A DNA stretch of 28,896 nucleotides from a virus, in IMG/VR virus record IMGVR_UViG_3300030294_000418, positions 1 through 28,896 of that record; one strand, given 5' to 3'. Shown here one piece after another: positions 1 to 28,896 of the stretch (its first letter is position 1; each line of letters opens with the position of its first letter). The notes under the pieces were generated by a model. The model was not told where the DNA came from and did not search any database. It saw nothing but the letters and a program-made list of their open reading frames with translations. Both the position numbers and the translations under genes were made by a program.

Positions 1-797
1 ACCCCATCGCCCAAATCCATTGTACTATTTACATCAGGATTATGGAATACAACAGATGGCGATGTTGATAATTGTTGTTCTGACATTAAGGTAATTGCAG
101 CAGAATCATAAATCTTTGCGATTCCCCATACTTCATCACCTTGAATATATGAAAGCATAATAGACCCAATATTGCGGTCATGATACTCATCTGAGTCTAA
201 TACATCTTTTTTTGGATGTTCGAATATAACAGCCAACCCATTGCATCGAGCAAGGAACTCATCTGTTAAATAGTTTTCTGGTGGTCTATAGGTAAATTCA
301 TCAAACTTTGAACGATATGCAGTTCCTGTTCCAGTAATGCGCAATGCGAATAAAGCCATATCACCAATAAGCTGAGGTGAATCTAGTTCTCCTTTTCTCA
401 TCGCTTGCGCAATTTGAAGCTCATCTAATCCAAATATCTTAAATTCATCCGATTGAATAATCGATAGTGCATTTGGATGCATAGGAGAAGGCAAATCATT
501 CACATCAGACCAAACATAATCAGAATTTTCTTCATTTAGTTTTGGATCAAATTTTTCTGATAATTCGGCTGCAAACGGCGAAAATTCATTATTTTCTGTC
601 AGTTTTAGTAATGATCCGTCATATTTATACCCACATTCCTCAAAAACTTCACGTCTAGCGGCATCTATATCTGATTCTCCAGATTCTATCTTACCACCAG
701 GGAACGCCCATTCATTAGGATGATCTCCATCATTCCCGCGTTTGCATAACAGGATTTTCCCATCCGACTTAAATAAAATACCTGCTGCAATAGTCAT
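1..797 (-). CDS. Nudix hydrolase domain fused to DUF2213-like putative head protease (3' end cut by window)
   Basis: The N-terminus carries a complete Nudix box (GX5EX7REUXEEXGU) at about residues 35-57, with G35, E41, R49-E50 and E53-E54 visible. This is the metal-binding signature of hydrolases of nucleoside diphosphate-linked compounds. From about residue 145 the protein changes to a DUF2213-type phage domain: a YR motif, then RPPE, then a short FEHP motif in which His may be functional. DUF2213 proteins lie next to portal genes and are suspected prohead proteases; that role is inference. The ATG overlaps the stop of the upstream head gene as ATGA. The protein has at least 265 residues and continues past the window edge, so any C-terminal scaffold domain cannot be seen. 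The Nudix call is firm, the protease call moderate. Confidence 0.8.
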   Translation of the reverse strand, partial: MTIAAGILFKSDGKILLCKRGNDGDHPNEWAFPGGKIESGESDIDAARREVFEECGYKYDGSLLKLTENNEFSPFAAELSEKFDPKLNEENSDYVWSDVNDLPSPMHPNALSIIQSDEFKIFGLDELQIAQAMRKGELDSPQLIGDMALFALRITGTGTAYRSKFDEFTYRPPENYLTDEFLARCNGLAVIFEHPKKDVLDSDEYHDRNIGSIMLSYIQGDEVWGIAKIYDSAAITLMSEQQLSTSPSVVFHNPDVNSTMDLGDG

Positions 798-1588
798 CGT
801 TTAATAACCTCTTTACCTGCATTTGTAAGCATATTATCAGGCAAATCGCGCAAGTTATACAAATATATGTATTTGCAACTGCAAAATACTTCTTCTCCAG
901 GCATGGTTATATCATCCATGTAACCATCAGGACCGACTTTTACTAATCCTTTTTCTTTCGCCCAATTATTGCGAATCAGATAAATCTTCTGGTCGCGTTC
1001 TTTATGGTCTTTGCGATAATTATATCCTGCTTGCTTCCAATTTGATTTCCACTTACCAGCAATTGCGCCGGCGTCTACTGCGATAATATTATTCAGACTA
1101 GAGACAAACTTATGCCCTTGGTCAATTGCTACTCTGCGTTCTTCGTATTGCAGACTAGCCAGTGACTTACGGATATTGTCTTTAACATCCAACTTGTCTA
1201 CAGAACGACTACCGCCATCAGGGATACTTGTTGCCCATCCGCTAAATCTCTGTAAAGTCTTCTCGATAGCTGCAGCACGATTCAGTTTAATCAGATTTGC
1301 AGACGCCATTATGCGACGATCTAGTTCTGCACGGATCTTAGGCTTAACTTTTTCTAGCGTGAACCTAGAGATAGCATGAGACTTCAATGCTCCACCATCT
1401 TCAATTTGTCGCTTATAGATTGCTCGTAATGAATCTGATATCTGCCTATCAATAACAGTAACATCAACCATCGTTTCTTTGGCAGACTTTAGAATCTTGT
1501 CCATCCATTCAGATAACTTTCGCTCGCTTGAGTACCCATTCGTCTCAAACTCACGCACTGCAGCAGTTAGCAACTCATAGAATGTCAT
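794..1588 (-). CDS. Putative phage head morphogenesis protein (Mu gpF / SPP1 gp7-like)
   Basis: This 264-residue protein lies between portal and the protease-like gene, the usual place of minor head proteins. The first 150 residues are mainly charged helix. The C-terminal part has KQAGYNYRKDHKERDQ and then PGEEVFCSCKYIY, which resemble the gpF/gp7 C-terminal pattern of Arg/His residues followed by a CxC pair. Members of that family sit at the portal and help DNA exit or head assembly. It overlaps the portal gene (ATGA) and the downstream gene (ATGA), so translation is probably coupled. The family assignment rests on position and the C-terminal motif and is not certain. Confidence 0.6.
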   Translation of the reverse strand: MTFYELLTAAVREFETNGYSSERKLSEWMDKILKSAKETMVDVTVIDRQISDSLRAIYKRQIEDGGALKSHAISRFTLEKVKPKIRAELDRRIMASANLIKLNRAAAIEKTLQRFSGWATSIPDGGSRSVDKLDVKDNIRKSLASLQYEERRVAIDQGHKFVSSLNNIIAVDAGAIAGKWKSNWKQAGYNYRKDHKERDQKIYLIRNNWAKEKGLVKVGPDGYMDDITMPGEEVFCSCKYIYLYNLRDLPDNMLTNAGKEVIKR

Positions 1589-3003
1589 AGAGAAGGTAAT
1601 CCTTTAGCGCTTTCGAATGGCGATGATGGTTCTGGTGCTGGTGGCACGTAGTTAGCCAATGCTTCACCATCAATAATCAATGGGTTGGTGAACATTACTT
1701 TGTCTTCATTCATATTATCAGCAGCCCACTGAATAATCTGCGCCTTATTCATTGGGTCAGCCTGTGGCAACAATACTTCCATCAATGAAATAATGCTACG
1801 GAATTTAACCTCCGACACCTTAACCTTTTCAGATTCTGGCTCAATCAAATATGAAGGCCATTCAGCGGTGAACGAGTTAACCCAACTATAGAATGCTGTC
1901 TCGTAATCTACATCAGCATATTCTGGATAGTCTCGTTGAATTGATGCGTAGAAGTTCTTATTCCATGCGCGGAATTGAACTATACGGTCAAAGAAGCAAT
2001 ACAGCGGCTCCATAGTGCGTCGTACGTCATCTACATACCTAGCGATAGTCTTTGCATCTTCACTACCTTCTGATAGACCTGATGCGAATGTTTCGTCATT
2101 CAGGATGATTGCTGGCATATCAGCAGCACTAGCCACATCGAGCAAGATGTTCTTTCTACTCTCACTCATTGCCTGATTAACATTCTGTAGGTCTAGCGTC
2201 TCAATAGATTCCGTTTCATCTATGTTGATCACATTGCCATTTTGAGCTTCACGCAGGATAAAGCGCTTAATCGCACTAGCCTTCTGCATGATATTGTTTA
2301 CGATCGAACCTTGAGCCTTTAGCTTGGCTACAATCACCCCTGCCTTTAATGACACTAAGTCATTCGCCATCATTGTTTGAACAAATGATTTAAGAGGGAA
2401 CAATGCTCTCTGGTATACAGATCTACCAACATAGCCAAATGCAGAATTACTAAACGCAATGTAAATTGGTCGTTCGTTCATTACTACACACGCACGGCTT
2501 CGATGATATGGTTGACCACCAGCAGTAACAGATTCTACTTTTTGAAAGTCAGGAGAGTTCGGGTCTTGATTTAGGATAAGTGAACCAGCAGTATTAAGTG
2601 GGTCTAGTACATTGAAATAGACTTCTGAATCAGCCAGCGTCCATTGGTCAATAGGTTCATCAGTAGGAACATCTGGCACGCCGTAGATAATCGATCCAAC
2701 ACCATATGTTCTGGCTTGAGTCATCACAGATGCAATTTGATCATCACAGTGCAATGCTTTCCATTCCTTTAAGAATGCATCTCGCACACGTTCTTCTGGA
2801 CCATTAGGGATAGAGATATCACGCTTCTGTGACATTGCCATGCCAACGGGCTTATCTACCATCTTCCCGCCAAGTGGGTGATACAAATAGATGATTTTTG
2901 CCAGTTGGTAAGATACTTCGCTTCCTGGCTCAATGTTATCAGCGTTCAGCAAGTCAGTTAGTTTTGATCCTAGCACAGATCCAGTAATTGTTATTGCTGC
3001 CAT
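1585..3003 (-). CDS. Portal protein (DUF1073-type)
   Basis: At 472 residues this is the expected size for a phage portal, the dodecameric ring through which DNA enters and leaves the capsid. It lies downstream of the terminase genes and upstream of head morphogenesis. The central and C-terminal part has the DUF1073-like order: a hydrophobic helical segment near residues 200-250, then PAIILNDETFASGLSEGSED, then an ARYVDDVRRTMEPL helix. The start is supported by AGGATTAAAA just before the ATG, a Shine-Dalgarno form reused across this phage. The last codons overlap the next gene. A proline-rich tail ends the protein. Confidence 0.8.
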   Translation of the reverse strand: MAAITITGSVLGSKLTDLLNADNIEPGSEVSYQLAKIIYLYHPLGGKMVDKPVGMAMSQKRDISIPNGPEERVRDAFLKEWKALHCDDQIASVMTQARTYGVGSIIYGVPDVPTDEPIDQWTLADSEVYFNVLDPLNTAGSLILNQDPNSPDFQKVESVTAGGQPYHRSRACVVMNERPIYIAFSNSAFGYVGRSVYQRALFPLKSFVQTMMANDLVSLKAGVIVAKLKAQGSIVNNIMQKASAIKRFILREAQNGNVINIDETESIETLDLQNVNQAMSESRKNILLDVASAADMPAIILNDETFASGLSEGSEDAKTIARYVDDVRRTMEPLYCFFDRIVQFRAWNKNFYASIQRDYPEYADVDYETAFYSWVNSFTAEWPSYLIEPESEKVKVSEVKFRSIISLMEVLLPQADPMNKAQIIQWAADNMNEDKVMFTNPLIIDGEALANYVPPAPEPSSPFESAKGLPSL

Positions 3004-3005
3004 TT

Positions 3006-3668
3006 TTAATCCTTTTTAGCATAATTTATGCTTTTTCTATCCCCACCATTTGGTAATAGCTTAGTAGTCAATGCCCGTTCAATTGACCATCCACGATTTA
3101 ATCGACCCCATATAATACCTCTTGGCAAAGATAAAAAATCCTCCCATTCTGCTTGAGTTTTCTCTACCCCGTTAAATTCTATTTTCTTTCCGTTTCTTCT
3201 ATTGTTTGCTTGCTCTTTTCTTGTTGCCCAATGACAATTTTCTTTGAAATATCCTTTGTCATTGTCAATTCTATCTATTGTCATCCCTGCTGGACATTCT
3301 CCCATGTCAGAATAGAATCGATCAAAATCTAACCATTCATCACAAATTGTAATCCCTCTGCCACCATAGTTGTGATACGAAGAATTTTTAACATTATTGC
3401 ATCTTTGCTTTATTGAGCACCAAATGTTATGGATTTGTTTGTGGGACATTCCATGAATATAACTTGCTTTGCTTGTCATGTCTCTATGCAGGCATCCACA
3501 ACTCAATGTTTTACCTATACGTAATTGCTGCCCTCTAACAAAACAAATTGTCCCACAGTTACAAATACACTCCCAAAATAAAACCTCCTTTTCTAGCTTC
3601 GTTTTCCCTGTCACAAAAAGACGGCCAAAAGTCTTTCCTGATAAATCTATCCTGTTTGTAGATGCCAT
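3006..3668 (-). CDS. Free-standing HNH homing-type endonuclease
   Basis: Starting at the ATG preceded by GGAGGA, the protein has 220 residues. A zinc-finger-like N-terminus shows C34, C36, C38, C57 and C59. An HNH core follows, with the typical MTIDRIDNDKGYFKENCHWA block near residues 128-147 and then the ATRKEQANNRR helix. The C-terminal 40 residues (NGVEKTQAEWEDF... then RLNRGW) look like a small DNA-binding helix-turn-helix. Such genes act as selfish nucleases that spread between phage genomes, often sitting between essential genes. Here it separates terL from portal, with its own ribosome binding site and a possible promoter. A start 13 codons upstream is possible but lacks a good ribosome binding site. 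Confidence 0.85.
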   Translation of the reverse strand: MASTNRIDLSGKTFGRLFVTGKTKLEKEVLFWECICNCGTICFVRGQQLRIGKTLSCGCLHRDMTSKASYIHGMSHKQIHNIWCSIKQRCNNVKNSSYHNYGGRGITICDEWLDFDRFYSDMGECPAGMTIDRIDNDKGYFKENCHWATRKEQANNRRNGKKIEFNGVEKTQAEWEDFLSLPRGIIWGRLNRGWSIERALTTKLLPNGGDRKSINYAKKD

Positions 3669-3689
3669 AATTCCTCCATATATCAGAAT

Positions 3690-3698
3690 ATTATAGCA
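3690..3698 (-). promoter_or_regulatory. Possible extended -10 promoter for the HNH gene
   Basis: On the minus strand TGC is followed directly by TATAAT, an extended -10 (TGnTATAAT) with a consensus hexamer, 22 bases upstream of the HNH start codon. No good -35 hexamer is seen at 17 bases; extended -10 promoters can work without one. It lies within the short gap after terL, suggesting that the nuclease gene arrived as a self-contained unit. Prediction from sequence only. Confidence 0.4.
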
Positions 3699-3707
3699 AA
3701 TATACAA

Positions 3708-4982
3708 TTATGTATACGCTTCACTTCCATTAAGTCCAATATAAATCCCATACGTTCCAGCATCTAACAGGTCGTCAGAATCATCATTCTTTTCACCAAT
3801 CTTAAACCCAAGAAATTGAATCAAGAAATGGTTACGTGTCATTTCTTTATATGTTGTAAGTTTGTCGTATGCATACTGTGAAATCTTAACTTTCTTCTGG
3901 TGTACATACCCAGATACAGACATTGCTCTTTCTTCTTTTCCAATAGCAGTAAACTTGCTATCAATTGCGTGGATAGGCCAGTTCTTTCGCTGGCCCTGTT
4001 GCAATAGAATTGTTCCGCTTGCCTTGTCTTCAATATGGATACCAGAGCTTCCGTAACGCGCACCACAAATATCAGCTAACTCTTGACAGCGCATTAGCTG
4101 GCTAGGGAGCCATACCTCTAGTAATGACCCTTCAATTTGGACAATATCCCAATCAAGAATAACAATATTTGGCTCAGGTATACGACTATATGCCCAATAA
4201 ACAATAGCGGTACCATCGTTCTTTGATCCAGTCTTTACCGCGCTATCTAGCGTAGCGTATATAGTGTCTGTCTTTATTGGGTACGGTACTGGGAGGCCAT
4301 CTTCAAGAATATCTTGCAAAGAAAAGAACATCGCACCAGCCCAGTTAACGAACTCTGCTAGGTACTCTTGCTGATAAACCAGTGGCGGGTATTCGTCAGG
4401 AAGCTTAGCGATAGCTTCACGACTAATCATTGGGTTTGCTGCTGTTGGCGCGTGAAATTCTGTCCAACCTAATTTCTTATTTGTGCATGCCTGATAGAAG
4501 TAGTTTTCATCGTCGATACCCTTTGGCGTACCGGCCATGATTGCATCGCCCTGGTAATCAAGCAAAGTAGGTGCAATGGCCTGTTCCCACGTATCTCGCA
4601 ATCCTTTCTTTACCAGACTACCCTCATCAATCAGCGCATGATGGTAAGCTCTCGAACGCCCAGCATCCTCATTGTCTAGCGTCCAGAACTCAATACATCC
4701 ACCAGTAGTCAACTCAATCAACGCATCAGTCTTACTGGCATTAGCAATGATTGGCTTGAGCATCTTCACTGCGCGCTTATACGACGGTAACAATAGCTTA
4801 TAGTTCGGTGCGAACCATCCTACCTTATCTCCATGCGCCGCCCAGTTACTTGCAATGCTCTCAAACGCTGTTGTCTTCCCATAACGACGACCGCAGCGCC
4901 ATACACTGAATCTGCTACGATTCTTGTATATGCGCCGCTGGTCGTCGTGAAACTTTATGAGTTTAATCTCAGCATCATGCAT
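3708..4982 (-). CDS. terL: Terminase large subunit
   Basis: This is the packaging motor ATPase and headful or site-specific nuclease, which acts at the portal. The 424-residue length fits the family. Walker A is GRRYGKTT at residues 31-38. Walker B is ALIDE at 116-120 with the catalytic Glu. The C-terminal nuclease half shows the RNase H-like acidic positions: TLDSAVKTGSKNDGTA (first Asp), HIEDKASGT (second) and DDSDDLLDAG (third). The ATG overlaps the end of the small subunit gene by 8 bases, indicating translational coupling. Packaging type (cos or pac) cannot be read from this sequence. Confidence 0.95.
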   Translation of the reverse strand: MHDAEIKLIKFHDDQRRIYKNRSRFSVWRCGRRYGKTTAFESIASNWAAHGDKVGWFAPNYKLLLPSYKRAVKMLKPIIANASKTDALIELTTGGCIEFWTLDNEDAGRSRAYHHALIDEGSLVKKGLRDTWEQAIAPTLLDYQGDAIMAGTPKGIDDENYFYQACTNKKLGWTEFHAPTAANPMISREAIAKLPDEYPPLVYQQEYLAEFVNWAGAMFFSLQDILEDGLPVPYPIKTDTIYATLDSAVKTGSKNDGTAIVYWAYSRIPEPNIVILDWDIVQIEGSLLEVWLPSQLMRCQELADICGARYGSSGIHIEDKASGTILLQQGQRKNWPIHAIDSKFTAIGKEERAMSVSGYVHQKKVKISQYAYDKLTTYKEMTRNHFLIQFLGFKIGEKNDDSDDLLDAGTYGIYIGLNGSEAYT

Positions 4983-5505
4983 CTGGGCTGTTCACCACTC
5001 TGATTACCTTTTCTTCCTTCTCTCCACTAATCGATTCAATAGCATTGTTGCGGCTTAGCTCAATCAATTTCATTCCCGCCCTTCCAGCCTCATTCGCAGT
5101 CTGAGTCAAAGCAGCAATAGCCTGCAATTCAGCCATTGATGTGATTGGATCTACGCTATCAATCTTATCGGTTGCAGTATGTGCGTATTGTGAAAGTCGG
5201 CTTGCTGTCATTGCTCCATTGATTGCAGCATCAAACAAATGGGTCGTAACAAGCTTTAATCTGTCCGCTAAAGTTCGGACTTCGACCTTTAAGTTCGTAG
5301 GTAGTTCGTTATATAGCACTTCTGCTGTAACAAGTTGATTCGCAACTAAATTTATGGTTCGGTCTTTATACCATTCTCGACGTTTTCTGATGGCCGCATC
5401 AGATATACCGAACTCTTTTGCAACAGCAGTAATAGCTTCACCACGATCTACACGCTGGCATATACGGTACCATTCTTCATCACTAAATTTAGCTCTCTTT
5501 GTCAT
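4975..5505 (-). CDS. terS: Terminase small subunit
   Basis: This 176-residue protein sits directly upstream of terL and overlaps it. Residues 8-45 form a helix-turn-helix of the kind that selects the packaging site: DEEWYRICQRVDRGEAITAV, then AKEFGISDAAIRKRREWY. A helical oligomerisation region follows, and a short C-terminal tail could contact TerL. Function is assigned from HTH plus position; the sequence itself is not strongly conserved between phages. Confidence 0.8.
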   Translation of the reverse strand: MTKRAKFSDEEWYRICQRVDRGEAITAVAKEFGISDAAIRKRREWYKDRTINLVANQLVTAEVLYNELPTNLKVEVRTLADRLKLVTTHLFDAAINGAMTASRLSQYAHTATDKIDSVDPITSMAELQAIAALTQTANEAGRAGMKLIELSRNNAIESISGEKEEKVIRVVNSPDA

Positions 5506-5507
5506 GA

Positions 5508-6308
5508 TTAAATACCGTAAATTGCCCGATTCAATAGAATCACACTGAAAGATGCTGATACTTCTGTTGCTGCCTGTCCTACCGACAATAGACGTACAGT
5601 AATGTCTGTACCTGGAGGGTTAACATATCCACCTAGAACGTTCTCGGTATATGGAAATCCTGAGTTTATATCGCACCTTGCGCCAATTGATCGAGTAGTG
5701 GAAAACAAATTTGCTGTTAGTGCGATTTGCCCATAATTTGTTGCCGGAGGGCCAGACATGGAGAATTGAGCACTATCTAAGATTCCAATATATCCAGCAG
5801 GGACTGTATAGACAGCTTGCTGTGAGTTACCGATACCTGCGCGAATAATGCCTTGAATACTTCCTCCCGCTACGATTTGCAGGGTAATATCACCTGCGTT
5901 AACACCACCAGATCCAGCGCTAGTTACAGCAAACCCATTGATTCGATAATACTGGTTAACCGTGTTAACAGCAGTTGTGCCATTAAGGGTGATTGTCTCT
6001 ACTAGTGGGTTGAATGATGCATCCAATCCTTGAATCTGTACTGTTCTCGCTCCCGTACCTGCTGCAGCATCATTTGCTGACGCGCTAGATACCTTTAGCG
6101 TTACTGCTGACGATAGGAATGGATAGATAGATCCTTGTTCGCATACATCTACTGCGCCTGTACCTGTGCCAATACCGGTAACGTGTCCAATAGTAAAAGC
6201 CACTTTAGCACCGTTAACAAGACCAGCATTAGCTGATGATGCAAAATCTGGATATCCCATCCATACCGGGATTGAAGCGGCTGGACTGTTTTGATTTGTA
6301 TTGCTCAT
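5508..6308 (-). CDS. Putative virion structural protein, Gly/Ala/Thr-rich beta protein
   Basis: With the ATG at 6308 the product is 266 residues; GGAG stands 9 bases upstream. A GTG two codons earlier has too short a spacing. The sequence is rich in Gly, Ala, Ser and Thr with alternating hydrophobic residues and almost no charged helix, including the pattern AAAGTGARTVQIQGLD followed by ETITLNGTTAV. Similar patterns recur in unassigned tailed-phage structural proteins, possibly decoration or fibre-like. Placement before the small terminase gene is unusual for a capsid component. It directly follows the tRNA gene. Exact role unknown. Confidence 0.6.
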   Translation of the reverse strand: MSNTNQNSPAASIPVWMGYPDFASSANAGLVNGAKVAFTIGHVTGIGTGTGAVDVCEQGSIYPFLSSAVTLKVSSASANDAAAGTGARTVQIQGLDASFNPLVETITLNGTTAVNTVNQYYRINGFAVTSAGSGGVNAGDITLQIVAGGSIQGIIRAGIGNSQQAVYTVPAGYIGILDSAQFSMSGPPATNYGQIALTANLFSTTRSIGARCDINSGFPYTENVLGGYVNPPGTDITVRLLSVGQAATEVSASFSVILLNRAIYGI

Positions 6309-6328
6309 ATACACTTACTCCATGTTGA

Positions 6329-6402
6329 TGGTGCCACTTGCAGAAATCGAATCTGCATAACTTGATTACAAGTCAAGCGTAATGCCTTTATACGAAAGTG
6401 GC
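6329..6402 (-). tRNA. tRNA-Thr (anticodon UGU), CCA encoded
   Basis: All arms fold without forcing. The acceptor GCCACTT pairs fully with AAGTGGC. A short D-arm (GTA/TAC) has GG in the loop. The anticodon stem is CTTGA/TCAAG with loop CTTGTAA, giving UGU at 6370-6368. The variable loop is 4 bases, the T-stem GCAGA/TCTGC and the T-loop TTCGATT. The discriminator A is followed by encoded CCA. G1-C72, C2-G71 and A73 agree with bacterial tRNA-Thr identity. It reads ACA codons. It lies in the leftward transcript between a small accessory gene (ending 6408) and the virion gene, so it must be processed from a longer RNA. Confidence 0.93.
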
Positions 6403-6407
6403 GTTAA

Positions 6408-6578
6408 TCATTCGCAAATTCTATAAGCAATAATATCATCACACTCGCCTAGATGCTCGAAATTAAGCCATCTGGCCTCTACTTCTTTCACTATGTAGTC
6501 AACCCGGTATCTAATGTCGATGATTGTATCTGGTGATACCGGGCATTCTCCACCGCTCCAATTAATCCATGATGACAC
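6408..6578 (-). CDS. Small conserved phage protein, GTG start
   Basis: This 56-residue ORF starts with GTG immediately after the TAA of the previous gene; GGAG lies 8 bases upstream. The product begins with WINWSGGECPV and ends with ECDDIIAYRI, a pattern I recognise from many small phage proteins whose function is unknown. It is the last protein gene before the tRNA. No membrane segment or catalytic motif is visible. Confidence 0.7.
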   Translation of the reverse strand: MSSWINWSGGECPVSPDTIIDIRYRVDYIVKEVEARWLNFEHLGECDDIIAYRICE

Positions 6579-6815
6579 TTATAGCTCTCCACTAATCTTG
6601 ATAGGCCAGCCACCATCATACATGATCGTATCTGCTACAAATTCAAAAATAAACGACACGCAATCTAATACAAATTCAGGTACTAGGTTACGCGTCATTA
6701 ATAAGCACGTTCCATTAGGATCGCCAATGTATACAGGAACGATTCCACAGAACCAGCCTTTGTGTGTGAATCCTAGCTCCTGCAATTCACTTTTCGATTT
6801 AATCCATGCGTTCAT
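6579..6815 (-). CDS. Hypothetical protein, 78 residues
   Basis: No family recognised. Its ATG overlaps the preceding stop as ATGA, so it is likely translated by coupling. The product has Trp and Phe-rich stretches (THKGWFCG, FVLDCVSFIFEF) without a clear transmembrane helix. It lies among small accessory genes of the leftward operon. Confidence 0.6.
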   Translation of the reverse strand: MNAWIKSKSELQELGFTHKGWFCGIVPVYIGDPNGTCLLMTRNLVPEFVLDCVSFIFEFVADTIMYDGGWPIKISGEL

Positions 6816-7033
6816 TTTTTAAACGGCCTTACTTCGCCAACCATTTTGTTAAATAGCATAAATCCAAATAGATTGAATCCTCTCATTGTAGCGATACCAT
6901 CGAATGATTCGCCATTCTGAACATCTTTCATGCTACACACAATTTCCATATGATCGCCAACGTCTTGCAAGGCAACCTCATCATCAATAAATCTAGGAAT
7001 GCATATATCTAACACATAAAGTAATTTATCCAT
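6812..7033 (-). CDS. Hypothetical protein, 73 residues
   Basis: No family recognised. I chose the ATG at 7033, preceded by TGAGAAAACA. An in-frame ATG at 7066 would add 11 residues but would overlap the previous gene by 17 bases and lacks a convincing ribosome binding site. The protein is mixed helix/strand, with DDEVALQDVGDHMEIV near the N-terminus. It overlaps the next gene by ATGA. Confidence 0.55.
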   Translation of the reverse strand: MDKLLYVLDICIPRFIDDEVALQDVGDHMEIVCSMKDVQNGESFDGIATMRGFNLFGFMLFNKMVGEVRPFKK

Positions 7034-7049
7034 TGTTTTCTCAGTGTTG

Positions 7050-7238
7050 TTAATCCAGGTATTCATTTAATCGGTGATTCCATTTGTTTATTAACAAAGG
7101 CATGCAGTCATCCATGCAACTTACCATCATATTAGTGCTTGCTCCACATTCATCACAATCAATCCAGTAATATTGCTGATCATTATGTTTAATAGAAGCG
7201 TTACTACCACAAAACGGGCATGGCTTTAGTTTGTCCAT
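7050..7238 (-). CDS. Lar-type zinc ribbon protein (restriction alleviation-like)
   Basis: The 62-residue product begins KPCPFCG and has two CxxC pairs (C7/C10, C28/C31) plus a terminal W-N-R motif. That is the layout of small Lar family proteins, named for the Rac prophage protein that modulates type I restriction. Most phage members are untested, so an anti-restriction role is inference. The ATG overlaps the upstream stop as TAATG, with AGGATC 6 bases before it. An upstream in-frame ATG at 7274 would lie deep inside the previous gene. Confidence 0.75.
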   Translation of the reverse strand: MDKLKPCPFCGSNASIKHNDQQYYWIDCDECGASTNMMVSCMDDCMPLLINKWNHRLNEYLD

Positions 7239-7432
7239 TATAGATCCTTTGGTGGTTCTGGCAATTCCATCCAATGTGTTGGATATTCATAATCATCAGG
7301 TATATCAAATGAACTCCAATTGCCATCAAATTTTCCAAGAATTCCATACTTAATTTCTAACTTGTTTTTAATCCAAAAACATAAAACGTCTGTTTCGTTA
7401 GGCGCGCTATCAATCGTTTTCCACTCAGCCAT
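7238..7432 (-). CDS. DUF551 family protein
   Basis: The 64-residue product opens with W-x5-P-x(6)-VLCFW-like spacing and closes with PTHWMELPEPP, the hallmark end of DUF551, a small family found almost only in phages and prophages and of unknown function. GGGATAAATA precedes the ATG. It is coupled to the zinc ribbon gene by a one-base stop/start overlap. Confidence 0.85.
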   Translation of the reverse strand: MAEWKTIDSAPNETDVLCFWIKNKLEIKYGILGKFDGNWSSFDIPDDYEYPTHWMELPEPPKDL

Positions 7433-7435
7433 TAT

Positions 7436-7672
7436 TTATCCCCTGCTAAATGCTTGTGATCTAGTAACCTTACCTTGTCGTTTTCCTTCACGCTGAATTC
7501 TTTTTAGCTCAGACTGAGCATATTCAAGCGTAATTTCACCAGAATGTACACGTTGCATTAGTGCCATTCGCACTTCTTTGCTGTCCGATACTTCTCCATT
7601 AGATTCTGATCTCTTTACTTCATTTATCTTGTCCATACCAGCCTCAAAACTAGTTCTTGAATCATATTTCAT
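7436..7672 (-). CDS. Hypothetical charged protein, 78 residues
   Basis: No family recognised. The protein is highly charged and helical, ending in basic segments (KRIQREGKRQGKVTRSQ), which could suit nucleic acid or protein binding. AGGATTAAAAA precedes the ATG, and the ATG overlaps the preceding stop (ATGA). Confidence 0.6.
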   Translation of the reverse strand: MKYDSRTSFEAGMDKINEVKRSESNGEVSDSKEVRMALMQRVHSGEITLEYAQSELKRIQREGKRQGKVTRSQAFSRG

Positions 7673-7878
7673 TTTTTAATCCTTTCCTCATCTGCACGCT
7701 GTTCTAGCCATCTGGATACGATCATTAGGTGATTAGCCATGTGCTTTAGATCATCAACATTCATTTGTTCATCTTCATCATTCCATACGATAGGAATGAT
7801 ATTTGATGGATATGGATAATAGCCAAGCTTCTCCATCGTCTCCAACACAGCAGGATCTAAGTCTTTCCATGCAACCAT
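7669..7878 (-). CDS. Hypothetical protein, 69 residues
   Basis: Start chosen at 7878 because TTGGAG lies 9 bases upstream; a TTG 20 codons earlier would have no such signal. The product contains PAVLETMEKLGYYPYPSN and an acidic middle followed by an amphipathic C-terminal helix. Its first 22 bases overlap the end of a small membrane peptide gene in another frame. Function unknown. Confidence 0.55.
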   Translation of the reverse strand: MVAWKDLDPAVLETMEKLGYYPYPSNIIPIVWNDEDEQMNVDDLKHMANHLMIVSRWLEQRADEERIKK

Positions 7879-7952
7879 TTCAATAATCTCCAAGATACCC
7901 ATCCAATCCATAATGGAAACAAAATAAGCACTAACCAATCATGCCCTGTCAT
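7857..7952 (-). CDS. Small membrane peptide, 31 residues
   Basis: The ATG overlaps the stop of the coiled-coil gene as ATGA. After MTGHDW comes one hydrophobic segment (LVLILFPLWIGWVSWRLL), long enough to cross the inner membrane, and then a short basic tail. Such tiny membrane proteins are often left out of annotations. Support is the coupled start, an uninterrupted hydrophobic stretch and the tight packing; there is no homology evidence. Confidence 0.45.
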   Translation of the reverse strand: MTGHDWLVLILFPLWIGWVSWRLLKWLHGKT

Positions 7953-8107
7953 TTTTTACTTTCATGCTTCGCATATAGATCATCAAAAAGTAACTTTGAC
8001 GATTTCAGCGCTTTGTTCAGCAACTTGACTTTCTTTTGCAGCTTCTTAATCTGCAATTGCTGATCCAGGATGATGTATGCGTGCAATAGTTCTTTCTCTT
8101 TGATCAT
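7949..8107 (-). CDS. Small coiled-coil protein, 52 residues
   Basis: The ATG lies one base after the stop of the Ntn hydrolase gene, with GGAG 6 bases upstream. The protein is Lys/Leu-rich with heptad-like spacing (LQIKKLQKKVKLLNKALKS), typical of a coiled coil. It overlaps the next start as ATGA. Function unknown; operon placement suggests co-expression with the protease-fold gene. Confidence 0.6.
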   Translation of the reverse strand: MIKEKELLHAYIILDQQLQIKKLQKKVKLLNKALKSSKLLFDDLYAKHESKK

Positions 8108-8108
8108 G

Positions 8109-8540
8109 TTAATCTCCTAGTGTCAACACTGTGATTTTACCGCCTGAATATACATCCATTGTGATAGCGACCTTTACTGCTTCCTCTGCGTTTAATCCTG
8201 CACGCATTACTGCAATTGCTGCTAGTCCACCTGTACCTATAGCAAATGGCGGGTATACAACAGTAGGATATTTACGGTCATTTCTATAGCTTAATAAATA
8301 TCCAGCATCATAAAGAATGTATTCATACATAAATTCTTTATCAACTTCCCGGTCGTCAACACTTAAATTGATGCTAATTTCATGTTCAACTTTCTGCATG
8401 AATCCAACTTCACCATCAAAACCAAATAACTTACCATTGATACTTTTTATTTTCACGTAGTTTTCGTCTGTAATGCAGTCTCCATACGTAGATCGTCCAT
8501 CTGCAGCCATCGTTACGCCATCAAAAGCAATCGTTGTCAT
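8109..8540 (-). CDS. HslV-like (proteasome beta-fold) Ntn hydrolase
   Basis: The 143-residue product begins MTTIAFDG then MAADGRST. In HslV and proteasome beta subunits a Thr exposed after Met removal is the nucleophile, followed by the Asp of a GDG/ADG motif and a Lys; T2, D14 and K30 or K32 fit. Further on, GTGG and AGLNAEEAVKVAI followed by DVYSGG match the family's second half. It is shorter than HslV (about 175 residues) and has no HslU partner nearby. It could be a self-compartmentalised peptidase, or an inactive relative. The substrate is unknown. AGGA lies about 10 bases before the ATG. Confidence 0.75.
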   Translation of the reverse strand: MTTIAFDGVTMAADGRSTYGDCITDENYVKIKSINGKLFGFDGEVGFMQKVEHEISINLSVDDREVDKEFMYEYILYDAGYLLSYRNDRKYPTVVYPPFAIGTGGLAAIAVMRAGLNAEEAVKVAITMDVYSGGKITVLTLGD

Positions 8541-8588
8541 TTATTGTATTCCTGTGAATTTGTGTTATTATTAAATCTATCTGCAAGT

Positions 8589-8786
8589 TTACTGTTCATT
8601 CTCCTGTGTTTCGCCCGACTCTGTTCGGGCTTCTTTTTTATCTATTACGTAATATTCGTATTTCCAGCGCTGCCCCATGTAAACTTTGTCTCGCTCAATT
8701 CTATGATCGCCAGCTAGTTCTAATAGTTGCTGTCTAGTAGCGCCAAGGCCAATCTTTAGCTCATCCGACAGGCCGTCACAGTGTAT
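8589..8786 (-). pseudogene. Downstream half of a frameshifted gene (no start codon)
   Basis: This 65-codon open frame has no ATG, GTG or TTG near its beginning, yet looks coding: CDGLSDELKIGLGATRQQ, a basic DHRIERDKVYMGQRW segment and a charged tail. It lies directly after, and overlaps by 31 bases, the gene ending at 8756 in another frame. Joined, the two read as one protein in which HLRKTMIRY would continue into HCDGLSDEL. One missing base near 8780 would explain it; no slippery heptamer for programmed frameshifting is visible. A plus-strand hairpin lies within its end. Confidence 0.5.
8613..8639 (+). terminator. Rho-independent terminator-like hairpin facing rightward
   Basis: On the plus strand GCCCGA and TCGGGC form a 6-bp GC-rich stem around CTCTGT, followed by TTCTTTTTT. 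All genes here run leftward, so it would end antisense transcripts, and it lies in the tail of the frameshifted gene. Confidence 0.55.
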
Positions 8787-8917
8787 CTAATCATCGTCTT
8801 GCGTAGGTGCCTTACAAGCACATTCATCGCGTCTAGCTTTTTGCGTTCTTGCCTGTCTTTGTATACATAGATACGTGGCGGATTGAATAGTGTTTTCAGT
8901 GCTACGTTTTGTTTCAT
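8756..8917 (-). CDS. Short basic protein, probably the truncated first half of a frameshifted gene
   Basis: With the ATG at 8917 (AGGATTAAAAGC upstream, AGGA at 8 bases) the product is 53 residues and strongly basic: PPRIYVYKDRQERKKLD then NVLVRHLRKTMIRY. The reading frame ends shortly after, while a coding-like frame continues to 8589. A longer reading from 9004 would run into the previous gene and lacks a ribosome binding site. Basic helical content suggests nucleic acid binding, but no family is recognised. Confidence 0.5.
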   Translation of the reverse strand: MKQNVALKTLFNPPRIYVYKDRQERKKLDAMNVLVRHLRKTMIRYTVTACRMS

Positions 8918-8927
8918 GCTTTTAATC

Positions 8928-9524
8928 CTATTTGGTAAAAAGGCGTAGCTTATCTGACAGCATATTTGTTTTGTATACGCCTTTCTCTTTTTTAACGCTT
9001 TCAATATGTCCTGCCTTAGTCATCCTATACAGTCGGTTTACGAGCACAGACCTATTGCCAACGTTTCCTGTTTTCCTATACATTCCAACAAGTATTTCAT
9101 CTACATTTGCGATTCCGCCATACATATCATTAATCACGTACAGCACTTCCAACTCAGAAGCTCCAACCTTTAGATAACTAAGTTGTGCCTGTAGATCTTC
9201 CGGTAAATCGTCTGTGTTACCCAATCGTGCGGCATCCTTCTCTAATTTAGCAATACGTGCATCCTGCATCTTCACTGATTCTTCTAGCTCATCTGCGCGC
9301 TCTGTCTCAATTGAATGCCACATTGCTAATTGCTCAATACGTTCATCACGTCGCGCTAGTTGTGATTCTAGTTCTTTGATTCGTAATAGGCTCATATCAG
9401 TAATCTCCACAAAATCAACCAATGGTGTAGACGAACACTTAGGGCAATACAGATAACTAGGCGATGATGGTATATCACCTGTTAGCTGTAACTTACATTC
9501 CGGGCATTCGTACGTTTTAGTCAT
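8928..9524 (-). CDS. Zinc ribbon / coiled-coil / winged-helix protein
   Basis: The 198-residue product has an N-terminal zinc ribbon (CPEC at about 7-10, CPKC at about 27-30) and then a long coiled coil (about 45-100). The C-terminal region resembles a winged helix: YVINDMYGGIANVDEILVGM, then RLYRMTKAGHIE. That architecture suggests a DNA- or RNA-binding regulator that dimerises. No named family recognised. It is the last gene of the segment begun by the promoter at 9755-9783. Confidence 0.65.
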   Translation of the reverse strand: MTKTYECPECKLQLTGDIPSSPSYLYCPKCSSTPLVDFVEITDMSLLRIKELESQLARRDERIEQLAMWHSIETERADELEESVKMQDARIAKLEKDAARLGNTDDLPEDLQAQLSYLKVGASELEVLYVINDMYGGIANVDEILVGMYRKTGNVGNRSVLVNRLYRMTKAGHIESVKKEKGVYKTNMLSDKLRLFTK

Positions 9525-9534
9525 GATTATTTAA

Positions 9535-9717
9535 TCACTCAAATCCGCGCACTAATTCTTGCAGTGTTACGCCATCGAAAAAACGGTTAGAAACTAAATC
9601 ACTAGCCTCTGCATCAGAAAGTCCAAAATCGTCAACAAGAATGATAACCGCGCTATTGCACAGATCAGATTCTTCTTGAGTAAACGATTCGCCTTGATAA
9701 TTTTGAGTGTTAAACAT
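9535..9717 (-). CDS. Hypothetical acidic protein, 60 residues, first gene after promoter
   Basis: The ATG at 9717 has GGAG 7 bases upstream. The longer frame from 9783 would include the promoter region. The product is acidic (TQEESDL, VDDFGLSDAEASDLV), with a small helical domain. It follows promoter 9755-9783 and a leader that resembles that of the gene at 11577. Function unknown. Confidence 0.6.
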   Translation of the reverse strand: MFNTQNYQGESFTQEESDLCNSAVIILVDDFGLSDAEASDLVSNRFFDGVTLQELVRGFE

Positions 9718-9754
9718 TTTGTTTCTCCGTTGCTTTGTTCGTTTAGATGAGTTA

Positions 9755-9783
9755 ACTATACATCCATAGTTTCGGCATTGCAA
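9755..9783 (-). promoter_or_regulatory. Sigma70-like promoter with GAAAC spacer element (copy A)
   Basis: Minus strand: -35 TTGCAA (9783-9778), 17-base spacer TGCCGAAACTATGGATG, -10 TATAGT (9760-9755). It shares GTTGC(N)6GAAAC with four other promoters here. A conserved leader follows (AACGAACAAAGCAACGG), also found after the 11614-11642 copy. Likely drives 9717 and downstream genes. Confidence 0.75.
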
Positions 9784-9864
9784 CTAAATAGGTAAAATAA
9801 AGAGTAGTCCGCCCAAAATTACAACAATTCCTAAAGTTGGCAATCCTACGTATAAGTCATTCAT
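9784..9864 (-). CDS. Small membrane peptide, 26 residues
   Basis: MNDLYVGLP is followed by one long hydrophobic segment to the stop (TLGIVVILGGLLFILPI). The start overlaps the end of the 19-residue gene upstream in a different frame. The ribosome binding site is weak, so coupling would be required. Confidence is low to moderate; the evidence is a clean transmembrane helix and tight packing. Confidence 0.4.
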   Translation of the reverse strand: MNDLYVGLPTLGIVVILGGLLFILPI

Positions 9865-9916
9865 CCATAGCTAAATAATTAGCCCATTCTGGCGCGTCTT
9901 TCCAATCTGGTTTCAT
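9857..9916 (-). CDS. Very short protein beginning MKPDWKDAPEWA, 19 residues
   Basis: The start overlaps the previous stop as ATGA. W-K-D-A-P-E-W-A-N-Y-L-A is the characteristic opening of a family of small phage proteins, which are normally longer; here a stop follows after 19 residues. Either a mini-version or a truncated remnant. The frame is short, so confidence rests on the motif. Confidence 0.45.
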   Translation of the reverse strand: MKPDWKDAPEWANYLAMDE

Positions 9917-10167
9917 TTTTTCAAATCTCCATTTTCATCAACTTCTGCGCCGTTATTCTTTGGATCTTCGCTAATCATCTTCTTGTGATCAGCATCAGTC
10001 ATATTAGGATCAGATGCCTTAGTTGTATCTTTTACTGCTTGCTTAACATCATGCGTTAGATAGTAAGCATCCAGGTTAACTGGCCCAACATACTTAACTG
10101 TTAGTTGGTAGCCAAAGAATCGGAAGATTGCCAGTATGAGGATTGTCGCTAGTGTCCACCTGATCAT
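9913..10167 (-). CDS. Hypothetical single-pass membrane protein, 84 residues
   Basis: Residues 4-20 (WTLATILILAIFRFFGY) form an N-terminal transmembrane helix or uncleaved signal anchor. The rest is hydrophilic and acidic, rich in Asp and Lys, probably periplasmic. The start has GGAG followed by AGCTAATC, an initiation region duplicated at the next gene upstream. Function unknown. Confidence 0.6.
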   Translation of the reverse strand: MIRWTLATILILAIFRFFGYQLTVKYVGPVNLDAYYLTHDVKQAVKDTTKASDPNMTDADHKKMISEDPKNNGAEVDENGDLKK

Positions 10168-10169
10168 GA

Positions 10170-10361
10170 TTAGCTCTCCAAACTTTCAAAGTTATCAATA
10201 TGTTGATAACGAGTATCATATACTCCCTGAACAATAGCTAAAGATTCATCAGTATTTGCATATCCACGAACAATGTAAAGTTCTCCACGAAACAACATTA
10301 TTGAAGGATCACTAGCAATACATTTAACAATTGATCCAACTGGAAATTTTTTATTGCTCAT
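10170..10361 (-). CDS. Hypothetical protein, 63 residues
   Basis: The protein reads as a small beta-barrel-like domain: FPVGSIVKCIASDPSIM then GELYIVRGYA, similar in style to small phage proteins with an SH3-like barrel. No family can be named. GGAGAGCTAATC precedes the ATG and is identical to the sequence before the next gene. Confidence 0.6.
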   Translation of the reverse strand: MSNKKFPVGSIVKCIASDPSIMLFRGELYIVRGYANTDESLAIVQGVYDTRYQHIDNFESLES

Positions 10362-10363
10362 GA

Positions 10364-10549
10364 TTAGCTCTCCTTGCTGTAGTCGTATTGGCGCTGAAAC
10401 ATCACAACATCGTATTTGTGCGCTGTAGAGATAGGAACGGCAGACAGTTTACCTAATCCTTGCTCAATACGCTTTGCAATCGCGGCAGCACGCCACCATG
10501 CGTCTGATTCTGGATTGGTCGCCCAATCCCTGTTTGCGTAATCAATCAT
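10364..10549 (-). CDS. Hypothetical protein, 61 residues
   Basis: No family recognised. It is rich in Trp and Ala at the N-terminus (DAWWRAAAIAKRIEQGL). The ATG overlaps the stop of a TTG-started gene upstream as ATGA, so translation is probably coupled. Confidence 0.55.
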   Translation of the reverse strand: MIDYANRDWATNPESDAWWRAAAIAKRIEQGLGKLSAVPISTAHKYDVVMFQRQYDYSKES

Positions 10550-10695
10550 TTTCTTTTTCTTTCAAATTCAAATCCGCGCAATTCAAGCATTTGCTTAACA
10601 ACATCAAGCATTGCATCTGCTTGTTCACGGCTGTATGTAGCCCACACACGACCAGCTTTTGCCGGTGAATTTATTGTTCTATATAGACGAATCAA
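10546..10695 (-). CDS. Hypothetical protein, 49 residues, TTG start
   Basis: The frame from TTG at 10695 to the stop overlapping the next ATG gives 49 residues with coding-like composition: GRVWATYSREQADAMLDVVK, then a basic tail (ERKRK). GGAAAGCGAAGCA precedes the TTG. It fills the gap between two genes and is tightly coupled downstream. There is no ATG in the frame after the upstream stop, so the start is uncertain. Confidence 0.5.
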   Translation of the reverse strand: MIRLYRTINSPAKAGRVWATYSREQADAMLDVVKQMLELRGFEFERKRK

Positions 10696-10724
10696 TGCTT
10701 CGCTTTCCGTTGATTTTTGTTACA

Positions 10725-10964
10725 TCATTTCTTCCCCTCAATACGCTTTATTGCTTCTTGTTCTGCCCACTCTGCTACGCCGGGAATGTCCATTAGGTTT
10801 ACACTTGAGTCAGTGGCAAAAACTCCGCTCAACTCAAACTGTGAATCCTCTGTATCCCCATGAATCCATGGAAACTGTTTAGGCGTGTACACGCCAGCAA
10901 TCTCAACGCCACGTGCGTATACATCATCATGGCCACGAACATGGATATAGATTTTATCGCTCAT
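10725..10964 (-). CDS. Hypothetical protein, 79 residues
   Basis: Starts at the ATG at 10964, preceded by AAGGTGAATAAT; the longer frame from 11072 overlaps the pentapeptide-repeat gene remnant and is not credible. The protein begins with a strand-rich section (KIYIHVRGHDD) and ends in an acidic/basic helix. Function unknown. Confidence 0.6.
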   Translation of the reverse strand: MSDKIYIHVRGHDDVYARGVEIAGVYTPKQFPWIHGDTEDSQFELSGVFATDSSVNLMDIPGVAEWAEQEAIKRIEGKK

Positions 10965-10965
10965 A

Positions 10966-11340
10966 TTATTCACCTTTATGCGCATCGCACATCGCCAGTA
11001 AGGGGGTTTTCCATTGCGCCCAGAACTTAAGCGCATCGCGACCGTCCATTTCTGCAATTTGGCGATTATCAAACTCGGACCACTCGGTATGCGTAAAACG
11101 CTGTCAGCCGATCCGTAGATAGTTTTCGGTTATCAGCACAAACCAGCCTAGGTTGTTAACCTGAATGGGGGTTTTTGTAAGTTTTTCGCCCTCCAGGTCA
11201 GCGCCTTCCAGGTTAGCATAACGCAGGTCAGCGCCCTCCAGGTTAGCGCCGCCATCCACAGCAGATTCTACAGTTTCCTTTATTCTCGGCAAGTTGCATG
11301 CGAACATTACATTTCTGGTAAAGCTGTTTTTGATTTCCAT
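10966..11340 (-). pseudogene. Full-length pentapeptide-repeat gene interrupted by in-frame TGA at 11104-11106
   Basis: After the TGA that ends the 78-residue gene, the same frame stays open for 45 codons (QRFTHTEWSEFDNRQIAEM, a Trp-rich middle, PLLAMCDAHKGE) and stops just before the next ATG. In the phage family that I recognise, this C-terminal module follows directly with Gly-Cys-Gln-Arg, so a Cys codon seems to have become TGA. Context is UGA followed by C, a leaky stop context in bacteria. It could be a nonsense mutation, a sequencing error or functional readthrough. Confidence 0.6.
11104..11340 (-). CDS. Pentapeptide-repeat protein, shortened by an in-frame stop
   Basis: The 78-residue product starts at 11340 with AGGAG 8 bases upstream. 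After MEIKNSFTRNVMFAC and a helical stretch come about four pentapeptide repeats (ANLEG ADLRY ANLEG ADLEG), which form a right-handed beta-helix. The segment after the repeats (PIQVNNLGWFVLITENYLRIG) matches the phage family that normally continues into a conserved C-terminal module, here beyond the TGA. Function of the phage family is unknown. Confidence 0.65.
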   Translation of the reverse strand: MEIKNSFTRNVMFACNLPRIKETVESAVDGGANLEGADLRYANLEGADLEGEKLTKTPIQVNNLGWFVLITENYLRIG

Positions 11341-11350
11341 TTTTACTCTC

Positions 11351-11428
11351 CTAGTGTGCGTCGCAATATGCTGCAAATAACGCCACTACCAGTGCAATGG
11401 CGATTAGTGTTAGGTATCGTGTTTTCAT
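11351..11428 (-). CDS. Small membrane or signal-like peptide, 25 residues
   Basis: ATG overlaps the preceding stop as ATGA. MKTRYL is followed by LIAIALVVALFAAYC, a single hydrophobic helix ending in Cys. It resembles a signal peptide or tiny membrane protein. Its stop overlaps the AGGAG of the pentapeptide-repeat gene. No homology known; the coupled start supports it. Confidence 0.45.
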   Translation of the reverse strand: MKTRYLTLIAIALVVALFAAYCDAH

Positions 11429-11577
11429 TTTTTTTCTTCTAATTGACTAATGATGTAATTAATGTCGCCAATTGTTGGAATACCTTTATATTGCTTTACA
11501 TAGTTGCAAACTCCAAACGCAACACTTAAAGCAAAGTCGCGTTTTTCTTGTTGGGTAATTTCACTTTTATTGTCCAT
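11425..11577 (-). CDS. Hypothetical protein, 50 residues, first gene after promoter
   Basis: Follows promoter 11614-11642 with a leader containing GGGGATAAAA before the ATG. The small protein (EKRDFALSVAFGVCNYVKQY, ending IISQLEEKK) looks folded and helical. No family recognised. It is coupled to the membrane peptide downstream. Confidence 0.55.
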   Translation of the reverse strand: MDNKSEITQQEKRDFALSVAFGVCNYVKQYKGIPTIGDINYIISQLEEKK

Positions 11578-11613
11578 TTTTATCCCCGTTGCTTTGTTCG
11601 TTTCGATGTATTG

Positions 11614-11642
11614 AGTATAGTCTTATCGTTTCGATTGCGCAA
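11614..11642 (-). promoter_or_regulatory. Sigma70-like promoter with GAAAC spacer element (copy B)
   Basis: Minus strand: -35 TTGCGC (11642-11637), 17-base spacer AATCGAAACGATAAGAC, -10 TATACT (11619-11614). It shares GTTGC(N)6GAAAC with the other copies. Its leader repeats the AACGAACAAAGCAACGG seen after copy A and also has a second TCGAAAC. Confidence 0.75.
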
Positions 11643-11669
11643 CTATTATTTTCATCACACACTAACTTG

Positions 11670-12032
11670 TCACACTTCTACAACACGCACGCCATGACGG
11701 AACAGGAGAAGCTTTCTCTTTAGCACAAAATTCGCGTATGCAGCGCCTTTTTTGCATCCCTTCACATCCACTACATCAACGCGTCCGTCTGCATACGTCA
11801 CACGAAAGTCAGCAATGTACGATACGGCGCGCTCTAGCAGCTTCCCATGTTCATCATCCTGGCGCGGCAATAGCTCATACTTGACCTGTTCTTCGATCTT
11901 TACCACGCGCATTGCTGGATCTTTAGCGCCCATTAGTGACTTGAGCATTACGGCATATGAAGCCTCTTTCCGTGAATCATATCCGTCTGTTTTCTTTGCA
12001 TGATACTTATTTTTAGATTTTTGAAAGAACAT
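11670..12032 (-). CDS. DUF1064 putative endonuclease
   Basis: The 120-residue product shows the DUF1064 plan: KYHAKKTDGYDSRKEA near the N-terminus, EEQVKYELLP, then YIADFRVTY with DVVDVKG, and a C-terminal LKRKLLLF. The E, D and D-x-K positions fit a PD-(D/E)XK-like nuclease core, as proposed for this phage family. It follows NinB and the Ref-like gene, suggesting a job in resolving or trimming recombination intermediates. The ATG at 12032 is preferred over a TTG two codons upstream. It overlaps the upstream gene by 20 bases. Confidence 0.75.
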   Translation of the reverse strand: MFFQKSKNKYHAKKTDGYDSRKEASYAVMLKSLMGAKDPAMRVVKIEEQVKYELLPRQDDEHGKLLERAVSYIADFRVTYADGRVDVVDVKGCKKGAAYANFVLKRKLLLFRHGVRVVEV

Positions 12033-12294
12033 AATCAATCAATTCCTGTTCTGTTCCGAACTGTTCAATAAAATTGTTTTTGTCTAGGTGAATACTGGCA
12101 ATTTCTGGGTGTCGGTGTCCAACGTGATGGTCAGGACATAATCCAATTGCATCCATATATCCTGCTCTCTTTCGGCCTTGTCCTGCACGCTTATGATGTA
12201 TTTGGCATGGCACACCTGAATGGCCTAGCATGTAGCATGCTACACACCCAAAATCAAACAACTTAGCGTAGTGTTCTCGTTCTGATTTAGTCAT
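12013..12294 (-). CDS. Ref-like / HNH nuclease-related protein
   Basis: The 93-residue product has a Cys pair near 17-20, an IHHKR motif near 32-36, and LCPDHH near 52-57. That is the layout of the C-terminal nuclease module of phage P1 Ref, an HNH-like RecA-dependent nuclease, and of related small phage proteins. GHSGVPCQIHH and GQGRKRAGYMDAIGLCP fit this family. It starts at the stop of ninB. Likely DNA processing; activity and RecA dependence are inference. Confidence 0.75.
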   Translation of the reverse strand: MTKSEREHYAKLFDFGCVACYMLGHSGVPCQIHHKRAGQGRKRAGYMDAIGLCPDHHVGHRHPEIASIHLDKNNFIEQFGTEQELIDYVLSKI

Positions 12295-12716
12295 TAGTAA
12301 CTATCCTTTGGCGCTGAAAACTTCACATCCCGAGTAGCCCCGAAAGCAAAGATAAACTCTATCAACTCGCCTATCTCTTTCTGCGTCATTTCACTAGTAC
12401 TTTCACCGATCATTACAAAACCATCGCCATCAATGTTTGGTATAATATCTTGTTTGCGCAATCCAGCCGTAAGCAGTATTTTGTATTGCTTTGGTGTTAA
12501 CTTTCTACCGTACCAAATTACCTGATCGCTTACATCCTTCAGCGCTGCCCACATGCACGCGTTACTAGATAAATTACGTAATGATTCAGGCTGTACAGTT
12601 ATCTTGATTCCTTTAGTCTGTGTAATTTCTTCCGTTGATGCTACAACATGATTCCATACCTCTAGCATCAACGGCCGCAATTTATCAGAAGACGAAAGAA
12701 TGAATGTCTTTTTCAT
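12294..12716 (-). CDS. ninB: NinB recombination protein
   Basis: The 140-residue product matches the lambda NinB (Orf) family: NACMWAALKDVSDQVIWYG in the centre, IGESTSEMTQKEIGELIEFI then FAFG toward the end. Orf supplies RecO, RecR and RecF-like mediator activity, loading recombinase or annealing protein on SSB-coated single strands. Length is close to lambda NinB. The ATG at 12716 overlaps the upstream stop (ATGA); a TTG four codons earlier is less likely. Expected partners here are the SSB and ERF products of the rightward operon. Confidence 0.9.
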   Translation of the reverse strand: MKKTFILSSSDKLRPLMLEVWNHVVASTEEITQTKGIKITVQPESLRNLSSNACMWAALKDVSDQVIWYGRKLTPKQYKILLTAGLRKQDIIPNIDGDGFVMIGESTSEMTQKEIGELIEFIFAFGATRDVKFSAPKDSY

Positions 12717-12922
12717 CCTGGCATCCAATATCTAGCGACTTTAACTAGATCGCCATTACGGTTGTGTACAGGAATCATCGTGCGATAGATGATGTAATTT
12801 TCATCTTTTAAATCTCGCACTCTAGCGGCCAATCTCATAATGCTTAGATGATAGAACGCCTCATTTTGTGTGATTGATCCATATTTCTTGATGTACTCTA
12901 AAACCTGTGTGTTTTGAGACAT
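12713..12922 (-). CDS. Winged-helix DNA-binding protein, 69 residues
   Basis: VLEYIKKYGSITQNEAFYHL and then SIMRLAARVRDLKDENYII form a helix-turn-helix with wing, followed by NRNGDLVKVARYW. This is a well-known type of small phage protein placed by ninB and recombination genes. It probably binds DNA; targets unknown. The gene is coupled to ninB by ATGA. Confidence 0.75.
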   Translation of the reverse strand: MSQNTQVLEYIKKYGSITQNEAFYHLSIMRLAARVRDLKDENYIIYRTMIPVHNRNGDLVKVARYWMPG

Positions 12923-12923
12923 G

Positions 12924-13106
12924 TTAGTTATATCCTTGTTGTGTACAAATAACTGACACTGAATTAGTAGCTCCTTTTGGTAATTTATTTTTTACTTGCT
13001 GCGCTGCAATTTCACATGATTTTTGATTGTTATATTCAATACTTGTTAGCGATGGTGAACTTGTAAGATATCCACCGTACAAAGCTATAATTAAAATGTA
13101 ATGCAT
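12924..13106 (-). CDS. Small exported or membrane-anchored protein, 60 residues
   Basis: A short hydrophobic N-terminus (MHYILIIALYGGYL) is followed by a Ser/Thr-rich stretch and two Cys residues that could pair in the periplasm. GGAG lies upstream of the ATG. No family recognised. Confidence 0.5.
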   Translation of the reverse strand: MHYILIIALYGGYLTSSPSLTSIEYNNQKSCEIAAQQVKNKLPKGATNSVSVICTQQGYN

Positions 13107-13107
13107 G

Positions 13108-13275
13108 CTATCTCTCCGTTTGATTTAACAACATCCACGCAGACCAGATATCGAACGCACGCATACTTAGTACTTGCTGCGCTTGGCCTAACGTTAGTGT
13201 GCTGTAGTCTGGATACTTTTCAATTAGATAGCGTTCCAGTAACGTTATTGCTTTGGTTACGTCTTGTTCAATCAT
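13108..13275 (-). CDS. Hypothetical helical protein, 55 residues
   Basis: AGGAG lies 8 bases before the ATG, which overlaps the previous stop as ATGA. The product is helical (DVTKAITLLERYLIEKYPDY, LTLGQAQQVLSM). It fills an otherwise empty 165-base gap. Function unknown. Confidence 0.6.
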   Translation of the reverse strand: MIEQDVTKAITLLERYLIEKYPDYSTLTLGQAQQVLSMRAFDIWSAWMLLNQTER

Positions 13276-13910
13276 AATTTACGCTCCTGTTCATGCTGCT
13301 CTACTAATGATTCAATACTGCAATCATCAGTGATGGACGCTCCGTATCCTAGATAGCACACTTCAACTAATTCATCATGCCTACTATTTAACAAACGATC
13401 ATATTCTTTCTGTAGTGATTTAAGCATTGCTGCATTAGCGTCAGCGCGTAGTTTCTGCGATTGCATGTTAGCAGCTAGTTCTTCAATAAACTCTTCACGC
13501 TCGGTGGCTTTTGATTTAAGCGCATCAATCTGATTCTTTAGCTCTTGGTTCTCTGTTATTAAGCCGTCGCGAGCTTCATAGGCGTCTGATAACTCAACGT
13601 TTAGTTGATCAATGCCAGATTGTACATATGGTGGATATGTGTAGACTGATACTGACCAATCCCCAGATTGACTAATACTAATCTCCGGCCATTCCTGACG
13701 ACGTATTGCGTCTAAGTCATTTTTGCGAATATAGCCGATTGGCTCGGAGTGCAACGCGGCCAACATATCGTCTAGTCTACGGGATGCCGACGGAACGTCC
13801 TCTATGCCGCCATCTAGGTTTTGGTCAATCTTTCCGATTAGTTCCAGTAATGCCAAATCATGCTCGAATGTTGGGTCTACATCATTCACTTGCTTGATGT
13901 CGTCGGTCAT
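13272..13910 (-). CDS. Coiled-coil protein, 212 residues
   Basis: Residues 100-170 form a long coiled coil (LITENQELKNQIDALKSKA). The N-terminal half is acidic and carries a short segment SEPIGYIRKNDLDAIRRQEW. The C-terminus ends in a charged helix. This style of protein is common in the accessory operons of phages; function unknown. Coupled to both neighbours by ATGA overlaps. Confidence 0.6.
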   Translation of the reverse strand: MTDDIKQVNDVDPTFEHDLALLELIGKIDQNLDGGIEDVPSASRRLDDMLAALHSEPIGYIRKNDLDAIRRQEWPEISISQSGDWSVSVYTYPPYVQSGIDQLNVELSDAYEARDGLITENQELKNQIDALKSKATEREEFIEELAANMQSQKLRADANAAMLKSLQKEYDRLLNSRHDELVEVCYLGYGASITDDCSIESLVEQHEQERKL

Positions 13911-14641
13911 TGTTCTTGCTCCACTTTGGTGATAATTACCGAAATATCTTCATCTTTCCCAGATGCAATACGGTCTACTTCATCGGCAGGCCATGCGAGT
14001 AGGCCATTTGGGAGTTTTATTGGTTTAATGCCCATGTAGTTACCGTTACGGCTTATGGAAGAGCGAACGCTGTTTGGTTTGACCATGAATTTCTCGGCGA
14101 TCTCATCAGTTGAGTATCTGCTATTTGTGACATCGCGTGCCAAGCGTAAATCTTCTAACTTCTCTTGCTCAACTTTGGCAATAACTGAATCGATATCAAC
14201 AGTATTCTTGTTTGCCACCGAAAATATTAATTGTGTTGCATATTCTTCTGCCACTTTCCGCGCAAATTCCAGCTTATCCGCTTGTGATTCTTGCCATGCT
14301 TGTTGCCACACGACCCATAAATCATTTGTATGCACATTTTCCAAAAAACATTCAAACGCTTCTCGTTGCTTTGTCGTTGTTTGTTCTCCAATTTTTTGAT
14401 GAAAATAATTTTTATCAAAATCAGAAATAGCCTTTGCTGGTGTATCTCCAAATCCTGCTAATCCATCTTGAATGTTTTCACCATAAAGGGCGCACCATTG
14501 ATTACCATCTGGATATAATTTAGGTTTTAATTGGTAGAAAGGGCTCTGCATTTCGCACAACAGCACATCAGCACAATAAGAAATGTGACTCATACATTGA
14601 GTAATTGAATCCATACACATTTGGCTATGTTCATATTCCAT
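13907..14641 (-). CDS. Phage accessory protein with C-terminal HTH-like domain, 244 residues
   Basis: First gene after promoter 14666-14694; AGGAG lies before the ATG. The N-terminal part has several Cys residues and a small domain (YPDGNQWCALYGENIQDGLA) found in phage proteins. The middle has QREAFE and WQQAWQ segments. The C-terminal 70 residues (STDEIAEKFMVKPNSVRSSI) resemble a helix-turn-helix. It may be a modular fusion of accessory domains. Function unknown. Confidence 0.6.
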   Translation of the reverse strand: MEYEHSQMCMDSITQCMSHISYCADVLLCEMQSPFYQLKPKLYPDGNQWCALYGENIQDGLAGFGDTPAKAISDFDKNYFHQKIGEQTTTKQREAFECFLENVHTNDLWVVWQQAWQESQADKLEFARKVAEEYATQLIFSVANKNTVDIDSVIAKVEQEKLEDLRLARDVTNSRYSTDEIAEKFMVKPNSVRSSISRNGNYMGIKPIKLPNGLLAWPADEVDRIASGKDEDISVIITKVEQEQ

Positions 14642-14665
14642 GTTTTTCTCCTGTTTATTTCTTAC

Positions 14666-14694
14666 ATCATAGCAAGATAGTTTCGATTGTGCAA
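14666..14694 (-). promoter_or_regulatory. Sigma70-like promoter with GAAAC spacer element (copy C)
   Basis: Minus strand: -35 TTGCAC (14694-14689), 17-base spacer AATCGAAACTATCTTGC, -10 TATGAT (14671-14666). It lies right after the helicase gene stop, so accessory genes can be expressed apart from replication genes. Confidence 0.8.
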
Positions 14695-14695
14695 C

Positions 14696-16066
14696 TTAAT
14701 CAATGCCACCACTGTACTTTTGTTGTTTACTTGCACGCTGTCTGTCTTGCTCAAATGTTGCTCGATCACCATTAACAAGTCGCCCATTCTTGAATGTAGT
14801 GACTGCCGTTCCTTGCTCACCAATACGGATACCAACAACATGCAAAACAGTCCAACCATGCATTTCATCACCAAGATCAGACTGAACTCCAACTAGAACA
14901 TCAGAGTCTTTTTCAATGCTTGATGATTCAGCAAGGTCTGCCAGTGTTGGAGCTTGGTCTTTACGCTCTGCATACCGTCTGTTTTGCTGCGCAACAAGTA
15001 AAACAGGAACATCCTGTTTTCGTGCCATCGTCTTTAGCGCCCATGTAATATCTGTAACTTCTTCGCTGCGTGATCTTCTTTGCTTATCGCTAGTCATCAA
15101 TCCAACATGATCAACCATGATCAAATCCAAATGTCCGTACTTCCTGCGAGTCTGCGCAGCTTTTAACGCTACTTGCGACGGGGTATTGCTTGTCAGGTCA
15201 TAGATAATCTTCGCATTTGACACTTTAGATACGGCCATCGTAACGCCGTCGTAGTCTTGGTAATCCATCTTCCCCAACATGATGTTCTTTTGCGCTACAC
15301 CGCCAAGGCTAGACATCATGCGAGCGGCCAACTGTACTTTACCCATTTCACGAGAAATTACTAAAACAACCGGCGATCTATCTTTTACTTTTGACATGGC
15401 TATGTTTTCTAGCATGGTCGTTGCCGCTGTTGTCTTGCCAGACTTAGGAGGTCCAAAAACTGTAATTAACTCCCCTTTACGAAAACCGCCATACATCAAG
15501 TCATCTAGCTCTGTAATACCTGTCTTCAAACCCGTAAAACCATTGTCTACCACGTCTGAAATGTACGACAAACCGACTTGCATCAATTCTTGAACAGTAA
15601 TCAATCCTTCGTCAGCACCATCGTTAGCGCAAACATCGATACAAGACAAAGCAGACGCTAAACCGTCTTCATAGCTTTCTGATTCATCAATAAGCCTGAC
15701 TCCTTCAATAAACTTTTGGCGAGCATCAATGCGTCTTCCTGCGTCTGCAATGCGGTATATGTCACGCTTTATCGTCGCGCTGATCGTAACGCAGTTATCA
15801 ACCAAGTCTGCAAGGTAAGACATAAGGCCAGATTGCAACTCAAATGGTAAATTACCTTTTTGCATTACTTCATCATGAACAGATATTAGGTCTGTAGGTT
15901 CACTGCGTGAATGCAATCCCATCCAGGCCATGTAGATTTCAGCATGCATGCGATTAGTCGTTAACCAGTGCGGTTTTATTGACTCCATCTCTTGCGTTAT
16001 TTTCACCGTGTCGCACATCAGTGCACCAAGGAAATTAGCCTCTCGTTCGTATAGTCCGTTATGCAT
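14696..16066 (-). CDS. dnaB: Replicative DNA helicase, DnaB-like
   Basis: The 456-residue product has the DnaB layout: an N-terminal helical domain (about 1-110), a linker, and a RecA-like core. Walker A is GPPKSGKT at 205-212 and Walker B is LIMVDH at 315-320. A downstream QQNRR motif follows in VLLVAQQNRR. It is a hexameric 5'-3' helicase for the fork, expected to be loaded by the upstream replication protein. Its start overlaps that gene by 8 bases. Confidence 0.93.
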   Translation of the reverse strand: MHNGLYEREANFLGALMCDTVKITQEMESIKPHWLTTNRMHAEIYMAWMGLHSRSEPTDLISVHDEVMQKGNLPFELQSGLMSYLADLVDNCVTISATIKRDIYRIADAGRRIDARQKFIEGVRLIDESESYEDGLASALSCIDVCANDGADEGLITVQELMQVGLSYISDVVDNGFTGLKTGITELDDLMYGGFRKGELITVFGPPKSGKTTAATTMLENIAMSKVKDRSPVVLVISREMGKVQLAARMMSSLGGVAQKNIMLGKMDYQDYDGVTMAVSKVSNAKIIYDLTSNTPSQVALKAAQTRRKYGHLDLIMVDHVGLMTSDKQRRSRSEEVTDITWALKTMARKQDVPVLLVAQQNRRYAERKDQAPTLADLAESSSIEKDSDVLVGVQSDLGDEMHGWTVLHVVGIRIGEQGTAVTTFKNGRLVNGDRATFEQDRQRASKQQKYSGGID

Positions 16067-16811
16067 TGCTAGATCCTGTGTTGTAGCGTTCGAAAGCCTG
16101 CTTACCTGCTGTTGTTAGAAAGTATCCACCTTCACGGTTAATTGCCCATAGCTTAAGATAGTCTTTACGAACATAATTTCTAAACGTCTGTCGCCAGTCT
16201 ATTTGCTTCTTCTTCTTCTCTAGCATGTCATCACGAAATACTTTCCATGCAATCACAACATATTCTTTAGGGATTCCTTCATTGAAAATCTTGTCGTCAG
16301 ATGCAATCAGTCCATTACCTGCTTCACGTTCTGTATTGATCCAGTCTTCTAGTAAAGTCTTTTCTGAGCGGGTAGAGGCAGAGCGTTTACGCGATGGTGT
16401 TTGTTCTTTCTTTTCTTCTTTATCTAAGTCTTCTTCTTCCTCTTGGGCCGTTACTGAAACGTTTCCGTTACGTTTCATGCGTTCACGATAGGCTTTAACC
16501 CTTGCTGTGCTTGAGTCTGACATCATTTGCCTACTGTTCCAGGAAATAGGCTGTAGCGTATCAAAGTCAATTAATCCAACTTCTGACAAGCGCCTTACAA
16601 CTTCGTCTAGTTCACGCGTTGCAAGCCCCATCTTTACAGACAGTTTACGGCGCAAAAGTGGATCGTTTGAGTCTAGCAACCCAGATCCTTTGCAGCACAA
16701 TAACGCGATAAAGTGCCATCTATCCTCAAAGGCTAACAGGCGTAATTTTTCATCATCAACTGTTTCTGTATACAGCCTAAACCAAGGTAATTTGTTATCC
16801 TTTTCACTCAT
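16059..16811 (-). CDS. Phage replication protein, DnaT/O-like helicase loader
   Basis: The 250-residue product has an N-terminal winged-helix region (LAFEDRWHFIALLCCKGSGL, LLRRKLSVKMGLATRELDEV), as in phage replication initiators. A charged linker of Glu/Lys runs about residues 125-145. The C-terminal domain contains QIDWRQTFRNYVRKDYLKLW, like the DNA-binding end of DnaT-type loaders. Position directly upstream of dnaB supports a loader or initiator role. The ATG at 16811 has AGGA 6 bases upstream; an ATG two codons earlier is too close to it. Confidence 0.75.
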   Translation of the reverse strand: MSEKDNKLPWFRLYTETVDDEKLRLLAFEDRWHFIALLCCKGSGLLDSNDPLLRRKLSVKMGLATRELDEVVRRLSEVGLIDFDTLQPISWNSRQMMSDSSTARVKAYRERMKRNGNVSVTAQEEEEDLDKEEKKEQTPSRKRSASTRSEKTLLEDWINTEREAGNGLIASDDKIFNEGIPKEYVVIAWKVFRDDMLEKKKKQIDWRQTFRNYVRKDYLKLWAINREGGYFLTTAGKQAFERYNTGSSNA

Positions 16812-16830
16812 ATGCATTCCTTATAGACGT

Positions 16831-16979
16831 AAAAAAGCACACTTTATTAGACCGTGGGGATTCATGCTTGCTATGACAAATAGCAAAAGTAACAAGCATG
16901 AACGGCCTAATAAAATGTGCTCATGCTATTTAGTCATGCGTTCCATTCATCCGGTCCCCACCAGATATACGAATGTCAC
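16831..16979 (-). ncRNA. Candidate structured RNA ending in an intrinsic terminator
   Basis: On the minus strand, 16921-16893 pairs with 16870-16836 over 29 positions. Two of these are G-U pairs that would be A-C mismatches in a plus-strand RNA, so the minus RNA is the folded molecule. The only interruption is a 6-base bulge UCCCCA, in a stem enclosing a 22-base loop, and six U residues follow. The bulge is complementary (7 bp) to GTGGGGA at 16955-16961. The loop is complementary (13 bp with one bulged base) to 16924-16937, so a pseudoknot is possible. A promoter lies at 16986-17014. No ORF of note fits. The end points are inferred. Confidence 0.6.
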
Positions 16980-16985
16980 ACAAAA

Positions 16986-17014
16986 ATCTTATATCATGTC
17001 TGCATGGTTATCAA
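16986..17014 (-). promoter_or_regulatory. Predicted promoter for the structured RNA / replication operon
   Basis: Minus strand: -35 TTGATA (17014-17009), 17-base spacer, -10 TAAGAT (16991-16986). The expected start is near 16979. It overlaps the end of the small HTH gene and lacks the GAAAC element of the other promoters. Confidence 0.5.
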
Positions 17015-17184
17015 GCTACTTTTGCGCGTGACTTCTTGAACGCTTCCAGGCTATCACCGTCTGCCAGCCACATCTTTTTCCCAATGTGACGTCCTGTAAT
17101 TTTACCGCGTGCAAGCATGCGTCGAATGTACTGATCTGACACACCTACATACATAGCTGCTTCTGCTACCGTTAGTTCATTCAT
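17011..17184 (-). CDS. Excisionase-like HTH protein, 57 residues
   Basis: The product is a single helix-turn-helix of the MerR/excisionase (HTH_17) type: MNELTVAEAAMYVGVSDQY, then IRRMLARGKITGRHIGKKMW, then a basic tail. Such proteins are DNA-binding regulators or recombination directionality factors. Without an integrase in view, a regulatory role at the adjacent control region is more likely. GAGG lies 8 bases before the ATG. It is the first gene of the leftward arm, next to the divergent promoters. Confidence 0.85.
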   Translation of the reverse strand: MNELTVAEAAMYVGVSDQYIRRMLARGKITGRHIGKKMWLADGDSLEAFKKSRAKVA

Positions 17185-17211
17185 AGCTCAATCCTCTGTT
17201 TAGTTGCTTGC

Positions 17212-17240
17212 ATTGTAAGGTAGCGCAGACGAAAGCACAA
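17212..17240 (-). promoter_or_regulatory. Leftward promoter of the divergent control region
   Basis: Minus strand: -35 TTGTGC (17240-17235), 17-base spacer, -10 TACAAT (17217-17212), 28 bases before the HTH gene start. It is back to back with the rightward promoter at 17255-17283, leaving 14 bases between the two -35 hexamers. Confidence 0.55.
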
Positions 17241-17254
17241 TAGACAAATAGTAG

Positions 17255-17283
17255 TTGCAACATCGAAACATCGTTGCTATGAT
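17255..17283 (+). promoter_or_regulatory. Rightward promoter with GAAAC spacer element (copy D)
   Basis: Plus strand: -35 TTGCAA, 17-base spacer CATCGAAACATCGTTGC, -10 TATGAT. It has the GTTGC(N)6GAAAC dyad shared with four other promoters. It starts the rightward early operon; AGGAG and the first ATG follow at 17309. Confidence 0.8.
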
Positions 17284-17308
17284 GATAGGACACTTACAGG
17301 AGATAGAC

Positions 17309-17707
17309 ATGCAACAAAATTGGAAGCATAAAGACTTATGGTCTAAACGTAGCAAGAATTTCACAGTTGAAATTTCACGCCATACCAAACAAGTTGAATA
17401 CCCTGAAGGCCCAAACTGTTGGTGTGTGTATGCGTATATTTTTCCAAAACACCCGCATTACGCTGAGTTTGTAAATGATCATATGTTCCAAGATGCAGCA
17501 GCAATGATGCCAATGCACGGAGGCCCGTCGCTTCTTCAGTGGCTATGGAATGGAGAAAAAAAGATTGGCGTAAAGGTTGGTTGTGATTATCAACATCTTC
17601 ATGACGATCATTTCCAGCATTACGCAAAAGAAGATGATGCTTACGAGGTTTTCCATGATGCTGAAGATCTTTTTCAGTGGCTTGCAGCGCGTGAACTAAA
17701 GGATTGA
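17309..17707 (+). CDS. Hypothetical phage protein, 132 residues, first gene of rightward operon
   Basis: Start at 17309 with AGGAG 7 bases upstream; an ATG at 17255 in the same frame lies in the promoter. The product is rich in His, Trp and aromatic residues (VYAYIFPKHPHYAEF, VGCDYQHLHDDHFQHY). I recognise the style as a conserved phage early protein of unknown function. Metal binding by the His cluster is possible but unproven. Confidence 0.7.
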   Translation: MQQNWKHKDLWSKRSKNFTVEISRHTKQVEYPEGPNCWCVYAYIFPKHPHYAEFVNDHMFQDAAAMMPMHGGPSLLQWLWNGEKKIGVKVGCDYQHLHDDHFQHYAKEDDAYEVFHDAEDLFQWLAARELKD

Positions 17708-17711
17708 TACC

Positions 17712-17948
17712 ATGCAAGAAATTAATGATGGTGGACAAGCTTTCCCGGTTTCAAACCCTTCATTGCTTGAGCCGTGCACGATAGCGGCATTAATGCGCCA
17801 TGCATCAGGAATGACAATGCGAGACTATTTCGCAGCCAAGGCTATGCAAGGCATAGCATCAAAGCCGGGGTGCACAGATTATGAATATGAAGCAATTTCA
17901 GCATATAAATACGCAGACGCAATGATTGCAGCTGGGGAGGTGAAGTAA
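17712..17948 (+). CDS. Conserved small phage protein (GMTMRDYFAAKAMQG)
   Basis: This 78-residue product has NDGGQAFPV at the start and GMTMRDYFAAKAMQG in the middle, then a Tyr/Ala helix (ISAYKYADAMIAAGE). The combination is widespread in phages as a small protein of unknown function. AGGATTGATACC precedes the ATG; its stop overlaps the next start (TAATG). Confidence 0.8.
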   Translation: MQEINDGGQAFPVSNPSLLEPCTIAALMRHASGMTMRDYFAAKAMQGIASKPGCTDYEYEAISAYKYADAMIAAGEVK

Positions 17949-18295
17949 TGGAACAGCACACTAAGGGGCCGTGGAAAATTTTTAATGTGTATGCACAGCC
18001 TGAAATTAGAGACGCTAATTGTAAGCTAGTTGTTCAATGTGCAGATTATGATATAGCCAACGCACGAAGAATAGTGGCATGTGTGAATGCGTGCGATGGT
18101 GTAGGCACTGAATTGCTTGAAAATAATCCGGCCCCATTCAGTGAACTCCGCAAACAACGCGATATTCTTCTTGCTGCACTTGAAAGGATTGTCACTGATT
18201 TATCAAACGATGATGACGAAGGACTAATTGAGCATACCGAGCAGATGATACAGGCCCGCGATGCTATTGCTATGGTGAGAAAATGGCAGAACTAG
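17948..18295 (+). CDS. Conserved phage protein, 115 residues (NARRIVACVNAC type)
   Basis: Starts HTKGPWKIFNVY and carries DIANARRIVACVNACDGVGT, a pattern seen in many phage early proteins of unknown function. After that a coiled helix follows (ELRKQRDILLAALERIV) and an acidic C-terminus. GGAGG lies before the ATG. Its end overlaps the next gene by 13 bases. Confidence 0.75.
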   Translation: MEQHTKGPWKIFNVYAQPEIRDANCKLVVQCADYDIANARRIVACVNACDGVGTELLENNPAPFSELRKQRDILLAALERIVTDLSNDDDEGLIEHTEQMIQARDAIAMVRKWQN

Positions 18296-18447
18296 AAAAA
18301 GTAACCGCGCAACGTGATTTGTTGCTATATGCAATCAACCGAGAAATTGCAAAGATCAACAGTCAAACTAGCATGTTTGAAATTGCATATGTCTGCGCTA
18401 ACTTAGAGCAGGCGTCAGCAACCGTTACAAAGGATATGCAATCATGA
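18283..18447 (+). CDS. Small helical protein, 54 residues
   Basis: An ATG inside the end of the previous gene opens a 54-codon frame with coding-like composition (ELEKVTAQRDLLLYAINREI). Its stop overlaps the Gp157 gene start as ATGA, and it closes the gap between the two. It resembles the C-terminal helix of the preceding protein (QRD-ILLAA versus QRD-LLLYA), so it may be a duplicated or split segment. Function unknown. Confidence 0.6.
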   Translation: MAELEKVTAQRDLLLYAINREIAKINSQTSMFEIAYVCANLEQASATVTKDMQS

Positions 18448-18932
18448 ATCTATACGACCTATCGCTAGAGCTATTGCAGCAACTAGCAGCGCCAGGAGTC
18501 GATACAGAAACAGGTGAATGTGATTGGGCTGCATACGAACAACGATTGTCTGAACTGTCAGGATCATGGAATGACAAAGGATGTGCTGTTGCAAAGTACA
18601 TTCTCAATCTAGAAGCAGAAGCAGAAGCACGCAAGGAAGCTGCAAAGCGTATTGCAGAGACGGCAAGGCATCAAGAAGCGCACGCAACACGGCTAAAGGC
18701 GTACTTGCTTGCAATGTGCGAACGTACCGGCCAATGGCCGTCTGACTTGCAAGTTAAGGTATCGTCTCGCAAGAGCAAATCATTGGCTATCGATGATGAA
18801 TCGAAGATTGCAAAAAAGTATTGGAAACCTAGCCCATTACTTGATAAAGTAGCGATAACGAAAGCAATCAAAGACGGGGTTAAGGTCAATGGTGCGCGTA
18901 TCGTTGAAAAATCTAATCTACAAATTAAATGA
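18444..18932 (+). CDS. Siphovirus Gp157-family protein
   Basis: The 162-residue product has the Gp157 pattern: an N-terminal helix with LYDLSLELLQQL, a helical middle with AAKRIAETARHQEAHATRLK then AYLLAMCERTGQ, and a C-terminal KYWKPSPLLDKVAITKAIKD then GVKVNGARIVEK. The family is linked to phage resistance or recombination operons in streptococcal phages, but its biochemistry is unsettled. It sits just before the ERF annealing gene, a frequent arrangement. Confidence 0.88.
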   Translation: MNLYDLSLELLQQLAAPGVDTETGECDWAAYEQRLSELSGSWNDKGCAVAKYILNLEAEAEARKEAAKRIAETARHQEAHATRLKAYLLAMCERTGQWPSDLQVKVSSRKSKSLAIDDESKIAKKYWKPSPLLDKVAITKAIKDGVKVNGARIVEKSNLQIK

Positions 18933-18939
18933 GAAAACT

Positions 18940-19563
18940 ATGAGCACATTGGTCTATAAAGCTATCGCTAATGTGATGTCGGATTTATCCAAAGTCGGTA
19001 TTGGTAAGAATCAAACTAATACTTTCGACAAATACAAATTCCGTGGCATCGATGATATGTACGCAGCACTTTCACCATTGCTATCTAAGCATGGGCTTTT
19101 GATGTTGCCACGCGTGCTTGCGAGAGAATGCAAAGAGCACAACAGCGCTGGCGGTAAAGTAATGTTTTACGTAACGCTAGATGTTGAATATGATTTTGTT
19201 AGCGCAGAAGATGGCAGCAAGCACACGGTAAAGGTTTATGGCGAGGCTATGGATCGTGGCGACAAGGCCACTAATAAAGCAATGAGCGCCGCTTACAAGT
19301 ATTGCGCCATCCAGGCATTCAGTATTCCTATTGAAGGTGATGAAGATGCAGACAATTCTTCGCCAGAAATTGATAACCGAAAGCCAAAAGGGAAAACGGC
19401 AGGACAAATTTTGCTTGATTCATTAATTGCAGCCAACATTGATGAGTCATGGCTAATAACAGAGGCAAGTAATGCCGGCTGGAGTGGCGCAACATTTGAA
19501 TCAATTGCAAATGATGCTGAATGGTCGAAGTGGGCGTATGAACTAATTCAGGAGAAAAAATAA
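18940..19563 (+). CDS. erf: ERF-family single-strand annealing protein
   Basis: The 207-residue product has the ERF core: [19 protein letters not shown], then [20 protein letters not shown], then [18 protein letters not shown], and a KY[12 protein letters not shown] end. ERF proteins anneal complementary single strands in RecA-independent phage recombination. The C-terminal third is variable and likely contacts partners. The start at 18940 has GAG 7 bases upstream; an ATG 17 codons earlier overlaps Gp157. It is followed by ssb, its natural partner. Confidence 0.92.
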
Positions 19564-20030
19564 TGGCATCAGTAAATAAAGTCATCATTGTCGGTAATAT
19601 TGGAAAAGACCCAGATGTTAGATACATGCCATCAGGTGAAGCTATTGCAAACATCAGCGTAGCGACAACGGAATCATGGAAAGACAAGAATACTGGCGAA
19701 AAAGTTGAATCTGTAGAATGGCACCGTATTAACTTTTTTGGGAAACTAGCTGAAATTGCAGCGCAGTACCTAAAGAAAGGATCACAAGTCTATATTGAAG
19801 GCGCAATTAAGACACGTAAATGGCAGGATAAGGAAACTGGACAAGACCGCTATAGCACAGAAATTCGCGCAGAAAAGATGCAGATGTTAGGTGGAAAGCA
19901 AGATCACCGCCAAGAGCAATCAGAACCAAAGCAGGCACCACCATCAGCGCCGCGCCGCCGTACACAAGAAGAACGATTTGAACGCGCAAAGCAACCTATC
20001 GACGATATACAAGACGATATTACTTATTAA
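19563..20030 (+). CDS. ssb: Single-stranded DNA-binding protein
   Basis: The 155-residue protein starts [20 protein letters not shown] and has an OB fold with [20 protein letters not shown], then [10 protein letters not shown] then [12 protein letters not shown] disordered Gln/Pro/Arg-rich linker follows. The tail is acidic but altered ([10 protein letters not shown], instead of the usual DDDIPF), which may shift its affinity for partners such as NinB or the ERF protein. Start codon overlaps the erf stop. Confidence 0.95.
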
Positions 20031-20042
20031 TTTGTAGAAAAT

Positions 20043-20064
20043 AAGCCTCTAACGGGGCTTTTTC
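20043..20064 (+). terminator. Rho-independent terminator after ssb
   Basis: AAGCC pairs with GGCTT around a short loop, followed by five T residues. It lies directly after the ssb stop and before promoter copy E, so it separates the two parts of the rightward arm. Confidence 0.7.
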
Positions 20065-20076
20065 TTATCTTAATAG

Positions 20077-20105
20077 TTGCGTTGTTGAAACTACTTTGCT
20101 ATAGT
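20077..20105 (+). promoter_or_regulatory. Rightward promoter with GAAAC spacer element (copy E)
   Basis: -35 TTGCGT, 17-base spacer TGTTGAAACTACTTTGC, -10 TATAGT. It has GTTGC(N)6GAAAC like the other four. It starts the second rightward unit, whose first gene begins at 20136. Confidence 0.78.
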
Positions 20106-20135
20106 TAATCATCAATTACGAACCAGGAGATAGTG

Positions 20136-20786
20136 ATGTTTTCTGTAACATTAAAAGAATTACGCGAAAATCATGCTTGCTTTGAAGGATACAACAAAGT
20201 TGTACGGATGCTCCAAGGTAAGTCGTTTACAGATAAAGATGAAGAACGTGAGTCATACATTCGATTTTCGAACAAAGAACTAATTAGTTTGGTTGATATT
20301 TGTGAAAACAATGGTATTGATGATGCAATTTGGTCGTTATGTTGCATTAAGAATAATGATAGAGATATTCGATTGTTTGCTATTTGGTGCGCTCGTCAAG
20401 TTGAATATTTAAATCCAGATCCACGCGTTAGTGTATGTAATGATGTATCGGAAAGATTTGCTAACGGAATGGCAACGGTAGAAGAATTATCTGCTGCTCG
20501 TACTGCTGCTGCTGCTCGTACTGATGCTGCTGCTTATGCTGCTGCTGATGCTGCTGCTGCTTATGCTGCTTATGCTGCTGATGCTGCTGATGCTGCTGCT
20601 TATGCTTATGCTTATGCTGCTGCTGATGCTGCTGCTTATGCTGCTGCTGCTTATGCTTATGCTGCTGCTGATGCTGATGCTGCTGATGCTGCTGCTTATG
20701 CTGCTCGTACTGCTGATGCTGCTGCACAAAAAGAAATGTTTATAAAAATGTGCAACGGTACTGCACCATGGCAGGAGGTTAAATAA
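20136..20786 (+). CDS. Ala-rich low-complexity repeat protein, 216 residues
   Basis: Starts at the ATG with AGGAG 7 bases upstream. Residues 1-119 are a normal domain: DDAIWSLCCIKNNDRDIRLF, then FAIWCARQVEYLNPDPRVSV. Residues 120-197 are almost only Ala with Tyr, Asp and a few Arg-Thr (AAADAAAYAAYAADA), a long helix. A normal segment closes the protein (MFIKMCNGTAPWQEV). Comparable Ala-rich repeats occur in other phage proteins of unknown function. In DNA the repeat is a GCT/TAT/GAT microsatellite. Confidence 0.75.
   Translation: MFSVTLKELRENHACFEGYNKVVRMLQGKSFTDKDEERESYIRFSNKELISLVDICENNGIDDAIWSLCCIKNNDRDIRLFAIWCARQVEYLNPDPRVSVCNDVSERFANGMATVEELSAARTAAAARTDAAAYAAADAAAAYAAYAADAADAAAYAYAYAAADAAAYAAAAYAYAAADADAADAAAYAARTADAAAQKEMFIKMCNGTAPWQEVK
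20493..20726 (+). repeat. GCT-rich trinucleotide microsatellite inside a gene
   Basis: About 78 codons consist of GCT broken by TAT, GAT and CGT (with single ACT and GCA), with near-perfect use of NNT codons. All frames are open because of this periodicity, so long poly-Ser, poly-Gln and poly-Leu frames on both strands are artefacts. Such tracts change length by slippage in steps of 3. Confidence 0.9.
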
Positions 20787-20971
20787 TGGCAGATATTGCA
20801 GATCGTGCGTCAGGAGATATTGAGCTAATCACACAGGCAGCAATGAGTTATCGCAGACCAGAAGGGCCAAAAGCTACCGGGTATTGCTTGTTGTGCGGAT
20901 ACGAATTGCATAACGGGTCTAGGTGGTGCGATGCCGATTGCCGTGATAGGTGGGAGCAAGAAAACAAATGA
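20786..20971 (+). CDS. Small Cys-rich zinc-binding protein, 61 residues
   Basis: GGAGG lies 8 bases before the ATG, which overlaps the previous stop (TAATG). The C-terminus has CLLCG and WCDADCRDRWEQ, a four-Cys zinc-finger as in small DksA/TraR-like or related phage proteins. The N-terminal half (DRASGDIELITQAAM) resembles short TraR-like proteins, which act on RNA polymerase. Assignment to that family is tentative. Confidence 0.7.
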   Translation: MADIADRASGDIELITQAAMSYRRPEGPKATGYCLLCGYELHNGSRWCDADCRDRWEQENK

Positions 20972-21207
20972 TAGGCGTCATCAATGGTAAAGAGGCAATC
21001 ATAGGGCCATATGGTTGCCACAATCGAACAGCATTCAAAGACACGATTTATGTGCAAGACGGTTGGACGCAGGATGGCAGGCGCAACATGATCACTAAGC
21101 CATTCAACGGCAGCATGAATTGCAAGTATGCAGAGCATGGATATGCAGATAGTGATTTTCGTTGCGATGGTTGCAAATGGATTAATCAGGAATATACAGG
21201 AGAATAA
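20968..21207 (+). CDS. Hypothetical Cys-containing protein, 79 residues
   Basis: Start overlaps the previous stop as ATGA. Four Cys residues (in GPYGCHNR, MNCKYAEHG, RCDGCKW) could bind metal. The C-terminus CDGCKWINQEY is ribbon-like. Function unknown. Confidence 0.6.
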   Translation: MIGVINGKEAIIGPYGCHNRTAFKDTIYVQDGWTQDGRRNMITKPFNGSMNCKYAEHGYADSDFRCDGCKWINQEYTGE

Positions 21208-21208
21208 A

Positions 21209-21364
21209 ATGGATATTGATGATTTTATTTATTTTGAAAAATCTAAATTAGATGATTTCAGATCATGGTACAAAGAAATGCAGAAAAAAGAAGGAGATAA
21301 AAAATACCAGAACAATATGGACTGCATCGACTGGACTGAAGAATACAAATTATGGATGGAGTAA
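21209..21364 (+). CDS. Hypothetical acidic protein, 51 residues
   Basis: AGGAG lies 6 bases before the ATG at 21209. The product is acidic and helical (DIDDFIYFEKSKLDDF, DCIDWTEEYKLWME). No family recognised. Confidence 0.6.
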   Translation: MDIDDFIYFEKSKLDDFRSWYKEMQKKEGDKKYQNNMDCIDWTEEYKLWME

Positions 21365-21370
21365 TAAATA

Positions 21371-22366
21371 ATGTCTAAATGGATTCGTAACCGTAAGCGT
21401 ACAGATGGATGCCCGGATAAGTTGGTGGGGAAAATAGTAGAAGCAAGAGACCGTTTAGGAAATATTTATACGATAAAAGCAAGTTCTTTTAATTCATACT
21501 GGAATACATCTGACGGCTGTGCAGAAGACTTTATGGCCTACCGAATCATCGAAGACGAATCAGCAGAAAAACAAGCCGAAAAAGTTAAAACACCATACGA
21601 ACAGCTATGCGAAAAGTATGGTGTTGGACTAGATGCGGAATGGGAGGTTGTTAATAATGAGCATTTAGAAAAACATATTAATGTTGGAGATATTTGTAAA
21701 TTGCATAAAGACAGTTTTACTCCGCAATTTATTGTTAATGGGAAAAACACATCATTTATTTCTACGTATCGACTGCGCCCATACAAAGACCCCTCCAAAA
21801 TCGCTCCTAAGTTGTGGGCTGCGTATAAAGATGTGCTGAATGACGAAGCTCTTTCGGCTTTGCGGGATGTGATTTGTAATCAGTGGTCTACTGCTGGATG
21901 GAGTAATAAATTAACAACAAAGGATTCAGAACGCATTACACGTGCATTTCACTGGGAAAACACAACACAAGGACATGCATTCTGGTCTAACGTACATTTA
22001 GGAGAATACAACAAACAAAAATCAGCAATTGAGCTGCAAGATGCTGAAATTGGCATTCCTGCGCCGGTGAATGATGTTGTATGTAGCACTGAGCAACCTG
22101 AAATTAAAGATTATGCATATGTAGGCGCATACGGAAAAATTGGACTTGCATTACATTCAAACAAACAAGACATGGTTAATCACCAACCACACTATACACA
22201 AGGCGGTATTGAGTGCATCGAAGCAATTAAGTCGGCACTTACCACAGAAGAATTTCGCGGATATTGCAAAGGAAATTCACTAAAATATATCTGGCGAGAA
22301 AAACATAAAGGTGGAAATGAATCTATTGAAAAGGCTATGTGGTATTTGAATGAGATGACAAAATGA
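21371..22366 (+). CDS. DUF3310-containing phage protein, 331 residues
   Basis: The C-terminal 65 residues are a clear DUF3310 (SaV-type) domain: VNHQPHYTQGGIECIEAIKS, then FRGYCKGNSLKYIWREKHKG, then KAMWYLNEM. That domain is usually a stand-alone phage protein of 60-120 residues linked to nucleotide metabolism clusters. Before it lie about 260 residues with two similar-looking small domains (about 1-65 and 75-150, each ending in YR with short strands) and a helical part. GGAG is 9 bases before the ATG. Function unknown; apparently a multi-domain fusion. Confidence 0.8.
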   Translation: MSKWIRNRKRTDGCPDKLVGKIVEARDRLGNIYTIKASSFNSYWNTSDGCAEDFMAYRIIEDESAEKQAEKVKTPYEQLCEKYGVGLDAEWEVVNNEHLEKHINVGDICKLHKDSFTPQFIVNGKNTSFISTYRLRPYKDPSKIAPKLWAAYKDVLNDEALSALRDVICNQWSTAGWSNKLTTKDSERITRAFHWENTTQGHAFWSNVHLGEYNKQKSAIELQDAEIGIPAPVNDVVCSTEQPEIKDYAYVGAYGKIGLALHSNKQDMVNHQPHYTQGGIECIEAIKSALTTEEFRGYCKGNSLKYIWREKHKGGNESIEKAMWYLNEMTK

Positions 22367-22425
22367 CATACTGGATCAAACTTACAACTCGTTACTCTAT
22401 TATTCATCGTGGATTAGATAAATAG
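22363..22425 (+). CDS. Possible 20-residue peptide at operon end
   Basis: An ATG overlapping the previous stop (ATGA) opens 20 codons (MTYWIKLTTRYS then a basic end) just before the terminator. It could be real by coupling or chance. No homology. Confidence 0.25.
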   Translation: MTYWIKLTTRYSIIHRGLDK

Positions 22426-22457
22426 AAAAAGCCCGGATAACAACCGGGCTTAATAAT
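22426..22457. terminator. Bidirectional terminator between converging operons
   Basis: AAGCCCGG and CCGGGCTT form an 8-bp stem around ATAACAA. On the minus strand a clean T-run follows, making it a strong end for the leftward late operon. On the plus strand the following TTAATAATTT is weaker but likely works for the rightward operon. Confidence 0.85.
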
Positions 22458-22655
22458 TTAAGCACTCACGGCAACAACAGGAGGCGATACTGTATATCCT
22501 TCTTCTGTTAGGATTGAAACAGCATTGGCTACATCTTCCTTGTGCTGTACATAAGATACAAACGCAGACAATGTTTTACCTGCATCGCTATCAGATGGCA
22601 ATCCAAGAACTGCAAGTTGTGCAGCCACGTATTCATTAAGTTGTGCAATGGTCAT
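22458..22655 (-). CDS. Hypothetical protein, 65 residues, end of leftward late unit
   Basis: Start at 22655; the longer frame from 22712 is rich in basic residues with no ribosome binding signal. The product (TIAQLNEYVAAQLAVLGLPS, AFVSYVQHKEDVANAVSI) is a small helical domain. It lies between two terminators and so may need its own promoter. Function unknown. Confidence 0.55.
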   Translation of the reverse strand: MTIAQLNEYVAAQLAVLGLPSDSDAGKTLSAFVSYVQHKEDVANAVSILTEEGYTVSPPVVAVSA

Positions 22656-22750
22656 TGTTAATTTAATCCTTTCATGATAGGTTTTTTCTTTACGCCAGAA
22701 ACAAAATTTCATCTTGTAATGAATCTCATCAAATAACGATTAATGATAGC

Positions 22751-22790
22751 ACAAAATAAAAACCCCACCATGTAGGTAGGGTTTGTTTGG
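22751..22790 (-). terminator. Leftward rho-independent terminator
   Basis: AAACCC/GGGTTT plus ACC/GGT form a 9-bp stem with one mismatch and a 5-base loop. On the minus strand TTTTTATTTT follows. It lies downstream of the lysis genes and would end most late transcripts. Confidence 0.75.
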
Positions 22791-22804
22791 TAGGCCACCA
22801 CAGG

Positions 22805-22900
22805 TTATTTAATCAGGCTATTGTTTTTAACGAATGGATCATTCTTACTAGCTCTATACCGTAGCATAGAATTTGCCATTCTGCCTGCACCATTTACCAT
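22805..22900 (-). CDS. Possible small basic protein, 31 residues
   Basis: ATG frame of 31 codons directly after Rz (MVNGAGRMANSMLRYRASKN). No good ribosome binding site is seen, and there is no family. It is the only coding candidate between Rz and the terminator. Confidence 0.3.
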   Translation of the reverse strand: MVNGAGRMANSMLRYRASKNDPFVKNNSLIK

Positions 22901-22920
22901 CACCAGGATCGACCAAAAAT

Positions 22921-23439
22921 TTACATTACACCACTAGAGTTAGATCGCGCAAGCAATTCTTTCTGTGCTGCTGTCAATTGCTTGGCTTGGTCGTCTGCTT
23001 CACTTGCGAGTTGTTGTTGACTAAGTCCAAATGCTCCAATAGCTTGGATAATTGCGTCTCGGTATCCTGCAGGAAATGCGCTGAGACTGGACGCATTACA
23101 TCCGCTGTTGGCGCTGGATACACTGGACACACCGTTTGTACTGGCTGATTGCTGGCGCAAGCGCTTAAGCTGAGCACTAAGCTTGTCATTAGCAGCTTGC
23201 AATTGAGTTTTGCCATCTTCCAATCCTTTTTGGTAATCAGTTGATGCTGCGTTATCACTTGCAGCTACTTTGTGTTCTTCTACGCGTGCTTTCTGTGTTG
23301 CTGCGGTTACTGCTTTAGCTTGCGTCTCATTCGACTTAGCTAATGCAATTTTAGGTGACATGTAATCATAAGTAAGCCATGCACCACCAGCAATACACGC
23401 AACGATTGCAGCTAGTATAGACCATTGCTTGATAGTCAT
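22921..23439 (-). CDS. Inner-membrane spanin (Rz-like)
   Basis: The 172-residue product has a cytoplasmic start (MTIKQW), a transmembrane helix at about 6-24, and then a long periplasmic helical region rich in Ala, Gln and Lys. This is the layout of i-spanins, which pair with the outer-membrane lipoprotein to fuse the membranes at the end of lysis. The lipoprotein gene lies inside it in another frame, which confirms the assignment. Start overlaps the holin candidate by ATGA. Confidence 0.85.
   Translation of the reverse strand: MTIKQWSILAAIVACIAGGAWLTYDYMSPKIALAKSNETQAKAVTAATQKARVEEHKVAASDNAASTDYQKGLEDGKTQLQAANDKLSAQLKRLRQQSASTNGVSSVSSANSGCNASSLSAFPAGYRDAIIQAIGAFGLSQQQLASEADDQAKQLTAAQKELLARSNSSGVM
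22974..23216 (-). CDS. Outer-membrane spanin lipoprotein (Rz1-like), embedded in Rz gene
   Basis: This frame lies entirely inside the Rz gene. With the ATG at 23216 (AAAAGGATTGGAAG upstream) the product is 80 residues: a signal sequence LLMTSLVLSLSAC with lipobox LSAC, so Cys 20 would be lipidated, then a Pro-containing segment (NQPVQTVCPVYPAP). A signal-peptidase-II site nested in a spanin gene is the classic Rz1 design. The start 14 codons upstream is less likely. Confidence 0.85.
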   Translation of the reverse strand: MAKLNCKLLMTSLVLSLSACASNQPVQTVCPVYPAPTADVMRPVSAHFLQDTETQLSKLLEHLDLVNNNSQVKQTTKPSN

Positions 23440-23630
23440 TTTGCACCTGTTGGGTCTGGGAATACTGCTTTAATAATAGCAGAGATAGTGCCACCTAGCG
23501 CAGCGCCTTGCCCCCAATCGATATTTGCTCCATAGTGAGCGCCACATAAAGCTAGGATAAAACCAATTGCCTGCCAAGTGGACGGTTCACTTAACCTAGC
23601 AAGAATGAACGATTCTATTTTCCAATACAC
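23436..23630 (-). CDS. Putative holin, 64 residues
   Basis: GTG start with AGGAG 8 bases upstream. The sequence starts with a charged segment ending in SEPSTWQAIGFILAL, then a first hydrophobic stretch, a short turn (HYGANIDWGQGA) and a second hydrophobic stretch ending in AVFPDPTGAK. Small two-segment proteins of this type next to the endolysin serve as holins or pinholins that depolarise the membrane. The exact type is not certain. Confidence 0.7.
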   Translation of the reverse strand: MYWKIESFILARLSEPSTWQAIGFILALCGAHYGANIDWGQGAALGGTISAIIKAVFPDPTGAK

Positions 23631-24145
23631 GTTTTGTACTCCTTATTTCTTCGAATGGTTAATCCTTTGAGTTTTTTACCACCAGCGGTATCAAACAATA
23701 GTAATCTTGCACAAGCGTTTTCCCATTTACCAGACTTCTCGAGATCTACAACGCTTGTCCCGGGAATATCATGTCTGTATTTTTTAGGGCATGCAGCGCC
23801 ACTTTTACCGGGTAATGTGCAATACCATGTTCTCCACCCCAGGGCCCCGGGCCCCAAATTGTAGGAAAAGTCTGTGTATGCAATACGGCGATTATCCGGC
23901 AATCCTGGCATCATCTTGTCTACAGGACCTAGGTAATCAGGAATGCGCTTGATCAACATGGCTTCGCACTCTTGCTTAGTCTTAGTCTCACCAGCATAGA
24001 CGCCTTGTGTTTCACCCGTGCAGATAGTCATGATTCCGACAGGATCACGATATGCTTTAGTTTTGGTACCCTCAAACGGAGTAATAAACATCGCAATTGC
24101 AGCAAGAATTGCACCACCAGCAGCTACTTTAGTTTTAATCGCCAT
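23615..24145 (-). CDS. SAR-type endolysin, T4-like lysozyme family (GH24)
   Basis: The 176-residue product has a catalytic triad with T4 lysozyme spacing: E25, D34 and T40 in FEGTKTKAYRDPVGIMTICT. Before it lies a weakly hydrophobic N-terminal segment (residues 8-22, AAGGAILAAIAMFIT), rich in Ala and Gly. That is typical of a signal-arrest-release domain, as in P21 or P1 endolysins: the enzyme is held in the membrane and released by depolarisation. Several Cys residues may regulate activation. It hydrolyses the glycan of peptidoglycan. Its start overlaps the ParB-like gene. Confidence 0.9.
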   Translation of the reverse strand: MAIKTKVAAGGAILAAIAMFITPFEGTKTKAYRDPVGIMTICTGETQGVYAGETKTKQECEAMLIKRIPDYLGPVDKMMPGLPDNRRIAYTDFSYNLGPGALGWRTWYCTLPGKSGAACPKKYRHDIPGTSVVDLEKSGKWENACARLLLFDTAGGKKLKGLTIRRNKEYKTCIGK

Positions 24146-24512
24146 TTTCTAATCCAACTATTTTGCACGGTACAATAGCGTCTTCGTTGTGAAGGTAAAC
24201 AGCACAGCAACGATGATATCCATCTGCAATGATTAGTTTATCTCCGTTGCAACGAACCAAAAGAACAGGTGAAATTGATTTTCCTGCAGATATTTTATTA
24301 AGATTCTTTGCTACATGTCTATTATCAGTATTTAGCATTGGAAGATTTGCAGCGCGCACAATGTCTTTTGCCTTAAAGTATGAAATATTTTCTTTTCTCA
24401 TACATGCAACAAGATTGTTTGATTTTGATTCTTTGAATAACAGATTTAGAAATGATATTGCAGCAGGGTAATCATGTTCTTCTGGATCAGAAAGCCATTT
24501 AATTTCAGTCAT
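24135..24512 (-). CDS. Small ParB-like protein
   Basis: 125 residues from the ATG at 24512 (AGGG upstream). The pattern MTEIKWLSDPEEHDYPAA, AKDIVRAANLPMLN, GKSISPVLLVR, IADGYHRCCAVY and VPCKIV follows a known family of small ParB/Srx-fold proteins. Its ADGYHR motif lies where ParB-type proteins bind a nucleotide. A DNA partition role is unlikely for a lone domain. It is set between endolysin and a membrane protein, so it is probably an accessory gene carried by the late operon. Confidence 0.75.
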   Translation of the reverse strand: MTEIKWLSDPEEHDYPAAISFLNLLFKESKSNNLVACMRKENISYFKAKDIVRAANLPMLNTDNRHVAKNLNKISAGKSISPVLLVRCNGDKLIIADGYHRCCAVYLHNEDAIVPCKIVGLENGD

Positions 24513-24972
24513 GTTTTGTCGCCCTATTATGTGGAATAACGATAGCAGCAATCATGCTTGTTTGCGCCATTTCATAGAATGATTCACCAACCCATGATAA
24601 ACCAGCAATAGCTAAAGCAGCAATAATGGCAGACTTAACTTGCCTATGTATAGGCTTTTTATCTTCTTGCTCTAGTCTAGCGAACCTTGCATGCTCTAAA
24701 TCAAGTTTAATTTGCGCGGCATCTTCTTCATGTAACCCGAACTTATTTAAATCAGCAGGTCTAATCATTTCGTCCCTGATAGTTATAACGTCATCTGCTG
24801 TGTGGGTCATCCAGCTTTCAAGACGGTCTACCTTTAATACTGACTTTTGAATATCTCCAGACAATCGCTCAATGACCTGCGTCTGTTGCTGCAACGCTTT
24901 GTTAGTTGCTTCACTGGTACCAATTAAGATACCAAGTTGAATATGAACGTCATGATTTCGATCATCTGGCAT
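24505..24972 (-). CDS. Coiled-coil protein with C-terminal membrane segment, 155 residues
   Basis: Residues 20-60 form a coiled coil (LQQQTQVIERLSGDI). After a charged middle there is one hydrophobic stretch at about 112-130 (SAIIAALAIAGLSWVG), then a short tail. This layout is found in phage lysis cassettes among holin-like or accessory proteins, so it may help lysis or act at the membrane. It is not recognised as a named family. Confidence 0.6.
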   Translation of the reverse strand: MPDDRNHDVHIQLGILIGTSEATNKALQQQTQVIERLSGDIQKSVLKVDRLESWMTHTADDVITIRDEMIRPADLNKFGLHEEDAAQIKLDLEHARFARLEQEDKKPIHRQVKSAIIAALAIAGLSWVGESFYEMAQTSMIAAIVIPHNRATKHD

Positions 24973-25642
24973 GTTTACCCCAAAAACTACGCAATATTGT
25001 TAGACAATTGGGGCCAAATAGCCGCCACTTAGTATTTAACAATGATTGTAATTCTTTGTCGTCGCCTACGCCACCTTTGGTTATATGATACTTTGATTCG
25101 TCAACAATATTTAAATTGTCTACGCATAATTTACCATGCCTAAAATGATAAACTTTCCGATTGCAACAGATAGCATATCCGCCATTTGAACCAAATATTC
25201 CCGATAATGAAATTAGAAAATCTTGCAAATTATTTGGTTTTATTCTCAGGCAATAAACATTGTTATCTGTTATTTTATCGCTATGACTGTCATAGGATCT
25301 GAAAGCATAAAACAAACCAAATAGAATAAACAATGAGAATCTTATAACATAAAAAAACAAGAATAAACGAATAGAAAATACATACCATGCTATACAACAA
25401 ATTAAATCAGCAGTTAAATAACCACACATTGCAGCAACAAAGCATTTTGTCTTTAGATTTGAGTAATTTATAAACGATAAAAACCACCACATCCCAACTA
25501 GGAATGTAGTGGTTTTAATTGTATCTGTAACCGGCCAAAGAATTGGTTTACCTTTAAGCAGGATCGTAGCTAGGAGTTGGAGTATCAAGAGGCATACCAT
25601 CACCACGCTTAACAGGCTGTTTAGGTTTAATTTCTTTGCCAT
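24962..25642 (-). CDS. Multi-pass membrane protein with C-terminal His/Cys domain
   Basis: The N-terminal 115 residues hold about four transmembrane helices (SLLSVVMVCLLILQLLATIL and later ones). The C-terminal soluble domain has GGYAICCNRKVYHFRHGK, then, 50 residues on, LFGPNCLTILRSFW. The order His-then-Cys recalls permuted NlpC/P60 or LRAT-type thiol enzymes, but this is only a motif-level guess. It lies in the lysis/late region. The start at 25642 overlaps the 38-residue gene by 89 bases in another frame, so a later start cannot be excluded. Confidence 0.6.
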   Translation of the reverse strand: MAKKLNLNSLLSVVMVCLLILQLLATILLKGKPILWPVTDTIKTTTFLVGMWWFLSFINYSNLKTKCFVAAMCGYLTADLICCIAWYVFSIRLFLFFYVIRFSLFILFGLFYAFRSYDSHSDKITDNNVYCLRIKPNNLQDFLISLSGIFGSNGGYAICCNRKVYHFRHGKLCVDNLNIVDESKYHITKGGVGDDKELQSLLNTKWRLFGPNCLTILRSFWGKHAR

Positions 25643-25670
25643 CTTTCTTTCCATCCATGTATTTAGCCAT
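25554..25670 (-). CDS. Small hydrophilic protein, 38 residues
   Basis: The ATG overlaps the upstream stop as TAATG, with GGAG 8 bases before it. The product (MAKYMDGKKDGKEIKPK, ending PLDTPTPSYDPA) is unstructured and basic at first. The start signal is strong. Its second part overlaps the membrane protein gene in another frame. Function unknown. Confidence 0.6.
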   Translation of the reverse strand: MAKYMDGKKDGKEIKPKQPVKRGDGMPLDTPTPSYDPA

Positions 25671-26056
25671 TATTCATCTCCGTCAGGGTCAAACAACCAC
25701 GATGGTTGTGTCGGCCAAACAACAGACGTTGGGAATGTTGATTGTTCTGGTACGTTGGCCAGATCCTGAGCTATCTGAAGAACTTGCTTAAACTGATCAT
25801 CAGTTAACTTAGTAGCAACACCTAAATCAACCTCACGCCTATGGCGCAAAATAACTTTATCAATCTCAGAAAGGTATTTATTCCTTTTTGATCTAATTTC
25901 TTCAGCTAGTTGAACATTAGTTTTTTCTGGATGCTCTAGTTCATATGCCTCATCATCCGTTAATAATACTAAGTTAGTAGGCCAGTATGGTTGTCCTAAT
26001 GCGACGCCATCCATATCGTCATAAACTTTGCTATTTGAGTCTTTCCACTTAGCCAT
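25670..26056 (-). CDS. Tail fibre assembly-like protein
   Basis: The 128-residue product lies right after the tail fibre gene. The C-terminal half has IRSKRNKYLSEIDKVILRHR, then LTDDQFKQVLQIAQDLANVP, then FPTSVVWPTQP, the usual pattern of Tfa-like or fibre-chaperone proteins and their relatives. The N-terminal part (YDDMDGVALGQPYWPTNLVL) is short. Likely helps trimerise the fibre. Confidence 0.75.
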   Translation of the reverse strand: MAKWKDSNSKVYDDMDGVALGQPYWPTNLVLLTDDEAYELEHPEKTNVQLAEEIRSKRNKYLSEIDKVILRHRREVDLGVATKLTDDQFKQVLQIAQDLANVPEQSTFPTSVVWPTQPSWLFDPDGDE

Positions 26057-26068
26057 ATTGTTACATCC

Positions 26069-27796
26069 TTATCTTTTTTCAAACCATCTAGTAATTGAGC
26101 CAGAACTTATAGAAACATAATATGATTCACCGGGTGAAATTAATGCTGGTAACAAGCATGATTGATTTACACCAATAGCTACTGATCCTATAATTGTTCC
26201 ATTTACGGTTAAACTTGTTGAATAAGATCCACCGGTCAATGTAATATTAACCAATATAAATATTGGCCTAGATGTTGTATTAAAATATGTTGTCCCCGCT
26301 ACACGACTACTGGTTAAGTCTGTCCATATTTGACCATAACCAATACTTTGTAACGCTGCTAGAGCTAGGCCGCCCTGTCCTTGTACTAAAGTCGGTGCAG
26401 TAGCATACGTTCCCGCCGTTGCCTCAGTTTGAAAACTAGTACCAACTATCCGATATGGACTGTTAGTAATTGCACTAGCGGAATACCAAGTTGCGGAAGA
26501 CGTTGCACCCGAGCTGATCGCCGTAGTAGATATCAAACCAGTTTCAGACATATCCAGACCGCCAGATATATTTGCCACGCATAATAACGGGGTGCCTGAG
26601 TTATATGCAACAGCGTATACAAACTGTGACTGAACTGCGTTTACTGATCCTAAAGTAGCGCCAGTAGGAATAGTTAAGATTAGTGCACCGATAGCTAAAG
26701 TAGTTGGGGCACCGTTCGTTAGCGTTGCAGATCTGAACTGCAAAGTTCCTGCTGCGTATCCGCAAACTAGCGTATTTGAACTAGGAACGGCGCTAATAGA
26801 TTGTATCGGAGAAACAGAAGATATTAGCGTATTACCATTTCTAATATTTGTTCCATCTGACCAGATAGTAGCAGTAATTCCTGGCAGGATTGTGAGTGAC
26901 GATCCAGGAGTTCCTACAACAGAAAAATTAAGTGAAAATGATCCGGTAGTACCATTATAAACCTGCCATGTTGCAGTAGAAGCTGGAAGAAAAATTGTTG
27001 CGTTTGATGTTAGCGTTCCAGTTACGTTTAAAATGTATTGTCCATACTGTGATGCGGATAAGGTTGTGTTACCACCGGTTGTGGAAATATTTGATTGTCC
27101 ATTAAGCAAAGTGTTAGTAAATGCTGTACTTGCTGCTGCTTGGCTAACATCTCCAGCGGGTGCTGTCGCAACGTTCTCTTGAACCAAACCATTTGTTGCG
27201 TAAACCAATGTAAATGTAGTTCCATTAAATCTAACAGCGCAGAAGCTGCCAGATGAAATTGCACCAGATACGAGAGATGTGCCATTGTATGCGACAATAC
27301 TATATGCAGTACCGCCGTTTAACGATAATGTAGACGCCCCAGTATTTGCGTTAGTAGTGCTGAAATAATATACCGTACCAACAGATGGAGTTGCGACAGA
27401 TGGCGTATAAGATACTGTATAGCTATTTGCTGTTCCAGTATCTGCCGCATAGTTGTAGCTATTATTTTGAGACTGAGATTGCTGAACCAATAAATTCATT
27501 GTTCCAGCAGTTAAAAGGTTCCCTGCTGTGTCCCCTGAATTCCAGGCTAAAGCAGTTGTAGATTCTTGCGCACGAATCATTGTGATAACGTCACCTGTTA
27601 CATTGGTAACATAGACAATTTCACGCAAAAGACCAGTTGCAGCATCCTGAAACGTCATTGGGAAATATTGACCAGTCGTAGGATGCGGGAATAAAACACC
27701 AGATCCAGGTGACAAATTAGCAGTCAATGCAGTTGATGTAATTGCACCAGCTAAAGTGGTTACATCATTGTTTGCAAATAAAACAGTATTTGCCAT
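26069..27796 (-). CDS. Tail fibre protein, 575 residues
   Basis: Opens with MANTVLFANNDVTTLAGAIT and a small conserved N-terminal virion-binding domain (SPGSGVLFPHPTTGQYFPMT). Then come long Ser/Thr/Gly-rich stretches with NGTTFTLVYATNG and similar repeats, typical of trimeric beta-structured fibres. The distal part (from about 330) may bind the receptor. Size and place before the assembly-like gene support the call. AAGGGAA precedes the ATG. Confidence 0.85.
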   Translation of the reverse strand: MANTVLFANNDVTTLAGAITSTALTANLSPGSGVLFPHPTTGQYFPMTFQDAATGLLREIVYVTNVTGDVITMIRAQESTTALAWNSGDTAGNLLTAGTMNLLVQQSQSQNNSYNYAADTGTANSYTVSYTPSVATPSVGTVYYFSTTNANTGASTLSLNGGTAYSIVAYNGTSLVSGAISSGSFCAVRFNGTTFTLVYATNGLVQENVATAPAGDVSQAAASTAFTNTLLNGQSNISTTGGNTTLSASQYGQYILNVTGTLTSNATIFLPASTATWQVYNGTTGSFSLNFSVVGTPGSSLTILPGITATIWSDGTNIRNGNTLISSVSPIQSISAVPSSNTLVCGYAAGTLQFRSATLTNGAPTTLAIGALILTIPTGATLGSVNAVQSQFVYAVAYNSGTPLLCVANISGGLDMSETGLISTTAISSGATSSATWYSASAITNSPYRIVGTSFQTEATAGTYATAPTLVQGQGGLALAALQSIGYGQIWTDLTSSRVAGTTYFNTTSRPIFILVNITLTGGSYSTSLTVNGTIIGSVAIGVNQSCLLPALISPGESYYVSISSGSITRWFEKR

Positions 27797-27798
27797 TA

Positions 27799-27960
27799 TT
27801 AATTTCCCTTCTTATTTGAAGAATCCATATATCGATTCTTGGAATCGCTTTTAACAAATTCTTTTGCTACTGATTGAGGAATATTCGCCTTATTTGCAAA
27901 TTCTTTATTATGCGCAGCAGCTTGCATAAAACGATCCTGTTTTTTACTTATGTCAGGCAT
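27799..27960 (-). CDS. Small phage protein, 53 residues
   Basis: Starts MPDISKKQDRFMQAAAHNKE, with IPQSVAKEFVKSD later. I recognise this style from small phage proteins near structural genes, but no name is certain. It fills the gap between the tail gene and the fibre gene. Highly charged and helical. Confidence 0.65.
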   Translation of the reverse strand: MPDISKKQDRFMQAAAHNKEFANKANIPQSVAKEFVKSDSKNRYMDSSNKKGN

Positions 27961-27970
27961 GATAAATCCT

Positions 27971-28675
27971 TTACACAATATTCACATTATATGTGAATTG
28001 AAATGGTAATTGTAAAGCACCAGTAGCAATAGCTGATTTCAAAATAGGAGCAAATGTTAACGGTGCGTAATTTGTAAATTTTGAAGCAATAAATCCGAGT
28101 GGTACTGTATTTAAAGCAAATCTGTTAAGAATTGCTCCACCAAATATTGTTCTCACACCATTAAGAATATTTATATTTACCTGATTACCAATCCCAAATG
28201 TAACGCTAACTTGATATGTTTGATTAATACCAGGATCTGTTCCATCAACACCAGACAAAAATCTCATTATTCTGCGTTTTAGCCAATTTATGGTAAATAC
28301 CTGTCCGTCACCTTTGTAGAAATTCCATGTAATGATACGTTTAAATATATCATCAGTTGTTGCGTAATAAGTTGTTGGACCTATATTTTTATAGTAATTC
28401 AATGGTACAGAATTTAGACCCCACGTATTTAACGGACCAATTGCTTTAGAGCCACCAGAAGGCAAAGAAGGTCTTTGTATTCCATACAAACCCAAGGCTA
28501 CCCAATCTAACAATGGACCTACAATTGTTCCGCTTGTGTACACTGGCAAATTAATACTATTAAACCAATCTACGTATTCTTGAGACATTCCATTAAAACT
28601 AGACACAAATGCTTGCAATGAATCATCGTCATTGTATTGAGTATACAAATATGACGGGATAACTTTAGTTTGCAT
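27971..28675 (-). CDS. Tail/baseplate structural protein, 234 residues
   Basis: Lies upstream of the fibre gene in the late operon. The sequence has a hydrophilic N-terminal part (YNDDDSLQAFVSSF, YVDWFNSINLPVYT) and a C-terminal part rich in strands (QTYQVSVTFGIGNQVNINIL). This fits a baseplate or tail-tip component that connects the fibre. AGGGG precedes the ATG. The exact family is not named. Confidence 0.6.
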   Translation of the reverse strand: MQTKVIPSYLYTQYNDDDSLQAFVSSFNGMSQEYVDWFNSINLPVYTSGTIVGPLLDWVALGLYGIQRPSLPSGGSKAIGPLNTWGLNSVPLNYYKNIGPTTYYATTDDIFKRIITWNFYKGDGQVFTINWLKRRIMRFLSGVDGTDPGINQTYQVSVTFGIGNQVNINILNGVRTIFGGAILNRFALNTVPLGFIASKFTNYAPLTFAPILKSAIATGALQLPFQFTYNVNIV

Positions 28676-28677
28676 GA

Positions 28678-28896
28678 TTACCCCTGATTAATTACAACAT
28701 TAGAAGTCTGAGTATAAAAATATGATTCTGGATCACCAGAAACAAGACCCGTTCCAACTGCTGGTGAAACTGAAATACCATTAATAGTAATTGCAAAAAC
28801 TAATCTTGTTAAAAGATTTGTAGGTAATATTGTAGCAATTGCTTGCTGAAATACCTCTTGCATCTGTAATAAGTTAATTGGCTGACCAGCATAAAT
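28678..28896 (-). CDS. Baseplate or tail protein, C-terminal part (5' end outside window)
   Basis: The frame is open to the window edge, so only the last 72 residues are seen (LFAITINGISVSP-like strands, GDPESYFYTQTSN). The in-frame ATG at 28863 is not preceded by a ribosome binding site and is likely internal. Role inferred from neighbours only. Confidence 0.5.
   Translation of the reverse strand: MYAGQPINLLQMQEVFQQAIATILPTNLLTRLVFAITINGISVSPAVGTGLVSGDPESYFYTQTSNVVINQG

Follow-up and report, generated by a model that had tools for sequence, protein, structure and literature searches.

A region on the minus strand of a viral contig from IMG/VR probably encodes a terminator-type, C4-like antisense RNA that would serve as a switch for the O/DnaB replication operon immediately downstream. 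Because its layout resembles that of the C4 RNA of phage P1, and because matched mutations are found in the copies carried by other phages, the region is most likely an RNA switch that halts transcription before replication. The stretch of DNA analysed, referred to here as the window, is the contig at its full length of 28,896 bases; it is a linear fragment and an incomplete genome. The early region of interest is arranged on the minus strand in the order HTH_17 gene, RNA region, O-like initiator and DnaB-like helicase, with the following coding and promoter features.

17011-17184, minus strand: upstream, co-directional gene for an HTH_17 / excisionase-like regulator (Pfam HTH_17, E 9.3e-9)
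16986-17014, minus strand: candidate sigma-70 promoter, TTGATA (17014-17009), 17 nt, TAAGAT (16991-16986), scoring 9/12 in a consensus scan
16059-16811, minus strand: O-like replication initiator, the presumed regulated gene (phrog_3926, E 3.3e-8)
14696-16066, minus strand: DnaB-like helicase, the next gene of the operon (phrog_19, E 9.8e-63)

The O-like gene starts with an ATG at 16811, with AAGGA at 16822-16818 and a second in-frame ATG at 16817. The candidate promoter and the HTH stop codon overlap; transcription from this promoter would be expected to begin near 16979, and a transcript of the HTH gene would also enter the RNA region and its terminator. The promoter had been named in a preliminary description of this DNA; it is present, but sigma-70 matches of such quality are no commoner in the window than in shuffled sequence, and taken on its own this weak consensus match would be weak support for a local start.

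Elsewhere in the window, an Erf-type annealing protein gene runs rightward, as does an SSB-like gene recognized by its translation. A tRNA-Thr (TGT) gene at 6329-6402 on the minus strand separates the packaging genes from the late-early region, and positions 20133-20786 on the plus strand encode a protein of unknown function with a long Ala/Asp/Tyr repeat tract (AADAAAYAAYA) that matches phrog_18326. The nearest phages are remote. The terminase matches Shewanella phage QDWS at 58%, the portal match stands at about 48%, and O matches Acinetobacter phage Silvergun at 63% over the N-terminal half of O. QDWS, the nearest named terminase relative, has an annotated retron-type reverse transcriptase (L097:3156-4187).

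The RNA region itself comprises the elements below, in the order in which they would be transcribed.

16949-16966, minus strand: small hairpin AUCUGGU-GGGG-ACCGGAU, showing part of a1 in its loop (fold, P ~0.9)
16955-16961, minus strand: a1, GUGGGGA, complement of a' (sequence; joint null test)
16924-16937, minus strand: b1, AUGACUAAAUAGCA, complement of b' (sequence; joint null test)
16902-16921, minus strand: outer helix S1, 5' strand (fold)
16890-16901, minus strand: inner helix S2, 5' strand (fold)
16873-16885, minus strand: b', UGCUAUUUGUCAU, in the apical loop (sequence)
16862-16873, minus strand: inner helix S2, 3' strand (fold)
16854-16860, minus strand: a', UCCCCAC, bulged out on the 3' side where S2 meets S1; its last two bases pair in S1 as well
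16836-16855, minus strand: outer helix S1, 3' strand (fold)
16831-16836, minus strand: U6 tract of the intrinsic terminator (sequence; long-hairpin and T-run scan)

Folded as minus-strand RNA, positions 16829-16980 reach -61.7 kcal/mol, where shuffled sequences average -34.5 kcal/mol (z -7.5, 0/200 shuffles as low), whereas the plus strand of the same region reaches only -43.3 kcal/mol (z -4.4). The outer helix S1 pairs 16921-16902 with 16836-16855 (20 bp) and the inner helix S2 pairs 16901-16890 with 16862-16873 (12 bp); a 6-nt bulge (16856-16861) separates them on the 3' side of the hairpin. The preliminary description had reported a 29-bp minus-strand stem interrupted by a six-base bulge, ended by six Us and containing two pairs that are G-U in the minus-strand RNA. 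All of this is borne out, with the G-U pairs at 16915/16842 and 16906/16851 and the Us at 16836-16831, and the figure of 29 is correct because the top three of the 12 S2 pairs overlap the loop as it was then drawn. The terminator hairpin ends ~20 nt ahead of the O start codon, and the expected RNA, from putative start to U tract, measures ~149 nt (16979-16831). The RNA known as OOP in phage lambda is transcribed opposite to O and is antisense to cII; an RNA of that type does not fit here, as the transcript with the U tract and the stronger fold would run in the same direction as O.

The loop region also contains the palindrome TGCTAT-N5-ATAGCA (16869-16885), which raises the question of whether the element acts as DNA, either as a replication origin hairpin or as a repressor operator. 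The half-sites are perfect and the element adjoins the O gene, but the motif is not above chance in the window and the stem forms better as minus-strand RNA than as plus, followed by a U tract; we consider a DNA-level role very unlikely. As a separate observation, a similar sequence, TGCTATGATGATAGGA, occurs in the divergent promoter region near 17273, and an operator function of these sites is possible.

Two segments upstream of the hairpin are complementary to its unpaired parts, as had been noted from the sequence: a1 forms a 7-bp duplex with the bulge segment a' (GUGGGGA/UCCCCAC) and b1 a 13-bp duplex with the loop segment b', with one bulged base and an energy of -12.8 kcal/mol. Judged singly by duplex energy, these complementarities are only mildly unusual, being matched by 81/2000 and 57/2000 shuffles. 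Jointly, and in the right order, both were found in 0/200,000 random phage 59-mers of similar GC, so the earlier assertion that they are unlikely to be chance holds for the pair, but less so for either one. Such results bear on the alternative that this is an ordinary if unusually long intrinsic terminator of the HTH unit whose complementarities arose by chance or as remnants of an inverted duplication. The modest single-test values agree with this, as does the resemblance of b1 and b', which look like inverted copies of each other. It is nevertheless an improbable account, given the joint test, the recurrence of the same layout in covarying relatives (described below) and the consideration that, with a simple terminator separating an early gene from the replication genes, replication would be shut off unless something relieved it.

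The segment b1 sits 2 nt from the foot of the 32-bp stem. From this geometry, pairing of the loop with b1 and the full stem should be mutually exclusive within one molecule. The pseudoknots proposed in the preliminary description are partly borne out: both long-range complementarities are present, but they would not form a static pseudoknot. They are better read as alternative or intermolecular pairings, that is, as antisense target pairs that rival the terminator or act between molecules. The same geometry bears on the suggestion of a statically pseudoknotted RNA or of a put-like RNA that modifies RNA polymerase. The position in an early operon and the high degree of structure are shared with such RNAs, but no Rfam family matches the window RNA and the full stem would exclude the loop pairing. 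The HK022 put RNA consists of paired stem-loops at the starts of early transcripts, acting on RNA polymerase, a layout that we take to differ from the one found here. The put-like antiterminator reading finds no support, and this pair of explanations is the least probable that we considered.

Scanning 2.86 Mb of phage DNA on both strands for long hairpins that lead into a T run placed the window among the top two by number of pairs, and a similar object was noticed in Pantoea phage PdC23. Immediately ahead of an anti-repressor gene (phrog_63), the stretch 37110-37284 of PdC23 (L098), with the RNA at 37120-37272, reads, in order, GUGGAAC, GAUCAGCGGCG, outer helix, a loop with CGCCGCUGAUC, the bulge GUUCCAC, outer helix and U7. 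The nearest relative of this anti-repressor (Ant) in IMG/VR, on contig L130, has the same RNA upstream of it (L130:2186-2340), with a1/a' altered to GUGAGAA/UUCUCAC. In Erwinia phage PEp14 the RNA (L165:2892-3037) heads an operon in which an O-like initiator follows four genes on. A shorter form lacking the U run lies upstream of Ant in Pseudomonas phage 15b (L164:2547-2690), with a1 UCGACCC paired to a' GGGUCGA and b1 CACAACA to b' UGUUGUG. No Rfam family matches the PdC23, L130, PEp14 or 15b RNAs.

The layout of the window RNA is common to P1 C4 and to these four other phage RNAs. In PdC23, L130 and PEp14, as in the window, the elements run a1, b1, S1, S2, b', S2', a', S1' and U run directly upstream of a gene, and the terminator ends ~20 nt before the start codon; the window has no sequence in common with the three. 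The window and PEp14 RNAs both precede O-like genes (in PEp14 from the operon head), whereas those of PdC23 and L130 precede the anti-repressor gene. A small hairpin with a1 in its loop recurs in the window, P1 c4-a1b1, PdC23, L130 and PEp14. Spacing is similar throughout: a1 and b1 are separated by 30 nt in the window, 27 in PEp14, 26 in L130 and 22 in PdC23, b' and a' by 25, 22, 25 and 26 nt, respectively, and b1 and b' by 46 nt in the window, 54 in PEp14 and 56 in L130. PdC23 and L130 also carry a promoter-like site with 17-nt spacing, TTGCAA-17-GATAAT/GATACT, at the corresponding place.

How specific this layout is was gauged by a scan of 1.73 Mb that required ordered a1/b1, a T-rich tail or U run, and an outer helix no shorter than 12 bp. 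Matches were confined to the window, PdC23 and L130, the last found twice, since L157 is the same contig. In eight shuffled copies there were five weaker matches, in which no outer helix exceeded 14 bp, against 18-20 bp in the real ones. Stripped of the long helix and U run, the descriptor was unspecific (76 real versus 54 shuffled matches at a score of at least 14), and it overlooked the 15b RNA, which was spotted by eye.

Alignment of PdC23, L130 and PEp14, a small sample of three sequences in which named pairs were counted, left 98.9% of cells paired, and 11 of the 31 pairs carried changes in both partners, of which three belong to a1:a', two to b1:b' and six to S1. None of 500 shuffles scored as high, and slid controls gave 0-2 pairs. 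All three helices covary in these phages, including both long-range pairings. A covariance comparison had been proposed as the check on the stem and the long-range helices; the counterpart helices of PdC23, L130 and PEp14 do show compensatory changes, but the window RNA itself has no alignable homolog.

The search for such a homolog was broad. DNA relatives of the region were found neither in phages or plasmids nor by an IMG/VR pattern search, and 96 loci of O relatives examined with nhmmer and blastn contained no homolog of the RNA. Protein routes via O, DnaB and HTH alone reached no close relatives, and the Silvergun and QDWS alignments led to no phage with the RNA. Order-level genomes gave a single 29-bp match in a sequence lacking the layout, which was taken as chance. 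A covariance model built from the window RNA as a single sequence (R1) matched the window alone, and one built from the three relatives (R2) gave only weak matches in 764 genomes, none of which was confirmed by the layout scan where checked. A pattern search with the PdC23 b1/b' pair hit 25 contigs; only L157, which is the L130 contig, was real, the others examined being apparent coincidences in coding sequence. With no homolog, the pairings of the window itself are without covariation; they rest on layout and the joint test.

One group of O relatives (L034-L079) carries a hairpin that is conserved ahead of O; it was rejected as a counterpart, lacking both the a'/b' layout and a U run. This is another structure in its own right: in the environmental phages L034-L050, L056, L066, L073, L074 and L079 a bulged hairpin, GAGCGGGGAGUGC..GCACUC-GA-CCCGCUC, is conserved ~60-170 nt upstream of the O-like gene, and sequence changes in L056 preserve its pairing. 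These phages also seem to have a short leader frame overlapping the start of O. At the corresponding place L053 and L064 have an unrelated hairpin, GGCCAGCGAAA..UUUCGCUGGCC, which suggests that position rather than sequence is kept.

Folding of growing transcripts, computed as the equilibrium at each length and not as a kinetic simulation, shows the a and b pairings peaking and then being replaced by S1 in five of six RNAs (window, L130, PEp14, 15b and P1 c4). In the window the transient pairing reaches 0.33 for a and 0.38 for b (0.54 for b with a finer step), and the outer helix ends at 0.98. In PdC23 the antiterminator form persists. Transient pairing followed by S1 would be the behavior expected of an attenuator, as modelled here.

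We propose that transcription, starting at the local promoter or entering from the HTH gene, would expose the targets a1 and b1 first. Nascent b', then a', would pair in cis with b1 and a1, opposing the long hairpin and allowing read-through into O and DnaB, whereas completion of the S1/S2 hairpin trapping the U run would terminate transcription just before O. The terminator of the window (-61.7 kcal/mol) is far stabler than the alternative (-35.5 kcal/mol), which counts against this scheme, and cis antitermination may therefore be weak. In the terminated RNA the loop would display b' and the bulge a', both hard to reach for the molecule's own b1 and a1. Since loop and bulge are free in the finished RNA, it could bind a1 and b1 of later transcripts in trans, remove the antiterminator pairing and enforce termination, a mode of action proposed for P4 CI RNA (PMC4825925) and in line with the trans effect of C4. 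The predicted outcome is repression of phage replication that limits itself and resembles immunity.

Alternatively, the operon might be controlled within a single transcript by this terminator and its competing pairing, for example in response to how fast transcription proceeds, to a protein or to where the ribosome stands, with no RNA acting in trans. The terminator and competing pairings all lie within one leader, and the two states of PdC23 are of similar energy, as a cis switch predicts. Against this, a cis switch has no need to divide a' and b' between a bulge and a loop in the way of P1 C4, whose trans action is proven, and a dedicated promoter is apparently present. A purely cis-acting attenuator is, in our judgment, unlikely. 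The antisense switch also accords with two of the possibilities first raised for this region, that it gives a phage small RNA and that it attenuates the replication operon, both of which gain from the P1 C4 layout, the covarying relatives and the terminator just before O. The initial doubt about a retron or diversity-generating retroelement (DGR) was reasonable within the fragment, no reverse transcriptase being among the genes checked near the RNA.

C4 and P4 CI are classic but isolated cases of RNA-based phage immunity. The window RNA points to a terminator-type variant with the layout of C4 and none of its sequence, which lies outside Rfam, covaries across three other phages and can precede replication genes. 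It would be one of a set of phage RNAs linked by layout, three of them also by covariation. More tentatively, this could be a wide and largely unseen class of immunity RNAs having layout alone in common, with a/b sequences that vary freely and set immunity groups, and plugged in before anti-repressors or replication operons. If so, lysogeny or superinfection immunity may in some phages depend on RNA, with no protein repressor involved at that step. Such switches are suggested to be commoner than known and findable by layout, not by sequence. They would offer a testable explanation for how a phage operon is held off without an evident adjacent protein repressor, and their a/b pairs would define an immunity specificity that is predictable and swappable.

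Among the closest known systems is C4 itself, which acts in trans on ant expression (PMC8198154). The P1 record is annotated in the order a1, b1, c4, a2, b2, icd, ant, and in the Rfam models for C4 and c4-a1b1, b' (CACUAAC) sits in the hairpin loop and a' (CUGUCAA) is unpaired 3' of the hairpin, inside the long outer helix. With P1/P7 C4 (RF01695; targets a1/b1, RF03163) the window shares the order a1, b1 and then a hairpin closed by a long outer helix; with P1 C4 it also shares the placement of b' in the apical loop and of an unpaired a' 3' of it, a promoter just upstream (in the window, the candidate) and a position upstream of, and co-directional with, a lytic-control gene. The window RNA differs in lacking the UUCG-type side hairpin between outer helix and b' hairpin, which is present in the P1 alignment and absent from the fold, so that S1 and S2 are stacked with the bulge alone between them; in ending with an intrinsic terminator; and in preceding O/DnaB, whereas C4 controls the icd/ant anti-repressor genes. 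A search of the window found no a..b pair near O that would correspond to the downstream a2/b2 targets of P1, and the Rfam search of the RNA gave no C4 or c4-a1b1 match at gathering or at E up to 5, under a C4 model that scored the P1 positive control at 68.8 bits. As a2/b2, side hairpin and Rfam match are all missing, the window RNA should not be filed as C4. Given that b' and a' are placed in the P1 models as in the window, it is better seen as the C4 plan minus the side hairpin, plus a terminator.

The proposed switch would work like the antisense attenuators of plasmid pT181, in which an RNA tips the leader between antiterminator and terminator ahead of the replication gene. The pT181 antisense RNA comes from the opposite strand, whereas the window RNA is co-directional and brings its own targets.

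The Gifsy-1 RNA IsrK offers a likeness in its two forms: a single promoter gives rise to a short RNA that ends at a terminator and to a longer mRNA made by read-through, on which the short RNA acts in trans (PMC4825925). IsrK differs in that it activates translation and has its pairing partner downstream, in orf45. The CI RNA of satellite phage P4 (seqA, seqB, seqC) causes premature termination ahead of replication genes via leader-target pairing, as envisaged for the window RNA; compared by description, one P4 RNA pairs with sequences both up- and downstream of itself (PMC4825925). By analogy, the window RNA would work like C4 and P4 CI.
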